Of a stretch of 64,000 bases of DNA, positions 1 through 64,000 are shown one piece after another. Each line of letters opens with the position of its first letter. Positions within the stretch are counted from its first letter, which is position 1. The stretch spans positions 1 to 64,000 of the forward strand of contig NZ_JAMXST010000005.1 of the NCBI RefSeq assembly GCF_024124905.1. Direction: 5' to 3'. The notes under the pieces are model-generated. The model saw only the letters and a program-made list of their open reading frames with translations. It had not been told where the DNA came from and made no database searches. A program made the position numbers and the translations under genes. The DNA is from Cellulosimicrobium cellulans. Its GTDB lineage: Bacteria; Actinomycetota; Actinomycetes; Actinomycetales; Cellulomonadaceae.

Positions 1-290
1 TGATGAACAATCCATACGAAGCGAACCCACCAGGGTTCACAAAACTGGCATCAACACGAAAGATGACATCATCTTCCGAAATCAACCAAAGGAATCCCAG
101 ACACAACCAACCACCCCACCCGACGGGCGAAGACGATCAGCCATGCCACAGGGACAAAAATTGGCATTGACTAACAAGCACACTGTTGAGTTCTCAAACA
201 ACCGACACACACCGCCTCCGACCTCGTTCCCGAGGCCCTTGCGCGGGGCGTTTCCTTCGTTCTGAATCCTACCAGACCCGGCCGTTCGTC
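1..290 (-). promoter_or_regulatory. 5' leader of an rRNA operon running off the left edge
   Basis: This stretch is clearly less GC-rich than the rest of the window and has no supported gene. Read on the minus strand it resembles the long leader that precedes 16S rRNA in actinobacteria. It has the boxA antitermination core, then an AT-richer spacer with T-rich runs. A minus-strand TAGGAT at about 268-273 could be a -10 box, but no good -35 was seen. The 16S gene itself must start beyond base 1 and is not visible. Positions 291-568 hold nothing recognisable and probably contain upstream promoters of the rRNA operon and the 3' flank of the WYL gene. Confidence 0.7.
179..203 (-). promoter_or_regulatory. 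rRNA antitermination boxA-like motif
   Basis: The minus strand reads TTGTTTGAGAACTCAACAG followed by TGTG. This matches the boxA region of actinobacterial rRNA leaders as I know it from mycobacteria, where the NusB/NusE antitermination complex binds the nascent RNA. It is the main reason for calling the left edge an rRNA leader. Confidence 0.75.
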
Positions 291-568
291 CCGGACCGGT
301 GAAAACCGGATTTCCGTTCAGAAATGTACCTGATCCAGACACCCTCACCGTACTCACGGCGCAGCACTGTGCTCCGAGAATCTGGTGGGAGTTTCACCCG
401 GGGGACCAGCCACTTCGCATCTGCTCCGAGGAGCTGTGCCGTGGTGTCTGTTCCTCCCTGCCGGGCGACCTCGAGAACATTACGGGGTCCGGAGGCAGGA
501 GGTCAACTCGCGCCGTGGTGACCCGGACCACTCTCCTCCGGGGCACCACGCCCGGCGAGCACCGCCCC

Positions 569-1597
569 TCACGCAGGACGTTGCCGTAGGCCCGCTGCGT
601 CCGTCCCCGCGGGATCGGCCGCGGCCGTCGCCCGCGCCGCGAGGCGGGTCATCGCCGTGCGCAGCTCGTCCGGCCCGACCACGGTGAAGGGGGCGTCGAA
701 GATCCCGAACCAGGCGGCGAGCCCGCCCCACGACCAGGAGCCCGCCGTCAGCCGGCACCGCCCCTCGCCCACGGCCTCCACGAGTGCGCCCGTTCCGGCC
801 CATGCCGCCACGACGGCGGCGTCCAGCTCGAGCTCGACCGTCCCCCGCACGGGCGTCACGGGCTGCGTGAACCTCTCGGCGATGAACGTCGCCACGTCCG
901 GGGCGGGCAGCGCCCGCCGCTCGAAGCGTGCTCCGACGCCCTCGCGCGGCGCCATCCGGTCGATCCGGAAGGTTCTCCAGTCGTCCCGGTCGAGGTCCCA
1001 CGCGACGAGGTACCACCGCCCGCCCCACGTGACGACGTGGTGCGGCTCCACCCGGCGCGGCGCACGGAACCCCTCCCCCTCCTCCTGGCCCGGGGCGCGG
1101 AGCACCTCGCCCGTCCCGCCGTCGTAGTCGAACCGCAGCACGCGGCGTTCGGCGGCCGCCGAGCCGACGGCCACGAGCACGTCGGCGCTGACCGCGGGCA
1201 GGGCCCGCTCCCTCCGGCCGGGCACCGCCGTCACCTCCAACGCGTCGATGCGCGTGCGCAGGCGCGCGGGCGTGACCTGACGGATCGTCGCGAGCGCGCG
1301 TGCTGCGGCGTCCTCGACTCCGGGGAGCGTCCCGGTACGCAGCGCGATCGCGACGGCGACCGCCTGCTCGTCGTCGAACAGGAGGGGCGGCACGTCCGCC
1401 CCGGCATCGAGCCGGTACCCGCCGTCGGGCCCCTTCGTCGCGCGGACCGGGTAGCCGAGCTCGCGCAGCCGGTCGACGTCGCGCCGCACGGTGCGCGGGC
1501 TTACCTCCAGCCGCTCGGCGAGCGCGGACCCGGGCCAGTCCCGGCGCGCCTGGAGCAGCGAGAGCAGTCGGAGCAGTCGTCCAGAGGTCTCGAGCAT
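569..1597 (-). CDS. WYL-domain (YafY/DeoR-type) transcriptional regulator
   Basis: This is a 342-residue cytoplasmic DNA-binding protein. Residues about 8-60 form a winged HTH of the HTH_11/DeoR type, with the run VSPRTVRRDVDRLRELGYPV. The middle (about 135-220) is a WYL domain, thought to sense ligands or nucleic acids. The length is typical of YafY-like regulators. It is divergent from an ABC exporter, and a perfect 17-bp inverted repeat starts 8 bases upstream of its ATG. Self-regulation and control of the exporter are the natural inference. The ligand cannot be told from the sequence. The chosen ATG places the HTH at the usual distance from the N-terminus. Confidence 0.9.
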   Translation of the reverse strand: MLETSGRLLRLLSLLQARRDWPGSALAERLEVSPRTVRRDVDRLRELGYPVRATKGPDGGYRLDAGADVPPLLFDDEQAVAVAIALRTGTLPGVEDAAARALATIRQVTPARLRTRIDALEVTAVPGRRERALPAVSADVLVAVGSAAAERRVLRFDYDGGTGEVLRAPGQEEGEGFRAPRRVEPHHVVTWGGRWYLVAWDLDRDDWRTFRIDRMAPREGVGARFERRALPAPDVATFIAERFTQPVTPVRGTVELELDAAVVAAWAGTGALVEAVGEGRCRLTAGSWSWGGLAAWFGIFDAPFTVVGPDELRTAMTRLAARATAAADPAGTDAAGLRQRPA

Positions 1598-1605
1598 GAC
1601 CCCAG

Positions 1606-1650
1606 GGTGCCAGGAGTAGAGGACCGAACCTGGCCTCTACTCCTGGCACC
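1606..1650. promoter_or_regulatory. Perfect 17-bp inverted repeat, probable operator
   Basis: The arms at 1606-1622 and 1634-1650 are exact reverse complements (left arm GGTGCCAGGAGTAGAGG) around an 11-bp centre. The repeat fills most of the 93-bp gap between the divergent WYL regulator and ABC exporter. It overlaps where both promoters must lie, so it is a strong candidate for the regulator's binding site. Confidence 0.75.
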
Positions 1651-1690
1651 GTCGGTCTCGACGCACGAAGCACACCCAGGAGGAGCCACC

Positions 1691-2779
1691 GTGATCCGCA
1701 CCAGAGCACTGACCAAGGACTTCGCCGTCGGGCGCGACGCGAGCGCCACGGTGCACGCCGTCCGCGGCATCGACCTCGACGTCGCACCCGGCGAGCTCGT
1801 CGCCGTCCTCGGCCCCAACGGCGCCGGCAAGACGACCACGCTTCGCATGCTCACCACGCTCATCCGTCCCACGTCGGGCACCGCGACCGTCGCGGGCCAC
1901 GACGTCGTCGCCGAGCCCGACGCCGTCCGCCACCGCATCGGCTACGTCGGGCAGGGCAACGGCGCCGGTCACGCGCAGCGCGCCGTCGACGAGCTCACCA
2001 GCCAGGGCCGCATCCACGGCCTCGACCGACGCACCGCCCGACGCCGCGCCGACGAGCTCCTCGACTCGCTCGAGCTCGGGTCCTACGGCGCGCGCAAGGT
2101 CTCCGACCTCTCCGGCGGGCAGCGTCGCCGGCTCGACGTCGCCATGGGCCTCGTGCACGCGCCGTCGCTGCTGTTCCTCGACGAGCCGTCGACCGGCCTC
2201 GACCCGCACAACCGCGCGAACCTGTGGGAGCACGTGCTGCGCATGCGCGACGACGCCCTCGCGTCGACGGGCGAGCCCATGACGATCGTCCTCACCACGC
2301 ACTACCTCGACGAGGCCGACACCATGGCCGAGCGCGTCGTCGTCGTCGACCACGGTCAGGTCATCGCCGACGACACCGCCGAGAACCTCAAGGCCGACCT
2401 CGCCGGGGACCGCGTCGTCGTGACGCTCGCGCCCCCGCAGGGCCCGCTGCACGACGACGCGGCGCGCCTCCTCGCGCTCGCCCGCCGCGTCGAGGGCTTC
2501 CGCGAGGCGACCCGCACGCCCGACGGCACCCCCGCCGTCGGGCACGACGCCGCACCCTCGCTCGAGGTGCGGGCCGAACGCGGCGACGCGTACCTCCCCC
2601 GGCTGCTGCGCGCCGCCGACGCGGACGGCATCGCCGTCGAGACCGCGCTGGTGCACCGCCCCACGCTCGACGACGTCTTCCTCGCCCTGACGGGCCGCAG
2701 CCTGCGCGAGGCCGGCGCCGCGACCCCGACCGACACCCCCGCCGAGGGCACCCGCACCACCGAGAGGACCGCAGCATGA
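1691..2779 (+). CDS. ABC transporter ATP-binding protein (DrrA-like exporter subunit)
   Basis: This 362-residue ATPase would power export by the membrane protein encoded next. Walker A is GPNGAGKT (41-48), the signature LSGGQ is at 140-144, Walker B LLFLDEP at about 160-166, and the switch histidine lies in LTTHYLDEAD. The C-terminal 90 residues match the extension of DrrA/daunorubicin-type ATPases, including a TLDDVFLALTGR-like end. The GTG start is chosen because an AGGAGG ribosome binding site (1678-1683) precedes it, and because the long ORF upstream only shadows the opposite regulator. It overlaps the permease gene by ATGA. The substrate is unknown; drugs or lipids are typical of the family. 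Confidence 0.93.
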   Translation: MIRTRALTKDFAVGRDASATVHAVRGIDLDVAPGELVAVLGPNGAGKTTTLRMLTTLIRPTSGTATVAGHDVVAEPDAVRHRIGYVGQGNGAGHAQRAVDELTSQGRIHGLDRRTARRRADELLDSLELGSYGARKVSDLSGGQRRRLDVAMGLVHAPSLLFLDEPSTGLDPHNRANLWEHVLRMRDDALASTGEPMTIVLTTHYLDEADTMAERVVVVDHGQVIADDTAENLKADLAGDRVVVTLAPPQGPLHDDAARLLALARRVEGFREATRTPDGTPAVGHDAAPSLEVRAERGDAYLPRLLRAADADGIAVETALVHRPTLDDVFLALTGRSLREAGAATPTDTPAEGTRTTERTAA

Positions 2780-3630
2780 GCACCGTCGACATCGCCCCCA
2801 CCAGCATCGCCCCGCACCCGGCCCCGGCGCGTCCGCGTGCACGTCGCGGGCTCGCCGCGTTCGCGCGCGACACCGGGATCGTGCTCGTCCGCGAGCTGCG
2901 GCCCGTGCTGCACGACCCGTTCTCCGTGCTGTTCGGGCTCGTCCAGCCGATCGTCTTCCTCGCGCTGTTCGGCCCCCTGCTCGTCGGGTCGCTCGGCGGC
3001 ACGACGACCGGGCAGGAGGTCCTGGGCGGCAACGTCTGGCAGTGGTTCGTCCCGTCCATCCTCGTGATGACCACGCTCTTCGGGACCACCACGACCGGCG
3101 CGAACCTGCTCGTCGAGCTCCAGACCGGCGCGCACGAGCGCATGCTCGTCGCCCCGCTCTCGCGCGCCTCGCTGCTCGTGGGCCGCGCGCTCAAGGAGAT
3201 GGTCCCGATCGTCGCGCAGTCGGTCGTCGTCGTGCTCGTCATGCTCCCGTTCGGGTTCGAGCTCCACCCCGCCGGGGCCGTCGTCGGGCTCGCGCTCCTC
3301 GCCGTCTTCGGCGTCGGGATCGGGTCCCTCAGCTACGCGCTCGCGCTCGCGGTGCGCAAGCAGGACTGGATGTTCTGGGTCGTGCAGCAGACGCTGATCT
3401 TCCCGCTCATGATCCTGTCCGGCATGCTCCTGCCGCTCGAGACCGGGCCGCGGTGGATGCAGGTGGCGTCCGACGTCAACCCGCTCCGGTACGTCGTCGA
3501 CGCCGAGCGCGCGCTGTTCGCCGGCGACCTCACGGCCTCGGCCGTCGCGTGGGGCTGGGTCGCCGCCGTCGTGACGGCCGCCGTCGGGCTCGCGGTCGGG
3601 ATCCGCACCATGGTGCGCTCGACCGACTGA
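2776..3630 (+). CDS. ABC-2 type exporter permease (DrrB-like)
   Basis: This 284-residue integral membrane protein is the partner of the preceding ATPase. After a Pro/Arg-rich N-terminus, six hydrophobic segments follow, the first at about 50-70 (FGLVQPIVFLALFGPLL) and the last at the C-terminus. The layout and the MILSGMLLPLE region fit the ABC2_membrane family, which pumps drugs or lipids outward. Its ATG overlaps the ATPase stop by four bases, so the two are translationally coupled. A GC-rich hairpin follows the stop. The divergent WYL regulator suggests induction by the transported compound or by stress. Confidence 0.92.
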   Translation: MSTVDIAPTSIAPHPAPARPRARRGLAAFARDTGIVLVRELRPVLHDPFSVLFGLVQPIVFLALFGPLLVGSLGGTTTGQEVLGGNVWQWFVPSILVMTTLFGTTTTGANLLVELQTGAHERMLVAPLSRASLLVGRALKEMVPIVAQSVVVVLVMLPFGFELHPAGAVVGLALLAVFGVGIGSLSYALALAVRKQDWMFWVVQQTLIFPLMILSGMLLPLETGPRWMQVASDVNPLRYVVDAERALFAGDLTASAVAWGWVAAVVTAAVGLAVGIRTMVRSTD

Positions 3631-3649
3631 GCGCGGCCTCCTCGCGTCG

Positions 3650-3677
3650 GGCCCGGGCCGGCTCCACGGCCCGGGCC
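3650..3677. terminator. GC-rich hairpin between convergent genes
   Basis: An 11-bp perfect stem (GGCCCGGGCCG and its complement) with a six-base loop lies between the permease stop and the convergent RAMA-domain gene. There is no T-run, which is common for GC-rich actinobacterial terminators. It may serve both directions. Confidence 0.5.
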
Positions 3678-3713
3678 GCCGTCCTGCCCGGGCTCGTCAG
3701 CCCGAACGGTGGG

Positions 3714-5168
3714 TCAGGCGTGGTGCTGGCGGAAGGCGTCGGTGAGGGTGGGGCCGTCGTCGCCGCCGAGGCGCCAGACGCTCCAGCCGTCGGCGGTGTG
3801 GGTGCCCGACACGGCGACGGCGGCGAGGTCGGGGTGGCGGTAGCGCGCGCCGTCGGACAGCTCGATGAAGCCGTCGGGCTGGAGGACCGCCTCGAAGCGC
3901 TGGCCGCGCCGCGGCCGGGACCACACGAGCTCGCGGGGCGTGCCGAACGCGCGGGCGAGGGCGACGAGGTCGGGGTCGTCGTCGGGGCCGAGCGGCACGT
4001 CCGCGGGGGGCGGGGGCGGCACGGGGACGACGTCCCGGCTCGCGGACGCGCGCGGGGGTGCCGGGTCGAGGTCGACCGGCGGGTGGTACGACAGCGGGTC
4101 GTACGGCTGCTCGCGCGACGGGCTCCGCTGCTCGCCGTACTCGTGGGTGAGGTACGACTCGCGCGTCCGGATGGACTCGCGGGTCCGGATGGACTCGCGC
4201 GTGAGGATCGAGGTGCGCGGGGTGGGCGTCTCGTCGCCGGCCTCGACGGGTCGGCGGTCGGCCCAGCCGGTGGACGCGGGCTCGGGCACGGTCCGCGCCG
4301 TGAGCGGGTCGTCGAGGGGGACGAAGTCGAGGACCGGGGGCTCGGCGTGCGACGGCACCGAGGGCGCGGCGACCGGGGCCAGCGGGCCGGTCTCGTCGGC
4401 CGCGGTGGGTGCGATCCCGGGGAGGGCGCGCGGCTCGAGCTCGGCGGCACGACGGCGCTCGGCCCGGGACTGCGCGGCCTGCCGCGTCACCACGGGAAAC
4501 TTGCCGGTCAGGGCTCGGCCCACGGCGACGCCGTCCGCGAAGTCGGATCCGGGGGCCACGGCGCGGCCCCGGCGGGGCTCGGGTGCCGCGGGTGGCGCGG
4601 GGTTGTCGCGCGTCATCGCGAGCGGGGACACGTCGACGAAGCGGCGGCCGTCGGCCCCCTGCACGACGCCGAGGCGCAGGACCGCGACCGGGGAGCCGGG
4701 CTGGCGGAGGAAGTCGAGCGCGTCCTGGATGCCCGGTGCGGCGCTCGAGCAGATGACGATGAGCCGGGCACCGGTCGCGCGGGCGGTCGCCTGCGAGCGC
4801 GTGAGGGGGACGTTGTCGTAGAACGCCGCGACGTCCTGCTGGAACCGCGACGCGCCGCCGCTGTAGCGGGCGGCGAGCTCGGCGCGCGTGAGACGCCCGG
4901 CCCGGCCGGCGTGGTTGAGCGCCGCGGTGAGGGCCTCCTCCGTGAGCTCCGCGGTGACCTCGATGACGACCGGGAGCCCTGCGGCGTCGAGCGCGAGCAG
5001 GTGGGGCTCGTCGTCGGACGTGCCCTGCGCGACGGGGAAGATCTGCTCGCCCAGCAGCCCCTCGATGTTGCCGTCCACGACACGCTGCGCGTCCGTCCCG
5101 AAGGCACCTGCCGGCTGGGGCGGCTGGACCAGTACGGGACGCTCGGCGTCCACCTCGAAGAGGGGCAT
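3714..5168 (-). CDS. Probable degenerate PD-(D/E)XK-like protein with C-terminal RAMA domain
   Basis: This protein of about 484 residues has three parts. Residues 1-150 resemble NucS/DUF91-type nucleases: an INxxL-like helix region, then LLALDAAGLPVVIEV. The lysine expected after the catalytic glutamate is replaced (EVTAEL), so cleavage may be lost. The middle (about 190-390) is Pro/Arg-rich and disordered, with a short tandem repeat. The last 90 residues (FEAVLQPDGFIEL, GWSVWRLG) fit a RAMA domain, a module found in restriction- and methylation-linked proteins. The inner ATG at 5168 is preferred because GGAG precedes it; an in-frame ATG lies at 5222. Function is not established. A role in DNA recognition is inference. 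Confidence 0.6.
   Translation of the reverse strand: MPLFEVDAERPVLVQPPQPAGAFGTDAQRVVDGNIEGLLGEQIFPVAQGTSDDEPHLLALDAAGLPVVIEVTAELTEEALTAALNHAGRAGRLTRAELAARYSGGASRFQQDVAAFYDNVPLTRSQATARATGARLIVICSSAAPGIQDALDFLRQPGSPVAVLRLGVVQGADGRRFVDVSPLAMTRDNPAPPAAPEPRRGRAVAPGSDFADGVAVGRALTGKFPVVTRQAAQSRAERRRAAELEPRALPGIAPTAADETGPLAPVAAPSVPSHAEPPVLDFVPLDDPLTARTVPEPASTGWADRRPVEAGDETPTPRTSILTRESIRTRESIRTRESYLTHEYGEQRSPSREQPYDPLSYHPPVDLDPAPPRASASRDVVPVPPPPPADVPLGPDDDPDLVALARAFGTPRELVWSRPRRGQRFEAVLQPDGFIELSDGARYRHPDLAAVAVSGTHTADGWSVWRLGGDDGPTLTDAFRQHHA
4156..4209 (-). repeat. 18-bp tandem repeat (3 copies) inside the RAMA-domain gene
   Basis: Three 18-bp units at 4156, 4174 and 4192, the third diverged, encode three turns of the six-residue motif TRESIR in the disordered linker. 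The length is a multiple of three, so copy number could change without breaking the frame. Confidence 0.8.
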
Positions 5169-5283
5169 CGGGGGATCTCCTGCTGCAGCGGGACGCGACC
5201 TGGGCGGGGGCGTTTGCGCCATAGCCTACGTCGCCGGTCAAGTCCCTCGAACCGGTCGAACCGCCCCCGCGCGACCGTGCAGG

Positions 5284-5604
5284 TCAGGCGTGCCCGGTCT
5301 CCTCGGACTCCACGGCGAGGCGCTCCTCGACCCGTTCGACCTTCCCCGTGAGCTCCCCGGTACGGCCGGGACGGATGTCCGCCTTGATGACGAGCGAGAC
5401 GCGGTGCCCGCCCGCGCCCACGGCCTCCGTGGCGCGCTGGATCACGGGCATGACGGCGTCCCAGTCGCCCTCGATCTCGGTGAACATCGCGGTGGTGCGG
5501 TTGGGCAGGCCCGACTCGCGGACGATGCGGACGGCCTCGGCGACGGAGTCCGCGACGGACTCGCCGGCACCGAGCGGGGCGACGGAGAAGGCGAAGACGG
5601 CCAT
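5284..5604 (-). CDS. MTH1187-family thiamine-binding protein
   Basis: This 106-residue protein belongs to the small ferredoxin-fold family MTH1187/YkoF-like, whose members bind thiamine or related ligands. Typical features are [12 protein letters not shown] at the start, the [13 protein letters not shown] core, and a final helix rich in charged residues. The cognate ATG at 5604 matches the usual N-terminus; longer upstream versions only shadow cofD. It is divergent from cofD with about 70 bp between. No enzyme activity is expected. A role in thiamine homeostasis is family knowledge, not shown here. Confidence 0.85.
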
Positions 5605-5674
5605 GCGTCCATCGTGGCACGGGTCCGGCACACGAACCGCCGGGACCCCGACGCCCCGACGTAGGCTCGTCGTC

Positions 5675-6628
5675 GTGACAGCAGAACACCGCACCGACCG
5701 CGTGACCGTGCTCGCGGGCGGGGTCGGCGGGGCACGCCTCGCGCACGGTCTGGACCTCGCCGGGGCCGAGCTCACGGTCGTCGTCAACGTGGCGGACGAC
5801 GTCGAGCTGCACGGGCTGTGGATCTCGCCCGACCTCGACACCGTGACGTACACGCTCGCCGGGCTCGCGGACGAGGAGCGCGGCTGGGGCGTCGTCGGCG
5901 AGACGTACGCGGCGCTGGAGGCGATGGGCCGGCTCGGCGAGGACACGTGGTTCACGCTCGGGGACCGCGACCTCGCGACGCACGTGGTCCGGACGGCCGG
6001 GCTGCGCGCGGGGTCGACCCTGACCGAGGTGACCGCGCGGCTCACGACGGCGCTCGGCGTCCGGGCGCGCGTCCTGCCCGTGAGCGACGACCGCGTCGCG
6101 ACGCTCGTCGACACGCCCGCGGGCCGGCTCGGGTTCCAGGAGTACTTCGTGGGGCGCCGGCACGCGGACGACGTCCTGGGCCTCGTCTACGACGGGATCG
6201 ACGCCGCGCGCCCCGCGCCCGGCGTGCTCGACGCGGTGACCGACGCCGACGTGGTCGTGGTCGCGCCGTCGAACCCGTTCCTGTCGGTCGAGCCGGTGCT
6301 CGCGGTCCCGGGTGTGCGGGAGGCGCTGGCCGGGACGTCCGCGCGCCGCGTCGCGGTGAGCCCGATCGTCGGCGGCCGCGCGATCAAGGGGCCCGCGGCG
6401 CAGATCCTCACGACGCTCGGGCACGAGGTCTCCGCGCTCGGCGTCGCGCGCCTGTACGCCGGGCTCGTCGACGTCATGGTGATCGACGACCACGACGCCC
6501 ACCTCGCGGACGCCGTGCGGGGCCTCGGGATGGACGTCGTGGTCACGGACACCGTCATGGGCGGCGCCGCGGGCCGCGAGCGCCTCGCGCGCACGCTCCT
6601 CGCGTCGGCGGGTGCCGCGCGTGGGTGA
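5675..6628 (+). CDS. cofD: 2-phospho-L-lactate transferase (F420 biosynthesis)
   Basis: CofD/FbiA joins the activated phospho-lactate or phosphoenolpyruvate moiety to the deazaflavin Fo, making the F420 core in the cytoplasm. The 317-residue protein has the family start [17 protein letters not shown] (about 10-26), the NVADD motif, [11 protein letters not shown], and a [10 protein letters not shown] segment near the C-terminal third. The GTG start is taken because a TAGGCT -10 element at 5662-5667 sits seven bases upstream, which would give a leaderless mRNA. The 3' end overlaps cofC by 17 bases, so the two act as a biosynthetic pair. Confidence 0.93.
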
Positions 6629-7493
6629 CCTCGTGGTGCCCGACGGCGCTGCTCGTCCCGGTGGGCCCGCCCGTCCGGGGCGCGTGGTCGCCGTCGTGCC
6701 GCTGCGCGACGGGTCGTCGGGGAAGTCGCGGCTCGCGCACGTCCTCGACCCTGCGGCGCGCAGCCGGCTGATCGCCGTGCTCGCGCGGCACGTCGTGGGG
6801 ACGCTGCTCGCGAGCGACGGCGTCGAGCGCGTGGTCGTGGTGACGTCGGACCCGCGGTTCACGTGGCGGGCGCTGCGCGACGTCGTGGTGGACGAGTCCG
6901 CCGGCGCTGCGGACGCGGCCGCGTCGGACGGTCTCCTGCTGACCGACGACGCCGACCGGCTGCGCATCGTGCTGCAGCCCGCGGACCGGCCGGGGCTGGA
7001 CGCGGCGGTCGACCTCGGCCGGGAGATCGCGGCGCGTGACGAGTCCCCGGAGGGTCCGGTGCGGCTCCTCGTCGCGCACGCCGACCTCCCCGCGCTCACG
7101 CCCGCCGACGTGGCGGCGCTGCTCGCCGAGGACGCGCCCGTCGTCGTCGCGACGGACCGCGGGGGCACGGGCACGAACCTCCTCGTCCTCGACCCCCCGG
7201 CTTCCGCGCCGACGACCACGGGGTCGCTGTCGGAAACCGGCTCAGAACGACGGGAACCTCGTGCTCGGCGAGGCAGCGGTCCCGTCGGCGACGGGTTTCG
7301 GTTTCGGTTCGGGGCGGGCAGCCGTGCGGCCCACGTCGCGGAGGCCGCGCGGCTCGGGCTGCGGGCCGTCGTCGTGCAGCGGCCCGGGACCGCGGTCGAC
7401 CTCGACACCGTCGAGGACTGGGACGAGCTGCCCGCGGACGCGCGCGCCGTCGTCGGGCTGCACGTCCCGGCGCTGCGCGACCGCGACGCCTGA
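6612..7493 (+). CDS. cofC: 2-phospho-L-lactate / phosphoenolpyruvate guanylyltransferase with internal insertion
   Basis: CofC/FbiD makes the guanylylated three-carbon donor used by CofD. Residues 24-60 hold VVAVVPLRDGSSGKSRLA, and about 155-195 hold AHADLPALT and DRGGTGTNLLVLDPP. Family members normally continue directly to FRFRFGxGS. Here about 30 residues (197-229, Ser/Arg/Gly-rich) intervene, and their DNA contains a hairpin. The conserved flanks resume in frame, so the enzyme is probably intact. The start is uncertain: GTG at 6612 overlaps cofD, and later GTGs at 6621 and 6633 are possible. The protein is 293 residues with the first start. Confidence 0.88.
   Translation: MPRVGDLVVPDGAARPGGPARPGRVVAVVPLRDGSSGKSRLAHVLDPAARSRLIAVLARHVVGTLLASDGVERVVVVTSDPRFTWRALRDVVVDESAGAADAAASDGLLLTDDADRLRIVLQPADRPGLDAAVDLGREIAARDESPEGPVRLLVAHADLPALTPADVAALLAEDAPVVVATDRGGTGTNLLVLDPPASAPTTTGSLSETGSERREPRARRGSGPVGDGFRFRFGAGSRAAHVAEAARLGLRAVVVQRPGTAVDLDTVEDWDELPADARAVVGLHVPALRDRDA
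7248..7287. repeat. Hairpin within the cofC insertion
   Basis: GACGGGAACC (7249-7258) can pair with GGTCCCGTC (7278-7286) with one bulged base, and a smaller CTCG/CGAG stem forms inside. It lies exactly in the part of cofC that has no counterpart in the family, so it may be a small palindromic insertion. Confidence 0.45.
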
Positions 7494-7553
7494 CGTCGCC
7501 GCGCCACGGCTCCGCGCCCACGGGCCGGGCCGTGCGCCGGCTCCAGGATCCGG

Positions 7554-8303
7554 CTACGAGAGCCAGACGCCGGGTTCCTCGACGGGTGCGACGAGACCGA
7601 CGCGCACGTCGGCGAGCAGCCGCTGCCACGCGCCCTCGTCGAGCGGCCCGGCGCAGTCGAGCGCGAGCACGACGGACTGGGTCGACGCGCCGCCGTCGAA
7701 CGTCGGCACGCTCACGACGCGCGCCGCACCGCGGACCCGGACCTCGCCGCGCGGCGTGCCCACGGCCCAGTCCTGGGCGACCGCGTTCACGCCCTGCACC
7801 GCCACGCCGTCGGACGTGAGCGGGAGCAGGACCTCACGCGTCGCACCCGGGTCGCCCCGGTCCGCGACGACGGTCTCGGTGAGCAGGGCGTCGGACGCCT
7901 CCCGGGCGCCTGCTCCCGGCGCCTCAGGGTCGCTCGCGCCGCGCCACGACAGCACGCACGCGCCGCTCGACCCGACGACCTGCCACCCGGCGCGCGCGAC
8001 GAGCGGCGGTGCGGACGCGGCCCCGCCCAGGATCGTGACCTCGGGGGCCGGCGCGTCCGCGGGGTCGGGCAGCAGGTCGGACGGGCCGCCGGTCGTCGCG
8101 TCCGGATCCCCCGGTGCGGTCTCGGTCGTCGGCGCCGGGGACGTGGGGTCGCCGGCGTCCGGACCGGGCGCGTCCGCGGTGCCCGACGTCGTCGGGCCGC
8201 CGGTCGGGCCGGGCGACGGTCCGCCGGTGCAGGCGGTCGTCCCAAGGACGGCGAGCACGGCCGACGTCGCGAGCACCGCCGCGCGGGCGGGCGGGCGCCT
8301 CAC
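7554..8303 (-). CDS. Putative secreted lipoprotein, unknown function
   Basis: This 249-residue protein begins with a short positive stretch and a hydrophobic segment ending in VLGTTAC, a plausible lipobox with cysteine at about 27. A Pro/Thr/Gly/Asp-rich linker of about 60 residues follows. The rest is a small globular domain of about 150 residues that I do not recognise. Its GTG overlaps the nitroreductase stop by GTGA, so it is translated from the same message. It probably sits on the outer face of the membrane. No function is assigned. Confidence 0.75.
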   Translation of the reverse strand: MRRPPARAAVLATSAVLAVLGTTACTGGPSPGPTGGPTTSGTADAPGPDAGDPTSPAPTTETAPGDPDATTGGPSDLLPDPADAPAPEVTILGGAASAPPLVARAGWQVVGSSGACVLSWRGASDPEAPGAGAREASDALLTETVVADRGDPGATREVLLPLTSDGVAVQGVNAVAQDWAVGTPRGEVRVRGAARVVSVPTFDGGASTQSVVLALDCAGPLDEGAWQRLLADVRVGLVAPVEEPGVWLS

Positions 8304-8917
8304 GATCGGCCTCCCCAGCGGCCGCGGTGCACGACGTCGTCGAGCGGCTTGCGCTCGCGACGTCGCGGCGAGCCCGTGGTCGCCCGGTCGGCGGGGTGCC
8401 CGACGGCGACGACCCCGGTCGGGGCGTACGCGTCGGGGATGTCGAAGGCCGCGCGCAGCCGCCCGACCTCGCCCGGCGCGACGCCGAAGAAGCACGCGCC
8501 GAGCCCCTCGTCGACGGCGGTCTGGAGCATGAGCAGCGCCGCCATCCCGGCGTCGACGTGCCAGTAGGGGACGGCCCAGCGGTTCTCGTCGCGGTCCGCC
8601 CAGCCCTTGTCGTCCTCGGCGTACCGGTCGAGGTAGACGTCCTTCGACGTGAGGACCACGACGAGCACGGGCGCGGTGCGCATCCCGGCGAGCCACGCGC
8701 TCATGCTCCGCTCGGGCCGCTCGGGTGAGGTCGCGGCCCAGAAGCGCGCGACGTCGTCGGGCTCGGTGAGCACGAGGAACGACCACCCCTGCGCGAACCC
8801 CGCGCTCGGCGCGCGGACGGCGTTGCGCACGAGGCGGTCGACGGCGTCCGGCGCGACGGGCTCGTCGGTGAACCGGCGCACCATGCGTCGGCGTCGCACG
8901 ACGTCCTGGAACTCCAC
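8300..8917 (-). CDS. Nitroreductase family protein
   Basis: This 205-residue FMN-type oxidoreductase has the family N-terminus (VVRRRRMVRRFTDEPV, then NAVRAPSAGFAQGWSFLVL) and the C-terminal segments GACFFGVAPGE and PTGVVAVGHP. These contact flavin and NAD(P)H in nitroreductases. The substrate cannot be deduced. The GTG at 8917 is preferred because GAGGGGG lies just upstream and the protein then starts at the usual place. Longer ORFs upstream run through the broken acetyltransferase remnant. A lipoprotein gene overlaps its stop by four bases. Confidence 0.88.
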   Translation of the reverse strand: MEFQDVVRRRRMVRRFTDEPVAPDAVDRLVRNAVRAPSAGFAQGWSFLVLTEPDDVARFWAATSPERPERSMSAWLAGMRTAPVLVVVLTSKDVYLDRYAEDDKGWADRDENRWAVPYWHVDAGMAALLMLQTAVDEGLGACFFGVAPGEVGRLRAAFDIPDAYAPTGVVAVGHPADRATTGSPRRRERKPLDDVVHRGRWGGRS

Positions 8918-8957
8918 GTGGCCCCCTCGGCACGGTCCGGGAACAGGTCCCCGCACC

Positions 8958-9146
8958 CTACCCGGCGACGCCCCGCGACGTCCGCAGCCCGGCCGCGCGC
9001 TCGCGTCACACGTCGTGGGGGAAGGCGGCCTCGCGCGCGACGGTCGAGCCGAACGCGGTCGGCGCGTCCGCGAGCGCGCGCAGGCGGACGTCCCGGAGGT
9101 CGCGCCAGTCGTCCGCCCGGACGCGCGCGACGGTGGTGGTGAGCAC
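8958..9146 (-). pseudogene. Remnant of a GNAT N-acetyltransferase (N-terminal piece with nonsense codon)
   Basis: From the GTG at 9146 the frame reads VLTTTVARVRADDW, then DVRLRALADAPTAFGSTVAREAAFP and HDV before a TGA at 9006-9008. This is the start of a GNAT acetyltransferase. After the TGA the same frame continues RERAAGLR, which fits the family (DVWRERAAGL), so the TGA most likely replaced a TGG tryptophan codon. A TAG follows at 8958-8960, and the remaining 100 or so residues of the family, including the acetyl-CoA site, are absent. The gene is therefore both nonsense-mutated and truncated. Confidence 0.7.
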
Positions 9147-9205
9147 CCGCCCACGGTGGCAGCCCGGCCCGACGCCGTGGCGCCGGGCCGGGCGAGCACG
9201 CGGGC

Positions 9206-10189
9206 TCAGGCGGCGTCGAGCCGCGCGCGCAGCTCCGGGTCGAGCTCGAGGTCGGCCGCGCCGAGGAGCTCGTCGAGCTGCTCGATCGTGCTGGGCCCGA
9301 CGAGCGGGATCACCGGGTGCTCGCCCCCGAGGAGCCACGCGAGCGCGACCTGGTTGGGCGTCGCGCCGAGCTCGCCCGCGACCTCGTGCAGGAGGCGGAT
9401 GCGCTCGCGCGTGGTCGGGTGGTCGAACCCGTCCCACAGCGGCTTGTCCCGGCGCACGTACGCGCCCTGGAGGATCGGCGAGTAGGCGGTGACGGCGAGC
9501 GGCGGGCGCCCGTCGACCCCCGTGGACGCCGCGTAGTCGAGCAGCTCGTACGAGGCCCAGTTGTGCCGGCCGACCTCCGGCGTCGGGTAGGCGTACGTGT
9601 AGTTCTGCTGGACGAGCCCGTAGGGCGCGACGCCCTGGCGCAGCGCCTCCTCCCGCGCCTCGACGACGCGCCACAGCGCGACGTTCGAGATGCCGGTGAT
9701 GCCCACGACGCCCTCGGCCTGGAGCTTGCCGAACGCGCCGACGGTCTCGGCGAGCGGCGTCTCGTGGTCGTCGACGTGCCCGTACAGCACGTCCAGGTGG
9801 TCGACGCCGAGGTGCCGCAGGCTCTCGTGCGCCTCGTAGCCGACGACGTCGGCGCCGAGGCCCTGGAAGTTCGTCGGCGGCGTGTTCGACAGCGGGAGGG
9901 ACCTGTCCTTCTGCGCCGCGCCGAGCTTCGTCGCGATGCGGACCTGGTCGCGCACGCCGCGGCTCGCGAGCCAGCGGCCGAGGAGGTCCTCGCTGTCGCG
10001 GCCGTGCCCCCCGGCCCAGAGGCTGTAGTTGTTCGCCGTGTCGAGGAACGTGCCGCCCGCCTCGACGAAGCGGTCGAGGATCGCGAACGACGTGTCCTCG
10101 TCGACGAGCGTGCCCATGTTCATCGTGCCGAGGCACAGGGTCGACACGTCGAAGGAGGTGCGCCCGTCGCCGATGGTGCGGTACCGCAT
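9206..10189 (-). CDS. Aldo/keto reductase
   Basis: This 327-residue NADPH-dependent oxidoreductase has a TIM-barrel fold. Visible family elements are LGTMNMG near the start, LDTANNY with the catalytic Asp and Tyr, IATKLG with the Lys, and LYGHVDD with the His. Also present are the VQQNYTYAYP strand and the C-terminal IPLVGPSTIEQLDE that holds the cofactor phosphate. The ATG at 10189 follows a GGGAGA ribosome binding site. It is divergent from a MocR-type regulator 108 bp away, which may control it. The substrate is unknown. Confidence 0.92.
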   Translation of the reverse strand: MRYRTIGDGRTSFDVSTLCLGTMNMGTLVDEDTSFAILDRFVEAGGTFLDTANNYSLWAGGHGRDSEDLLGRWLASRGVRDQVRIATKLGAAQKDRSLPLSNTPPTNFQGLGADVVGYEAHESLRHLGVDHLDVLYGHVDDHETPLAETVGAFGKLQAEGVVGITGISNVALWRVVEAREEALRQGVAPYGLVQQNYTYAYPTPEVGRHNWASYELLDYAASTGVDGRPPLAVTAYSPILQGAYVRRDKPLWDGFDHPTTRERIRLLHEVAGELGATPNQVALAWLLGGEHPVIPLVGPSTIEQLDELLGAADLELDPELRARLDAA

Positions 10190-10297
10190 GGTGGTCTCCC
10201 GAGGTTCGTGGTGGACCTGTGGTCCGTGGTGAGCCTGTGGCCCTGATGACGTGCTCCACGCTACGGAGCGATCGGCGCGGGTGTATGGTCCGATTCC

Positions 10298-11941
10298 ATG
10301 GGTGTCGACCAGACCAATCCTGCTCCACCGCCGGGCACGACGGCGGCGCTCGCCTGGGAGGCGCTGCTCGACCTGGGGACGGGGCCGGGGTCGCGCGTCG
10401 AGCGGCTCGAGCGCGCGGTCCGCGACGCCGTGCACACCGGCCGTGTCCCGGTCGGGGCGGCGCTGCCGCCGAGCCGCCAGCTCGCCGAGTCGCTCGGGGT
10501 GTCGCGGTGGGTCGTCACGGAGGCGTACGGCCAGCTCGTCGCCGAGGGCTTCCTCGAGGCGCGCGCCGGCTCCGCGACCCGCGTCTCCGCCGCAGCCGGC
10601 GCCCGATCGACGAGCCCGAGGGGAACGAGTGCGCTGGGCGAGCGGCCCACGAGCCCGGCGGGAACGACGGCGCGCGCGGGTCGTGGCGGGCCTGGCGGGA
10701 GCCGCGAGGACCGAGCGGCGGATGGTAGACCCGCGCGCGCCGTCGTGGACGCCGGTCGGACCGACACCGGCAGGACCCACGCCGCGCGCGCCCGGTTCGA
10801 CCTCGCACCCGGCGTACCCGACCTGCGCCACGTCCCGCGCGACGCGTGGCTGCGGGCGGCGCGCGACGCGCTCGGTTCCTCGACCGGTACCGCGTCGAAC
10901 GACGACCTCGGCCAGCCCGCCCCTGCCGGGCACCCGCACGCGCGCGCCGTCGTCGCCGGCCACCTGCGCCGGGCGCGCGTCGTCTCCGGGCCGGACGACG
11001 CCGTCGTGCTCACGCGCGGCGCGACCGACGGGATGGCGCGCGTCGCCGCGGCGCTCGTCGAGGCGGGCCACACGCACGTCCTGGTGGAGGACCCGAGCTG
11101 GTCGGTCCTGCGCGACGTCGCGGCACGGGCCGGCCTCACGCCCGTCCCGGTCCCCGTGGACGACGCGGGCGCGGACGTCGACGCGCTCGTCGCGGCGTCG
11201 CGACGGACCGGGGCGCGCGCGGCGCTGCTCACGCCCGCGCACCAGTTCCCCACCGGCGCCGCGCTGGCGCCCGAGCGGCGCGAGGCGGTGCTCACGTGGG
11301 CCCGCACCGTCGACGCCCTCGTGATCGAGGACGACTACGACGCCGAGTTCCGCTACGACCGCCGGCCCGTCGCCGCGCTCCAGCAGCTCGACCCCGACCG
11401 CGTCGTGCTGCTCGGCTCGGTGAGCAAGACGATGAGCCCCGCGTTCGGCGTCGGGTGGATGGTCGTGCCCGCCCGCTGGCGCGAGTCCGTCGCGCGCGCG
11501 GTGACCCCGCACGGCCCGACGGCGGCCCCGTCCACGGTCGACCAGCTCACGTTCGCGCGCCTCGTCGCGTCCGGCGGCTACGACCGGCACCTGCGCGCCG
11601 CGCGCGGGCGCTACCGCCGCCGTCGCGACGCCGTGCTCGACGCCCTCGCCCGGGAGCTGCCCGGCGCCGCGGTGAGCGGCATCGCTGCGGGGATGCACGC
11701 GCTGCTCTCCCTGCCGGGCTCGCCGGACGACCCCGCGCCCGACGCCGCTCACGTCGTGCGCGAGGCCGCGCGGCGCGAGGTGACCGTCGTCGACCTGCGC
11801 CGCTACCAGGTGCGCCCCGCCGAGCGGTCGACGACCCTCGTGCTCGGGTACGGGAACCTCGCCGACGCCCGCGTCGACGAGGCCGTCGCCCGGCTCGCCG
11901 ACGCGGTGCGTGCCGCTACTCGTCGTGGGACAGGAGGCTGA
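10298..11941 (+). CDS. MocR/PdxR-type PLP-dependent transcriptional regulator
   Basis: This 547-residue chimera has a GntR-type winged HTH (about 35-95, LPPSRQLAESLGVSRWVVTE) joined to a fold-type I aminotransferase-like domain (about 165-540). The PLP lysine is K377 in GSVSKTMSP. Family members sense PLP or amines and control neighbouring metabolic genes, here probably the divergent aldo/keto reductase. The linker between domains is unusually long (about 70 residues) and repeat-rich. It contains an in-frame copy of the conserved-loop palindrome. The ATG at 10298 lies eight bases after a TATGGT -10 box, suggesting a leaderless mRNA. The last 26 bases overlap the convergent oleate hydratase gene. 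Confidence 0.88.
   Translation: MGVDQTNPAPPPGTTAALAWEALLDLGTGPGSRVERLERAVRDAVHTGRVPVGAALPPSRQLAESLGVSRWVVTEAYGQLVAEGFLEARAGSATRVSAAAGARSTSPRGTSALGERPTSPAGTTARAGRGGPGGSREDRAADGRPARAVVDAGRTDTGRTHAARARFDLAPGVPDLRHVPRDAWLRAARDALGSSTGTASNDDLGQPAPAGHPHARAVVAGHLRRARVVSGPDDAVVLTRGATDGMARVAAALVEAGHTHVLVEDPSWSVLRDVAARAGLTPVPVPVDDAGADVDALVAASRRTGARAALLTPAHQFPTGAALAPERREAVLTWARTVDALVIEDDYDAEFRYDRRPVAALQQLDPDRVVLLGSVSKTMSPAFGVGWMVVPARWRESVARAVTPHGPTAAPSTVDQLTFARLVASGGYDRHLRAARGRYRRRRDAVLDALARELPGAAVSGIAAGMHALLSLPGSPDDPAPDAAHVVREAARREVTVVDLRRYQVRPAERSTTLVLGYGNLADARVDEAVARLADAVRAATRRGTGG
10664..10746. repeat. Conserved-loop palindrome, copy C, inside the MocR linker
   Basis: Perfect 19-bp arms (10664-10682 and 10728-10746) enclose a 45-nt loop. 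The loop differs at one base from the loop of the copy at 62784. The arms are unrelated to those of the other copies except for the closing GTC/GAC. Just upstream, two related 20-bp direct repeats (10610 and 10649) add to a repeat-rich linker. It encodes residues about 123-150 of the regulator. Confidence 0.85.
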
Positions 11942-13715
11942 ACTCGGCGAGGAGCTCGCCGATCTCGGTGGCGTCCACCTTCTTCTGGAGCCGGTCGCGC
12001 AGGATCCGCGGCCCGGGGAGGTCGAGCTCCTCGCCGTCGCGCAGGGCGCTCACCGCGGCGAGCAGCTTGCGGACGTCGTACGTGCTGTTGAAGACCTCGG
12101 GCACGCCGCGCTCCAGGTCGAGGAGCTGGTAGGCCGCCTCCATGCCGGTGCGCACGGAGTACTCGGTGGTGAAGATCGTGTCCCGGGTCGTCTCGGCGAA
12201 CTGGCCGATGAACGCGAAGTTCCGTGCGCCGTCGGGCACGACCTGGGGCCGGTCACCCGCGTGACGGGGCATGAAGAACGCGGTGACGTACGGCATCATC
12301 ACGGGCACGCAGCTCGCGGCCTCGGCGGCGAGGGTCGGGATGTCGGCCTCGGGGACGCCGAGGTGGTACAGCCACTCCTGCGTGATCTCCTCGCCCGTGC
12401 ACTCCTGGAGCGACTTCTTCACGTAGTCGCCCGGGGTGTCCACGAACAGGCCGTAGACCCACACGACGATCTCGTCCGGCGACTGCGCCTTGAAGTGCGG
12501 CTGCCTGTTGACGGTCCAGCTCATGAGCCAGGCCGAGTCGCGCGCGGTGACGATGCCGCCCGTGACGACCTTCCCGCTGAACGGGTCGCGCCGGCAGATG
12601 CGCTCGATGTACTCGGGGATGCGCCGGTCGAGGGTCGTGACCGTGGCGGACTGCCACTTGGTGCGCGGGATGTCGGTGCTGAACACGTCGGGCCGGCCGA
12701 ACGACGGGTCCTTGGCCGCGACGCGCCGCCACAGGTCCCACGCGGGCGCGGGCCCCGTGTCGAGGCGCGCGGGCGTGTGCTGGTCGCCGTTGTCGGAGTT
12801 CTCCGTGAGCGAGCCGATGGTCGCGATGACGAGGTCGTCCTCGCCGAGGTCGATCGTCCGCTCGACGGCGGCCCCGCCGGACTCGTGGGCCGCCGCGTGG
12901 TCCAGCAGGTGCAGCCGCGTGGCGACCTTGCGGTCCGGGGCGAGCTCGAAGTCGACGTCGGTGACCTCGACGTGGAACCGGAAGGTGACACCCTGGTCCA
13001 TGAGCCAGCGCGTGAGCGGCAGCACCATCGACTCGTACTGGTTGTACTTGGTGAACTTGAGCGCCGAGAGGTCGGGCAGGCCGCCGACGTGGTGGATGAA
13101 CCGGTGCAGGTACAGCTTGAACTCGAGCGCGCTGTGCCATTCCTGGAACGCGAACATCGTGCGCCAGTAGAGCCAGAACTGGCTGTCGAGGAAGTGCCGC
13201 GACATGACGTCCTCGATCGACTTCCCCTCCATGTCCTCGCGGCGCGCGAGGAAGATCTTCGTGATCTCCTTCTGCGCCTTCTCGTCGAGGCGGAACAGGT
13301 TGTCGAAGTGCGCGTCCTTCCCGCGGTCCTCGGTGACGCGCTGGAGCGAGAAGTTCGGGTCGTCCTTGTTGAGCCAGTAGAACTCGTCGAGGACCGACAC
13401 TCCCTCGGTCTCGATCGACGGCACGGAGCGGAACAGGTCCCACAGACACTCCATGTGGTCCTCGAGCTCGCGCCCGCCGCGGATCACGAACCCGCGCCGC
13501 GGCTCCTTGATGCCGTCGAGCGCACCACCGGGGAGCCTGAGCCGCTCGTAGACGGTGATCTTCTCCCCCGGGACCTGGCCGTCGCGGACGAGGAAGCCCG
13601 CCGCGGAGAGCGACGCGAGGCCCGCTCCCACCAGGTGCACGGACCCGAGCCGGTCCGTCCGCTCCGGCTTGCGCGGCCGCGCGAACGCCTCGTAGTTGCC
13701 GCTCGAGTAGTACAT
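11916..13715 (-). CDS. ohyA: Oleate hydratase
   Basis: This 599-residue FAD protein hydrates cis-9 double bonds of unsaturated fatty acids such as oleate, giving 10-hydroxy products; it detoxifies free fatty acids. The FAD-binding start HLVGAGLASLSAAGFLVRDG follows a 25-residue lead (MYYSSGNYEAFARP) typical of the family. Other family segments are RGGRELEDHMECLWDL, NKDDPNFSLQRVTEDRG, NSDNGDQ and FIGQFAETTRDTIFTTEYS. Length is normal. The ATG at 13715 has AGGGAG just upstream and gives the standard N-terminus. Its stop lies inside the convergent MocR gene (26-bp tail overlap). Confidence 0.95.
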   Translation of the reverse strand: MYYSSGNYEAFARPRKPERTDRLGSVHLVGAGLASLSAAGFLVRDGQVPGEKITVYERLRLPGGALDGIKEPRRGFVIRGGRELEDHMECLWDLFRSVPSIETEGVSVLDEFYWLNKDDPNFSLQRVTEDRGKDAHFDNLFRLDEKAQKEITKIFLARREDMEGKSIEDVMSRHFLDSQFWLYWRTMFAFQEWHSALEFKLYLHRFIHHVGGLPDLSALKFTKYNQYESMVLPLTRWLMDQGVTFRFHVEVTDVDFELAPDRKVATRLHLLDHAAAHESGGAAVERTIDLGEDDLVIATIGSLTENSDNGDQHTPARLDTGPAPAWDLWRRVAAKDPSFGRPDVFSTDIPRTKWQSATVTTLDRRIPEYIERICRRDPFSGKVVTGGIVTARDSAWLMSWTVNRQPHFKAQSPDEIVVWVYGLFVDTPGDYVKKSLQECTGEEITQEWLYHLGVPEADIPTLAAEAASCVPVMMPYVTAFFMPRHAGDRPQVVPDGARNFAFIGQFAETTRDTIFTTEYSVRTGMEAAYQLLDLERGVPEVFNSTYDVRKLLAAVSALRDGEELDLPGPRILRDRLQKKVDATEIGELLAEFSLLSHDE

Positions 13716-13866
13716 GTCACTCCCTCTCACCGCTGACGACAGGAAAGAAGCGCCGCCCGCGGTGGCGCTCCCCTGCCATGCTCACGCCGGGCCCCACGGA
13801 CCGCACCTCGGTGCACGAACGTGCAGCGCAGGGAAAGACCGGGCCGGGTCGGCACACGAGCAGGGC

Positions 13867-14361
13867 ATGGAGAAGACCTCGCGCCGCCGTGCTCGGCCGT
13901 CCTGGACGACGGCGGTGCTCGCCCTGGGCGCGCTCGTCGTCGCGCCGCTCGTGACCGCGTGCGCGCCCGCGAGCGCCGAGGGGCCCGTCGCCGGGCTCCC
14001 GGAGGCCCGGGACCGGTGGGCTGTGGCGGGGTACGACGACTACGAGTTCACGCTGACGTCGTCGTGCGGCGAGCGGAACCTCGTCGGGGACTTCGACGTC
14101 GAGGTCGCGGCCGGCGAGGTGGTCGCGGTCGCCGCGAGCCTCGCGCACCTGGAGATGACCCCCGAGTCCTACGTCGAGAGCGGCGGCCGCACGATCGACG
14201 GGTTCCTCGACCTCGTCGACGAGCGCCACGAGGACGTCATCGACGTCGCGTTCGACGACGAGCTGGGCTACCCGACGTCGCTCACGCTCGACCCGATGCC
14301 GCGCGCGATCGACGACGAGGAGTGCTACGCGATCACGGACGTGCACCCCGCGCGCGGCTGA
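13867..14361 (+). CDS. DUF6174-type lipoprotein
   Basis: This 164-residue protein has a positively charged start, a hydrophobic stretch and the lipobox LVTAC (cysteine at about 32), so it should be lipid-anchored outside the membrane. The mature part (YDDYEFTLTSSCG, TIDGFLDLVDE, ELGYPTSLTLDP, CYAITDV) matches the small DUF6174 family of unknown function. It is divergent from oleate hydratase and convergent with the FAD/Fe-S oxidoreductase. Nothing in the sequence suggests an enzymatic role. Confidence 0.82.
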   Translation: MEKTSRRRARPSWTTAVLALGALVVAPLVTACAPASAEGPVAGLPEARDRWAVAGYDDYEFTLTSSCGERNLVGDFDVEVAAGEVVAVAASLAHLEMTPESYVESGGRTIDGFLDLVDERHEDVIDVAFDDELGYPTSLTLDPMPRAIDDEECYAITDVHPARG

Positions 14362-14419
14362 CGGCCGCCCACGCGGGCGGCCGAGCGCCGTCGGGCGACC
14401 TGGCCGCGCAGCGCGACGC

Positions 14420-17400
14420 TCAGAGCCGCTCGGCGAGCAGCTCGACGAGGGCCTTGCCCTGGACGCCGGCGAGGTCGTCGGCCTGGGTGCGGCACGAGAA
14501 GCCGTCCGCGAGGTACACGTCGCCCGGGGCGGCGTCGCGCAGCGCCGGGAGCAGCGCGTTCTCCGCGACGTCGACCGACGTCTCGTAGTGGCCCTTCTGC
14601 ATGCCGAAGTTGCCCGCGAGGCCGCAGCACCCGGCGAGGACCTTGATCGTCGCGCCCGCGTCGCGCAGCAGGCGCTCGTCGGCGGCGAAGCCCATCACCG
14701 AGTGCTGGTGGCAGTGCGGCTGCACGACGGCCGTCACGTCCGACAGGTCGGGCACGCGCCACCCGGACTCGCGCCCGGGCGCGGTGTCCACGGACGTGAG
14801 GAGCTCGGCGAGCGTGCGCGTCGCGGCGGAGACCGCCCGGGCGCGCGGGTCGTCGGGGAACAGGTCGACGAGGTCGGAGCGCAGCACGGCCGTGCACGAC
14901 GGCTCGAGCCCCAGGATCGGGATGCCGTTCACGGCGTACGGGCCGAGCACGGACAGCAGGTTCTCCAGGCGCTTGCGTGCGCCGTCGAGCTGGCCCGTGC
15001 TGATCCACGTGAGGCCGCAGCACGCCTGCTCGTCGGGGACGACGACGTCGTAGCCGGCCGCGGTGAGCACCTTCACGGCCGCCTGCGGCACCCCGGGCGA
15101 CATGTTGTCGCTGAACGAGTCGGTCCACAGCACGACCTGGGGGCGCTCGTCGCGCAGGGGGTGGCCGGGCCGCTCGCCGATGCGCAGGCCGGGGACGCCC
15201 TGGGTCGCGCCGCCGCGCTTCCACCACGTGCGGAACGGCACCTCGGCGAACTCCGTCATCGAGCGGCGCGTGTCCATGCCGCCCGCCCACAGGACCGCCT
15301 TCGCGAGCGGCCGGAACCCGAGCAGCTTGTTCGCCAGGCGCGGCATGCCCGTGGCGAGGCGCGCCCAGATCGGCAGCCAGCCGAGCGAGTAGTGGTCGAC
15401 GGGGCGCAGCTTGCCGCGGTACGTGCGGTACAGCACCTCGGACTTGTACTGCGCCATGTCGACGCCGGCGGGGCAGTCGCTCGAGCACGCCTTGCAGGAC
15501 AGGCACAGGTCGAGCGAGTCGCGCACCTCGGGTGCCGCGAGGCCGCCGACGAGCGTGCCGTTGACCGCCTCCTGGAGCACGCGGGCGCGGGCGCGCGTGA
15601 CGTCCTTCTCGTCCTTCGTCGCCTGGTACGACGGGCACATGAACCCGCCCGCGGCGCTGGTGTCGGCGCGGCACTTGCCCACGCCGACGCAGCGGTGCAC
15701 GGCCTGGGTCATGTCGCCGTGGTCGTGCGCGAACGAGAAGCCCTGATAGCCGGCGCGGCGCGAGATCTTCGTGACCTTCGCGGGCGCGGCCGTGCTCGTG
15801 CCGGGTGTGCCCGGCGCGCCGACCGTCGACAGCAGCGGGTGCGCGTGCGGGCGGCGCAGGTCGTCGTCGATCGCGCTCGGGCGCACGACGACGCCCGGGT
15901 TCATCACGTCCTGCGGGTCGAACAGGGCCTTGAACCGCTCCATGAGGGCGATCGCCTCGGGGCTGTACATGACCGGGAGCAGCTCCGAGCGTGCGCGGCC
16001 GTCGCCGTGCTCGCCCGAGAGCGAGCCGCCGTACTTCGCGACGAGCTCGGCCGCCTCGAGCATGAACGTGCGCAGCACCGACCCCGACGCCTCGAGCGGG
16101 ATGTCGATGCGCAGGTGCACGCAGCCGTCGCCGAAGTGCCCGTACGGCAGGCCGTCGACGCCGTAGCGCGCCATGAGCGCGTCGAGGTCGCGCAGGTAGT
16201 CGCCCAGCTTCTCCGGCGGGACGGCGGAGTCCTCCCAGCCCGGCCACGCCTGCTCGCCCGCGGGCGTGCGCCCGGCGAGCCCCGCGCCGTCGGCCCGGAT
16301 CTGCCACATCTTGGTCGCCTCGGGGCCTGCGGGCAGGATCATCGTGGCCTCGCTGCCCGACGCCGCGACGATCGCCTCCGCGTTCGCCATCGCCTCCTCG
16401 GGGGTCGCGCCGCCGACCTCGACCATGAGCCAGCCGGCGCCCGGCGGCAGCGGCGGCACGGACGCGTCGCCCTTGGCGCGGCGCACGACGTCGACGAGCC
16501 GCGCGTCGAGGCCCTCGACCGCGAGCGGGTCGAGACCGAGGAAGGTCGGGACGTCGTCGGCCGCGGACGGCATGTCCGGGTAGCCAAGCACGACGAGCGT
16601 CGGCTTGGACGGCACCGGCACCAGCCGGACCGTGGCCTCGAGGATCGTCACGAGCGTGCCCTCGGTGCCGACGAGCGCCTTCGCGAGGTCCGACCCGTTC
16701 TCCGGCAGCAGGTGCTCCAGCGAGTAGCCCGACACCTGGCGCCCGAACCGCCCGAACTCCGTGCGGATCAGCGCGAGGTTCTCGCGGACGAGCTCCGCCA
16801 GGCCGGGGACCGCCGCGAACGTCGGGTCGCCCTTGCCGGCCGTGAAGCGGCGCCCGCGGCCGTCGACGACGTCGAGCGCGACGACGTTGTCGACCGTGCG
16901 CCCGTACGCGACCGCGTGCGGCCCGCACGCGTTGTTGCCGATCATGCCGCCGAGCGTCGCGCGGTTCTGCGTCGACGGGTCCGGGCCGAACCGCAGCCCG
17001 TGCGGCGCGGCCTCCTTCTGGAGAGCCGACATGACCACGCCCGGCTCGATGCGCGCCGTGCGCGCCTCCGGGTCCACGTCGAGCACGCGGTTCACGTGCC
17101 GCGTGAAGTCGAGGACCACGCCCGGGCCGATCGAGTTCCCCGCGACGGACGTGCCCGCGCCGCGCGCCGTGACCGGAACCTCGAGCTCGCGCAGCACGTC
17201 GAGCGCCGCGACGACGTCGTCCGCGTCCTGCGGGTACACCACGGCCTCGGGCACGACGCGGTAGTTCGACGCGTCCGTCGAGTACTCGGCCCGGCGGCGC
17301 GTGGAGGAGTCGACCCCGCCGCGCACGACCGTCCGCAGCGCCTCGGCGAGCGCCGTGCGGGCCGCGTCGGCCGCCCGTTCGGCCTCGCGGAGAGCGGCCG

Positions 17401-17506
17401 CGCGCTCCGCCTCCGGCGACGACGTCGCGCGGGAGCCGGACCGCCGCGAGCCGTTCCCGGGGTGCTGCGGGGCGGGGGTCGGGTTGGCGTCGATCTCAGC
17501 GGACAC
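14420..17506 (-). CDS. FAD-binding and (Fe-S) oxidoreductase, D-lactate/glycolate dehydrogenase-like fusion
   Basis: This 1028-residue enzyme probably oxidises a 2-hydroxy acid such as D-lactate and passes electrons to the membrane chain. The N-terminal half is a PCMH/VAO FAD module (GAGTSVAGNSIG, GMIGNNACGPHA, VGTEGTLVTILEATVRLVP) with the HFGDGCVHLRI and SGEHGDGRARSELLP segments of the cap domain. The C-terminal half carries 4Fe-4S motifs (CVGVGKC, CLSCKACSSDCP) and two CCG-type repeats (EQACCGL, AGCCGLAGNFG). The GTG at 17506 is preferred: GACAAT lies six bases upstream, and the longer ORF only adds translated 21-bp repeats (GGPRLYL heptads). The exact substrate is inferred. Confidence 0.9.
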   Translation of the reverse strand: MSAEIDANPTPAPQHPGNGSRRSGSRATSSPEAERAAALREAERAADAARTALAEALRTVVRGGVDSSTRRRAEYSTDASNYRVVPEAVVYPQDADDVVAALDVLRELEVPVTARGAGTSVAGNSIGPGVVLDFTRHVNRVLDVDPEARTARIEPGVVMSALQKEAAPHGLRFGPDPSTQNRATLGGMIGNNACGPHAVAYGRTVDNVVALDVVDGRGRRFTAGKGDPTFAAVPGLAELVRENLALIRTEFGRFGRQVSGYSLEHLLPENGSDLAKALVGTEGTLVTILEATVRLVPVPSKPTLVVLGYPDMPSAADDVPTFLGLDPLAVEGLDARLVDVVRRAKGDASVPPLPPGAGWLMVEVGGATPEEAMANAEAIVAASGSEATMILPAGPEATKMWQIRADGAGLAGRTPAGEQAWPGWEDSAVPPEKLGDYLRDLDALMARYGVDGLPYGHFGDGCVHLRIDIPLEASGSVLRTFMLEAAELVAKYGGSLSGEHGDGRARSELLPVMYSPEAIALMERFKALFDPQDVMNPGVVVRPSAIDDDLRRPHAHPLLSTVGAPGTPGTSTAAPAKVTKISRRAGYQGFSFAHDHGDMTQAVHRCVGVGKCRADTSAAGGFMCPSYQATKDEKDVTRARARVLQEAVNGTLVGGLAAPEVRDSLDLCLSCKACSSDCPAGVDMAQYKSEVLYRTYRGKLRPVDHYSLGWLPIWARLATGMPRLANKLLGFRPLAKAVLWAGGMDTRRSMTEFAEVPFRTWWKRGGATQGVPGLRIGERPGHPLRDERPQVVLWTDSFSDNMSPGVPQAAVKVLTAAGYDVVVPDEQACCGLTWISTGQLDGARKRLENLLSVLGPYAVNGIPILGLEPSCTAVLRSDLVDLFPDDPRARAVSAATRTLAELLTSVDTAPGRESGWRVPDLSDVTAVVQPHCHQHSVMGFAADERLLRDAGATIKVLAGCCGLAGNFGMQKGHYETSVDVAENALLPALRDAAPGDVYLADGFSCRTQADDLAGVQGKALVELLAERL

Positions 17507-17572
17507 GTCGCGATTGTCGCACCCTCGCGCCCGAACCCCCGGAACCGTCCGCCCCCTGGCAGCCGCCCTGCC

Positions 17573-17740
17573 GAGGTAGAGCCCTGGTCGGTCGAGGTAG
17601 AGGCGTGGTCCGCCGACCTCGGGCCCTGGTCCGCCGAGGTAGAGGCGTGGTCCGCCGACGAAGAGGCGTGGTATGCCGACGTAAGTGTCCGGTCCGCCGA
17701 CAGAGATGCCTGGTCGGGCGCGACGGCGCGTGGTCACCCG
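17573..17740 (+). repeat. Array of 21-bp tandem repeats, forward orientation (7-8 units)
   Basis: Contiguous 21-bp units start at 17573, 17594, 17615, 17636, 17657, 17678 and 17699, and a decayed one at 17720. The consensus begins GAGGTAGAG and ends TGGTCCGCC. There are no spacers. Twenty-one bases equal seven codons, so all frames stay open and read as heptad peptides, which inflates ORFs here. The array lies just upstream of the FAD/Fe-S oxidoreductase start and faces the array at 18021. Confidence 0.9.
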
Positions 17741-17891
17741 TCACGTCAGGGCTACCGGCCGGCATGGGCACCTGAAGCCCGACGGCGGCCGGCCGCCCGC
17801 CACGGCGGGTCGCCGCCCGAGGTGTGCGAACGACGCCGCGGGCGGGTCCGCCCAGGTGAGCGTGAGCGAAGACCACGGTGAGACGAAGTCG

Positions 17892-17995
17892 GGTCGGGGT
17901 GGGTGGTGGTGCCGCGTCGTGGTCGGGCCTGGCGGGAGCGACGCGAGGAACGAGCGGCGCGGATGGTAGACGCGGCACCACCACCCACCCCGACC
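17892..17995. repeat. Conserved-loop palindrome, copy A
   Basis: Perfect 27-bp arms (17892-17918 and 17969-17995) flank a 50-nt loop. The loop aligns with the 45-nt loop of the other two copies, with three small insertions. The copy at 62784 also shares the stem and both flanks, including CCACACG and CGTCG on the right. The two 21-bp arrays lie on either side. This locus fills the 620-bp gap between the oxidoreductase start and the YhgE stop; no gene is supported there. Confidence 0.88.
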
Positions 17996-18020
17996 ACCCA
18001 GGGCGACCACACGCCGTCGG

Positions 18021-18125
18021 ACATGACCACGGCTCTACCGCGCGTGACTACGGCTCTACCTCGCCCAACCAGGGCTCTACCTCGGCGGACCAGGGCTCTA
18101 CCTCGGCGGACCGGGGCGCGGTCTC
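18021..18125 (-). repeat. Array of 21-bp tandem repeats, inverted orientation (5 units)
   Basis: Units start at 18021, 18042, 18063, 18084 and 18105; the last is decayed. They are the reverse complement of the units at 17573-17740 (ending GGCTCTACCTC on the plus strand). The array stops six bases short of the YhgE stop codon. A single unit of the same kind occurs at 62912 beside copy B, again next to a minus-strand stop codon. Confidence 0.9.
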
Positions 18126-18130
18126 GTGGG

Positions 18131-20233
18131 TCAGAGGACGAGCTCTGGTTGGAGCTTCTTGATCGTCCAGACGCGCTGCTTGCGGGCGGCGATCGTGGTC
18201 AGGGCGAGGGCGGCGACCAGCACGACGACGAGGACCGTGACGTCGCGCGTCACCGTCGCCATGTTGCCGCCGTAGAGGAGCTGGCGCAGGCCCTCGACGG
18301 CGTACGTCATGGGCAGGAACTGGTGCATCGAGCGCAGCGGCTGCGGGATGGTCTGCCACGGGAACGTGCCGCCCGCGGTGACGAGCTGGACGAGCATGAG
18401 GACGAGCCCGAGGAACTGGCCCGCGGCGCCGAGCCAGACGTTGAGCGCCTGGAGGATCGCGACGAACGTCGCGGAGACGAGCACGAGGAACAGCGCGGTC
18501 CCGACGCCGTGCACGGGGTCGATGTCGAGCGCGAACTTGGTCACGGTGAACATGGCCGCGACCTGCACGACGCCGATCGCGGCCGGGGTGAGCCAGCCGC
18601 CCAGGGCGGTGGCGAGGCCGGACCGCCCGGCGGCGAGGGCCCGCGACGACAGCGGCCGCACGAGGAGGAACAGCACGTAGGCGCCGATCCAGGTCGCGAG
18701 CGACAGGAAGAACGGCGCGAGGCCGCCGCCGTACGTCCCGGCCGACGACAGCGCCTCGTTCTCGACGGACACCGGGTTCCCGATGGTCTCGGCGGTGTCC
18801 TGACGGGTCTGCTCGTCGAGGTCCGGCACCTGGCCGAGGCCCTCGGCGAGCCCGTCGCGGAGCTGCGTGACGCCGTCGACGAGCTCGCCCGACCCGTTGC
18901 GGAGCTGCGACGTCCCGTCCGCGAGCGAGGTCGCGCCGTCGGACACCTGGCGCGTGCCGTCGGCGAGCTGCGAGACGCCGTCCACGAGCTGCGGGGTCGC
19001 GGCGGCGAGCTGTCCCGTGCCGTCGGCGAGGCGGTCCGCGCCGTCCGCCGCGCTCGCGATGCCCGCCGTGAGCTGAGGCGTCGCGGCCGCGAGCCGGGCC
19101 GCGCCGTCGGACACCTGGCGCGAGCCGTCGGCGAGCTGGTCGAGCTTGCCGGACGCGGCGGTCACCTGGTCGACGGCACCCTGGACCTGCTCGCGCTGCT
19201 GGTCGAGCACGGGCGCGACCTGCGACCGCACCTGGTCGGCCGTCGCCTGGTCGAGGACGCCGTCGGCGACGAGCTGGTCGAGCTGCGCGTCGACGTCGCC
19301 GCGGATCGTGTCGAGCGTCGGGAGCACCTCGCCCGCGGCCGCGGCCGCCTGCTGCCCGTACTGCGCGACCTGCGCGTTCCCGTCCGCGACCTGCGCGGCG
19401 CCGTCGGCAAGCTGCTGGGTCTGGGCGGGCAGGGACGACGTCGCGCCCCGGAGCGTGCCGAGCCCGGACGCGAGCGCCTCCGCGCCGTCGTCGAGCTGCC
19501 CGACGGCGTCCGCGAGCGTCCCGGTGCTCGCGTCGAGACGCTCGGCGCCGTCGGCGGCCTGGCCCGCGCCGTCGGCGAGGGTGTGCGCGCCGTCGTCCGC
19601 CGTGACGAGGCCGTCGCGGAGCTGCGTCGCGCCGTCGAGGAGCTGGTCCGCACCGTCCACGGCGTCGGCGAGGTTGGTGTGGATGGACGCGAAGCCGCGC
19701 AGGAACGTGTCGGCCGCCTCCGTGCCCACCTGTTCCGCGATCGAGTCGCGCACCTTGCCGACGATCTGGTCCGCGATCGTGCGCGCAAGGTAGTTGTTCG
19801 CGTCGTTGGTGATGAGCGTGAGGCTCGCCTGCTGGGGCTCGAACTCTCCCGCGGACGCGAGGTCGGCGGAGAACGTGGGGCCGATGACGAGCGCGGCGTC
19901 GTACCGCCCCGACCGCACGCCGTACTCGGCGTCCACCTGGCTCGTCTCGACCCAGCCGAAGCCGCCGTCGTCGAGGAGCTGGTCGGCGACGTCGCGGCCG
20001 AAGTGGCGCTCCGTCGTCGCCCCGGTCTGGGCGTCGGTGGTCGTCGTGCCCTCGTCGAGCACGACGAGGGCGGCGGGGATCTGGTCGAGCTTGTCGTACG
20101 GGTCGTGGTTCGCGAACAGGTACAGCCCGGCGTAGAGCGTCGGGATGAGCGCCATCGCGAGGATGGCGAGGCGCGGCAGCGTACCGGCGGCGAGGCGCCG
20201 GAGCTCGGACAGCCCGAGCCGGATCGCGGTCAT
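18131..20233 (-). CDS. YhgE/Pip family membrane protein (ABC-2-like)
   Basis: This 700-residue protein has one transmembrane segment near the N-terminus (about 20-42) and a large external region (about 50-515). That region is made of repeating helices with the pattern LADGxxQLxDG, typical of YhgE/Pip proteins and probably a coiled-coil stalk. Five to six transmembrane segments form an ABC-2-type C-terminal domain (about 520-690). Known relatives include phage infection proteins and ESX-associated or MMPL-like exporters. An ATG with GAGGAGGG just upstream overlaps the ABC-like gene by ATGA. The TetR regulator upstream probably represses the pair. The transported substrate is unknown. Confidence 0.9.
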   Translation of the reverse strand: MTAIRLGLSELRRLAAGTLPRLAILAMALIPTLYAGLYLFANHDPYDKLDQIPAALVVLDEGTTTTDAQTGATTERHFGRDVADQLLDDGGFGWVETSQVDAEYGVRSGRYDAALVIGPTFSADLASAGEFEPQQASLTLITNDANNYLARTIADQIVGKVRDSIAEQVGTEAADTFLRGFASIHTNLADAVDGADQLLDGATQLRDGLVTADDGAHTLADGAGQAADGAERLDASTGTLADAVGQLDDGAEALASGLGTLRGATSSLPAQTQQLADGAAQVADGNAQVAQYGQQAAAAAGEVLPTLDTIRGDVDAQLDQLVADGVLDQATADQVRSQVAPVLDQQREQVQGAVDQVTAASGKLDQLADGSRQVSDGAARLAAATPQLTAGIASAADGADRLADGTGQLAAATPQLVDGVSQLADGTRQVSDGATSLADGTSQLRNGSGELVDGVTQLRDGLAEGLGQVPDLDEQTRQDTAETIGNPVSVENEALSSAGTYGGGLAPFFLSLATWIGAYVLFLLVRPLSSRALAAGRSGLATALGGWLTPAAIGVVQVAAMFTVTKFALDIDPVHGVGTALFLVLVSATFVAILQALNVWLGAAGQFLGLVLMLVQLVTAGGTFPWQTIPQPLRSMHQFLPMTYAVEGLRQLLYGGNMATVTRDVTVLVVVLVAALALTTIAARKQRVWTIKKLQPELVL

Positions 20234-21069
20234 CGGCCCTCCTCGGGGTCGTTCTCGGCGGCGGCGCGCTCGTCGAACCCGGGATCGTTCCTCAGGTCGT
20301 CGCCAGCCTGGGGAGCGATCCCGGGTTCGGCGGCGTCCGGGGGGTCGACCGGGGCCGGGTCAGGGGCGGGGGGCGGGGTCGGGCGCGTGCGCAGGACGAC
20401 GACGGGCGGCTCGTGGATCGACGCGCCGCGGGCCGGGGGCAGGTCGACGCCGAGGTCGCGGGCCGAGGCGCGCGTGCACTGCACGAGCACGCCGTAGCCC
20501 GCGGCGGCGAGGGACTGCGCGACCTCCCACCAGCCCGACGGCTCGCCGCCGTGGCGGTCCGGGAGGGTGAGCACGAGGAAGCGGACGTCGGGGTCCTCGG
20601 CCGCGAGCGCCGCGAGGAGCGCGGTGCGCACGACGCCGGGGACCTGGTCGAGGCGCCGGGAGCGGTCGGCGGTGAGCGAGTGGTCGGCGAGCCAGCGCGT
20701 CACGTCGGAGGGCAGCGAGCGGCGGCCGGCGAGCGCGAGGCCCTCGGCGACGACGTCGGCCACGGTGAGCGCGTCGTCGGGCTCGCTGATGCCGGGGACG
20801 TCGACGACGGCGGTCACGTCGCGCAGGGTGGCGGCGGCGCCGCGGGACGAGCGCCCGCTGCGACGCGACGGCGTGCTCGCGGGCTGGAGCCGGACCTCGC
20901 CCGCGGACGGGTCGAACCGTCCCGTGGCGACGAGGGCGAGGGCGGTGTGCCCGTGCCCGGGCTCGCCCGCGACGAGCACGCTCTCGCCCGTGGACCAGGC
21001 GAGGTCCATGGGCTCGAGCATCGGCTCGCGCCGCCCGTCGACGCGGACGTCCGTCAGCGTGATCTGCAT
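20230..21069 (-). CDS. ABC ATPase-like protein with defective Walker A
   Basis: This 279-residue protein resembles the ATP-binding subunits that pair with YhgE proteins. The P-loop reads GEPGHGHT (about 35-42), with histidine where the nucleotide-binding lysine belongs. There is no clear LSGGQ signature, and the Walker B region is FLVLTLPD without the usual catalytic DE. It is therefore probably non-catalytic. The ATG at 21069 starts the ABC-like domain; a GTG at 21105 is possible. The C-terminal 50 residues are Pro/Asp/Ala-rich and are encoded partly by a palindromic repeat (20274-20329). It is the first gene of the YhgE operon. Confidence 0.78.
   Translation of the reverse strand: MQITLTDVRVDGRREPMLEPMDLAWSTGESVLVAGEPGHGHTALALVATGRFDPSAGEVRLQPASTPSRRSGRSSRGAAATLRDVTAVVDVPGISEPDDALTVADVVAEGLALAGRRSLPSDVTRWLADHSLTADRSRRLDQVPGVVRTALLAALAAEDPDVRFLVLTLPDRHGGEPSGWWEVAQSLAAAGYGVLVQCTRASARDLGVDLPPARGASIHEPPVVVLRTRPTPPPAPDPAPVDPPDAAEPGIAPQAGDDLRNDPGFDERAAAENDPEEGR
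20274..20329. repeat. Palindromic repeat, family 2, inside the ABC-like gene tail
   Basis: Arms of 23 bp (20274-20296 and 20307-20329) pair with two differences, both G-T wobbles in one strand. The core CGAACCCGGGATCG is shared with the palindrome at 38150-38211. It encodes the poorly conserved C-terminal tail of the ABC-like protein. Confidence 0.8.
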
Positions 21070-21115
21070 CCCGGCTCTTCCTTCTCGTGGGTCCCCGGTC
21101 CTCACCGAGGACGCC

Positions 21116-21132
21116 GTTGACTCGCGGTCAAC
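21116..21132. promoter_or_regulatory. TetR operator, site 1
   Basis: GTTGAC-TCGCG-GTCAAC is a palindrome with the same core as site 2, 32 bp away (about three helical turns). It lies in the promoter region of the YhgE operon. Confidence 0.7.
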
Positions 21133-21145
21133 AACGCTACGCCTC

Positions 21146-21166
21146 TTGTTGACTCGCGGTCAACAA
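21146..21166. promoter_or_regulatory. TetR operator, site 2
   Basis: TTGTTGAC-TCGCG-GTCAACAA has perfect 8-bp arms. It covers the -35 box of the tetR promoter and, on the minus strand, a TTGACC -35 box for the YhgE operon (with TAGCGT 18 bp downstream). Binding would silence both directions. Confidence 0.75.
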
Positions 21167-21177
21167 CGGCGTACAAC
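21149..21177 (+). promoter_or_regulatory. tetR promoter (leaderless)
   Basis: TTGACT (21149-21154), 17-bp spacer, TACAAC (21172-21177). The ATG follows seven bases later, so transcription should start at or one base before the start codon. Confidence 0.7.
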
Positions 21178-21184
21178 GGAGGTC

Positions 21185-21886
21185 ATGCCCCGCACGCCCG
21201 CCCCCTCTCCCGCTGCCCCGGCCGACGCGGCGAGCCCGCCACCCGGTGCGCGCCGCCGCCGCGAGCCCGCCGACCGTCGCCGCGAGCTGCTCGACGCCGC
21301 CGCGCGGCAGGCCGACGAGCACGGCCTGGAGTCCCTCACCCCCGCGGTCGTGGCCGCGCGGTCGGGAGCGTCCAAGGCGCTCGTCTTCCACTACTTCGGG
21401 TCCACCGCCGGACTGCGCCGGGCCGTCGCGCTCGAGGCCGTGGCGGGGCTCGAGGCGGCGACCGTCGCACCGGACGATCGTCCCCTCGCCGAGCGTCCGG
21501 CGCTCGCCGTCGGGTCGTTCCTCGACGCGGTCGAGGCCCGGCGCCTCGTCTGGCAGGACCTGTGGCGCGGCGCGCTCGCCGAGGACGACGCGACGCAGGA
21601 GGCGCTCGCGCGCGTCCGCGAGGGACTCGTCGCCCGGCTGACCACCACGGTCTCCGCGACGTCCGGCGCGCCGCTCACGTCACCACGCCTCCGGCTGATC
21701 GCCGCGGGCTGGGTCGCGCTCGTCGAGAACGTCACCGCGGCGTGGCTCGGCGGGAGCGACCTGTCCCGCGCGGAGATCGAGCGGCTCGTCCTGGCGAGCG
21801 CGGTCGTCCTCGTGCCCGAGCTCCCCGAGCCCGCGCGCGGAGCCGTCCTCGCCATCGCCCGGGCGAACTCGGGCGCGGCGGGCTAG
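21185..21886 (+). CDS. TetR family transcriptional regulator
   Basis: This 233-residue repressor has a Pro/Ala-rich N-terminal tail (about 1-25) and then a TetR HTH (about 30-75). The helix-turn-helix reads LTPAVVAARSGASKALVFHYFGS. A ligand-binding helical domain follows, with the family's usual length. Two matching palindromes stand between it and the divergent YhgE operon, so it very likely represses both itself and that operon. The start is fixed by a promoter that places the transcription start at the ATG; no ribosome binding site is visible, as expected for a leaderless mRNA. Confidence 0.9.
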   Translation: MPRTPAPSPAAPADAASPPPGARRRREPADRRRELLDAAARQADEHGLESLTPAVVAARSGASKALVFHYFGSTAGLRRAVALEAVAGLEAATVAPDDRPLAERPALAVGSFLDAVEARRLVWQDLWRGALAEDDATQEALARVREGLVARLTTTVSATSGAPLTSPRLRLIAAGWVALVENVTAAWLGGSDLSRAEIERLVLASAVVLVPELPEPARGAVLAIARANSGAAG

Positions 21887-21946
21887 CGTCGGGAGAGCGC
21901 CCGCCACACGGACACAGGGCGGGCGGACGAGGTCGGGAGGCAGCGC

Positions 21947-22990
21947 ATGCGCGTGGTGGTCGTCGGGGCGAGCGGGAACGTCGGCACGGCGGTGCTGCGT
22001 CGGCTCGCGGCCGAACCCGTCGTGACGTCCCTCGTCGCGGTCGCGCGGCGCGTGCCGCGCGCCGACGGGTCGAGCACCGTGCGCGCCCCGCACGACGCGG
22101 CGACGTGGCGGTACGCGGACGTCGCCGCCGCCGACGCGGACGAGCGGCTCGACGCCGCGCTGGCGGGAGCGGACGTCGTCGTGCACCTCGCGTGGGCGGT
22201 CCAGCCGAGCCACGACCGCAAGCGCCTGCGCCGCGTCAACGTCGAGGGCACGCGCCGCGTCGTCGAGGCGGCGCAGCGGGCCGGCGTCGCGCACCTCGTC
22301 GTCGCGTCGTCCGTCGGCGCCTACTCGCCCGCCCCGTACGCGGGCGACGCGCGCGACACGCCGGTCAACGAGGGCTGGCCCGTCGAGGGGATCCCCGGCT
22401 CGTCGTACTCCGAGGACAAGGCGGCCGTCGAGACGCTGCTCGACGACCTCGACCGCCGGAGCGGGATCGTCGTCTCGCGCGTGCGCTCGGCGCTGATGTT
22501 CCAGCGCGACGCCGCCTCCGAGATCGCGCGGTACTTCCTCGGCCCGCTCGGCACGCGCGCGCTCCGCCGCTCCCCCCTGCCCGCCGTCCCCCTACCCGAG
22601 GGGCTGCGCCTCCAGGTGGTGCACGCCGAGGACGCGGCCGAGGCGTACGCGCGCATCGTGGTCGGCCGGCACCCCGGGCCGTTCAACGTCGCCCACCCCA
22701 CGGTGCTGACGCCGCAGGACGTGGCGGACGTCGTCGCCGACGGCTCGCTGCGCACCGTCCCCTACGGGACGGCCCGGACCGCCGTCGCGGCCGCGTGGCG
22801 GGCGCGCCTGGCCCCGGTGGGCGAGGGCTGGCTCGACATGGCGATGCGCGTCCCCGTGCTGGACACGAGCCTCGCCGGGGAGCTCCTGCGGTGGCACCCG
22901 GTCCACGGCGCGCAGGACACGCTCGCCGAGCTCGTCGACGGGATCCGTGACGGCGCCGGGACCTCGACCCCGCCGCTCCTCCCCCGCTGA
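21947..22990 (+). CDS. NAD-dependent epimerase/dehydratase family protein
   Basis: This 347-residue protein of the extended short-chain dehydrogenase superfamily has the NAD-binding glycine motif VVGASGNVGTAVLRRL (about 5-20). VVHLAWAVQPS and VNVEGTRRVVEAA are also typical. Its catalytic-type serine and YxxxK lie in VASSVGAYSP and SSYSEDK. The C-terminal half is variable in this family, and the substrate (often a nucleotide sugar or a carbonyl compound) is not deducible. It is probably a single-gene transcript that ends in the long palindrome at 23004-23086. Confidence 0.88.
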   Translation: MRVVVVGASGNVGTAVLRRLAAEPVVTSLVAVARRVPRADGSSTVRAPHDAATWRYADVAAADADERLDAALAGADVVVHLAWAVQPSHDRKRLRRVNVEGTRRVVEAAQRAGVAHLVVASSVGAYSPAPYAGDARDTPVNEGWPVEGIPGSSYSEDKAAVETLLDDLDRRSGIVVSRVRSALMFQRDAASEIARYFLGPLGTRALRRSPLPAVPLPEGLRLQVVHAEDAAEAYARIVVGRHPGPFNVAHPTVLTPQDVADVVADGSLRTVPYGTARTAVAAAWRARLAPVGEGWLDMAMRVPVLDTSLAGELLRWHPVHGAQDTLAELVDGIRDGAGTSTPPLLPR

Positions 22991-23003
22991 AGTCACCCGG
23001 GCT

Positions 23004-23086
23004 GCGCGCCCGCGCGCCGAGCACGACATGAGGGTCGCTATCCCACGGATAGCGACCCTCATGTCGTGCTCGGCGCGCGGGCGCGC
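23004..23086. terminator. 40-bp perfect palindrome between convergent genes
   Basis: Arms 23004-23043 and 23047-23086 are exact reverse complements, 40 bp each, with a three-base loop. The outer part is GC-rich and the inner part (GAGCACGACATGAGGGTCGC) is less so. It lies 14 bp after the epimerase stop and six bp from the OsmC stop. It should terminate both and block read-through. The GCCGAGCACGACATGA core recurs at 39693-39779. Confidence 0.85.
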
Positions 23087-23091
23087 GGGCG

Positions 23092-23535
23092 TCAGCTCTC
23101 GAGAGCGGCGTCCAGCGTGATCGTGGGGACGCCCGCGAGCGCCTTCGACACGGGGCAGGTCGCCTTGGCCGCCTCGGCCGCCTGCTGGAACCCGGCCTCG
23201 TCGATGCCCTCGACCTCGCCGCGGACCGTGAGCGCGATCGTCGGGATCTGGAAGCCGCCCGCGGGGTCCGGCGCGAGCGTGACCTCGGCGGTCACCTCGA
23301 GCGAGACGGGCGTCGCGCCGGCCTCGCCGAGCAGCGCCGAGAACTGCATGGCGTAGCAGGACGAGTGCGCGGCGGCGATGAGCTCCTCGGGGCTCGTGAC
23401 GCCGCCCGCGTCGTCCGCGGCGCGGCGCGGGAACGAGACGTCGTACGTGCCGACCTTCGAGCTCGACAGCTCGACCTGGCCCTGACCGTCCTGCAGGCCA
23501 CCGTTCCAGGCGGTACGAGCGATACGCGTGGGCAT
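23092..23535 (-). CDS. OsmC/Ohr family peroxiredoxin
   Basis: This 147-residue protein reduces organic hydroperoxides with a pair of cysteines. The first lies in AAHSSCYAMQFSALLG (about 60) and the second in AKATCPVSKALAG (about 125), the usual spacing. The rest (GGVTSPEELIAAAHSSC, GGFQIPTIALTVRG) is canonical for the OsmC subgroup. The ATG at 23535 has GGAG upstream. No MarR-type OhrR gene is adjacent, so regulation is unclear. The gene is convergent with the epimerase, separated by a long palindrome. Confidence 0.93.
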   Translation of the reverse strand: MPTRIARTAWNGGLQDGQGQVELSSSKVGTYDVSFPRRAADDAGGVTSPEELIAAAHSSCYAMQFSALLGEAGATPVSLEVTAEVTLAPDPAGGFQIPTIALTVRGEVEGIDEAGFQQAAEAAKATCPVSKALAGVPTITLDAALES

Positions 23536-23644
23536 ACGAGATCTCCTTCGACGTCGGGGTACCCGGGAGGGACCCGGGCTCGTCCCGACCGTAACGCCCC
23601 GCGGGCCCACCTGCCCCCGAGCGCGGCACACGTCACAGTGCCGC

Positions 23645-23716
23645 GAGATCGGCAGTCCCGGTCAAGATCGGCGATCGCAGTCGAGATCGGCGATCGCAGT
23701 CGCCGATCTCGACCGC
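23645..23716. repeat. Three 19-bp direct repeats plus inverted copy upstream of pnuC
   Basis: Units at 23645, 23664 and 23683 share GAGATCGGC; the second and third are nearly identical (GATCGGCGATCGCAGTC). A partial inverted copy (GCCGATCTCGAC) follows at 23702. They sit between the OsmC and PnuC starts, 75-145 bp upstream of pnuC, and may bind a regulator of the NAD salvage genes. No known NAD-regulator motif was recognised. Confidence 0.6.
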
Positions 23717-23790
23717 AGGTGCCGAGGTCGCGGTGCCGCCGCACGAGCACCGCCCGGGCTCTGGGGGGCGCGCCCGTAGAGTGTGCGCCC

Positions 23791-24468
23791 GTGAGCGTCG
23801 AGGAGATCCTGGGGTTCGTCACGGGCGCCGCGTGCGTGTGGCTCGCGGTGCGGCAGAACGTGTGGACGTTCCCCGTCGGGCTGGCCAACAACGTGGTGTT
23901 CCTCGTGCTGTTCACCGGCGCGGGCCTGTACGCGAACGCGGGGCTGCAGGTCGTGTACCTCGTGCTCGGCGCGCTCGGCTGGTACTGGTGGCTGCGTGGC
24001 GGCGCCGACCGGGGACGCCTCGTGGTGCACCGGACGCCGCGCGCGGCGTGGGTGGTCGGGCTGGTCGCCGCCGCGGCGACCACGGCCGCGCTCGTCGCCG
24101 TCCTCACGACCTGGACCGACTCCGCGGTGCCGTTCTGGGACGCGCTGACGACGTCGTCGAGCCTGCTCGCGCAGACGATGCTCGGGCGCAAGTGGATCGG
24201 GAACTGGTGGGTCTGGATCGCGACGGACGTCGTGCTCGTCGGGCTCTACGCGAGCCAGGGCCTGTGGCTCACCGCCGCGCTCTACGTCGGGTTCGTGGCG
24301 CTGTGCGTGCAGGGCCTGCGGGAGTGGTCCGCCGCCCTGCGCACGCCGCGCGCCGGGGCGCCCACGGACGACGGCGCGGGCGACGGCGCGGGCGACGGCG
24401 CGGGCCTCGCCGAGCCCGGAGCCGTCGGGCCGGCCCCCGTGCCCGACGACGCGGAGCCGGCCCGGTGA
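23791..24468 (+). CDS. pnuC: PnuC family nicotinamide riboside transporter
   Basis: This 225-residue membrane protein has seven hydrophobic segments. The PnuC elements WLAVRQNVWTFPVGLANN (about 17-35), GWYWWLRGG (about 66-75), and LLAQTMLGRKWIGNWWVWIATDV (about 125-150) are clear. It carries vitamin B3 precursors, mainly nicotinamide riboside, across the membrane. The C-terminal 35 residues are disordered, with a GAGD repeat. The GTG at 23791 lies eight bases after TAGAGT, suggesting a leaderless mRNA. The next gene, nadR, overlaps by GTGA and would phosphorylate the imported substrate. Confidence 0.93.
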   Translation: MSVEEILGFVTGAACVWLAVRQNVWTFPVGLANNVVFLVLFTGAGLYANAGLQVVYLVLGALGWYWWLRGGADRGRLVVHRTPRAAWVVGLVAAAATTAALVAVLTTWTDSAVPFWDALTTSSSLLAQTMLGRKWIGNWWVWIATDVVLVGLYASQGLWLTAALYVGFVALCVQGLREWSAALRTPRAGAPTDDGAGDGAGDGAGLAEPGAVGPAPVPDDAEPAR

Positions 24469-25592
24469 CGCGGCTCGCCCACGGCCTCGTCATCGGCAAG
24501 TTCTACCCGCCGCACGCCGGGCACGTGCACCTCGTCCGCACCGCGCTCGCGCGCTGCGAGCGCGTCACCGTGCAGGTGCTCGCCTCGACGAGCGAGTCGA
24601 TCCCCGCCGAGACCCGGGCGGCGTGGCTGCGCGCCGAGGTCCCGGGCGCCCGCGTCGTCCACGGGCTCGACGACGCCCCCGTCGACTACGCCGACCCCCA
24701 CGCGTGGGACGAGCACGTGAAGGTCATGCGGTCGCTGCTCGACCCCGACGACCCGCCCGTCGACGCGGTGCTCACCTCCGACCGGTACGGCGTCGAGCTC
24801 GCGCGACGCTTCGACGCCACGTGGGTCCAGGTGGACCCCGACCGCCGGCACCTGCCCGTGTCCGGGTCCGCGGTCCGCGCCGACCCCGCGGCACACTGGT
24901 GGGCGCTGCCCGCGCCGGTCCGGTCCTGGTACGTGCGGCGCGTCGTCGTGCTCGGCGCCGAGTCCACCGGCTCGACGACGCTCGCCGCCGACCTCGCCGC
25001 CCACCTCGGGCTCGACCCCGTGCTGGAGTTCGGGCGCGAGTGGTCCGAGGTCCGGCCCGGCGGCCTCGCCGCGCCGTGGCACACCGCCGAGTTCGACCTC
25101 GTCGCGCGCGAGCAGGCCCGGCGCGAGGACGACGCCGCCGCCGTGTCGCCCGTCCCGCTCCTCGTGTGCGACACCGACGTGCTCGCCACGACCCTGTGGC
25201 ACGAGCGCTACGTGGGGCACCGCTCCCCGAGCGTCGAGGCGCTCGCCGCCGCCCGGCGCCCCGACCTCTACGTCCTCACGGGCGACGAGATCCCGTTCGT
25301 CCAGGACGGCCTGCGCGACGGCGAGCACGTGCGGCACGCGATGCAGAACCGGTTCCGCGAGGTCCTCGCCGCGACCGGCCCGCGCCTGGCGGACCCGGCC
25401 GACGTGGTGCGCCACCTCGGCCCCGCCGAGCTGCCGACGCCGGACGGTGCCCGCCCCGGCGTCCCGTGGTTCGAGGTGAGCGGCGACCGGGCGAGCCGGC
25501 TCGCCCAGGCGCTGGCCGCCGTCGGGCCGCTGCTCGCCACCCCGCGCCACGTCGCCGACCCGCTCCCCCAGGCCGGCACCGACGCCTTCTGA
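24465..25592 (+). CDS. nadR: NadR-like bifunctional NMN adenylyltransferase / ribosylnicotinamide kinase
   Basis: This 375-residue protein has two domains. Residues 1-165 form a nucleotidyltransferase with GKFYPPHAGH (HxGH at 17-20) and the LPVSGSAVRADP motif. Residues 170-330 form a kinase-type P-loop domain beginning VVVLGAESTGSTTLAADLA. The P-loop has serine where the usual lysine stands (GSTT). From memory, related actinobacterial proteins have GTTT here, so this may be a subfamily trait. Coupled translation with pnuC supports a role in nicotinamide riboside salvage to NAD. The N-terminal HTH found in enterobacterial NadR is absent, so it is not expected to be a repressor. Confidence 0.88.
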   Translation: MTRLAHGLVIGKFYPPHAGHVHLVRTALARCERVTVQVLASTSESIPAETRAAWLRAEVPGARVVHGLDDAPVDYADPHAWDEHVKVMRSLLDPDDPPVDAVLTSDRYGVELARRFDATWVQVDPDRRHLPVSGSAVRADPAAHWWALPAPVRSWYVRRVVVLGAESTGSTTLAADLAAHLGLDPVLEFGREWSEVRPGGLAAPWHTAEFDLVAREQARREDDAAAVSPVPLLVCDTDVLATTLWHERYVGHRSPSVEALAAARRPDLYVLTGDEIPFVQDGLRDGEHVRHAMQNRFREVLAATGPRLADPADVVRHLGPAELPTPDGARPGVPWFEVSGDRASRLAQALAAVGPLLATPRHVADPLPQAGTDAF

Positions 25593-25674
25593 TCCCCGGC
25601 CCCGCCCCGGCGAGCCCCACGGACCCGGCACGGACGTCCCCACGACCCGCGGACGACGGTGGCAGGATCGGCCC

Positions 25675-27282
25675 GTGACCGATCTCGAGCACGTGTCCTC
25701 CGCGCCGACCCGGCCGCAGCCCGCGGGGCAGGCCGACGGGCGCAACCCGTTCGCCCTGGGCGTCGACGACCTGTTCGGCACGCCCGTCGCCGGGGCCGGC
25801 CCCGACGACGGCGCGGCCCGGGGCGGGCTGCCGCTCGACGAGAAGCTGCGCCAGGCGTACTTCTGGGTCGTCAACCACGCGATCATCAGCCCGCACTACG
25901 ACGTCGAGTTCGCGGCGCCCGGCGCGCGGGAGACGAGCTTCCGCCTCGGCGACTCGAAGGCGCTCCTCACGCTGCCGAGCGACCAGTCGTACTCGAGCTT
26001 CGTGCTGCTGCCGCTCCTGACGTTCGCCGTGCGCGGGCGGTGCCTCATGATCGGCGGGCCGGGCCGCGGGAAGACCGCGAGCGCCGTGCTCATGGGCGTC
26101 CTCGCCGGCTACCCGGTGCGCGACGTGCGCCGCGCGATGCAGCACGGGCACCCGCAGCTCACGGTGTCGGACCTGTTCGGCACGCCGCTCCCCAAGGATC
26201 TGGTGCAGGCGGACAGCCTCGCGGACGTGGACGTCGCGTGGCGGTCGTGGCTGGGCATGCGCGTGAAGATCGTCGACGAGTACAACCGCATCCCGACGCG
26301 CACGCAGTCGGCGCTGCTCACGGTGCTCGCGGACGGGTACGTCGAGGTGTACGACCAGGTGTACGAGACGGGCGATGCCGCCTGGTACCTCACGGCGAAC
26401 GACGACGCGGGCGGCGGCACGTACCAGGTGGTCGACGCGCTGCGAGACCGCATCGACGTCGTCGTGCACGCGCTGCCGTTCAACAACCGCTTCCTCGGCG
26501 ACCTCGTGGCCCGGGCCGAGCGGCGCGTGCGCCCGGAGGAGAACGTGCCGCCGGAGATCGTGTTCGACGCCGCCGAGCACGACACGCTGCACGCCGCGAT
26601 CCTCGCCGTCCCGTTCCCGGAGCCGGTGCGCCGTCGCCTCGAGTTCTTCGCGAGCCAGCTCGAGGTGCTGGAGCGCGCGGGGTGGCAGTTCGAGTACCGG
26701 ACGAAGGACACGGCGCGCGTCGCGGGCGTGGACCCGCACCTCGTGGCGACGGCGGACACGGGCCGCGACCGCCTGGGCGACGTGGGGGCGCAGACCCTCA
26801 ACGGCCTGTCGGTGCGCGCGCTGCAGTCGCTCGTCGCGTACGCGAAGGCGATGGCGTACTTCCGCGGGGACGCCGAGGTGGAGCTCGCCGACCTGCGCGC
26901 GGTGCTCCCGTTCGTGCTGCACGACAAGCTGCTCCCCGACCTGCAGTCGGCCCCGTTCGACGACCGCGAGCGCGAGCCGCTGCGCTCGGACCGCGTGTCG
27001 TGGATTCGCGACCTCTTCGACACGGCGTGCCGCCAGTACGACGCCGCCGGCCTCGACGACCAGGACGACGTCGGGGCGGTCCTCGCGGACGTCGCGGCCG
27101 GGTTCGAGGGGCTGCCCGAGGCGGAGGTGCTGCGCCGGCTCGCCCGGATCGAGCACGTGCTCGCGTCGTGGGAGAAGCACGCCAAGCTGCACGGCCACGT
27201 GTACGAGGACGCGCTCGCGCTCAAGTACGCCCACCAGCGGTACACGAACTACCTCACCTGGCTGCGCTGGAGCGGCGCGTGA
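25675..27282 (+). CDS. MoxR-like AAA+ ATPase
   Basis: This 535-residue AAA+ protein starts a five-gene cluster. Walker A is GGPGRGKT (127-134), Walker B includes KIVDEYNRIPTRTQ (DEYN at 201-204), and a sensor-1-type asparagine lies in WYLTAND. The C-terminal 150 residues are helical (LIEHVLASWEKHAKL-like end) and not typical of the short MoxR family. MoxR ATPases usually act as chaperones or remodelers with vWA proteins, and a vWA protein is encoded two genes later. The GTG at 25675 lies six bases after CAGGAT, again fitting a leaderless start. Its stop overlaps the next gene by GTGA. Confidence 0.9.
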   Translation: MTDLEHVSSAPTRPQPAGQADGRNPFALGVDDLFGTPVAGAGPDDGAARGGLPLDEKLRQAYFWVVNHAIISPHYDVEFAAPGARETSFRLGDSKALLTLPSDQSYSSFVLLPLLTFAVRGRCLMIGGPGRGKTASAVLMGVLAGYPVRDVRRAMQHGHPQLTVSDLFGTPLPKDLVQADSLADVDVAWRSWLGMRVKIVDEYNRIPTRTQSALLTVLADGYVEVYDQVYETGDAAWYLTANDDAGGGTYQVVDALRDRIDVVVHALPFNNRFLGDLVARAERRVRPEENVPPEIVFDAAEHDTLHAAILAVPFPEPVRRRLEFFASQLEVLERAGWQFEYRTKDTARVAGVDPHLVATADTGRDRLGDVGAQTLNGLSVRALQSLVAYAKAMAYFRGDAEVELADLRAVLPFVLHDKLLPDLQSAPFDDREREPLRSDRVSWIRDLFDTACRQYDAAGLDDQDDVGAVLADVAAGFEGLPEAEVLRRLARIEHVLASWEKHAKLHGHVYEDALALKYAHQRYTNYLTWLRWSGA

Positions 27283-28544
27283 CGCTGCCCGACGGCGGCC
27301 GCCCGCCGTCGGCCGAGGACGCGGGTCCCGGGGTCCGCCCGACGTTCGCCGCCCGCGCCCTCGCGGAGCGCGCGCGGTACGACGCCGTCCTCGCGCGGGC
27401 CCTCGCGCACGGCGCGGACCGCGACGGCCTGGCCGACGCGGTGCGGGAGGTGGCCGCGGCCGCGGACCCGCTCGCCCGGCAGCTCGGTGCGGACGCGTTC
27501 GCGGCGACGTGCGACGCGCTCGTCGACGCGCTCGCGCGGCTCGCCGCCGCGCGTCGCTGGCGTCCTGGCGCACCGGAGCGACGTGCGCTCCTCGACGTCG
27601 TCCCGCGGCTCGCGCCGTGGCTCGCCCTCGCCCCCGCGGCCACGGTCGCGGCCGTCGTGGACGCCGCGCGCGCCGTCGGCGGCGGGCCCGGCTCGCGCGG
27701 CGACGTGACGGCGTGGGCGGAACGCGTGGTCGCCGCCGCCGCGGCGTCACCCGCCGCGGGGCAGGACGTACCGACGGCGGGCACGGTCCGGGGCGCGGTG
27801 CTCGTCGCGGCGTGGCGCAGCGGGCTCGTGCGCTACCGGGACGCGGCGCTCGACGCCGCGCGGTCGCTCCCGGAGCCGGTCGCGCGGGCCGCGCTCTCGC
27901 TCCCTGCGTCCGGGGCGGGCGGGGCTTCCGGGCCGGTCGGGACGGTCGACGCCGCGGACCTGCGGGCCGTGCTCGACCGCCACGCCGCGGACCCGTGGTG
28001 GTGGCCCGCCGTCGGGCCGGGCGACGAGCCCGCCAGGGCACGGTGGGTCCTGCTCCCGGGCGCTCCCGGGCCCGCCCAGGTCCTGGGTCGCTTCGGCGGC
28101 TTCCGCGGGTTCGGCGGGCCGTGGCTGTCGCCCGCGCTGGTGGTCGGCACCGACGCGCGTCACCCCGGCCTGCGCTGGGTGCTGCTCTCGACCGGCGACG
28201 GCGTGCCGGCCGCCGTGGGCGCCGCGGCGGACGCCGCGACCGTCGGCGCCGAGACGGTGGAGTGGACGCTCGTCGCGGACGTCCACGGCGCGTTCGTCGC
28301 GCGCGCCCCGGGCGCCGGCGACCACGCCGCGGGCGCGGTCACGCCGCCCCGCGCCGACGTCGACGACCAGGGCCTCCACGGGTCGGACCACGGTCCCGCC
28401 GGACGACGCGCGCCCGGCCCGGCGCCCGACGCGGCCCTGACCGACGTCAGCGGCGCCGCGGTGGTCGAGACGCCGTCAGGCCGGCTCGCGCTGCTGAGCC
28501 GGACCGGCTCGTACGACGTCCTCCTCGTGCGGTGGCCCCGGTGA
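27279..28544 (+). CDS. Uncharacterised protein of the MoxR/vWA cluster
   Basis: This 421-residue Ala-rich protein is not recognised. The first 200 residues look like repeated alpha-helices (RALAERARYDAVLARALAHG and similar). The second half has beta-type segments with Trp pairs (DPWWWPAVG, RWVLLPG) and an aromatic-glycine patch (GRFGGFRGFGGPW). No signal peptide or membrane segment is seen. It overlaps both neighbours by four bases (GTGA at each junction), so it is co-translated with the ATPase and the vWA protein and may be a dedicated adaptor or substrate. Function is not assigned. Confidence 0.8.
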   Translation: MTLPDGGRPPSAEDAGPGVRPTFAARALAERARYDAVLARALAHGADRDGLADAVREVAAAADPLARQLGADAFAATCDALVDALARLAAARRWRPGAPERRALLDVVPRLAPWLALAPAATVAAVVDAARAVGGGPGSRGDVTAWAERVVAAAAASPAAGQDVPTAGTVRGAVLVAAWRSGLVRYRDAALDAARSLPEPVARAALSLPASGAGGASGPVGTVDAADLRAVLDRHAADPWWWPAVGPGDEPARARWVLLPGAPGPAQVLGRFGGFRGFGGPWLSPALVVGTDARHPGLRWVLLSTGDGVPAAVGAAADAATVGAETVEWTLVADVHGAFVARAPGAGDHAAGAVTPPRADVDDQGLHGSDHGPAGRRAPGPAPDAALTDVSGAAVVETPSGRLALLSRTGSYDVLLVRWPR

Positions 28545-30517
28545 GCGTGCCGACGCCGGAACCCGTCGGGGCGCTGCCCGACGAGCGACCTCGCGCCGAC
28601 CTCGGGGCGCTGCGTCAGCGGTGGCAGGCCGCGTGGCCCGAGGCGCTCGCGGCCTGGGGCCGGTTCACGCGCCTCGGCGCCCCGACGCTGCACGGACCCG
28701 GCACCGTCCCGGAGGGGGTCGGGTCGTTCGCGTGGTTCTCGACGACCCGCGTGAGCGTGCACGTGGACCTCGCCGAGGTCGTGGCGCTGGGGATCGAGGA
28801 CCACGCGGTCGCGGTCCTCGCGCACGAGGTGGGTCACCACGTGCTCTCCCCCGGCGACCTCACGACGAGCGCGCTCCTCGTCGCGCGCACGCGCGCCGGG
28901 CTCGTGGACCAGGACCAGCTCGCGCCGCTCACCGCGAACCTGTGGAGCGACCTGCTCGTCAACGACCGGCTGCAGCGCCGCGCCGGGATCGACCTCGCCG
29001 GTCTGTGGCGCGCGCTCGGGCCGGGGACGAGCGTGGTCATGCAGACCGTGCTGCGCGCGGACGAGATCCTGTGGGGCCTGCCGCGCGGCGACCTCACCGC
29101 GTCCGACGTCCCGGTGGCCGAGCGCGAGGCGGCGCTCGTCGCGCGGCTCGTGCGGGCCTACGCCGACGACCCCGTCGGCGGCGCCGCGGGGTTCGCCACG
29201 CTGCTGCGCACGCTGCTCGCGACCGAGGCGGGGACGCTGGCCACCGCGCAGGACCCCCGCCGCCGGGCCCGGCCCGAGCGCGGCGACCGCGAGGTCCGCC
29301 GGCGGCACCTCCAGCGGCGGCGGTCCACGCTGCCCCAGGTCGTCTGCGGGCAGGACGAGGTGGCCGGGGCGGTGCCCGGCGGGCTCGCGACGGACCCGCG
29401 CGCCGTCGAGCCGGTGCGGCACCCCGCGCTCGACCCGCGCGTCGTCGGGGACCTCGGGCTGGGCGCGGAGGAAGACCCCGTGACGGACGCCGCGCACCAC
29501 GCGCCCGGGACGGACGGCGAGGGCGCGCACGACGCGACCGGCCAGGCCCTCGCGCCGGCGGACTACGACGCGACGCTCCGGCTGCTCGGGCTCACGACGG
29601 ACGCTGCGGCGTCCGCCCGGCGCTGGTACCGCGAGCACGCCGCGCCCCTGCTCGTCCCGTTCCCCGTGCGCGAGCACGTGCGCGCCACCGAGCCGCTGCT
29701 CGGCGCGCACGAGCAGTGGGACGTGGGCGACGAGCTGGGCGACGTGGACTGGACCGGGACGCTGCTGCGCTCGCCCGTCGTCGTGCCGGGGTTCACGACC
29801 GTGCGCCGGTCGGTCGACGAGGACGCGGGCGACGAGCCCGACCGCGTCCCCGTCGACCTCGACCTCTACCTCGACTCGTCCGGCTCGATGCCGGACCCGA
29901 CGCGACGCGTCGCGCCGATCGCGCTCGCCGGGGCCGTCCTCGCGCTCTCGGCCCTGCGTGCGGGTGCCCGCGTGCAGGCCACGACGTGGAGCGGGCCGCA
30001 GCAGGTCGCCGGGACGGACGGGTTCGTGCGCGACGAGGACCGCGTGCTCGACGCGGTCGTCGCGCACTTCGGCGGCTCGACGTCGTTCCCGGTCCCGCTC
30101 CTGGAGCGCACGCACCTCGGCGACCCGGTCACCGGTGCCCCGCCGACGCGCACCCGCCCGTGCCACGTCGCCGTCATCTCCGACGACGGCGTCGTGTCGA
30201 TGTTCGACGACGTCGTCCGGCTCCGCTGGGGTGCGCGCCCCGACACGGAGCTCGTGGCGCCCCACGAGGGCACCGCGGCGCGCGCCGTCGCGGCCGCCGG
30301 GGGCGGGGGCACGCTCGTGCTGGACGTCTCGGCGAAGGGTGCCGAGACGGTGCGGGACTACGCGGTGGGCTACCGGGTCCACGCCGTGCAGACCCAGGAC
30401 GACCTCGTCGCGTTCGCCCGCGCCTTCGCACGCGAGCTGTGGGGCGCCTCGACCGGCGCTCCGCCAGGCGTCCCGACAGCGGGCGGCCGACCGGAAGGAG
30501 CCCGCCGTGACCGATGA
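28541..30517 (+). CDS. vWA-domain protein with N-terminal HEVGH metallopeptidase-like domain
   Basis: This 658-residue protein joins two modules. The N-terminal one (about 20-230) contains HEVGHH (95-100), a zinc-type motif, and LVNDRLQRR. It resembles the metallopeptidase-like part of DUF2201 proteins. The C-terminal one (about 435-640) is a von Willebrand A domain with the metal-binding DSSGS at 445-449 and an ISDDG segment. Between them lies a charged, low-complexity linker. vWA/MoxR pairs are known partners in assembling or activating protein complexes. Here the fusion suggests a regulated protease or a binding scaffold; this is inference. It shares 11 bases with the next gene. Confidence 0.85.
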   Translation: MSVPTPEPVGALPDERPRADLGALRQRWQAAWPEALAAWGRFTRLGAPTLHGPGTVPEGVGSFAWFSTTRVSVHVDLAEVVALGIEDHAVAVLAHEVGHHVLSPGDLTTSALLVARTRAGLVDQDQLAPLTANLWSDLLVNDRLQRRAGIDLAGLWRALGPGTSVVMQTVLRADEILWGLPRGDLTASDVPVAEREAALVARLVRAYADDPVGGAAGFATLLRTLLATEAGTLATAQDPRRRARPERGDREVRRRHLQRRRSTLPQVVCGQDEVAGAVPGGLATDPRAVEPVRHPALDPRVVGDLGLGAEEDPVTDAAHHAPGTDGEGAHDATGQALAPADYDATLRLLGLTTDAAASARRWYREHAAPLLVPFPVREHVRATEPLLGAHEQWDVGDELGDVDWTGTLLRSPVVVPGFTTVRRSVDEDAGDEPDRVPVDLDLYLDSSGSMPDPTRRVAPIALAGAVLALSALRAGARVQATTWSGPQQVAGTDGFVRDEDRVLDAVVAHFGGSTSFPVPLLERTHLGDPVTGAPPTRTRPCHVAVISDDGVVSMFDDVVRLRWGARPDTELVAPHEGTAARAVAAAGGGGTLVLDVSAKGAETVRDYAVGYRVHAVQTQDDLVAFARAFARELWGASTGAPPGVPTAGGRPEGARRDR

Positions 30518-31118
30518 CCCCGCCCGCCCGACGGTGGAGGGCCCCGCGCTCGCCGACGTCGTGCACCGCCTGGCCGACACGCCCCCGGACGTGCTGGACC
30601 ACCCCGTGGTCGCGGCCGCCGCGCTCGTCGGCGACACCGCGGACCTGCTCGCCGGGTCCGGCGCGGTCGGCGTGCTGCGCGGCCCGCAGCGCGCCGCCGT
30701 CGAGGCGCTGTGCACGCACGCCCCGTACGCGGCGCTCGCCGGGACGGTCTGCTGGCTGCTGCGCGACGAGCGCCTGCTCGCCACGCCCGCGTCCCGGGCC
30801 GCCGCGACGCCGGGCGCGCTCGTCCGGGTCGTCGAGCAGACCGTGCCCGCCCTCGCCCTGCTCCGGACGCCGGACGAGTGGCTGCACGCGCCGACGGCGC
30901 GCGAGGAGCTGGCCCGCGCCGTGCTGCGCGAGCTCGGGCTGCGGCCCGCGGGCGAGAGCCCCGAGGTGGCCGCGGACCGGTGGGCGGCCGTGAGCACGGC
31001 CGAGCAGCGCCGGATCGCCCGCGAGATGGCGCAGGAGGCGCGCCGCGCCGAGCAGCTCGCACGCGAGCTCGCGGAGAAGCGCGCCAAGGAGGCCGCCGCG
31101 CAGTACGCGAACTACTAG
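30507..31118 (+). CDS. Small helical protein of the MoxR/vWA cluster
   Basis: This 203-residue protein has no recognised family. It is mostly helical. The last 50 residues are strongly charged and Ala-rich (RRAEQLARELAEKRAKEAAAQY) and form a likely coiled coil ending in NY. The GTG start is preceded by GGAAGGAG, and the gene overlaps the vWA gene by 11 bases. It may mediate contacts within the complex. No signal peptide or membrane segment. Confidence 0.75.
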   Translation: MTDDPARPTVEGPALADVVHRLADTPPDVLDHPVVAAAALVGDTADLLAGSGAVGVLRGPQRAAVEALCTHAPYAALAGTVCWLLRDERLLATPASRAAATPGALVRVVEQTVPALALLRTPDEWLHAPTAREELARAVLRELGLRPAGESPEVAADRWAAVSTAEQRRIAREMAQEARRAEQLARELAEKRAKEAAAQYANY

Positions 31119-31139
31119 CGAAGCTCCTGACGAGGACTC

Positions 31140-32696
31140 ATGACGACACCCGACGACGCCCCCGACCTCACGCTCGACGAGTACGCCCCGGGCTCCGCGG
31201 TCGCGCTCACCGACGCCGAGCGCTGGCCCACGCTCGACGACGCGGGCCGGGCCGCGCTCGACGCGGTGCGGGACCACCCCGCCGCGCCCGCCTGGGTCCA
31301 CGTCACGGGCGACCGGCTGCGCCCCGACGACCTGCCCGTGCTCGACGAGGTCGCGGCCCGCCTCGCCGCGGGCCGTGCCGACACCCGTCCCGGCACCCGC
31401 GTCGAGGCCGCCGACGACACCCGTCCCGGCACCCGCGCCGAGGGCCCGGCCGCGCCCTCCGGCGTCGCGGCCGCGCCCTCCGCCCCGCCCGCATGGGTGG
31501 GCGCCCTCGTCGACCGGGCGCACGCCGTCGTGCCGCGGTACCGCCGGGCGCGCGACCGCGGGGAGAGCCGGGCCGGGTCACCGCTCACCGCGGTCCCGCC
31601 TGTCACGCGCGACGACCTGCGGCACGACGTGGCGTCGTTCGTGCCGGTGGACGTGCCGCTCGGCCGCGTGCTCGAGGGCACGAGCTCCGGCAGCACGGGC
31701 GCGGCGGTCCGCGTCCCGCTGCACCCCGTGGCCGTCGCGGCGGACCTCGTGCTCCTGCAGCACCTCGTCGCGAGCACGGGCGCGGACTGGGAGCCCGCGC
31801 CCGGCCGCCTGGGCCTGATGAACCTGGTGGACCAGCGCGAGGCGTTCACGTACGCGTCGGCGATGACCGGGTTCCGGCGCGGCCCCGGCGTCGCCGCACC
31901 GACCATGGCGCGCGTCAACCTCGACCCCGGCGCGTGGACGCGCCCGGGCGACCGTGCGGCGTTCCTCGCGGCGCAGGACCCGCAGGTGGTGTCGAGCTCG
32001 CCGCTGCCGCTGCTCGCGCTCGCCCGGCTCGCGCACGAGGGACTCGCCCTGCACCCGGTCGCGCTCGTCAGCGGGGCCGCGCACCTGTCGGGCGTCGCCC
32101 GCGCACGCCTGCACGCCACGTGGGACGTGCCCGTCGTCGACCTCTACGGGCTGCGCGAGACGGGCGCGGTCGCGGCCCGCACGGACGGGGGGCCGTTCGT
32201 CGTCGTCGGGGGCCGACGCGTCTGGGTCGAGATCCTCGACGACGACGGCGTGCCCGTCCCCGACGGCGGCCTCGGCGAGGTCGTCGTCACGGTCGACGAG
32301 AACCCGTACCTGCCGCTGCTGCGCTACCGCACCGGCGATCGCGCGCGGATCGTGCGGCGCGGTGACCAGGTCGAGCTGCACGACCTGGAGGGCCGGTCGC
32401 CCGTGCGCTACCTGCGGCCCGACGGCGCCTGGGTGCCGTCGGTCGACGCCGCCCAGCACCTCCAGGCCCACGGCATGGCCGCGTGGCAGCTCCACCAGGC
32501 GGCTGACGGGAGCGTGGTGCTCGACGTCGTCCCCGACGCGCCCGGTGACGCCGGGGCCAGGGCCGCGCGCGCCGCGGGGGACGCCGTCGGGCACCTGCTG
32601 GGACGCCGCGTCGCCGTGCGCGAGGTGAGCCCCGCCCGGCTCGGGGCGGGCCGGGCGCGTCGCTGGTCGAGCGACGTGCCCGGCGGGGCCGCCTGA
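31140..32696 (+). CDS. AMP-binding (PaaK/CapK-like) adenylate-forming enzyme
   Basis: This 518-residue protein belongs to the ANL adenylating superfamily. The ATP-grasping loop is EGTSSGSTGAAVRVP (about 180), the acyl-site motif is DLYGLRETG (about 335), and YRTGDRARI (about 395) binds the ribose. The first 140 residues contain a duplicated DTRPGTR stretch and are not conserved. Phenylacetate-CoA ligase and CapK-type proteins are the nearest kinds. The acid substrate is unknown. It follows the coiled-coil gene by 21 bp in the same direction, so it is likely in the same operon as the MoxR and vWA genes, an unexpected partner for them. Confidence 0.85.
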   Translation: MTTPDDAPDLTLDEYAPGSAVALTDAERWPTLDDAGRAALDAVRDHPAAPAWVHVTGDRLRPDDLPVLDEVAARLAAGRADTRPGTRVEAADDTRPGTRAEGPAAPSGVAAAPSAPPAWVGALVDRAHAVVPRYRRARDRGESRAGSPLTAVPPVTRDDLRHDVASFVPVDVPLGRVLEGTSSGSTGAAVRVPLHPVAVAADLVLLQHLVASTGADWEPAPGRLGLMNLVDQREAFTYASAMTGFRRGPGVAAPTMARVNLDPGAWTRPGDRAAFLAAQDPQVVSSSPLPLLALARLAHEGLALHPVALVSGAAHLSGVARARLHATWDVPVVDLYGLRETGAVAARTDGGPFVVVGGRRVWVEILDDDGVPVPDGGLGEVVVTVDENPYLPLLRYRTGDRARIVRRGDQVELHDLEGRSPVRYLRPDGAWVPSVDAAQHLQAHGMAAWQLHQAADGSVVLDVVPDAPGDAGARAARAAGDAVGHLLGRRVAVREVSPARLGAGRARRWSSDVPGGAA

Positions 32697-32700
32697 CGCC

Positions 32701-33435
32701 TCAGCCGAGCTGGCCGACCGGGCGGTAGACGACCGAGGACGCCTTGTTGTCGAACGTGCCCAGCGTCGCGCAGTGCGGCGTGCAGTTCTTCTTCGCGCCC
32801 GCGTAGCTGTACGAGTCGTACAGGGTCACCCAGCAGCCCGCGTAGGTCGTGGCGGAGCTGACGACGTTGTTCATGAGCAGGTTCGCGAGGTTCGGGAACC
32901 CGTAGGTGGACCCGCCGTAGCAGCCGTTGGTGCCGGAGCCGTAGAGCACCTTCGACGCGCCCTTGTAGTTGGCGTCCCGCCACAGCACGCCCAGGACGAG
33001 CGAGCTCGCCGCCGCGGTGGTCGCGCGCGCCGTCGTGCCGAGACCCGACCCGGCCACCGCCGACGCGTTGAGCTCGGCGACGAGCCCCTCGACCTCGGCG
33101 GGTGTCGCGTCGGCGAGGCGCGCCGCGGCGACGTCGCCGCCCGAGGCGAACTCCAGCGCCTCCTCGAGCGAGTCGAAGCACACCTCGGGCGCCGGCGGGA
33201 GCGTGGCGGGGTCCTGGCCGGGCAGGAGGGGCTGGGCCTGCACCGCGCAGCTCTCCCCGCTGGAGACCTGCGCGTCGGAGGCGGCGTCGGCGGTCGGGTC
33301 GGTCGTGGCCGTCCGGTCCCACGTCACGACGCGCAGGTCGGGCTCGGACGCCAGGGCAGGAGAGGCGACCGCGGCGGTCGCGACGACGCCGGCGACGAGC
33401 GCGGCGGACAGGACCCGGAGCGAGGATCTGGTCAT
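32701..33435 (-). CDS. Secreted protein with beta-gamma crystallin / peptidase inhibitor I36-like domain
   Basis: This 244-residue protein has a Sec signal peptide (hydrophobic 8-28, cleavage near ALAS). The middle is Ala-rich. The C-terminal 100 residues have two Greek-key-like halves: WRDANYKGASKVLYGSG, then SSATTYAGCWVTLYDSYSYAG, and a last NKASSVVYRP. Six cysteines are in the mature C-terminal half. This fits the beta-gamma crystallin fold, including inhibitors of family I36. A GGAG site precedes the ATG. It is divergent from a secreted subtilase, so a role as inhibitor or partner is possible but not shown. Confidence 0.72.
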   Translation of the reverse strand: MTRSSLRVLSAALVAGVVATAAVASPALASEPDLRVVTWDRTATTDPTADAASDAQVSSGESCAVQAQPLLPGQDPATLPPAPEVCFDSLEEALEFASGGDVAAARLADATPAEVEGLVAELNASAVAGSGLGTTARATTAAASSLVLGVLWRDANYKGASKVLYGSGTNGCYGGSTYGFPNLANLLMNNVVSSATTYAGCWVTLYDSYSYAGAKKNCTPHCATLGTFDNKASSVVYRPVGQLG

Positions 33436-33727
33436 GGTTCTCCTTCTGCGTGGGCCACGCCCCCGGGTTTCGCACCCCCGTGGACCTGACGCGGGAAGGG
33501 GACTCCCACAGGACGGCCACGTCCTGTGACCCCGCCCGCATCGTAGAGCGTGCCGGCCACGTTGTCTCCGGGCGCCGTGCCCGAGTGCGGGCGCCCGTCG
33601 CTGGGCAGTTCGGGCAGTCGTTGGTTACCGTGCTCGGGTGGTCTGTGTCCCACCCGGGCGAGACCGCAGGGAAGGACCCATCCACGAACCCTTCGCCGAA
33701 CCGGCTCTGCCGGGGAGATGAGTGTCG

Positions 33728-36700
33728 ATGAAGCACCGTTCTCTACCCGTGTCACTGACCGCTGCCGCCGCGAGCCTCGCCGTCGTCGCCGCGGCCGCCG
33801 CGCCTGCTGTCGCGGACCCGCCGCCCGACCCCGGGGACTCCCTCGGCGTGCAGTCGGGCGCGTCCCTCGCCCCGACCGACAAGGTCGCCCCGTCCCTCGC
33901 GAAGGCGACCGGCACCGTCACCGCGTTCGTCGAGCTCGACGCGCCGTCGGCGGTCGACCTCGCCGCGCAGGGCGCGAGCCCCCAGGAGGTCGAGGCCAAC
34001 GCGCAGGAGGTCGCACAGCTCGCGGACGACGTCGTCCCGCAGCAGGCGACCGCCCGCAGCGCCGGCGCGCGGAACCCGCAGCAGGTGTCGGTGACGAGCA
34101 CGCTCGTCGCGGGCGTCGTCGTCACGGGTGACGCGGCCCGCGTGCGCGACCTCGCGCGCGACGCCTCCGTCGTCACGGTCTACCGGATCATCCCCAAGAA
34201 GCCGGCGAACAAGGGCACGGACGTGTTCACGCGGGCGCTCGAGACGTGGCAGAGCACCGGCCTCACCGGCGAGGGCGTGCGCATCGGCATCATCGACACG
34301 GGTATCGACTACACGCACAAGGCGTTCGGCGGCCCCGGCACGCAGGAGGCGTTCGACGAGGCCTACGGCGACCGCGGCACCGGCCCGGTCCCCGAGGGGA
34401 CCTACGACGAGCTGAAGTTCCTCGGCGGCCACGACTTCGCGGGGTACGACTACGACGCGAGCGGCACCGTCCCCGGCACGACGCTCGTGCCGACGCCCGA
34501 CGAGAACCCCATCGACTCGCTCGACTCGGTCGGCTCGGGCCACGGCTCGCACGTGGCCGGCACGACCGCGGCCTACGGCGTCACCGCCGACGGCGAGACG
34601 TTCGACGGCGACTACTCGACGCTCACGGACATCTCCGACTGGCAGGTCGGCCCGGGCTCCGCGCCCGAGGCGGGCCTGTACGCGCTCAAGGTGTTCGGCG
34701 ACCTCGGCGGCTCGACCGGCGTCGTCGTCGACGCGCTCGAGTGGGCGGCCGACCCGAACGGCGACGGCGACCTCTCCGACCGCCTCGACATCGTCAACCT
34801 CTCCCTCGGCTCCGACGGCTCCCCCGCGGACGACCCGGAGAACCTCTTCATCGACCAGCTCTCCCGCCTCGGGACGCTGTCCGTCATCGCGTCGGGCAAC
34901 GCCGGCGACGTGACGGACGTCGGTGGCTCCCCCGGCAACGCGCGCACCGCCCTCACGGTCGCCAACTCGGTCGGCGACACCCAGACGTTCGACGCCGTGC
35001 GCGTCGACGCCCCCGAGGCGCTCGCGGGCGAGTACCCCGCCCAGAACTCGGTGGACTACGCAGGCGGGGCGGACGTCACCGCGCCGGTCGCGTTCCTCGG
35101 GGGCGACGTCGACGGCTGCCGGGCGTTCACGCCCGAGCAGGCCGCGGCCGTCGCGGGCAAGATCGCGTTCCTCTCCTGGGACGACAACGACGCGACGCGC
35201 GCGTGCGGCAGCGCCGCACGGTTCAACAACGCGCAGGCCGCGGGCGCCGTCGGCGTGCTGCTCTCCTCCGAGCTCTCGTCGTTCGTCGCGGGCATCGCGG
35301 GCAACGCCGGCATCCCCGGCGCCCAGCTCACCGGCCCGAGCCACGACGCGCTGCGCCCCGCGATCGAGGCCGGCCAGGTCACGATGACCATCGGCCCGTC
35401 GCTCGCGCTGTCGTCGTTCGTCTCGATCCCGGAGATCGGCGACACGCTCAACAGCGGGTCGTCGCGCGGTGTGCACGGCTCGCTGGGCGTCGCCAAGCCC
35501 GACGTCGCGGCCCCCGGCACGGGGATCGCCTCCGTCGCGTCCGGTCACCTGGACGGCGCGAGCATCAAGTCCGGCACGTCCATGGCCACGCCGCACGTCG
35601 CCGGCATCGCGGCGCTCGTCAAGGAGGCCCACCCGGGCTGGGCGCCGGCCGAGGTCAAGGCGTCGGTCATGAACACGGCGACGCACGACGTCTTCACCGG
35701 GCCGTCGGGCACGGGCACCGCCTACGGACCCGAGCGCGTGGGCTCCGGGCGCGTCGACGCCGTCGACGCGGTCGCGAACACGACCCTCGCCTACGCGTCG
35801 CAGGACTCCGACCAGGTGTCCGTGGCGTTCGGCGTCGTGCCGGTCGGCCAGGACACCGTGACCGTGCGCAAGACCGTGACCGTGCAGAACACGGGCGACG
35901 CCCCGAAGACGTACGCGACGAGCTTCGCGCAGTCCAGCACGGCGGGCGGGGCGACCGTGTCGGTCGCCCCGGCGTCCGTCACCGTCCCCGCGGGGCAGCG
36001 CACGGTCGTCACCGTGACGCTGACCGCGGACCCGGCGACGCTCGCCAAGGAGCTCGACCCGACGTCGTCGGACGACTCCGGCGTCGGCGTGCCGCGCGAC
36101 TTCGTGTCGTCCGTCAGCGGCCGCGTCGTCCTCACCCCGACCGACGGCGGCGCCGCGCTGCGCGTCCCCGTCCAGGCGTCGCCGAAGCTCGTGAGCGACC
36201 TCTCCGGCACGGCCGTCGCCTTCCCGGGCTCGGCCACCACCGCCGACCTCGACCTCGACGGCCGCGGCGTGGCCTCGGGCGGCTGGTTCTCGCTCGTCGC
36301 GCCGTTCGAGCTCAAGACGACGAGCCCGCGCCTCGAGGCGGACGCGGCGGTCGGCGCCTCGGCGTCGGCCATCGCGGCGGCCGACGTGCGCGCGGTCGGC
36401 TTCACGTCGACCGCACCCCAGGTCGCCGCGGACGGCGGCGACCCCGCGGACGGCGTCATCGGCATCGGCGTCGCGGTCGACGGGGAGTGGGCGAGCCTCG
36501 GCTCGGTCTCGATCCCGGCGGTCGAGGTCGACGTCGACTCCGACGGCACGGCCGACTTCGAGGTCGCGGCGATCAAGTACAACAGCGAGACGGACCTCAC
36601 CCTCGCGGCGACGTTCACGCTCAAGGACTGGACCGCGCCGGACGGCACGGAGTACGAGGCCGGGGACAACGTCGACCTCCAGCCGATCAACTCGGTGTGG

Positions 36701-37351
36701 GGGAACGTCGACACCTCGGTGTTCGACAACAACGTCGTCGTCATCCCGGTCGGCATCGGGTCGCTCGGGATCGAGGAGGGCGACGTGCCGACCTTCCAGG
36801 TCCTCACGTACTCGCCGTACTCGCAGGCCGCCGACCAGCTCGTCGACGCGACCGAGACGTTCACGGGCGACCCGTACGACCCGGCCTACTGGTTCGACGG
36901 CGGCGACCAGCTCCTGTACGTCGGGGCCGACGACACGTCGATCCCGGTGCACCGCTCCCAGGCCGCGGTCGAGGCGGGCAGCGGCAAGCTCCTGCTGCTG
37001 CACCTGCACAACGCGACGGCGACCAAGCGCTGGCAGACCGTGGACGTCACGACGTCCGCCGTCGTCGACGCGACGGTCACGGCCGAGGCGCGCTGCCTCG
37101 GCGGCAAGGCGCACGTCGCGGTCCGCGTGCTCAACGAGTCGGGTGCGACGGCCGACGTCGTGGTGACGACCCCGTACGGCGAGAAGACGTTCCCGAACGT
37201 CAAGGACGGCAAGAACGCCTACCAGTCGTTCTCGTCGCGCTCCGCGTCGTTCGACGCCGGCTCGGTGACCGCGACCCTCACCGCCGACGTCGACGGCGAG
37301 GAGGTCACGACGACCTACGACGCTGACTACGAGGCGCTGAGCTGCTCGTAG
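33728..37351 (+). CDS. Secreted S8 family serine peptidase (subtilase) with PA domain
   Basis: This 1207-residue extracellular protease has a signal peptide (about 1-31). An I9-type propeptide follows (about 60-155), then the subtilisin domain with Asp in GIIDTGIDYTH (about 190), His in GHGSHVAGT (about 273) and Ser in GTSMATPHVAG (about 617). A protease-associated domain is inserted between His and Ser (about 440-560). Downstream lie a fibronectin-like region and beta domains to the end. Residue numbers are estimates. The ATG at 33728 is chosen; a GTG two codons earlier is also possible. A strong hairpin follows the stop. It probably degrades extracellular protein for nutrition. Confidence 0.93.
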   Translation: MKHRSLPVSLTAAAASLAVVAAAAAPAVADPPPDPGDSLGVQSGASLAPTDKVAPSLAKATGTVTAFVELDAPSAVDLAAQGASPQEVEANAQEVAQLADDVVPQQATARSAGARNPQQVSVTSTLVAGVVVTGDAARVRDLARDASVVTVYRIIPKKPANKGTDVFTRALETWQSTGLTGEGVRIGIIDTGIDYTHKAFGGPGTQEAFDEAYGDRGTGPVPEGTYDELKFLGGHDFAGYDYDASGTVPGTTLVPTPDENPIDSLDSVGSGHGSHVAGTTAAYGVTADGETFDGDYSTLTDISDWQVGPGSAPEAGLYALKVFGDLGGSTGVVVDALEWAADPNGDGDLSDRLDIVNLSLGSDGSPADDPENLFIDQLSRLGTLSVIASGNAGDVTDVGGSPGNARTALTVANSVGDTQTFDAVRVDAPEALAGEYPAQNSVDYAGGADVTAPVAFLGGDVDGCRAFTPEQAAAVAGKIAFLSWDDNDATRACGSAARFNNAQAAGAVGVLLSSELSSFVAGIAGNAGIPGAQLTGPSHDALRPAIEAGQVTMTIGPSLALSSFVSIPEIGDTLNSGSSRGVHGSLGVAKPDVAAPGTGIASVASGHLDGASIKSGTSMATPHVAGIAALVKEAHPGWAPAEVKASVMNTATHDVFTGPSGTGTAYGPERVGSGRVDAVDAVANTTLAYASQDSDQVSVAFGVVPVGQDTVTVRKTVTVQNTGDAPKTYATSFAQSSTAGGATVSVAPASVTVPAGQRTVVTVTLTADPATLAKELDPTSSDDSGVGVPRDFVSSVSGRVVLTPTDGGAALRVPVQASPKLVSDLSGTAVAFPGSATTADLDLDGRGVASGGWFSLVAPFELKTTSPRLEADAAVGASASAIAAADVRAVGFTSTAPQVAADGGDPADGVIGIGVAVDGEWASLGSVSIPAVEVDVDSDGTADFEVAAIKYNSETDLTLAATFTLKDWTAPDGTEYEAGDNVDLQPINSVWGNVDTSVFDNNVVVIPVGIGSLGIEEGDVPTFQVLTYSPYSQAADQLVDATETFTGDPYDPAYWFDGGDQLLYVGADDTSIPVHRSQAAVEAGSGKLLLLHLHNATATKRWQTVDVTTSAVVDATVTAEARCLGGKAHVAVRVLNESGATADVVVTTPYGEKTFPNVKDGKNAYQSFSSRSASFDAGSVTATLTADVDGEEVTTTYDADYEALSCS

Positions 37352-37365
37352 CCGCGCGCCGCACC

Positions 37366-37401
37366 GCGAGGGCCGTCACCCGTCCGGGTGGCGGCCCTCG
37401 C
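37366..37401 (+). terminator. Terminator after the subtilase gene
   Basis: Stem of 16 bp (37366-37381 with 37386-37401, one G-T wobble) and a four-base loop, 15 bp after the stop codon. Confidence 0.75.
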
Positions 37402-37453
37402 CGCGTCAGGGGCCGAGCGGGCCCGAGCCGGCGGCGGCGGCTACGCTCGCGGC

Positions 37454-38143
37454 GTGAGCGACTTCCCCGCCCCTGACACGTTCTTCGCCCTGCGCCCCGG
37501 CCCCGCCGCGGGGACGGGGCCCGCCGGGAGCCCCGGTCTGCGCCTCACCGTGCACGACCTGGGCGAGCTCGTCCTGCCGAGCGGCCGGCTCGAGGCGTCC
37601 GACCCGTTCACGCTGCTCGGCGAGGGTCTCGTCGTGCAGGTGGAGCCGGGCCGCTACCCCGTGCGCGTCACGGTGGCCGACGTCTCCGACGAGCAGGACG
37701 GGTCCCACCTGCGCGAGGCGTACCTGAGCGTCGTGCTCGCCGACGGCGAGGTGGCGGCCGTCGAGCCGGTCGTCCCGGAGGGTGCCGACGGGCCGCCCGA
37801 GGCCGGCGCCGCGTACGGCGTGCCGGTGGACGCCGGGACGGTCGCGTTCGCCGACGCGGACGCCGTCGCCCGGCTCATGCCCGACGGCGACTGGTACGAC
37901 GAGGTGTTCGACGACGGCACGGACACGAGCTGGTTCGCGCTCACGGACTCGCCCGACCACCTGCGCGAGGGGTCGGCGAACATCCTGCTCCCCGGCGCGC
38001 AGGACGGCGAGAACGTCGTGCTCTCCCACTCGGGCTGGGGCGACGGCTTCTACCCGCTCGTGCGTACCGTCGCCGCCGACGGCACGGTCCTCGGCCTGCA
38101 CCTGGACCTCCTCGTCGCCCTCCCGGACGACGACGAGGACTGA
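37454..38143 (+). CDS. DUF4241 domain-containing protein
   Basis: This 229-residue cytoplasmic protein fits DUF4241 along most of its length. Recognisable parts are LVVQVEPGRYPVRVTVADV, VDAGTVAFADADAVARL and the C-terminal SGWGDGFYPLVR. The family's function is unknown; members are often linked to polymorphic-toxin immunity neighbourhoods, but no toxin gene is seen here. The GTG at 37454 lies six bases after TACGCT, consistent with a leaderless transcript. A palindromic repeat of family 2 follows seven bases after the stop and probably terminates transcription. Confidence 0.82.
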   Translation: MSDFPAPDTFFALRPGPAAGTGPAGSPGLRLTVHDLGELVLPSGRLEASDPFTLLGEGLVVQVEPGRYPVRVTVADVSDEQDGSHLREAYLSVVLADGEVAAVEPVVPEGADGPPEAGAAYGVPVDAGTVAFADADAVARLMPDGDWYDEVFDDGTDTSWFALTDSPDHLREGSANILLPGAQDGENVVLSHSGWGDGFYPLVRTVAADGTVLGLHLDLLVALPDDDED

Positions 38144-38149
38144 CGGTTG

Positions 38150-38211
38150 CGCCGAACCCGGGACCGCTCCTCAGCGGCGACCGTCGCTGAGGAGGGATCC
38201 CGGGTTCGGCG
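38150..38211. terminator. Palindromic repeat, family 2, acting as convergent terminator
   Basis: Arms of 27 bp (38150-38176 and 38185-38211) pair with two mismatches around an eight-base loop. The outer half (GCCGAACCCGGGA) matches the palindrome at 20274-20329. It lies between the DUF4241 stop and the convergent ebo operon end. Confidence 0.78.
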
Positions 38212-38247
38212 TCGTGGCGCGGGGACGGCCGGCCCGGGGGCTGCGGG

Positions 38248-39666
38248 TCAGACCCGGGCTCCGAGGCCCTGGAGCTCCAGGACCAGGCCCTTGGTCGCGG
38301 CTGCCCGGATCTGTCCGCTCCCGCTCTCCACGACGCCCGCGACGGACGCCGGCACCTCGGCGTCGGAGCACAGCACGAGCGGGGTGTCGGCCGACGAGTC
38401 GGGCAGGCGGCCGTGCGAGCCCTTCACGTACGACGCGTCGAGCGGGACGGTGCTCATCGCGTACCGCAGCCCGACCTTCTTCTTCACGAGGTTGAGGCCG
38501 GCCTTCGCCTTCGCGAGCTTGTCCGCGGGGTCGAAGAACAGCTCGGCGGGGTCGTAGCCGGGCTTGCGGTGGATGTCGACGCCGCGCGCGTACTCGGGCG
38601 CGCGCGCGTCGTCGAGCCAGAAGTAGTACGTGAACCAGGCCCCGGGCTCCGCGACGACGACGAGGTCGCCGGAGCGCTCGTGGTCGAGCCCGTACCGGGC
38701 CTGCGCGTCGCGGTCGAGGACCTCGTCGACCCCGGGGATCCCCCGCAGCAGGTCGGTGACGCGTCGCTGGAGCGCGGGGTCGTGCTGGTCGCCGAGGTAG
38801 ACGTGCGCGACCTGGTGGTCCGCGACCGCGAACGCGCGCGACGTCCACGGGTCGAGCTGCTCCTTGCCGTCCTGCACGTAGACCTCGAGCAGGCCCTCGC
38901 GGCGCAGGAGGCGGTTGAGGTGCACGGGCCGGTCGGCGTCGGCGATGCCGTACTCCGAGACCACGAGGACGGTCACGCCCTGGTTCGCGGCGTCGTCGAG
39001 CAGGGGCGCGAGCGTCGCGTCGAGCTCCGCCGCGGCGGCGTCGGCCTGCGGCGACGTCGGCCCGAACCGCTGCAGGTCGTAGTCGAGGTGCGGGACGTAC
39101 GCCATCGTGAGGTCCGGCGCGTGCGTGCGCAGCACGTGCCGCGTCGCGTCGACGATCCACCGGGACGAGGAGATGTCCGCCGTCGGACCCCAGTAGGTGA
39201 AGAGCGGGAACTCGCCGAACCGGCCGACGAGGTCGTCGTGCAGCGCCGGGGGGCGCACGTACGCGTCCGGGGACTTGCGGCCGTCGGCGTGGTAGATCGG
39301 GCGCGGCGTGACCGTGACGTCCGTCGTCATGCCCATCGCGTACCACCAGCAGACGTTCGCCGACGAGTACTCGCGGCTGGCGCGGCGCGCGGCCTCCCAC
39401 AGCTTCTCGCCCTCGACGAGCCGGGCGTGCTGGCGCCACAGGTACACGTCGCCGAGCTCGCGGAAGTACCACCCGTTCCCGACGATCCCGTGCTCCGCCG
39501 GGCTGAGCCCGGTCGTCATCGTGGCCTGGACGCTGCACGTCACGGCGGGCAGCACGGTCGCGAGCTCGGACTGCCAGCCGCTCGCGGCGAGCTGGCGCAG
39601 GCGCGGCATGTGCGCGAGCGCGGTCGAGGTGAGCCCGACGACGTCGAGCAGCAGCACGGGCTTCAT
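38248..39666 (-). CDS. Nucleotide pyrophosphatase / alkaline phosphatase-like protein, EboF-type
   Basis: This 472-residue protein is of the alkaline phosphatase superfamily, type I phosphodiesterase branch. VLLLDVVGLTSTAL opens with the metal-binding Asp; AVTCSVQATMTTGLSPAEHG holds the nucleophilic Thr; PHLDYDLQRFGP and VVSEYGIAD supply further metal ligands. Proteins like this end ebo clusters. It is the last gene of the seven-gene operon and overlaps eboE by ATGA. No signal peptide is seen, so it probably acts in the cytoplasm on the pathway's phosphorylated or nucleotide-linked intermediate, which is unknown. Confidence 0.85.
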   Translation of the reverse strand: MKPVLLLDVVGLTSTALAHMPRLRQLAASGWQSELATVLPAVTCSVQATMTTGLSPAEHGIVGNGWYFRELGDVYLWRQHARLVEGEKLWEAARRASREYSSANVCWWYAMGMTTDVTVTPRPIYHADGRKSPDAYVRPPALHDDLVGRFGEFPLFTYWGPTADISSSRWIVDATRHVLRTHAPDLTMAYVPHLDYDLQRFGPTSPQADAAAAELDATLAPLLDDAANQGVTVLVVSEYGIADADRPVHLNRLLRREGLLEVYVQDGKEQLDPWTSRAFAVADHQVAHVYLGDQHDPALQRRVTDLLRGIPGVDEVLDRDAQARYGLDHERSGDLVVVAEPGAWFTYYFWLDDARAPEYARGVDIHRKPGYDPAELFFDPADKLAKAKAGLNLVKKKVGLRYAMSTVPLDASYVKGSHGRLPDSSADTPLVLCSDAEVPASVAGVVESGSGQIRAAATKGLVLELQGLGARV

Positions 39667-40979
39667 GCGGTCCTCCTGGTGGTGGTGTCCTGCCCGCCGA
39701 GCACGACCTGGCCCGCTGTCGAACCCGACATCGAGGGCGTCGACGGCTCCTTCGCGTCCTTCATGTCGTGTTCGGCGGGGGTGGGGGTCAGGTGGGTCGT
39801 GGCCCAGCGGAGCTCGGCCGCGATGCCCGCCACGAGCGAGTCCGTGGCTGCGCCCGCCGGGAGCACCGACCACGTGTACGTCTCGACGTCGAGGTGGGCC
39901 TCGTCGCCGTGCGGGGACGCCCGCACCGCGTCGACCGCGTCGCGCAGGACGTCGGTCGTCGCGGCGAGCGGCGCCGCGGGCTCGTGGTGCAGCGGCACGT
40001 GGAAGTGCACGCGCCACGGCCCCTCCCCCGGCAGCGGGTGCCCGACGGCGTCCCCCGCCCCGGTCCCGGGCCCGTCACCGAGGGCGTCGGGCAGGTCGTC
40101 GGCCGCGAGCACGTCGCCCGCCGCCGTGAGCTCGCGCACCTGGTGGATGTAGCGCTTCTCGGCGAACGCGCCGACGGCGGCGCGCGCGGCCGGGTCGGAC
40201 GGGTCGTCCACGTGCAGCGCCGCCGACGCCTGCACCTTGACGACGCGCAGCCCGGCGTCCGTGATGCGCCGCACCGTGGCCGCCGTCCCCGCGCGCCGGT
40301 CCGCGAAGGACACGGCGAGGTGGCACGTGTCGAGGCACACCCCGACGTGCTCGGAGTCGATCCGGCTCTCGTCCGGCACGCCTCCGGCACCCAGCGGCCC
40401 CGTGCGCGCCGCGAGCCAGGCCACGACGTCGTCCACCGTGTCGAGCACGCACCCCGGCTCCGGCTCGACCGCGACGCGCACGGTCTTGCCCGTCCGTTCC
40501 CGCAGGTCGCGCAGGCCGTCGCCGAGGGCGACGAACGCGCGCGTCGCGGCGTCGTCGTCGGCCGCGGACCACGGTTCGCGCCACGCGAGCGGGAGCGTCG
40601 AGATCGAGCCCGCGGCACCGTCGGGCAGCAGGTCGGCCAGCACCTCGGCGCACTCGAGCGTGTACGCGAGCCGCTCGGGCTGCGCCCACGTCGGCGTGTA
40701 CACGTCGAGCTTGACGACGTCCGCGTGGAACCCGCCGTACGGGAACGCGTTGAGCGTGTGGACCTGGAGGCCCTGCTCGTCGAGGACGGCGCGCAGCCAG
40801 GCGCGGTCGGCCGGCGAGCCGGCGAGCCGGTGCGCGAGCGTCGCGGGCATCCAGAGGCCGACCCCGAGGACGTCGAGGCCCGCGGCCGCGCGGACGGGGC
40901 CCGCGTAGGTCACGAGCTGCTCGACGACCCCGTCGAGGTCCTCGGCCGGGTGGACGTTGGTGCAGTACGACAACAGCAT
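39663..40979 (-). CDS. eboE: EboE-type TIM-barrel protein (metabolite traffic family)
   Basis: This 438-residue protein matches EboE: it starts MLLSYCTNVHPAEDLDGV and contains LNAFPYGGFHADVVKLDVYTP, EPEPGCVLDTVDD and VGVCLDTCHLAVSF, a TIM barrel of the xylose-isomerase-like kind. HFHVPLHHEP and DVETYTWSVLP close the conserved part. The C-terminal 35 residues are unusual, because they are encoded by a palindromic repeat (39693-39779). The gene overlaps the phosphatase gene by ATGA. Ebo clusters are reported to help move precursors across the membrane (scytonemin in cyanobacteria); its exact reaction is unknown. Confidence 0.88.
   Translation of the reverse strand: MLLSYCTNVHPAEDLDGVVEQLVTYAGPVRAAAGLDVLGVGLWMPATLAHRLAGSPADRAWLRAVLDEQGLQVHTLNAFPYGGFHADVVKLDVYTPTWAQPERLAYTLECAEVLADLLPDGAAGSISTLPLAWREPWSAADDDAATRAFVALGDGLRDLRERTGKTVRVAVEPEPGCVLDTVDDVVAWLAARTGPLGAGGVPDESRIDSEHVGVCLDTCHLAVSFADRRAGTAATVRRITDAGLRVVKVQASAALHVDDPSDPAARAAVGAFAEKRYIHQVRELTAAGDVLAADDLPDALGDGPGTGAGDAVGHPLPGEGPWRVHFHVPLHHEPAAPLAATTDVLRDAVDAVRASPHGDEAHLDVETYTWSVLPAGAATDSLVAGIAAELRWATTHLTPTPAEHDMKDAKEPSTPSMSGSTAGQVVLGGQDTTTRRTA
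39693..39779. repeat. Palindromic repeat, family 3, in the 3' end of eboE
   Basis: Outer arms CCCGCCGAGCACGAC (39693-39707) and GTCGTGTTCGGCGGG (39765-39779) pair with one G-T wobble. The minus-strand GCCGAACACGACATGAAGG resembles the inner arm of the perfect palindrome at 23004. It encodes the extra C-terminal residues of EboE. Confidence 0.7.
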
Positions 40980-41007
40980 GGTGGTGGTGCCCTTCCGAGA
41001 CGGCCCG

Positions 41008-41886
41008 CTACGCCCGCGCGCCGCGCAGCACGGACGAGCCCTCGAACTCGACGCCCGGCGTCGGCAGGTCGCCCTCGACGAAGCCCGGCACCGGGTCGAG
41101 CACGAGGTTGCCGGACTGGCCGTAGAACTCGACGGGGTTGCGCCACAGCACCTTGTCGACATCGTCCTCGGTGAACCCCGCCGCGAGCATCGCCCGCCCG
41201 GTCTTGAGCGTCTTGAGCGGGTCGGACCGGCCCCAGTCCGCCGCGGAGTTGACGATCATCCGGTCCGTGCCGTGCTCCTGGAGGATCGCGACCATGCGGT
41301 CCTCGTCCATCTTGGTGTCCGGGTAGATGGAGAACCCGGCCCACGCCCCCGCGTCGAGCACGAGCGCCACGTTCGTCTCGTTGAGGTGGTCGACGAGCAC
41401 GTGCTCCGACGGCACGCCGGACTCGCGCACGACGTCGAGCGTGCGACGCGTGCCCGAGAGCTTGTCGCGGTGCGGCGTGTGCACGAGGACGGGCAGGTCC
41501 ACGTCGCGCGCCATCTGGAGCTGGCGGGAGAACACCTCGTCCTCCTCGGGCGTCATCGAGTCGTACCCGACCTCGCCGACCGCCACGACGCCGTCCTTGA
41601 GCAGGTAGCGCGGGATCTCGTCGAGCACCTCGCGGCACCGCGGGTCGTTCGCCTCCTTGGGGTTGAGCGCGATCGTCGCGTGGTGGCGGATGCCGAACTG
41701 CGCCGCCCGGAACCGCTCCCAGCCCAGCAGGGCGTCGAAGTAGTCGAGGAACGACCCCACGTTCGTGCGCGGCTGCCCGAGCCAGAACGCCGGCTCCACG
41801 AGCGCGCGCACGCCCGCGGCGTACAGGGCCTCGTAGTCGTCCGTCGTGCGGCTGGTCATGTGGATGTGGGGGTCGAAGATGCGCAT
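41008..41886 (-). CDS. TatD family metal-dependent hydrolase, EboB-type
   Basis: This 292-residue amidohydrolase-fold protein begins MRIFDPHIHMTSRTTDDY, with the two metal-binding histidines in HIH. Further ligands are in VGEVGYD, LVHTPHRDK and DHLNETN, and the last Asp is in NSAADWG. It is the EboB component of ebo clusters. Its ATG shares one base with the eboA stop (TGATG), so translation is coupled. The substrate is unknown; ordinary TatD proteins act on DNA, but this clade is tied to the ebo pathway. Confidence 0.88.
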   Translation of the reverse strand: MRIFDPHIHMTSRTTDDYEALYAAGVRALVEPAFWLGQPRTNVGSFLDYFDALLGWERFRAAQFGIRHHATIALNPKEANDPRCREVLDEIPRYLLKDGVVAVGEVGYDSMTPEEDEVFSRQLQMARDVDLPVLVHTPHRDKLSGTRRTLDVVRESGVPSEHVLVDHLNETNVALVLDAGAWAGFSIYPDTKMDEDRMVAILQEHGTDRMIVNSAADWGRSDPLKTLKTGRAMLAAGFTEDDVDKVLWRNPVEFYGQSGNLVLDPVPGFVEGDLPTPGVEFEGSSVLRGARA

Positions 41887-42587
41887 CAGGCGGTCCTCCC
41901 GGTGGTGACGTCAGGGGCGAGGCGGGCGACGTCGTCGGGCACGACGCGTCCCGCGGCGCGGCGCTCGGCGGCGAAGTCGCGCGCCATGCGGGCGAGCTCG
42001 TCGTCCGCGCGGTCGTCGAGACCGGCGACGGCGTCGAGGCTCACGCCCATGAACACGAGCTTGAGGACGGCGTGGCGCCACGCGTGCTGGTCGAGGTGCG
42101 CGGCCGCGAACGGCCCGACCGCCGCGGCGACGAGGCTCTGGTCGTTGGTGCGCAGCGCGTCGGCGGCGAGGTCGCGCCCGACGGCGACGACCGACGGCGC
42201 CGCGTCGCCCGCGAGCGCCCCTCGCGCGGTGAGCGCGTCGAGCCCGCGCAGCACCCCGCGCCGCTCGGCGGTGTCGCCGTGCTGGTAGAGGTCGGCGAGG
42301 CGGGCCGCGAGGGACGCGTCGCCGTCGGCGCCGCGCCCGAGCGCCTCGGCGAGCGCGACGACGATCGCGGCGCGCGCCTCGTCGTCGACCGTCCCGTGGA
42401 CGACGCCGGCGGGGTCGGCGTCCGGGCGCACCGGCGCCCGGCCGACCTTGCGGCCGGCGAGCGCGAACGCGCGCGACACGGTCGCGGGGTCCTGCGCGAC
42501 GTCGGCGCGCGCCTCGGCGAGCCAGCGCTCGCCCTCGGTGGTCGCGCCGTCCTGGGCCGCGGGGGCCGCGGGGGCTGGCTCGGTCAT
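41886..42587 (-). CDS. eboA: EboA domain-containing protein
   Basis: This 233-residue, mostly helical protein is recognised as EboA mainly by position and by the C-terminal part: TNDQSLVAAAVGPFAAAHLDQHAWRHAVLKLVFMGVSL followed by an Arg-rich helix. That segment, quoted here in overlapping pieces of twenty residues or fewer, includes NDQSLVAAAVGPFAA and QHAWRHAVLKLVFMG. It has no catalytic motif or membrane segment. The gene overlaps the upstream isomerase gene by ATGA and the TatD gene by one base. EboA proteins are found only in this cluster type, and their role is unknown. Confidence 0.8.
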   Translation of the reverse strand: MTEPAPAAPAAQDGATTEGERWLAEARADVAQDPATVSRAFALAGRKVGRAPVRPDADPAGVVHGTVDDEARAAIVVALAEALGRGADGDASLAARLADLYQHGDTAERRGVLRGLDALTARGALAGDAAPSVVAVGRDLAADALRTNDQSLVAAAVGPFAAAHLDQHAWRHAVLKLVFMGVSLDAVAGLDDRADDELARMARDFAAERRAAGRVVPDDVARLAPDVTTGRTA

Positions 42588-43534
42588 GGCACCTCCTGGG
42601 GGTGGTCGGAGACGGGTGGTTCCTGGTCGGGCGCGTGCACCGCGGGGCGTCGGTCCCACGCCTCTTTCAGCGCTGTCATGCTGCGGCGCGCGAGGCCGGG
42701 AGCGTCGTACGAGTGGCGAGGCAGCTCGACCGCGGCGACGCCGGTGTAGCCGACCTCGGCGAGGGTCGCGAGCACGAGCGGCAGGTCGATCTCGCCCTCG
42801 CCGAAGGGGCGGTGCTCGTGGTGCGTGCGTGGCATGTCGTCGAGCTGCACGTTCGCGAGGTAGGGCGCGGCGGCGCGCAGCGCACCCACCACGCCGTCGG
42901 GCTCGACGACGAGGCAGTGCCCGACGTCCACCGTCACGCCGAGGTCCGCGAGGTCCCCGGTGTCGCCCCCGAGGTCGTCGCGCAGCCGCAGCGCGTCGCC
43001 CACGGTCTCGACGAGCATCCCGGGCTCGGGCTCGAGCGAGAGCCGCACGCCGTGCTCGCGAGCGTGCTCGACCAGGCCGGGCAGGCGGTCGCGCAGGAGC
43101 GACCAGCCCGCGGCCGGGGACGCGCCGTCGGGCAGGACGCCGGAGAAGAAGGACACGCACTCGGCGTCGAGCACGGCCGCGATCTCGACCGCGCGGCGCA
43201 GGAAGCGCAGCCGGGCGTCGGCCTCGGCGTCGACGAGCGTGGGCCGGTGCTTGCGGTACGGGTCGAGCAGGAACCGCGTGCCCGTCTCGACGACGACCCG
43301 CATCCCCGCGCCGCCGTGCATCGCGGCGAGGCGGTCGCGCAGCGCCTCGACCTCCGCGCGCCACCCGTCCGCGAACGGGTCCAGGTGCGGGAACCCGAGG
43401 GTGAGCGCGACCGCGCCGTAGCCCTCGTGCTCCAGCACGTCGAGCGTGACGTCGAGCGGGTGGTCCGTGAAGCCGTTGGTGCCGTAGCCGAGCGTGAACG
43501 GCGCGCCCCGCCCGGAGTCCTCGCGCCCGCTCAC
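42584..43534 (-). CDS. Sugar phosphate isomerase/epimerase-like TIM-barrel protein
   Basis: This 316-residue protein of the AP endonuclease 2/xylose isomerase-like family starts with FTLGYGTNGFTDHPL and holds the metal ligands in SLEPEPGMLVET, TVDVGHCLVV, NVQLDDMPRTHHEH and AAVELPRHS. Such proteins isomerise or epimerise small sugars or inositols. Lying beside an inositol-phosphate synthase, it could act on an inositol or its keto derivative; this is inference. Its GTG overlaps the prenyltransferase stop by GTGA, and its stop overlaps eboA by ATGA. Confidence 0.86.
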   Translation of the reverse strand: MSGREDSGRGAPFTLGYGTNGFTDHPLDVTLDVLEHEGYGAVALTLGFPHLDPFADGWRAEVEALRDRLAAMHGGAGMRVVVETGTRFLLDPYRKHRPTLVDAEADARLRFLRRAVEIAAVLDAECVSFFSGVLPDGASPAAGWSLLRDRLPGLVEHAREHGVRLSLEPEPGMLVETVGDALRLRDDLGGDTGDLADLGVTVDVGHCLVVEPDGVVGALRAAAPYLANVQLDDMPRTHHEHRPFGEGEIDLPLVLATLAEVGYTGVAAVELPRHSYDAPGLARRSMTALKEAWDRRPAVHAPDQEPPVSDHPQEVP

Positions 43535-44448
43535 GTCTCGCTCATCTCGGCGCGTCCGCGCCCGGCCCGGCGCAACAGGCGACCCGCGACCTCGACGCCC
43601 GCGAGCACGCCCACCGACGCGAGGCTGCCGCCGCGCGCCGCCCAGGCCGCCTGGAGCGGGAGCATCGCCCGGATCCCGGCCTTCGTCGCCGCGAACGCGT
43701 TGCTCGCCGACGGCGTGATCGCGGCGTCGACCTGACGCGGCAGCGCGGTCGCGAGGTACGCGCCCGCCGCCACGGCGCCCGCGACGGCCGTCGCCACACG
43801 CGTCGCACGGCCGGGGCCGGTCCCGCGACCGCGGCGCAGCGCCCCCACGCCGACGACCGCGCCGCCCACCGCGGTGGCCGCCGCCACCCCGGTGGCGAGG
43901 GACGACGTCGTGCCGTGCACCTCGCCGCGGGACACGAACGTCACGCCCGCGGTGTGCACCGCCATCCCCGCCGCGGCGGGCAGCGCGGCACGCAGGTGCC
44001 CGACGCCCGCACCCAGCAGGACGTCGAGACCACGGCACGCGGCCATGACGACGGGACCCACCGCGTGCTCCTTGGCGACCGTGTCGTAGGTCCAGACGCT
44101 CGCGGCGAGCGGGACGGCGACCGCGAGCGCGCGCGGTCCCCCGCCCGCGGCGGCGAGCCCCACGCCCGCGGCCGTGAGACCCACCGCGACCCGGAGCGCG
44201 CGGCCCTCGGAGATGCGCCCGGACGGGATCGGCCGCTCGGGCCGCTCCACCGCGTCCAGCTCGCGGTCCGCGTAGTCGTTGAGCGCCATGCCTCCGGCGT
44301 AGAGGCACGCAGACGCGAGCGGGAGCAGCGCACGGCGCGGCGTGAGCGGGTGACCGGCGGCGGCGGCGCCCGCGAGGGTGTCACCGACCACCGAGAGGAC
44401 CGCGGGGGCGCGGACGAGGTCCAGGTGGTCGTGGAGGGAGCCGGTCAC
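43531..44448 (-). CDS. eboC: UbiA family prenyltransferase, EboC-type
   Basis: This 305-residue membrane protein has eight to nine hydrophobic segments. The first prenyl-diphosphate-binding motif is NDYADRELDAVERPERPIPSG (NDxxD near residue 57), here referred to by its ends NDYADRELD and PERPIPSG. The second Asp-rich loop is less clear (GLDVLLG). UbiA enzymes transfer prenyl chains to acceptors at the membrane; the EboC group works in ebo clusters with an unknown acceptor. Its GTG overlaps the Ino1 stop by GTGA. The C-terminal 70 residues are rich in Ala and Arg. Confidence 0.87.
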   Translation of the reverse strand: MTGSLHDHLDLVRAPAVLSVVGDTLAGAAAAGHPLTPRRALLPLASACLYAGGMALNDYADRELDAVERPERPIPSGRISEGRALRVAVGLTAAGVGLAAAGGGPRALAVAVPLAASVWTYDTVAKEHAVGPVVMAACRGLDVLLGAGVGHLRAALPAAAGMAVHTAGVTFVSRGEVHGTTSSLATGVAAATAVGGAVVGVGALRRGRGTGPGRATRVATAVAGAVAAGAYLATALPRQVDAAITPSASNAFAATKAGIRAMLPLQAAWAARGGSLASVGVLAGVEVAGRLLRRAGRGRAEMSET

Positions 44449-45683
44449 GGCCGGTCGGCCGGTGCGGCGCCGACGCGAGCAGCCGCCTCGCGGACCCAGT
44501 CCGCGAGCGCGACGGTCTGCGCCGCGAAGTCGTGCACGTCGCTCGCCCACGGGTCCTTGAAGAAGAACCCGAGCTCCGCGACCGGTCCTGCGTACCCCGC
44601 GGCGTCGGCGAGCGCGAGCAGGCGCGCGAGGTCGAGCACGAGCGGCGCGGCGAGCATCGAGTCGTAGGCGGACCACGTGGTCTGCAGCGTGAGGCGCGAG
44701 CCGAGGAAGCCCTCGACGTGCACGTGGTCCCACGCGACCTTGATGTCGCCGAGGTCCGGCACGTTGTCGATGTGCAGCGGCGTGACCTGGCTGCCCGTGA
44801 GGTCCTGCAGTCCGCGCGACTTCGAGACGAGCTTGCTCTGCACGGCCTCGGGGTCGGCCAGGGTGGCGCCGTCGCCGCCGCCGAGCAGGTTGGCGCCGGC
44901 CCAGGACAGGACGCGCAGGCCGCGCGCCGCGAAGGCGGGCGCCAGGATCGTGCGCAGCCACGTCTGGCCGGTCTTGCCGTCCTGGCCCGCGACCGGGACG
45001 CCGCGCTCGGCGGCGAGCTCGAGGAGCACCGGCAGGTGCATGCTCGCCGACGGCGTGAACTCCGCGAACGGGGCGCCCGCGAGCAGGGCCGCGTACGCGG
45101 TCACGGAGCTCGGCGGGAGCACGGCGCGCTCCGGGTCCGCGAGCGCGACGCGCAGGAGCTCCCGGTCGGAGAGCTCGGGGGCCGGCTCGGGCAGCGGCTC
45201 GGTCGACACGAGGTCGACCACGACGACGCGGGCGAGGCCGTGGCGCTCGCGGAAGTCGACGATGTCCGCGGCCAGGCGCTCCGCGGCGGCCTGCTGAGAC
45301 TCGCGCGGTGCCCCCTCGGCGGGGTGGGCGGAGTAGCCGGGCCGGACCTCGGCGTCGGCCCGCTCCAGCGCGGCGTGGGCCGCGGTGAGCAGGCGCGGCG
45401 CGATCATCCCGGCCTCGACGAGCAGCTCGGCGCGCTTGACCATCGAGACGTCGGAGATGTCGTGGCCGCCGACGACGAGGTCGCCGAACGACGGGAGCGG
45501 CGCCGACGCGAAGGGCTCGGAGACGGTGACGCACCCCGTGGGGGCGGCACGCCCGTCCGCGATGGCGGCGAGGCCGAGGGCCGCGGTGGTCGCGACGGAG
45601 CCGCGGGCGCCGACGAGCCAGAGCCCCGTGCGCGCGTCCGGAGCAGGGCGGTCTGACGAGCCGTCAGAAGCGAAGTGGTGCAT
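44445..45683 (-). CDS. Inositol-3-phosphate synthase family protein (first gene of ebo-type operon)
   Basis: This 412-residue cyclase-type enzyme resembles myo-inositol-phosphate synthase, which turns glucose 6-phosphate into inositol phosphate using NAD. Visible parts are the NAD-binding LWLVGARGSVATTAALGL (about 21-38), AGQDGKTGQTWLRTILAP, ANLLGGGDGATLADPEA, and HVEGFLGSRLTLQTTW with DSMLAAPLVLDLARL. It takes the place of the sugar-phosphate cyclase EboD found in other ebo operons. A strong promoter at 45822-45850 serves the operon. It could instead make a related cyclitol; the sequence does not settle that. Confidence 0.87.
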   Translation of the reverse strand: MHHFASDGSSDRPAPDARTGLWLVGARGSVATTAALGLAAIADGRAAPTGCVTVSEPFASAPLPSFGDLVVGGHDISDVSMVKRAELLVEAGMIAPRLLTAAHAALERADAEVRPGYSAHPAEGAPRESQQAAAERLAADIVDFRERHGLARVVVVDLVSTEPLPEPAPELSDRELLRVALADPERAVLPPSSVTAYAALLAGAPFAEFTPSASMHLPVLLELAAERGVPVAGQDGKTGQTWLRTILAPAFAARGLRVLSWAGANLLGGGDGATLADPEAVQSKLVSKSRGLQDLTGSQVTPLHIDNVPDLGDIKVAWDHVHVEGFLGSRLTLQTTWSAYDSMLAAPLVLDLARLLALADAAGYAGPVAELGFFFKDPWASDVHDFAAQTVALADWVREAAARVGAAPADRP

Positions 45684-45732
45684 CGTTGCTCCCGTTCCCG
45701 TCGGCGGACGCCGGAGCGCCGCCGAGCACGAC

Positions 45733-45756
45733 GACGATGGCCTCCCTGCCATCGTC
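45733..45756 (-). promoter_or_regulatory. Hairpin in the leader of the ebo-type operon
   Basis: GACGATGGC and its complement, each 9 bp, with loop CTCCCT. It lies in the 130-base 5' untranslated region and could affect message stability. Confidence 0.4.
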
Positions 45757-45821
45757 GGACCGCACGCCCGGACGAGGGCGTGTGACCGCTCTCCGACCCG
45801 GTGGGCGCCCGGTCTGCTGCG

Positions 45822-45850
45822 ACCCTAGCCACACTTTTGTCGAGGGTCAA
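45822..45850 (-). promoter_or_regulatory. Promoter of the ebo-type operon
   Basis: On the minus strand TTGACC (45850-45845), a 17-bp spacer and TAGGGT (45827-45822) form one of the best sigma-70-type promoters in the window. The expected start site is near 45815. Confidence 0.75.
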
Positions 45851-45897
45851 TCAAAAGCGTGCCTACTTTCGCGGAGCACGACGCTTGCACGATGCAA
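45834..45897. promoter_or_regulatory. Candidate operators at the ebo-type promoter
   Basis: CTTTTG (45834-45839) and CAAAAG (45852-45857) form an inverted pair over the -35 box. Upstream, TTGCA-CGA-TGCAA (45885-45897) is a perfect 13-bp palindrome. Both carry CTTTTG-type sequence, and the area is AT-richer than its surroundings. The regulator is not known. Confidence 0.5.
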
Positions 45898-45973
45898 AAG
45901 CGCACGCCGGGGACGACCCGACGGTCGGCATCGCGCGGACACCGGCCGCCGGGTCGTCCCCGGCGAGGTGGGC

Positions 45974-47434
45974 TCAGCCCGCGGGAGAGAAGTCGAGCCG
46001 GTCGTCGACGACGGCCACGACGGACCACACGTTGCCGTCGGCGTCGGAGAGCTCGTAGGCGGGCAGGAGCACCGCCGCGCCGTCGGGCTGGTACTGCACC
46101 GCGTGCCCCAGGCGCGCGTCCGTGATCGTCACGTCCGTGACGGGCCACGCGAACCGGGCGCCCTCGCCGACCGTGGGCGGCACGGTCGGCGCCTCCGGCT
46201 CGGCGGGCGCGATCTCGGGCACGGCCTGCGCGGTGCCGTCCTCCCGCGCGAAGGCGATCATGCCTCCCCCGCCGAACCGCGGGTCGCCCAGGCGGTCCAC
46301 GGCCTCCGCCGGGCTCACCACGTCGTACGCGCCGATCGCGACGCGCGGCGCCAGGCTCCCGTAGAGGGACGCGAGGCCGTCCCCGGAGTACGTCGCGCTC
46401 CACTGCGTCCCCGTGCGCCGCCCCTCGACGACCTCGTAGGCGGTCACGTCGGTCGCCCGCGGCGCGCCCTGGTCGGCGGGCTGCTCCGCCGCGACGACCT
46501 CGTACCCCGCAGGGTCCAGGCCGAGCGTCGCGAGCAGGTCGCGCAACCGCTCGACCGCGTCCGCACCGCTCGGCGGCGCACCGTGGTCCCGCTCCTGGCA
46601 CGCGCCCGGCTCGGCGGACGGGCCGTCCGGCTCGTCCGCACCGTCGGCCGGCAGCGGCGTGACGGCCACGCAGCCCCACGGGTCCTTCGTCGGGTCGTTG
46701 TAGCTCACGCTCGCGAGGCCGTCGGGCTGCAGCGAGACGGTCGGCCCCGTCCAGTCCGCCGACCCCACGACGTAGGAGCCGTACTCCTCGCGCACCTCGC
46801 CCGAGACGCCGAGGACGTCCGCGACGCGCCGTGCGGTCTCCTGCGAGAACACGCCCGCGGCGTCGTACGCCCAGGCGTCCGCGCTGGTCCCCTGCGTCGA
46901 GAGGCCGTCCTGGTGGAACACCGTGCGCCCGCCCCAGGCGCCGGGGTAGGCCATGTCCGCCGAGGCCCGTGCGTCGGACGAGAACGCCTGCCCCGACGCG
47001 GCGGCGTCGGGGGCGAGGCCCGACTCCTCCTGGGCCGCGCCCGCGCCCCCCAGCCGGAACGGCGCGAGCGCCGTCGACTCCACGGCCGAGTCCCCCGCGG
47101 GCGACGCTCCCACCGCTCCGGCACCGAGCGCGTAGCCGCCCGCCCCGATGACGAGCGCCCCCGCCACCACCGCGGCGACCTGGAGCGGGGCCCGCCGACG
47201 CAGGCGTCGCGCACGGCGCTCGGCGAGCTCGTCGACGAGCGTCGCCGTCGGGCCGCCCGGCCCGGACAGCGGCTCGCCGGTCACCGCCGAGCGGTCGCCG
47301 AACGCCTCGGGGACGCGGTCGCGGACCGCGGCCTCCAGGGCGCCGGTGTCCGGTGCGGCGCTCGCCGCCGGGTCGGCGGCGCGCAGGCGCTCCAGGTCGA
47401 CGTCGTCGGGCTGGTCGGGGGTGTGGCTGGTCAT
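45974..47434 (-). CDS. Membrane protein paired with an ECF sigma factor (possible anti-sigma role)
   Basis: This 486-residue protein has an acidic N-terminal cytoplasmic part (about 1-78), one membrane segment (about 83-105, AAVVAGALVIGAGGYALGAG) and a long external part with no recognised domain. The external part is rich in Gly, Ala and Asp. It starts 69 bp after the sigma gene, with GGAGG upstream, which is the usual place of a membrane-bound regulator of an ECF sigma factor. It lacks a clear zinc anti-sigma motif, so the role is inference from position and topology. Confidence 0.72.
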   Translation of the reverse strand: MTSHTPDQPDDVDLERLRAADPAASAAPDTGALEAAVRDRVPEAFGDRSAVTGEPLSGPGGPTATLVDELAERRARRLRRRAPLQVAAVVAGALVIGAGGYALGAGAVGASPAGDSAVESTALAPFRLGGAGAAQEESGLAPDAAASGQAFSSDARASADMAYPGAWGGRTVFHQDGLSTQGTSADAWAYDAAGVFSQETARRVADVLGVSGEVREEYGSYVVGSADWTGPTVSLQPDGLASVSYNDPTKDPWGCVAVTPLPADGADEPDGPSAEPGACQERDHGAPPSGADAVERLRDLLATLGLDPAGYEVVAAEQPADQGAPRATDVTAYEVVEGRRTGTQWSATYSGDGLASLYGSLAPRVAIGAYDVVSPAEAVDRLGDPRFGGGGMIAFAREDGTAQAVPEIAPAEPEAPTVPPTVGEGARFAWPVTDVTITDARLGHAVQYQPDGAAVLLPAYELSDADGNVWSVVAVVDDRLDFSPAG

Positions 47435-47503
47435 GTCGCCCTCCAGGTACTGCGGGGCCGCGCCGCGGGGGCGCGGCCGGTCGGGTCTACCCGTGATGTG
47501 TGC

Positions 47504-48055
47504 TCAGGCGCCCGACTCTTGCGCGAGGGCCGACTGCTCCGCCCACGCGGTGCGCAGCCGCGCCCGCGCCCGCGAGAGCGCCGCGTCGGCTCCCCCGCGC
47601 GACGTGCCGAGGACCGCCGCCAGGCCGTCGCCGCCCAGGCCCTCCCAGGCGTGCAGGAGGAGGATGCGCCGGTCGCGGACCGACAGCGCGCCCAGGGCGC
47701 GCCGCACCTCGTCGTCCTGCACGACGACGTGCTCGACGTCCGCGCCCTCGTCGCCCCGGTCGGGCACCTCGGCCACCGGCACCGCCCGCGCCTTGCGCCG
47801 GTGGTTGGCCAGGACGAAGCCCGCGGTGCGGTAGAGCCACGGGAGCTCGGCGCCGTCGGGCACGTCCTCGCGGCGCCGCCAGGCCGTCGCGAGGACCTCG
47901 GCCGTGAGGTCGTCGGCGTCCGGCCCGACGGAGCCGGCCGCGCTCGGCAGCCGGCGGCGGAAGTAGCGGTAGAGCGGCGTCGCGTGCGCGGCGAAGAGCG
48001 CGGCGAACCAGGCCTCGTCGTGGACGGCGGCGTCGGCTGCCTCGTCGGTCGTCAC
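47504..48055 (-). CDS. ECF-type RNA polymerase sigma factor
   Basis: This 183-residue regulator has region 2 at about 15-85 (FAALFAAHATPLYRYFRRRL, DADDLTAEVLATAWRR, ELPWLYRTAGFVLANHRR) and region 4 at about 115-175 (LGALSVRDRRILLLHAWEGL, VLGTSRGGADAALSRAR). Region 2 binds the -10 element and region 4 the -35. The GTG at 48055 gives a compact N-terminus normal for ECF factors; longer in-frame versions exist but lack support. The following membrane protein probably controls it. Its target genes are unknown. Confidence 0.88.
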   Translation of the reverse strand: MTTDEAADAAVHDEAWFAALFAAHATPLYRYFRRRLPSAAGSVGPDADDLTAEVLATAWRRREDVPDGAELPWLYRTAGFVLANHRRKARAVPVAEVPDRGDEGADVEHVVVQDDEVRRALGALSVRDRRILLLHAWEGLGGDGLAAVLGTSRGGADAALSRARARLRTAWAEQSALAQESGA

Positions 48056-48195
48056 GGCGGCTCCTCGTCGGCGGGTCGGGGCTGTCAACCGCTCTGTGTC
48101 CCGGGGAGCCGGTTCCTTGCACGGCACGTCCTTCACCCGAACCTCACCCGCGACGGCACCGATCCTGCCACCGCGCAGCACCTACGCTGTGGGGC

Positions 48196-50037
48196 ATGAC
48201 GAGGACGGAGCCGGTCGACCTGCCGCCCCGCCACACGGGCGGCCGACGACGGCGGCACTGGGCGTCGTGGCTGGGCTGGGCGCTGATCCTCCTCGCCGTG
48301 CTCCTGGTGGTCTGCGTCGCGCTGCTCGCCCGCGACGCCCTCGCCGCGCGCGACGCGCTGACCCGCGCGCTCGACGAGGTCCCCGCGGCCGAGGAGGCGC
48401 TGCGCGCGGGCGACGTCGAGACCGCGGAGGCGGCCCTGGACCGGGTCCAGCCCTTCACCGCGACCGCGCGCGCGAGCACCGACGGCCCGCTGTGGTCCCT
48501 GGCCGCGCACCTCCCCGTGTACGGGCAGGACGTCCGCGCGTTCTCCGCCGCGGCGGCGACCGTGGACGACCTGGCCGCGACCGTGCTGCCGGCGCTCACG
48601 CAGGCTCTCGGGGCCGTCGAGGGCGACAGCCTGACCGTCGCGGACGGGCGCGTCGACCTGGCCCCGCTCGCCGCTGCCGCTCCCGCCGTCGCCCGCGCCG
48701 CGGACGCGTTCGACGACATCGACGCGCGCCTCGCGGCCGTCGAGCCCGACGCCCTGCACCAGGAGATCGCGGAGCCGTACGCGACGCTCGTCGCCCGGAC
48801 CGACGACCTGCGCCCCGTCGTGCGCACCGCCGACCGCGTCACCGCGCTCGGCCCGGCCATGCTCGGCGCCGACGGCCCGCGCCGGTACCTCGTGGTCGCG
48901 CTCAACAACGCGGAGCTGCGCGCGGGCGGCGGCATCCCCGGGGCGCTCGCGGTCCTCACGGTCGACGGCGGCGCGGTCTCCCTGGAGCGCCAGGCCTCGA
49001 CGGCCGACGTCCCGCCGTTCGCCGAGCCCGTCCTCCCGCTGGACGCCGGGGTCGAGCAGCTCTTCACGGACCGCGTGGGCCGGTACGTGCAGGACACCCC
49101 GCTCACGCCCGACTTCCCCACGACCGCGGAGCTCACGGCAGCCATGTGGGAGCAGGCCCAGGGCGAGACGGTGGACGGCGTGGCCGCGATCGACCCCGTC
49201 GCGCTGTCGTACCTGCTGGAGGCCACCGGGGCGGTCCAGGTGCCGTTCGGGGACGAGGCCGTCGCGCTCGACGCGGGCAACGTCGTCCAGGTCCTCCTCT
49301 CGGACGCCTACGTCGAGCTGGAGCCCGGGGAGCAGACGGACGCGTTCTTCGCCTCCGTCGCGTCGACCGTCCTCGGGACGTTCCTCGCCGGGGGCGCGGA
49401 CCCCGCGCTCGCCCGCGACGCGCTCGCACGCGGCGCGGACGAGCACCGCGTGCTCCTCTGGTCCGCGCACCCCGACGAGCAGGACCGCCTGGCGGGCACG
49501 GTCGTCGCGGGCGACATCGACACCGCGGACCGCGCGGAGGGCTCCGTCGGCGTGTTCCTCAACGACGCCACGGGCGGCAAGATGAGCTACTACCTCGGCA
49601 CGGACGTCCGGCTCACCGGCAGCGTGTGCACCGACGGCGGACGGGTCGACACGTTCAGCGCCGCGCTCACGTCCACCGCGCCGGCCGACGCCGGGACGAG
49701 CCTGCCGTGGTACGTGACCGGCGGCGGCATCTCGGGCGTCACCCCGGGGAACGTCCGCACGGTGGTCGTCCTCTACCCGCCGCGGGGCGGAGAGGTCGGC
49801 ACCGTCCGGGTGGGCGGGGCACCGACGGGGGCGCTCGTCGCGGAGGTGGGGGGACGGCGCGCGGCCTCGCTCCCCGTCGAGCTCGCGCCGGGTCAGAGCA
49901 CGGCGGTCTCCTTCACCGTGACGACGCCGGGCGACGCCCCTGACCACCCCGGCGCCGACGGCACGATCGACGTGTGGACGACCCCGACGGTGTCGGCGCC
50001 CGGCCTCGAGGTGGTGCCGGTCGCCGCGTGCGGGTGA
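48196..50037 (+). CDS. DUF4012 domain-containing membrane protein
   Basis: This 613-residue protein has an Arg-rich start, one membrane segment (about 22-45, WLGWALILLAVLLVVCVALL) and a large external part. The conserved DUF4012 block includes LVVALNNAELRAGGGIPGA (about 235) and NDATGGKMSYYL (about 455). Members occur near cell-envelope polysaccharide genes in actinobacteria, but the family's function is unknown. The ATG at 48196 lies seven bases after TACGCT, suggesting a leaderless transcript. It is divergent from the sigma factor gene, with 140 bp between. Confidence 0.87.
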   Translation: MTRTEPVDLPPRHTGGRRRRHWASWLGWALILLAVLLVVCVALLARDALAARDALTRALDEVPAAEEALRAGDVETAEAALDRVQPFTATARASTDGPLWSLAAHLPVYGQDVRAFSAAAATVDDLAATVLPALTQALGAVEGDSLTVADGRVDLAPLAAAAPAVARAADAFDDIDARLAAVEPDALHQEIAEPYATLVARTDDLRPVVRTADRVTALGPAMLGADGPRRYLVVALNNAELRAGGGIPGALAVLTVDGGAVSLERQASTADVPPFAEPVLPLDAGVEQLFTDRVGRYVQDTPLTPDFPTTAELTAAMWEQAQGETVDGVAAIDPVALSYLLEATGAVQVPFGDEAVALDAGNVVQVLLSDAYVELEPGEQTDAFFASVASTVLGTFLAGGADPALARDALARGADEHRVLLWSAHPDEQDRLAGTVVAGDIDTADRAEGSVGVFLNDATGGKMSYYLGTDVRLTGSVCTDGGRVDTFSAALTSTAPADAGTSLPWYVTGGGISGVTPGNVRTVVVLYPPRGGEVGTVRVGGAPTGALVAEVGGRRAASLPVELAPGQSTAVSFTVTTPGDAPDHPGADGTIDVWTTPTVSAPGLEVVPVAACG

Positions 50038-50340
50038 ACCCTCGCGACGCCCTCCCGAACCTGCCGGCCCGGCCCCCGGGACGGGCGGACGAACGCGTGG
50101 TCTCCCGCCGAGGATGACGCCGAGGATGACGCCGAGGATCACGGCACGATAACGATGGTCCTGACGGCCACATTTCACCCGGACGACCGTCCAGTTCAGG
50201 GTCCGATCCTCGCTATCCTGGGCGCCTGTCGCTCGACCCGTGCCATCGGTCCGTGGCGCACGATGCATCACGGACCGCACTCCGGGGCTCTCTGTGTACC
50301 GGAACACCACAATCCCTGAACCGAGACGGGTGAAGAAGCC
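50038..50340. other. Intergenic region upstream of the LAETG protein gene, with a 12-bp tandem repeat
   Basis: No gene is seen in these 303 bases. Three 12-bp units (CGCCGAGGATGA type) lie at 50106-50141. Further on the composition is more AT-rich, and promoter elements for the LAETG protein probably lie around 50200-50260, but no clear -35/-10 pair was identified. Confidence 0.5.
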
Positions 50341-51381
50341 ATGCGTACCTCGAAGGGTCTGCGCAGCACGGGACGGGCGGTGCTCGTCGGAGCGCTCTCC
50401 GCGGTCGCCGCGCTCCTGACCGTCCCCGTCGTCGCGACGACCGCGAGCGCTGCTACCACCGACCCCGAGACGTACGTCCCGGAGATCACCGTGGCCTCGC
50501 CGGTGTGCGACGGCGACGTGCCCTACCTCGACTACGTCTTCGAGCTCCCCGAGAACTACGAGAACGACGAGACGAACCCGCTCACGATCACCTGGGTCAA
50601 CCCGGACGGCGAGGACGTCGTCCAGTCCGGCCTGCCGCTCTCGGGCCGCGTCCTGTGGCCGGGCGCCGAGGTCGACGGCGCGGGCAACCCCGTCGACTGG
50701 CCCGGCTGGAGCCTCGTGGACGGCGAGTGGGTCGTCGGCGACGAGTTCGACTGGGTCCGCGCGGGCGTGACGGTGGTCTTCGAGGTCAACCCGACGGCCG
50801 AGACCGTCGTGGCCTACCCGCCGTCGACGCCGGAGTGCGCGACGAACCCGCCCGGCACCCCGGAGCCGACGATCAAGGTCGACGTGCTCACGCCCGTGTG
50901 CGTCGAGGGCGTGTCCTACCTCGACTACGGGGTCTCGGTCACCGGCACGCCGAACACGACGGCGACCCTCACGTGGCACAACCCCGACGGCGAGGACGAG
51001 GTGATGGCCGACCTCCCCCTCAGCGGACGGGTGCTGTGGCCCGGCGCGTATCCCGAGCGCTTCGTCGACCTGCCGGCCGACGAGGGCTGGGAGCTCGTGA
51101 ACAACATGTGGATCAACACCGCGACCCACGGCTGGGCCACGGGCACCGTGGACGTGACGTTCGCCGTGAACCCCGAGGTGACCGTCCCGGTGACCTATCC
51201 GCAGGACACGAGCAACTGCTTCCCGGGCGTGACGCCGGTCGACAACCCCGTCGCCGGGAGCCAGAACCCGACGCTCGCGGAGACCGGCGCGACGGTCGGC
51301 CTGTACGCGGCGATCGCGGCCGGGCTCGCCGTGGTCGGCGCGGCGATCGTCCTGCTGACGCGCCGGACCCGCAAGGGCTGA
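50341..51381 (+). CDS. Cell-wall-anchored surface protein with LAETG sorting signal
   Basis: This 346-residue protein has a signal peptide (about 1-38, cleavage near TASA). The mature part holds two related domains of about 110 residues, each with VxxPVC near its start, then YLDY, PDGED and LPLSGRVLWPGA. The end is a sorting signal: LAETG, a hydrophobic helix (YAAIAAGLAVVGAAIVLL) and a positively charged tail. LAxTG is the motif used by class E sortases of actinobacteria, so the protein should be linked to peptidoglycan. No sortase gene is in the window. The repeats are not a domain I recognise. Confidence 0.85.
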   Translation: MRTSKGLRSTGRAVLVGALSAVAALLTVPVVATTASAATTDPETYVPEITVASPVCDGDVPYLDYVFELPENYENDETNPLTITWVNPDGEDVVQSGLPLSGRVLWPGAEVDGAGNPVDWPGWSLVDGEWVVGDEFDWVRAGVTVVFEVNPTAETVVAYPPSTPECATNPPGTPEPTIKVDVLTPVCVEGVSYLDYGVSVTGTPNTTATLTWHNPDGEDEVMADLPLSGRVLWPGAYPERFVDLPADEGWELVNNMWINTATHGWATGTVDVTFAVNPEVTVPVTYPQDTSNCFPGVTPVDNPVAGSQNPTLAETGATVGLYAAIAAGLAVVGAAIVLLTRRTRKG

Positions 51382-51399
51382 CCGGGCACCGCACGCACG

Positions 51400-51437
51400 A
51401 CGAAGGCCTCGCACCCGCCAGGGTGCGAGGCCTTCGT
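51400..51437. terminator. Strong hairpin terminator between convergent genes
   Basis: Perfect 17-bp stem (51400-51416 with 51421-51437) and loop GCCA, 18 bp after the LAETG gene stop and before the convergent lipoprotein stop. Confidence 0.8.
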
Positions 51438-51480
51438 GCGTCGCCGGTCGCGACGAGACGACCCGTCGGGGGCGGGTCCG

Positions 51481-52107
51481 TCAGGCGGCCGCCCAGGCGC
51501 CGGCCGCCAGGCGCGACTCCAGGCCCTCGAAGGCCCAGCGGTCGACGACGAGCACCGCGCCGCCCGGAGCGTCCGGGACGTACCACTGGAGCTGCTCGAC
51601 GGTGCGCACCTCGGCCCCGGAGGGGTCGACGCACGAGAGCGTCCAGCGCGCGAGCGTGGCGGCCGTCCCCGCGACCTCGACGTCCGACTCGACCGCCTCC
51701 CCCACCGCGCGGGCCGCGAGCTGGTCGGTGCCCGGGCAGGTCGCGCCGTCGGGCACGTAGGCGGCGGCGGGGTCGACGCCGTCGAGGCCCGCGCCGGTGA
51801 GGATCTCGAAGGCGGGGCAGACCGCGTCCTCGGGGCACCCGCCCGAGCGGACCTGCGTGACGCCGTCGGCGGGCTGGAGCACGGACCAGTACTCGGCGGC
51901 CGGGAGCTGGAGGGGGCCGACCGGGACCTTGCTCTCGTCGGCGTGGGCGCCGTGCGCGCCGTGGTCCTCGGCCGTCGCCGGGCCCGAGCCTCCGTCGGCG
52001 GTCGCGTCGGGCTCGGAGCCCCCCGAGCAGCCGGCGAGGAGCAGTCCGCCGAGCGCGACGGCCGCGAGGGAGAGGGAGAGACGGGTCGTTCGATGCTGCA
52101 CGTGCAC
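51481..52107 (-). CDS. Putative lipoprotein, unknown function
   Basis: This 208-residue protein has a typical lipoprotein signal ending LLLAGC (cysteine about 27), then a Gly/Asp/His-rich linker with an EDHGAHGAHADE stretch that could bind metal. The mature domain has four cysteines and a C-terminal LVVDRWAFEGLESRL. I do not recognise the family. The GTG at 52107 is chosen; a second GTG two codons later is equally possible. An AAAGG sequence lies upstream. It follows the chitinase gene on the same strand but is separated from it by a terminator. Confidence 0.75.
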   Translation of the reverse strand: MHVQHRTTRLSLSLAAVALGGLLLAGCSGGSEPDATADGGSGPATAEDHGAHGAHADESKVPVGPLQLPAAEYWSVLQPADGVTQVRSGGCPEDAVCPAFEILTGAGLDGVDPAAAYVPDGATCPGTDQLAARAVGEAVESDVEVAGTAATLARWTLSCVDPSGAEVRTVEQLQWYVPDAPGGAVLVVDRWAFEGLESRLAAGAWAAA

Positions 52108-52231
52108 GTTTGGTCGCCTTTCACGGTCGGAGGTCCCCGCAGCCCACTGGGGAGAGCTGCGGAGACCTCGTCGGTCTTGTCACGCTAGCGAGCGCGACCA
52201 CGGGTCGAGATGCGTGAGACCCACACGATGG

Positions 52232-52269
52232 CGGCTCGCGGGTACGGGATTCCCCGTACCCGCGAGCCG
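52232..52269 (-). terminator. Terminator after the first chitinase gene
   Basis: Perfect 17-bp stem (52232-52248 with 52253-52269), four-base loop, 37 bp downstream of the minus-strand stop at 52306. Confidence 0.78.
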
Positions 52270-52305
52270 TCGCGGCGGGACCTCGTCAGGGACGCTGGCG
52301 GCGCG

Positions 52306-54978
52306 TCAGCACGCGCCGCCGTCGGCCCACGGACCCCACGCCGAGGCGCCGGGGGTGTCGTTCTGGGTCCAGTAGCGCGCCGTCCACACGTGACCGCCGT
52401 GGCTCACGACCGCGCCGCCGGTGTAGACCGTGCCCGCGACCCAGGCCGCGGCGGCGCACTCGCCCGTGCCGGTGCCGGGGCCGCCCGGACCCCCGCCGCT
52501 CCCGGAGCCCGGGAGGTCGACGACGGTGACGCCGCGCGGGTGGTCGTACGTCGTGGCGTAGTCCACGCCGTCGACCGTGACGATCACGTTGGAGAACTGG
52601 GCGGCCGGCATCGACCACTTGAGCTGGTTCGTGATCGAGCCGCCCGCCGGGATGCCCCCCGTCGGGACCGTGAACTGCACGGTGTGGAAGTCGCCGTCGA
52701 GGCCGCCGACGTTGTCCCCCGTGTGGCCCTTCGCGGTGACCGTGGTCTTGAAGCCGCTCCAGTCGCTCATCTCGCCCGGGTCGGTCGTGCCGTACTGGAA
52801 CGAGATCGTCGCGCCCGCCGGGATGTCCTTCGCACCGTTGTTGGCGAAGACGACCTTGGGCGAGATCGGGTAGTTGTTGTCGCCGAGCGCGAACTCCGTG
52901 TACCGGATGTCGACGTCGAGCGCCTGCGTCGGCATCGTCCGGTCGGCGTTCGCCTTCGACGCGCCGTACGGCGTCGTGGTCGAGAGCTTGCTGTGCATGA
53001 GGTCGACGAGCGTGCTGCCGATCTCGTACTGGCCCTTCGCCTGGTCGTAGCCGAAGTCGCCCGCGAGCTCCCAGATCATCAGGCCGCCGAGGCCGGTGTC
53101 CGCGACGTAGTCCGCCTTGGCCGCGATCGCCTCGGTCGAGTCACCGGAGAGGAACGTCTTCGTCTGCGCGTTCCACCACCACTCGTTCTTCGTGACCGGG
53201 TCGAAGTGGCGCTCGTAGGTGCCCTGGATCGTGTCCGTGACGCCGTACGCGGAGACGTAGTCGCCCGTCACGCCCTTCTCGAGGTTGAGCACGTGCCACA
53301 TCGGGTTGACGCCCGCCGGGACCGCGTTGCCCTGCGGGTCGCTGTCGTACCAGAGGTTGTCGATGCCCTCCGCGCCGTAGCCGCACTTGTTGTTCGTGCC
53401 CGCCGGGCAGAGGAACCCGGCCGGCGCCTTCGCGGTGCCGCCCATGCCGTACGTGCCGCCCTGGACGCCCTGGAAGCCGCGCGTGTAGAACGGCACGCCC
53501 AGGTTGATGCGGCCGGCCTGCATGGCGCCGCGGAAGTAGTGCGAGGCCCAGTCGCCGTTGAGGTAGCCGATGCCCTTGTACGCGCTGTACACGCCGCCGG
53601 CCGCGAGCTCGGGGTCCTTGCCGTCGTCGAACAGGGCGCCGTTGCCGCCCACGTACTCGTTCCAGGCGCCGTGCAGGTCGTACGTCATCATGTTCACGTA
53701 GTCCGTGTACTGCGTGACCTGGTAGACCTCCATGCCGCGCAGCAGCCAGCCCGACGACGGCGTCGCGGTCGTCAGCATGTAGTACTCGCCGTCCTGCGCG
53801 CCCGCCGCGTCGAGCTTCTCGCGCAGGGTCTTCATGAGGTTCACGTAGCCCTGGAAGAGCTGCCCGCGGCGCTTGTCGGAGATCTGGAAGTCGTCCGGGT
53901 TGCCGGCCTGGTTGTTGGACGTCGGGTACTCGTAGTCGATGTCGATGCCGTCGAACCCGTACTGGCGGACGAAGTCGACGACCGAGTCCGCGAAGGTGTC
54001 GATGCGCGCCTGCGACTCCGTCATCGTGTAGAAGCCGCCGGACGCGACGCGCTTCCCGCTCGCGTCGAAGTAGCCGCCCGTCTCGGCCCAGCCGCCCACG
54101 GCCGGGATGACCTTGACGCCCGGGTGGGCCTTCTTGTACTTCGCCAGCAGGTTGAAGTGGCCCGTGTAGTCGAGCGCCGGGTCCATCTCCGCACCCGCGA
54201 CGCCCGGCCACGTCATGTCCGTCGCCGCGTTGCCGGCCGCGCCCGCGTTCACGGAGACCTTGTCGTTGCCGTCGATGTGCGCGAACGCGTAGTTGATGTG
54301 GGAGAGCTTGTCCCAGGGGATGTCGCTCGCGAGGTAGCGCGGCTGGCCGTTCGTGCCGGTCCGCCAGCTCGAGAAGTAGCCGATGACGCGGCGGTCGAGC
54401 CCGTTCGGCAGCTTCTCCCGACCGCTCTCGTCGTACACGTCGCAGTAGGGCGTCCTGACGCCCGGCGTCTGCGCCATGCCGTCAGGACGGCACTTCTCGT
54501 CCGGGTTCGCGGCGGGGTCGGTCGTCGGGTCCGTCGTGGGGTCGGTCGTCGGGTCCGTCGTGGGGTCGGTGGTCGGGTCGGTCGTCGGGTCGGTGGTCGG
54601 GTCCGTCGTCGGGTCGGTCGTCGGGTCCGTGGTCGGGTCCGTCGTCGGCTCCTCGGTCGGGGTGTCGCCGCACGCGCCGAGCGACTCCCAGGGGCCGTAC
54701 GCCTCCGCGCCCGGGACGTTGTTCTGCGTCCACCACTTCGCCCGGTAGTTCTGGCCGCCGTACGCGACGGTCGCGCCGCCCACGTAGGCGGGGGTCGCGG
54801 ACCAGGGGTCCGCGCACGCCGTGGCCGTGGCGGCGGCGAGGGGGGTCGTGGCCTGCGCGGCCGCGGCACCGGCGAGGCCGGTGGCCAGCACGGCGAGCGT
54901 CGTGACGGCCGCGACGACCTGTGGCCGGCGTCCGGGAGCGCGGGGGGCGCGCGCCCGAGGGGTCAGGGACAACCGCAT
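52306..54978 (-). CDS. Modular GH18 chitinase with CBM5/12 modules at both ends
   Basis: This 890-residue secreted chitinase has a signal peptide (about 1-44) and a carbohydrate-binding CBM5/12 module (about 55-100, YGGQNYRAKWWTQNNVPG). A linker of eleven TTDP repeats follows, then the GH18 catalytic barrel with DGIDIDYEYP (catalytic Glu at about 350) and YDLHGAWNEY. A beta domain resembling a cellulose/chitin-binding module follows (about 690-830), then a final CBM5/12 (GGHVWTARYWTQND). It hydrolyses chitin outside the cell. The second chitinase lies upstream on the same strand, with a terminator and about 240 bp between, so they are separate transcripts. Confidence 0.94.
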   Translation of the reverse strand: MRLSLTPRARAPRAPGRRPQVVAAVTTLAVLATGLAGAAAAQATTPLAAATATACADPWSATPAYVGGATVAYGGQNYRAKWWTQNNVPGAEAYGPWESLGACGDTPTEEPTTDPTTDPTTDPTTDPTTDPTTDPTTDPTTDPTTDPTTDPTTDPAANPDEKCRPDGMAQTPGVRTPYCDVYDESGREKLPNGLDRRVIGYFSSWRTGTNGQPRYLASDIPWDKLSHINYAFAHIDGNDKVSVNAGAAGNAATDMTWPGVAGAEMDPALDYTGHFNLLAKYKKAHPGVKVIPAVGGWAETGGYFDASGKRVASGGFYTMTESQARIDTFADSVVDFVRQYGFDGIDIDYEYPTSNNQAGNPDDFQISDKRRGQLFQGYVNLMKTLREKLDAAGAQDGEYYMLTTATPSSGWLLRGMEVYQVTQYTDYVNMMTYDLHGAWNEYVGGNGALFDDGKDPELAAGGVYSAYKGIGYLNGDWASHYFRGAMQAGRINLGVPFYTRGFQGVQGGTYGMGGTAKAPAGFLCPAGTNNKCGYGAEGIDNLWYDSDPQGNAVPAGVNPMWHVLNLEKGVTGDYVSAYGVTDTIQGTYERHFDPVTKNEWWWNAQTKTFLSGDSTEAIAAKADYVADTGLGGLMIWELAGDFGYDQAKGQYEIGSTLVDLMHSKLSTTTPYGASKANADRTMPTQALDVDIRYTEFALGDNNYPISPKVVFANNGAKDIPAGATISFQYGTTDPGEMSDWSGFKTTVTAKGHTGDNVGGLDGDFHTVQFTVPTGGIPAGGSITNQLKWSMPAAQFSNVIVTVDGVDYATTYDHPRGVTVVDLPGSGSGGGPGGPGTGTGECAAAAWVAGTVYTGGAVVSHGGHVWTARYWTQNDTPGASAWGPWADGGAC
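54514..54645 (-). repeat. 12-bp tandem repeat coding for the TTDP linker (11 units)
   Basis: Eleven 12-bp units (GGGTCGGTCGTC and variants on the plus strand) encode the Thr/Asp/Pro linker of the chitinase. Third-position differences show the repeat is old enough to drift but can still change by slippage. Confidence 0.85.
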
Positions 54979-55221
54979 GGGGTACCTCGATCTGCTGGGT
55001 CGGTGCGCACGACGCCGGACGGCGTCGCGTCGGGCACGGTCGCCGGGGGGAGGGCGACCGACGGGTGAAGGGTTGCTGAGGGGTGCCGAGCGGGACCCGT
55101 CACGACGGCGGTCGACGACGGAGGCGTTCGGTGACGCGGCGAGGGGAGGGTGCACGGGCGGGTGCACGGGACTCGTCACCGCACCCGCCGTCGACCACGT
55201 CGTGGACGGGGCCCCGCTCGG

Positions 55222-55252
55222 CGGCGCCGGTCGCTCGTGGCGACCGGCGCCG
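55222..55252 (-). terminator. Terminator after the second chitinase gene
   Basis: Perfect 13-bp stem (55222-55234 with 55240-55252), five-base loop, 13 bp beyond the minus-strand stop at 55266. The rest of the gap to 54979 should carry the promoter of the first chitinase; none was clearly recognised. Confidence 0.75.
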
Positions 55253-55265
55253 TCAGGGGTGGGCG

Positions 55266-57146
55266 TCAGCAGGCGCCCAGCGACTCCCAGGGGCCGTACT
55301 GCTCCGCGCCCGGGACGTTGTTCTGCGTCCACCACTTCGCGCGGTAGCTCTGGCCCTGGTAGGAGACCGTCGCGCCACCGGTGTAGACCGCGCTCGACGA
55401 CCAGGCGGGCGCCGTGCACGTGCCCGGGTCCGTCGGGTCGGTCGGGTCGGTCGGGTCCGTCGCGCCGCACGTGCCGGTCGCCTCCCACGGGCCGCCCGCG
55501 CTCGGGCGGTCGCCCTGGGTCCACCACTTGGCGCGGTAGTTCTTCCCCTCGAACGACACCGTCGCGCCGCCCGTGTACACCGCGGTCGACGACCAGGCGG
55601 CCAGGCAGTCCGTCGGGTCGGTCGGGTCCGTCGGGTCGGTCGGGTCCGTGGGGTCCGTGGGATCGGTCGGGTCCGTCGGGTCGGTCGAGCCGTCCGTGCC
55701 GTCGACCGGACCCGCCGGGAGCGCACGGACCTTGTCCGTGAAGGTCCCGAGCAGCGTGCCGTCGTGGTTGCCGGAGAGGTCCCACCACATGCCGCCGCCG
55801 AGGTTCAGGCGGTCGATGTACTCCGCCTTGGCGGCGACGGACCGCGCGTTGTCGTAGCCCCACCACTGGTCGCCGTCGTAGCGCCAGGCCGAGACCGTCG
55901 CCGGGTCGTAGTAGTCCTGGCCCCGCGTGCGGAGCTTGTCGTAGTCCTCGTTGCCCGCCTCCCAGGTGCCCGGTGCGGCCCCGTTCGCCGCCGACCACGG
56001 GGCCGAGGACGTGACGCCCTTCCAGCCGCGGCCGTACATGGCCATGCCGAGGCCGAGCTGGCTCGGGTCGACGCCGCCGCGCAGGTACTCCTGCACCGCC
56101 TTGTCGGCGCTGAACTGGCGGTTGGCCGCCCGCGGGTCGGCGGGGTCGTCGTACAGGTTGGCCTGGGGGCCGGCGAGCGCGGGGTCCCACGCGCCGTGCA
56201 GGTCGTAGCCCTGGACGTTGCCGTAGTCGAGGTACTCGAAGATCGCCGGGTCGTTCCAGCCGCCCGCCGCGATGTCGTCCGGGTTGGCCGGGAGGAACGC
56301 CGAGAGCAGGTAGTGCTTGCCGGTCTGCGCGCCGTACGCGTCGAGCTGCTTGCGGAACTCGGCGAGCAGCAGCTTGAAGTTCGCGCGGTCGTTGACGGTG
56401 TCGACGTAGTTGCCGACCTCGCCGTTGTTCGAGCCGGGCCACTCCCAGTCGATGTCGATGCCGTCGAACACACCGGCGGCGGCGCCGGCCCCGCCGCGGC
56501 CGTCGATCACCGGGAGGTTGCCCTTGATGTAGATGTCGATGCACGACGACACGAACTTCTCGCGCGACGCCTGCGTCGCGGCAGCCCGCGAGAAGTTCTT
56601 GGACCAGGTCCAGCCGCCGATGGAGATGAGGGCGCGGAGCTGCGGGTTCTTCGCCTTGAGCTGCTTGAGCTGGTTGAACGAGCCGGCGAGCGGCTGGTCC
56701 CACGTGTCGGCGACGCCGGCCACGGAGTTCGCGGCGGTGTAGCCCATGCCGAAGTCCGCCCACGCGTCACCGGCGCCGTCGGAGCCGTTGGGCCCCGTGC
56801 CCTGCGCCTTGTTCGCGATGAAGCACGTGAGGTTCTGGTAGTGGATGTTGCCGAACGAGTAGTTGATGTGCGTGAGGTCCTGGGCAGCGCCGGAGTCCTG
56901 GACCTTCTTGAGCTGGAAGTTGCGGCCGTACACGCCCCACTGCGTGAAGTAGCCGACGTTCCGGTAGCCGTTCACGTCGCTGTCGCCCGGGTGGGAGACG
57001 GCGGCGGGTGCGACCTCGGCGGCCTGGGCCGGTGCGACTCCCGCGAGGAGTCCGCCGACGAGCGCCGCAGCGGTCGCGAGCGCCGCGACACGTGCGCCGC
57101 GACGGCGCCCGGGTCGGGGTGGTCGGGTGAAGAGGGACACGTCCAT
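55266..57146 (-). CDS. Modular GH18 chitinase with two C-terminal CBM5/12 modules
   Basis: This 626-residue secreted enzyme has a signal peptide (about 1-42) and a GH18 domain (about 60-455) with VGYFTQWGVYGRNF, SIGGWTWS and FDGIDIDWEWPG (catalytic Glu at about 235). A TDP-repeat linker leads to two CBM5/12 modules (YRAKWWTQGDRPS and YRAKWWTQNNVPG). This layout is typical of endo-acting chitinases of the ChiC/ChiD kind. Together with the other chitinase it forms a chitin-degrading locus just downstream of a large LuxR regulator. Its promoter must lie within 57147-57405, where an imperfect inverted repeat (57271-57301) is visible. Confidence 0.94.
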   Translation of the reverse strand: MDVSLFTRPPRPGRRRGARVAALATAAALVGGLLAGVAPAQAAEVAPAAVSHPGDSDVNGYRNVGYFTQWGVYGRNFQLKKVQDSGAAQDLTHINYSFGNIHYQNLTCFIANKAQGTGPNGSDGAGDAWADFGMGYTAANSVAGVADTWDQPLAGSFNQLKQLKAKNPQLRALISIGGWTWSKNFSRAAATQASREKFVSSCIDIYIKGNLPVIDGRGGAGAAAGVFDGIDIDWEWPGSNNGEVGNYVDTVNDRANFKLLLAEFRKQLDAYGAQTGKHYLLSAFLPANPDDIAAGGWNDPAIFEYLDYGNVQGYDLHGAWDPALAGPQANLYDDPADPRAANRQFSADKAVQEYLRGGVDPSQLGLGMAMYGRGWKGVTSSAPWSAANGAAPGTWEAGNEDYDKLRTRGQDYYDPATVSAWRYDGDQWWGYDNARSVAAKAEYIDRLNLGGGMWWDLSGNHDGTLLGTFTDKVRALPAGPVDGTDGSTDPTDPTDPTDPTDPTDPTDPTDPTDCLAAWSSTAVYTGGATVSFEGKNYRAKWWTQGDRPSAGGPWEATGTCGATDPTDPTDPTDPGTCTAPAWSSSAVYTGGATVSYQGQSYRAKWWTQNNVPGAEQYGPWESLGAC

Positions 57147-57405
57147 GGGTCCTGCCTCGCTGCTGGTGCGGTGGGCCACGCTGCCGTCCTCCGGAGTCGT
57201 CGTCGCCCTCGGGTCCTCTCGAACGTAATGACGCGGGCACCGCGGCGTTATCCGCGCTTCCCACATTGTTCATGGTGCGAACTTACCCGCCACGTAAGGG
57301 TTCACCCGTAGGACAGAGGCCCTCAGAAGCGGACGAATCACACCGAATCGAACGCGGCTCGCGCCCCTCGCTACGTAGCGTCCCGACGGGGGTGGTGGGT
57401 TCCCC

Positions 57406-60400
57406 TCAACGCCCCACCCGGTGCGCGAGCACGGTGAGCTCGACGCGCGAGCGCACCCCGAGCTTGCGGAACACGCGACCGAGGTGCACCTCCACCGTGC
57501 GCACCGAGAGGTACAGCTGGTCCGCGGCCTCCCGGTTGGACGCGCCCTGGACGACGAGCAGCGCGACGTCGAGCTCGCGCTCGGTGAGCTCGTCGGACCA
57601 CCGGCCCCGGAGCTCGGCGAGCGCCTCGTCCGACACGTCGCTCTCGCGCACCGCGAGCCGGCACGCGTCCGGCGGCACGGGACGGGTCACGGGCTCGGCT
57701 CCCGGCCGCTGCCCGCCGAGCACCCCGGGCAGCGGCGCGTGCAGGCCCGCGGCGCGCGCCGCGGCCGCCCACGAGCCGGCGGGCGCGCCGCCCACCACGG
57801 CCCCGGTCGCCGCTGCGACCGGCCCCGCGGGCACCGGCGTCCCGGGCGCGTCGTCCGTCACCGGTCCGCCGAGGAGCCGGACGACGTCCGCGTGCTCCTC
57901 CCGCGCGATCGTCGTCCAGGCGTCCGCCCCCGCGTCGTCGAACAGCTCGATCGCGGACAGGAAGAGGCCGTGCGCACGCTGCAGTTCTCCGGCCCGCACG
58001 AGAGCCCGCGCGGCGCAGAGGTCCGTCCGCGCGTGCTCGTAGGGCGAGGCCGTGGTCCGGTTCACGCGCGTCGCCCGCTCGAGCGGCGCGGTGAGGTCCT
58101 CGGGTGCGGCGAGGGACACGTCGGCCCGGACGAGCGTCGCCGACCGCAGCGACGGCGGCAGCTCCTTCGCGTCCACCTTCCGCCGGGCCAGCGCGCGCTG
58201 CGCCGCGTCGTGGCGCCCGGCGACGACCCAGGCCTCGACGTCGTCCAGCCCGGGCAGCGGGAGCATGCGTGCGCTGTCGGGGCGCTCGCGCTCGGCCGCG
58301 AGCTCCAGGAGCGTGGCCGCCTGGGTCACGTGGTGCGCGAACGCCGCGCCCATCGCCCGGTCCACGAGGAGCCCGAGCCGGACCGGGCGGGACGTCGGGC
58401 TCGCGCACGTCTCCTCGAGCGCCGTCGCCACCGGTCCCACGACGCCGCGGGTCATCATGTCGAGACGGCGCGCCGCCGCCACGCCGAGCCCGGCGAACGG
58501 CAGCCCGAGCGGGAGCCGGAACGCCGCCTCGGCGAGCTCGTCCGCGGCCCGGGTCAGCGTGCCGCGCCACAGGTGCACGAGCGACTGGGCCAGCCGGACG
58601 TGCGCCTCCGCGAGCGGCGTGAGGGCGGCGTCCGGCCCGTCGAACCACCGGCCGCCGTCGCGGACCGGCGCGAGGGACGCGACGACGCTCGCGAGCGTCT
58701 GTGCCGCGTCGTCCAGCCGGTCGTCGGCCGCGAGGGCGAGCGCACGGCTCACCTGCAGCGACGCCTCGTGGTCGGGACCGAGGTCGACGTCGGGGACCAC
58801 CCCGCGCTCGCCCACCCCGAACACGGCCGCCCAGGACCGTGCGAGGGCGAGCCCCGCGGCCGTCTCGTCGTCGTCGCACCACGACGCGAGGAAGGTCGCC
58901 GTGTCGAGGAGCTGGGACGTGCTCACGCCGTCGCCCCGCTCGGCGTGCAGCCGTGCCGCGTTGAGCACGCCCGACACGACCCCCGCCACGGCGTCCGGCG
59001 CGAGGTCGTCGGGCTGTCCGCCGCGCAGGTAGGGCGAGAGGACGTCGTCGGGCACCTGACCCTCCGCGAGCGTCAGCGCGGCGACGAGCGGCCCGAGCGT
59101 CCGCGCGCGCAGCGCGTCGTCGCCGCTGCGAGACGCCTTGCGCAACCAGTCCGCCGCGTCCTGCACGTGGCCCGACCGCAGCGCGGCGACGCCCGCGATC
59201 GCGAACGCCTCGGCGCGGTGCTCGGTCGCGGCCTGGCTCGCGGCCTCGCGGGCCACCTCGTGCGCCCAGACGACGTCCCCGCGGTCCAGGTGCCGACGCG
59301 CGATCCGCAGCAGTCCCGGGACGAGCGCCGGGTCGCCGACGAGCGTCGCGAGCGCCGAGTGCCACACCGCGACGTCCTCCTCGCCCGCCCGGCGGTGCGC
59401 CTCGGCGAGCGCGACGTGCGCCGAGGTGCGCTCCGCGAGCCGCGCGTCCGCGTGGACCAGGGACCGCATGCGCGGGTCGACGAACGCGAAGCGGCCACCC
59501 ACGAGCGCGAGGTGCTCGGCGAGCGGGCCGTCGAGGACCTCGTCCATCGCGAGGCCGGTCGCCGACAGCAGCAGCTCCGTCCGGTCCACGACAGCCACGG
59601 CCGCGACCAGGAGCGCGTGCCGCTCCCCCTCGCTGAGGGCGGCGAGACGGTCGGCGAAGAGCGAGCGCACGGCGGGCACCGCCGGCAGCGGGTCCGGGAG
59701 GATCGACCCCCCGGAGAGCTGCTCCGGCGTGAGCAGCGCCGCCGTCTGGGTGAGCGCGGCGGCGTTGCCGCCGAGGAGCGACGCGAGGCGCGCCGCGACG
59801 TGCGGCGCGACGGCGAGCCGGCGCTCGACGAGCAGCAGGTGCAGGGCGTCGGCGGGCGCGAGCGGCGGGACGGCGCGGAGCTCGAACGGCCCGGAGGACG
59901 GGTCGAGCGCGCCCGCCGTCGCCGTACCGAGGAGCACGACCGGCGCGTGGCGCTGCGCGACGAGGCTCGCTAGGACGGCCCTGCTGAGCTCGTCCTGGAG
60001 GTGCAGGTCGTCGGCCACGAGCACGACCGTCGCGCCGTCGAACGACTCCACGAGGAGCTCGGCGAGCGCGACCGCCGCGACCTCCGGGAGGTGGCCGAAG
60101 CCGGGGTCGACGGGCTCGAGGACGCGCGTGAGGCGCTCCGGCACGACGCCGCCCGCGAGCTGCGACACCTGCGACACGAGCGACACGACCGCGGAGCCCG
60201 GCGCGGGAGCACCCGCGGGCGGGCGACACCGCAGGGTGAGCGTCGGGCGCGCGAAGGTGGACGTCGCGACGGCCTCGCACACGAGCTCGAGCGTCGCGCT
60301 CGCCCCCATGCCGCGCTCGGCCGTCCACACGAGGCCGCCCTTGCCCTCGCTCACGGCAGCGAGCGCGCGGTCGACCTCCTGCGCGCGGGAGGAGAGTCGC

Positions 60401-60474
60401 TCGAGCCGTCGCGCGGACCGCGTGTCCGCGCGACGGTGCGGCTCGGGAACCAGGTAGTCGTGCTGTTCTGACAT
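57406..60474 (-). CDS. Large LuxR family regulator (LAL-like) with defective P-loop
   Basis: This 1022-residue regulator has an N-terminal STAND/AAA-type domain, a long helical middle (TPR-like, about 330-900), and a C-terminal LuxR HTH (about 955-1018, LTERELDVALLVVQGASNRE then LYLSVRTVEVHLGRVFRKLG). In the P-loop place it has ERGMGASATLEL, without the lysine and Thr/Ser of Walker A, while the Walker B-like VVLVADDLHL is kept. LAL proteins usually activate sugar or antibiotic genes when they bind ATP and an inducer. It lies upstream of the chitinases on the same strand and may activate them. A GGAGGG site supports the ATG at 60474. Confidence 0.87.
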   Translation of the reverse strand: MSEQHDYLVPEPHRRADTRSARRLERLSSRAQEVDRALAAVSEGKGGLVWTAERGMGASATLELVCEAVATSTFARPTLTLRCRPPAGAPAPGSAVVSLVSQVSQLAGGVVPERLTRVLEPVDPGFGHLPEVAAVALAELLVESFDGATVVLVADDLHLQDELSRAVLASLVAQRHAPVVLLGTATAGALDPSSGPFELRAVPPLAPADALHLLLVERRLAVAPHVAARLASLLGGNAAALTQTAALLTPEQLSGGSILPDPLPAVPAVRSLFADRLAALSEGERHALLVAAVAVVDRTELLLSATGLAMDEVLDGPLAEHLALVGGRFAFVDPRMRSLVHADARLAERTSAHVALAEAHRRAGEEDVAVWHSALATLVGDPALVPGLLRIARRHLDRGDVVWAHEVAREAASQAATEHRAEAFAIAGVAALRSGHVQDAADWLRKASRSGDDALRARTLGPLVAALTLAEGQVPDDVLSPYLRGGQPDDLAPDAVAGVVSGVLNAARLHAERGDGVSTSQLLDTATFLASWCDDDETAAGLALARSWAAVFGVGERGVVPDVDLGPDHEASLQVSRALALAADDRLDDAAQTLASVVASLAPVRDGGRWFDGPDAALTPLAEAHVRLAQSLVHLWRGTLTRAADELAEAAFRLPLGLPFAGLGVAAARRLDMMTRGVVGPVATALEETCASPTSRPVRLGLLVDRAMGAAFAHHVTQAATLLELAAERERPDSARMLPLPGLDDVEAWVVAGRHDAAQRALARRKVDAKELPPSLRSATLVRADVSLAAPEDLTAPLERATRVNRTTASPYEHARTDLCAARALVRAGELQRAHGLFLSAIELFDDAGADAWTTIAREEHADVVRLLGGPVTDDAPGTPVPAGPVAAATGAVVGGAPAGSWAAAARAAGLHAPLPGVLGGQRPGAEPVTRPVPPDACRLAVRESDVSDEALAELRGRWSDELTERELDVALLVVQGASNREAADQLYLSVRTVEVHLGRVFRKLGVRSRVELTVLAHRVGR

Positions 60475-60601
60475 GTCGGGACCCTCCGTCCGGGGGCTTC
60501 GTCGCCCGTCGACCGGATGAAATGTTAACAACCCTCCGTAAACAAGGGATCACCACATCGTTTCCCGGTCGTCACACGACCGCCACCTGGGCCGACGGCG
60601 C

Positions 60602-60630
60602 TTGCCCCGTCTGGGACGGAGGGCTAGCCT
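60602..60630 (+). promoter_or_regulatory. Promoter for the corA transcript
   Basis: TTGCCC (60602-60607), 17-bp spacer, TAGCCT (60625-60630). Transcription from about 60637 would give a leader of nearly 350 bases before the small membrane protein gene. Confidence 0.65.
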
Positions 60631-60636
60631 GGCCTC

Positions 60637-60983
60637 GATCCCCGTCGCGGCCACGGTTCTCGTGCGCCCCGACCCGGGTGCGGCGCCCACGGCGCCGCCG
60701 CCACGAGAGCGAGGTGAGCCCCATGCCGGACGGCAGCAGTCATAGAACCGTGCACTGCGCGCTCACCCTCCGTGGCCCGCAGCCCGTCGCCTGAGTCGGC
60801 GAAGCCCGAGGACTCGCGCGGCCGGCCGTCGCCCCGCGCGGGGAGGTCGCCAGTGCGCACCGCGCGCGCCGTCGTGCGCGCCGCAGGAACACCCGCCGAC
60901 GCACCTCGCCGACCCACCCGCGCCCGCCGCCCACCCCGTGGCGCTCGCCCGTGGTCGTCGGCCCGCCGAGAAGGACGACCACC
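60637..60983 (+). promoter_or_regulatory. Long structured 5' leader upstream of corA
   Basis: Pairings visible by eye are TTCTCGTG with CACGAGAG (60657-60664 with about 60702-60709), GAGGTGAGC with GCTCACCCTC around the short ORF start, and GAGTC with GACTC near 60792-60820. The rest is very GC-rich. It does not match the M-box magnesium riboswitch I know, but its length, structure and place before a magnesium channel gene suggest control of expression. Confidence 0.45.
60723..60794 (+). CDS. Candidate 23-codon leader peptide upstream of corA
   Basis: An ATG at 60723 has AGGTGAG just upstream and opens a 23-residue ORF (MPDGSSHRTVHCALTLRGPQ and three more residues). It lies inside the corA leader and overlaps the strand of a predicted stem. 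In Salmonella, a short leader ORF upstream of corA (corL) controls transcription into corA. The same logic could apply here, but there is no sequence similarity to support it. Confidence 0.4.
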   Translation: MPDGSSHRTVHCALTLRGPQPVA

Positions 60984-61175
60984 ATGACCCAGCGCTCGCC
61001 TGCCACCGAGACCCGGACGCGCCCCGCACGCCTTCCCCTGCGCGACGCGCGCGAGGACCGACGTCGCGCCCGCCGACCGAACCTGGAACGCCAGTCCATC
61101 TCCTTCACCGTCGGCCTGTACGTGTTCATCTGCGTCGCCCTGCTGCTCGCGCACGTCACCGCCGGAGGTGTCTGA
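60984..61175 (+). CDS. Small single-pass membrane protein upstream of corA
   Basis: This 63-residue protein has a very basic N-terminal half (RPARLPLRDAREDRRRARRP) and one hydrophobic helix near its end (SFTVGLYVFICVALLLAHVT). AAGGA lies upstream of the ATG. Its stop overlaps the corA start (TGATG), so the two are translationally coupled. It may be a regulatory or assembly subunit of the channel. I do not recognise the family. Confidence 0.72.
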   Translation: MTQRSPATETRTRPARLPLRDAREDRRRARRPNLERQSISFTVGLYVFICVALLLAHVTAGGV

Positions 61176-62206
61176 TGACGACGACGCTGCCCGAGCCCAC
61201 GGGCCTCGCCCTCACGGCCGGTGCCGACCGTGCCCTCCCCGCCCCCGCACGCGGCGGGCTGGACCTGCACGCCCGCGCGCAGGGCACCGGCGCACCCCGG
61301 TTCGACCCCCGCGTCCTGCGCTCCCGCTGGGTCCAGGTCGGCGTGGGCGACCCCGACGCGACGGCCCGCGCCGCCGAGCACGGCGTCGACTTCGCCGCCG
61401 CCGGCGACCGGGTCTGGGAGACCGACGCGCACGTCTACCTCCCGGTGACCGCCACGCGGCGCGACGGCGACCGGGTCGTCTACGAGCGGATCGTGCTCGC
61501 ACTCTCCCCCGACGTCGTCGTGACCGCCCAGCCGCAGCGCCACTACGGCGTCTTCGACAAGGCGATCGCGCGCATGCGGCGCACCCCGTGGCTCACCGGA
61601 TCCTCCTACGGGGTGGCGTACGCGCTGCTCTACGCGCTCAACGAGGCGGCGGACCGCGTCGTGTCGTACGCGAGCGACCTGCTCGAGGACATGTCCGACG
61701 AGATCGACGAGGCGACGCGCGGCGTCGACTCCCGCGGTCGGGAGATCGGGGTGAGCGACATGCAGGACACCATCACCCGCATGAACCGCGCGGAGGAGAT
61801 CGTGTCTCGCGCCCAGGAGTCCCAGCTCTCGCTCGCGCGCGCCGCACGGCACCTGCGCAGCGAGATCGCCGACTCCGACCCCGTGCTCGCCGGGCTCGTG
61901 GAGACCCTGGTCGCCGACATCGACGGGGTGAAGCAGCACGCGAGCTTCGAGCACGACAAGGTGCGGTACCTCCAGCAGGCGATCATGACCTCGCTCGACG
62001 TCAAGCAAGCCCAGATCGTCAAGGTCTTCACGATCATCACGGCCGTGTTCCTGCCGCCGACGCTCATCGCGTCGTTCTACGGCATGAACTTCACGCACAT
62101 GCCCGAGCTCGACCGTCCCTACGGCTTCACGCTCACCGTCCTGCTCACCCTCGTGGCAGCCGTCATCCCGCTCGCCTACATCAAGCGCCGCGGCTGGCTC
62201 CGCTGA
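61175..62206 (+). CDS. corA: CorA family magnesium/cobalt transporter
   Basis: This 343-residue protein is a CorA-type ion channel subunit that would pass magnesium or cobalt across the membrane as a pentamer. The N-terminal alpha/beta cytoplasmic domain and the long stalk helix (about 160-280, including RAQESQLSLARAARHLRSEI) lead to two membrane helices. The first ends with the selectivity motif YGMNF (GMN at 303-305), followed by a short outer loop and a second helix ending in KRRGWLR. The start at 61175 is set by GGAGG and by coupling to the small upstream protein. Confidence 0.93.
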   Translation: MTTTLPEPTGLALTAGADRALPAPARGGLDLHARAQGTGAPRFDPRVLRSRWVQVGVGDPDATARAAEHGVDFAAAGDRVWETDAHVYLPVTATRRDGDRVVYERIVLALSPDVVVTAQPQRHYGVFDKAIARMRRTPWLTGSSYGVAYALLYALNEAADRVVSYASDLLEDMSDEIDEATRGVDSRGREIGVSDMQDTITRMNRAEEIVSRAQESQLSLARAARHLRSEIADSDPVLAGLVETLVADIDGVKQHASFEHDKVRYLQQAIMTSLDVKQAQIVKVFTIITAVFLPPTLIASFYGMNFTHMPELDRPYGFTLTVLLTLVAAVIPLAYIKRRGWLR

Positions 62207-62270
62207 CCCCGACGGCGCGCGCTCGCGTCTGGTCGGCGAACCGGGCCCGCGACGCGCGGTCGGTCTCCAG

Positions 62271-62299
62271 CCCGCGGGCTCGGGCCTCGAGCCCGCGGG
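62271..62299 (+). terminator. Terminator after corA
   Basis: Perfect 12-bp stem (CCCGCGGGCTCG and complement), five-base loop, about 65 bp beyond the corA stop. The gap from 62300 to 62956 holds no gene; it carries the repeats listed next. Confidence 0.65.
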
Positions 62300-62621
62300 G
62301 TCGGGTCCGCGGCGCGGGTGGCCTCGGTGCTCGGGGCTGCGGCGCCGTCACCCTGGCCTGTCGGGCGTGGGTTCTCGGAGCGCCGCTCTGACGCCCCTTC
62401 GCATCCGAGCCCACCCCCACCGCTCTTCCATCAGCCCACCCACGGCCCGCCGCCCGGCCGACCAGGCCGTCCTCGCAAGCCGAACAGGCGACCACGGCTC
62501 GTCAGGCACCCCCCGACGATCCACAACCACCTGCTCGACGTGACGTCGCCACGACTCGACGCGACATCGCGACGACCAGCCCGTCCGACGGTGACGCGAC
62601 CCACGGCCCCGGCGCAGGGCA

Positions 62622-62677
62622 CCGGGAGCCGGGAGCCGGGAGCCGGGAGCCGGGAGCCGGGAGCCGGGAGCCGGGAG
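62622..62677. repeat. 7-bp tandem repeat (8 copies of CCGGGAG)
   Basis: Eight exact copies in a row, with no coding role. Copy number is likely to vary between strains. Confidence 0.9.
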
Positions 62678-62783
62678 CGACCGTGCCACGCCGGCGACCG
62701 AAGGGGACAGCGGGAACATGCTCGGTGAACCGACACCGCGGGCAGTCGCCCGAGGTGGGCGGAGACCGGGGCGAGACGACGCC

Positions 62784-62882
62784 GGGCGGGGTGGGTGGTG
62801 GTGCAGCGTCGTGGCGGGCCTGGCGGGAGCCGCGAGGAACGAGCGGCGGATGGTAGACGCGGCACCACCACCCACCCCGCCC
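62784..62882. repeat. Conserved-loop palindrome, copy B
   Basis: Arms of 27 bp (62784-62810 and 62856-62882) pair with one mismatch. The 45-nt loop (62811-62855) matches copy C at 44 of 45 positions. The stem matches copy A, except that a T-A pair there is G-C here. Flanks also resemble copy A, on the left (GAGACGA) and on the right (CCACACG, then CGTCG). Confidence 0.88.
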
Positions 62883-62911
62883 ACCCAACCCAGCCACACG
62901 TCGTCGAACAC

Positions 62912-62932
62912 CAAGAACCACGGCTCTACCTC
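62912..62932 (-). repeat. Single 21-bp repeat unit beside copy B
   Basis: CCACGGCTCTACCTC matches the units of the array at 18021-18125. It lies 30 bp from the palindrome (26 bp in copy A) and 25 bp from the dtd stop codon. Confidence 0.7.
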
Positions 62933-62956
62933 GCGCGATGCGCTCCGGGACGTGCG

Positions 62957-63397
62957 TCAGGCCTCGAGGATCAGGGTGACCGGGCCGTCGTTGACGAGCT
63001 CGACGGCCATGTGCGCGCCGAACCGTCCGGTCGCGACCTCGATCCCGCGCTCGCGCAGCCGTGCCACGACCGCCTCGACCAGGGGCTCGGCGACGGGCCC
63101 GGGGGCTGCTCCGTTCCACGACGGCCGGCGGCCCTTCTTCGTGTCGGCGTAGAGCGTGAACTGGCTGACGACCAGCACGGGTGCGCCCTCGTCCTGCACC
63201 GACCGCTCCCCCGCGAGGATCCGGAGCTCCGCGATCTTGCGCGCGATGGTCTCGACCTGCGCGTCGCCGTCGTCGTGCGTCACGCCGACGAGCGCGAGCA
63301 GCCCGGGACGGTCGATCGCCCCGACGACCTCCGTCGTGCCGTCGTCGGCCACGACGCTCACGCTCGCGCGCGAGACGCGCTGCACGACGGCCCTCAC
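62957..63397 (-). CDS. dtd: D-aminoacyl-tRNA deacylase
   Basis: This 146-residue enzyme removes D-amino acids (and glycine from tRNA-Ala) from wrongly charged tRNAs. [15 protein letters not shown] at the start, the [16 protein letters not shown] block (about 77-92) and the [11 protein letters not shown] end are diagnostic. Its active-site Gly-cisPro pair is in the final NDGPVT. The GTG at 63397 overlaps the asparaginase stop by GTGA. The stop is followed by the repeat element of copy B on the transcribed strand. Confidence 0.95.
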
Positions 63398-64000
63398 GAG
63401 CGACGCTCCGCGTCATCCGTCGGCGCGGCGGACGCGCCGTCGAGGACCGGCCGCACGACGCCCACGGGCCGGCCCGCGCCGAGCACGGGTACGTCGCCGA
63501 GCGCGGTCAGCGCCGCGTCGTCGACCCCCGCCACGCCGAGCGCGCCGAGGCGTCGGAGCGCGGCGGCGAGCACCGCGGGCCGCGGGCGGGAGCCGCCGTC
63601 GAGCACCTTGAAGGCGAGGGCGCTGCCGTCGGGCAGACCGGCGCCGTAGACGCCGTCCGCACCGTCCTTGGCGACCAGGCCGGGCACCGCGCGCATCGCG
63701 AGCGTCGCGTCCCGGCCCGTCCCGCCGACCATCTCCGGGAACGCCGCCATCGCGCGCGCGACGTGCGCCTCCGGCGAGCGCGGGTCGCGCTCCGGGGCTG
63801 CGGCGAGCCGCCCGAACGCCCGCGCGAGGCCGCGCACTGTCGTCGAGAAGAGTGGCGCGCCGCAGCCGTCGACGGTCACGTGCTCGACCGGCACGCCGGT
63901 CGCCTCGGCGACGGTCTCGCGGACCGCGACCTGCAGCGGGTGGTCGACGTCCAGGTAGGTGGCGGTGTCCCAGCCGGCGGCGACGCACGTCGCGAGCATC
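63394..64000 (-). CDS. L-asparaginase II family protein (partial, N-terminus off the window)
   Basis: The visible C-terminal 202 residues match the AnsA/asparaginase II family of actinobacteria and proteobacteria. The family run [20 protein letters not shown] is followed by [20 protein letters not shown] and the final GVVRPVLDG. This family, unrelated to the classical type I/II enzymes, hydrolyses asparagine to aspartate and ammonia. The N-terminal third lies beyond the right edge. Translation is coupled to dtd by a four-base overlap. Confidence 0.88.

Follow-up and report, generated by a model that had tools for sequence, protein, structure and literature searches.

A dispersed hairpin family in Cellulosimicrobium and related actinobacteria with a conserved core and stems that vary under pairing

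The genome of Cellulosimicrobium cellulans carries about 35 dispersed copies of a hairpin whose interior is conserved and whose stems are rewritten from copy to copy while remaining complementary. The arms covary, mismatches within them are lopsided on the plus strand, though not where host genes run in the direction of the element, the distribution among genomes is wide and patchy, and element-free alleles occur. Such compensated rewriting suggests preservation of a folded single strand, either DNA or RNA. Our preferred reading, which we hold tentatively, is that of a single-strand DNA hairpin element that is recognized by its structure and is, or once was, mobile.

Three copies lie in the window, that is, the whole stretch of 64,000 nucleotides that was analyzed (Table 1). 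A first-pass annotation had reported hairpins at 17892, 62784, and 10664, and both their positions and their described properties were borne out. The arms enclose a core of 50 nt in the copy at 17892-17995 and of 45 nt in the other two. The two shorter cores differ at a single base (AAC/ACC), while the first is 5 bases longer, and the proposed replacement of a T-A stem pair (17894/17993) by G-C (62786/62880) is present. What had been described as a 45-nt loop does contain near-invariant parts, but alignments resolve it into an asymmetric internal loop and an inner hairpin instead of a single loop. Perfect arms of at least 19 bp around a spacer of 30 to 70 nt were found four times in the window, and none of 30 first-order Markov resamples contained any. 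The fourth place, at 23004, holds a hairpin of another kind, with a 40-bp stem and a 3-nt loop. That hairpin (23004-23086) is perfect, occupies the short spacer of two convergent genes, and is probably a bidirectional terminator with no relation to the dispersed family.

Table 1. Coordinates of the hairpin copies and of a related hairpin in the window
Feature	Positions	Strand	Description
Copy 1, outer stem, 5' arm	17892-17918	+	27 bp, perfect
Copy 1, conserved internal loop, 5' strand	17919-17937	+	GTGGTCGGGCCTGGCGGGA
Copy 1, inner stem, 5' side	17938-17944	+	GCGACGC, one mismatch; varies among copies
Copy 1, apical loop	17945-17953	+	9 nt, GAGGAACGA
Copy 1, inner stem, 3' side	17954-17960	+	GCGGCGC
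Copy 1, conserved internal loop, 3' strand	17961-17968	+	GGATGGTA
Copy 1, outer stem, 3' arm	17969-17995	+
Copy 2	10664-10746	+	Perfect 19-bp outer stem; in linker of GntR/aminotransferase (MocR-type) gene 10298-11941, sense
Copy 3	62784-62882	+	27-bp outer stem with one mismatch; spacer of two convergent genes
Type II related hairpin	62307-62425	-	Base GATGCGAAGGGG...CCCCGAGCACC; in the spacer of copy 3; arms partly decayed; ends placed by eye

On the plus strand, the general fold recovered from alignments consists of an outer stem, an asymmetric internal loop, a short inner stem, and the apical loop GAGGAACGA. The strands of the internal loop align as GTGG(T)CGGGYCTGGCGGGA and GGATGGTA, with a consensus of 5'-(G/C/A)TGG(N)NGGGNCTGGCGGGA / GGATGGTA-3' whose final letters differ among genomes. 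In the outer stem, sequence is free and pairing is kept; the inner stem is likewise variable yet complementary, with 56 distinct sequence pairs, mostly of 4 to 7 bp and several with one mismatch. At 80% arm identity, the 150 outer stems form 53 clusters, 41 of which are 25 to 32 bp long and the largest of which holds 52 stems. The 5' arm is rich in G (510 G-C versus 184 C-G pairs), and inspection by eye revealed recurrent GGA/GCA-like and GAA/GA internal loops within stems. One subtype, found in copies from HrpA linkers and in Actinomyces, has a GAA/GA internal loop at its base (GCGAAGGGC...GCCCGAGC), and another has an extra arm following CTGG. A type II hairpin combines the common base with a different core and was traced to the shared base only. 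Loops kept without complementary flanks, which the earlier account would have counted against itself, were encountered to a degree: 17 of 167 distinct elements scored as stemless, a count affected by scoring that treats subtypes with a basal internal loop badly, and some orthologs have decayed. As a separate observation, an extra arm of the form CGAGGGA-stem-GTAGTGAGCTTGCGAACG-stem-GATCCCGACCGAGAACAC occupies a single fixed position within the core in L065, L080, L087, L109, L252, and L266, and its presence or absence differs between species at the same locus.

When the source genome was queried with the 104-base copy at 17892, 35 places and a weak one were returned; one pattern parsed 34 copies, and a more permissive pattern parsed 35. 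Twenty-two of the 35 copies are a young subfamily that shares one outer stem and extra flanking sequence at different sites. A pattern scan of named genomes matched at least 107 stretches, and among the matches listed were Cellulosimicrobium, Luteimicrobium, Actinomyces, records labeled Sphaerisporangium cinnabarinum ATCC 31213 (suspected to be mislabeled Cellulosimicrobium), and one match in Planctomycetota (L110) that its sequence marks as due to chance. With a covariance model, matches were obtained in at least 21 of 297 genomes and 12 of 95 genera of the order, the source genome included. A broader model yielded at least 8 of 394 genomes in the class, five of them outside the order and with their cores inspected, and at least 2 of 396 in the phylum, both within the source order; all of these counts are floors, as at most 12 to 16 candidates were scored per genome under strict filters. 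The one match in viral contigs (L039) proved to be due to chance, on a phage contig without the remaining core, and a 121-base query found no copy in plasmids and phages. No Rfam family scored above its gathering threshold in the window; a search of four loci gave five weak matches, all far under gathering scores, and a search of seven loci gave none at E ≤ 1. The literature search returned no account of the family, and the core-string matches listed include none on bacterial repeats by title. The earlier statement that no described family has these properties is consistent with the Rfam and literature searched. With regard to assembly, five matches in genome G030 start within four bases of a contig start and two loci (L206 and L209) lie at N-gaps, positions at which copies are easily missed in draft genomes. 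The apparent double copies at these two G074 loci were discounted, L209 at least looking like one element split by assembly.

Covariation was assessed with 25 representatives that have dissimilar arms, chosen from 58 distinct standard-register rows and not corrected for kinship. Pairing was found in 94.9% of 548 cells, compared to 65.0 ± 1.4 after shuffling. Likewise, two-sided change affected 135 cells (39.1 when shuffled) and the covariation score was 0.676 (0.154 when shuffled), and for all three measures none of 500 shuffles reached the observed value. The number of pairs with two-sided change was 19 versus 15.1, reached by 1 of 500 shuffles. When the partner was slid by 1 to 3 columns, pairing fell to 34 to 48%. 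The proposal of an RNA or hairpin DNA under selection is thereby supported in part: it is the structure-held component that stands, on the strength of this covariation, compensatory changes among orthologs, and a mismatch asymmetry that points to a single strand.

The mismatches bear on which strand is constrained. If constraint acted on duplex DNA alone, G.T should equal A.C and G.G should equal C.C on a given strand. Instead, from position 10 onward, 127 stems contain 58 G.T versus 19 A.C, 30 G.G versus 6 C.C, and 48 G.A versus 4 C.T. In a stricter tally, confined to the interior of intact helix and counted once per cluster and position, the figures were 32 versus 16 for G.T and A.C (P = 0.03), 13 versus 0 for G.G and C.C (P = 0.0002), and 9 versus 3 for G.A and C.T (P = 0.15); with only positions 10 and beyond, G.T and A.C stood at 23 versus 12 (P = 0.09). 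Beside the core (positions 0 to 5), the asymmetry is reversed, with 2 G.T and 29 A.C, which we would attribute to subtypes differing in register. By context, the ratio of G.T to A.C was 14:7 at antisense loci (P = 0.19), 13:5 at convergent loci (P = 0.10), and 6:5 at sense loci, none of which is significant alone; the asymmetry is nil where host genes run in the same direction as the element. Because the plus-strand signature appears without need of host transcription, it favors single-strand DNA recognized by structure, with RNA close behind.

Under our preferred reading, the copies would form a family of small, scattered elements whose defining feature is how the plus strand folds. This strand would fold as single-stranded DNA where the lagging strand or repair leaves it exposed, and a protein would recognize it by structure, somewhat as happens with attC sites or the ends of IS200/IS605 elements. 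Such recognition would have spread the copies and would still constrain them. Three of these steps we infer: the identity of the molecule as DNA and not RNA, its binding by a protein, and the present or past mobility of the element. Several observations weigh against a single-strand DNA element. No transposase is tied to the family, the unit of about 100 bases has no gene of its own, plasmids and phages yielded no copy, and transposition was not directly observed. Furthermore, tolerance of G.U suits RNA no less than DNA. In the source genome, Y1_Tnp (PF01797) and reverse transcriptase (PF00078) had no matches, while 5 and 3 of 14 control genomes, respectively, were positive; a REP/RAYT system and retroposition were set aside on these grounds.

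Genomic context, which for the source genome is based on our own codon-usage gene calls, is diverse. Among the 35 copies there, 12 are between convergent genes, 14 between codirectional genes (8 antisense and 6 sense), 2 between divergent genes, 1 at a contig end, and 6 in open reading frames (2 sense and 4 antisense). Across all loci, orthologs included, the corresponding numbers are 60 convergent, 50 antisense and 22 sense, 4 divergent, 4 at locus edges, and 37 in open reading frames (21 sense and 16 antisense). Copies occupy the 3' spacers of genes and the linkers of proteins, in both orientations, and those in coding sequence have no bias to the sense direction. The six host proteins in the source genome are a biotin carboxylase, an HrpA-type DUF3418 protein, UvrD/PcrA, LigD, an RNase H/AAA protein that we take to be RecB-like, and the GntR-aminotransferase. 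By our own coordinates, five of these insertions fall between Pfam domains, and the one in HrpA falls inside the DUF3418 model. No tie to a single neighbor gene emerged at 18 loci, which adjoin diverse housekeeping genes (named by eye). Two low-copy elements, L239 and L247, were placed by eye in an apparent dnaA-dnaN spacer and between rsmG-like and parA-like genes, near the replication origin, which may be coincidence. In the biotin carboxylase gene (L027), the 5' arm side appears by eye in about three tandem repeats within the linker, as if half-elements had been duplicated by slippage.

The main rival, which we regard as somewhat unlikely, is a candidate structured RNA made from the plus strand, either ribozyme-like or protein-binding. 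Covariation, G.U intermediates, and the recurrent internal loops in stems speak for it, and in each of the three window copies predicted RNA stability is greater for the plus strand than for the minus strand. In RNAalifold, the outer stem is retained and bases of the internal loop pair with bases of the apical loop, replacing the inner stem; taken together, the two pairings may amount to a pseudoknot (CGGGNCU with AGGAACG), which the core data neither prove nor exclude. In 147 cores, the first base of its putative 5' strand is C, or T in 29 such that U.G is kept, or A in 1, and the U.G counts in favor of RNA. The sixth base is changed from C to T in 3 cores and one G is changed. Yet most of the proposed pseudoknot does not vary, and 15 of the cores have an unpaired purine at its middle position. 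Against RNA also stand the absence of any orientation to host transcription (6 sense and 8 antisense at codirectional loci in the source genome; 22 and 50 at all loci), the diversity of neighbors at the 18 loci, and the lack of an Rfam relative. A broader proposal, possible though doubtful, is that the family represents a new actinobacterial class of modular structured nucleic acid. It would be a platform with exchangeable modules (type I core, type I core with extra arm, and type II core on the common GCGAAGGG/CCCGAGC base) and a pseudoknot between apical and internal loops, its folded strand being recognized by a conserved protein at tens of chromosomal sites.

Comparison of orthologous loci showed how the stems change in place. 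Twelve of 13 planned comparisons ran, and these share sequences and are not independent. The six that were in register yielded 21 double Watson-Crick changes and 2 other doubles, along with single changes to G.T (13) and to A.C (1). The remaining six were left out of this tally owing to shifted register (three HrpA pairs), an indel (L028/L124), or decayed distal ends (two MocR pairs), and contained 6 double Watson-Crick changes, 1 G.T, 2 A.C, 23 other single changes, and 9 other doubles. Orthologous stems change mainly via compensatory steps and G.T intermediates. Since most loci were retrieved by exact core match, which inflates core conservation, in-place conservation was judged on three ortholog sets fetched by their flanks. 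At the UvrD locus, 13 of 17 copies, the source genome included, are intact with 0 to 2 core changes, although three of these (L331, L334, and L337) have fewer than 19 of 20 Watson-Crick pairs; two are decayed (L338 and L339, the latter with a core that scores 2 changes yet a broken 3' strand and arms), one is partly deleted, and one is absent. At the RecB-like locus, 7 of 16, again with the source genome, are intact with 0 to 1 core changes, the other nine being absent or remnants; a seventeenth genome gave no orthologous place. At the MocR locus (window copy 10664), the element is found in nine other genomes, six with 0 to 2 core changes and three decayed, and is absent or a trace only in G300, G301, G310, and G312. 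Relative to coding flanks, with the source copy as reference, the MocR core is about equally conserved in three orthologs, less conserved in two, and more conserved in two.

Alleles without the element are informative about its history. In G301 (L354), the hairpin is missing exactly, with neither arm left; the allele reads GGACGCA|CCCGGGCC, and the similar allele of G300 (L349) holds the whole hairpin between GCA repeats. As regards a target-site duplication, GCA stands on both sides of the hairpin in G300 and once in G301, but this looks like loss. In G302, one arm is kept, while the core and the 3' arm are gone between GAGG repeats. Because the whole element is present in more diverged species, the best interpretation of this allele is that the stretch between those repeats was deleted later. 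The RecB-like element is found in more diverged species, so that clean absences, judged without a tree, look more like losses than like empty targets. The copy at 62784 lies in a spacer that, between matched flanks, measures 750 bases in the source genome and 478 to 830 in five other element-bearing genomes, compared to 13 in G308 and 26 in G311.

Such losses between short repeats (GAGG in G302 and GCA in G301), together with the decay of three of nine MocR orthologs, would suit ordinary palindromic repeats in decay, with template switching during replication maintaining the complementarity of the arms and no selection on the fold. Passages of PMC8794818 indicate that template switching can produce both perfect stems and compensatory changes. 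We consider this explanation unlikely. Under it, G.T should not exceed A.C, nor G.G exceed C.C, and it leaves unexplained both the narrow range of stem lengths and the near identity of cores in 13 of 17 UvrD and 7 of 16 RecB-like orthologs. Least probable is a small mobile element that copies its terminal inverted repeats from the DNA around its insertion site, the alternative raised in the first-pass annotation, or else an element that inserts into the tips of existing hairpins: distal stems do differ among copies with the same core (for example, G074 loci among L197-L210) and G302 has one arm without core or second arm, but 22 of the 35 source-genome copies bring one stem to different places, the G301 allele holds neither arm, and G302 is best taken as deleted later.

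The family can be set beside several known systems. In integron attC sites, one folded strand is recognized by structure and stem sequence is variable. The hairpin family would resemble them in its single folded strand and variable stem, and differs in that no cassette structure was seen. MITEs are defined by terminal inverted repeats common to a family. In the hairpin family, it is the middle that stays constant, and the terminal repeats differ: the 53 clusters have less than 80% arm identity to each other, though one holds 52 of the 150 stems. Nevertheless, passages of PMC10969869 describe MITE-like repeats (ERIC, RPE, and others) as dispersed units of about 100 to 150 bp located in spacers, with RPE also in-frame in open reading frames, and the hairpin family is like them in size, dispersal, and placement. 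As portrayed in parts of PMC3733652, REP/RAYT palindromes of the GTAG and CGTC superfamilies have stems of 5 to 13 bp, one end of which bears a GTAG or CGTC tag, and are akin to our family in being multicopy palindromic repeats with some intragenic units. By contrast, our stems are mostly 25 to 32 bp (41 of 53 clusters) and free in sequence, the interior is conserved, the letters at the core ends differ among genomes, and the source genome has no Y1 transposase. Finally, STAXI, as introduced in sections of PMC2864571, is a candidate structured RNA motif from comparative genomics that lies near DNA-manipulation genes and whose identity as RNA or single-stranded DNA was left open. The same question arises here, whereas the hairpin family has diverse neighbors at 18 loci and high copy number.

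The palindromic repeats compared above are grouped by their stems or ends, whereas this family keeps its interior while the stem drifts under pairing. It constitutes a rich natural data set for weighing selection on a single-strand fold against template-switch repair of hairpins. If our preferred reading is true, it would point to a factor reading the folded strand at dozens of places, among them linkers in the repair genes for UvrD and LigD.

The surroundings of the window copies contain further repeats. Units of about 21 bp (ACCACGGCTCTACCTCG...) form inverted arrays that flank the hairpin at 17892, at 17572-17650 (minus strand) and 18026-18104 (plus strand). One such unit adjoins the hairpin at 62784, at position 62917 on the plus strand, and units are also common beside other young copies. 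The 750-base convergent spacer at 62206-62956 is composed mostly of repeats, comprising type I and type II hairpins and GGGAGCC tandem units.
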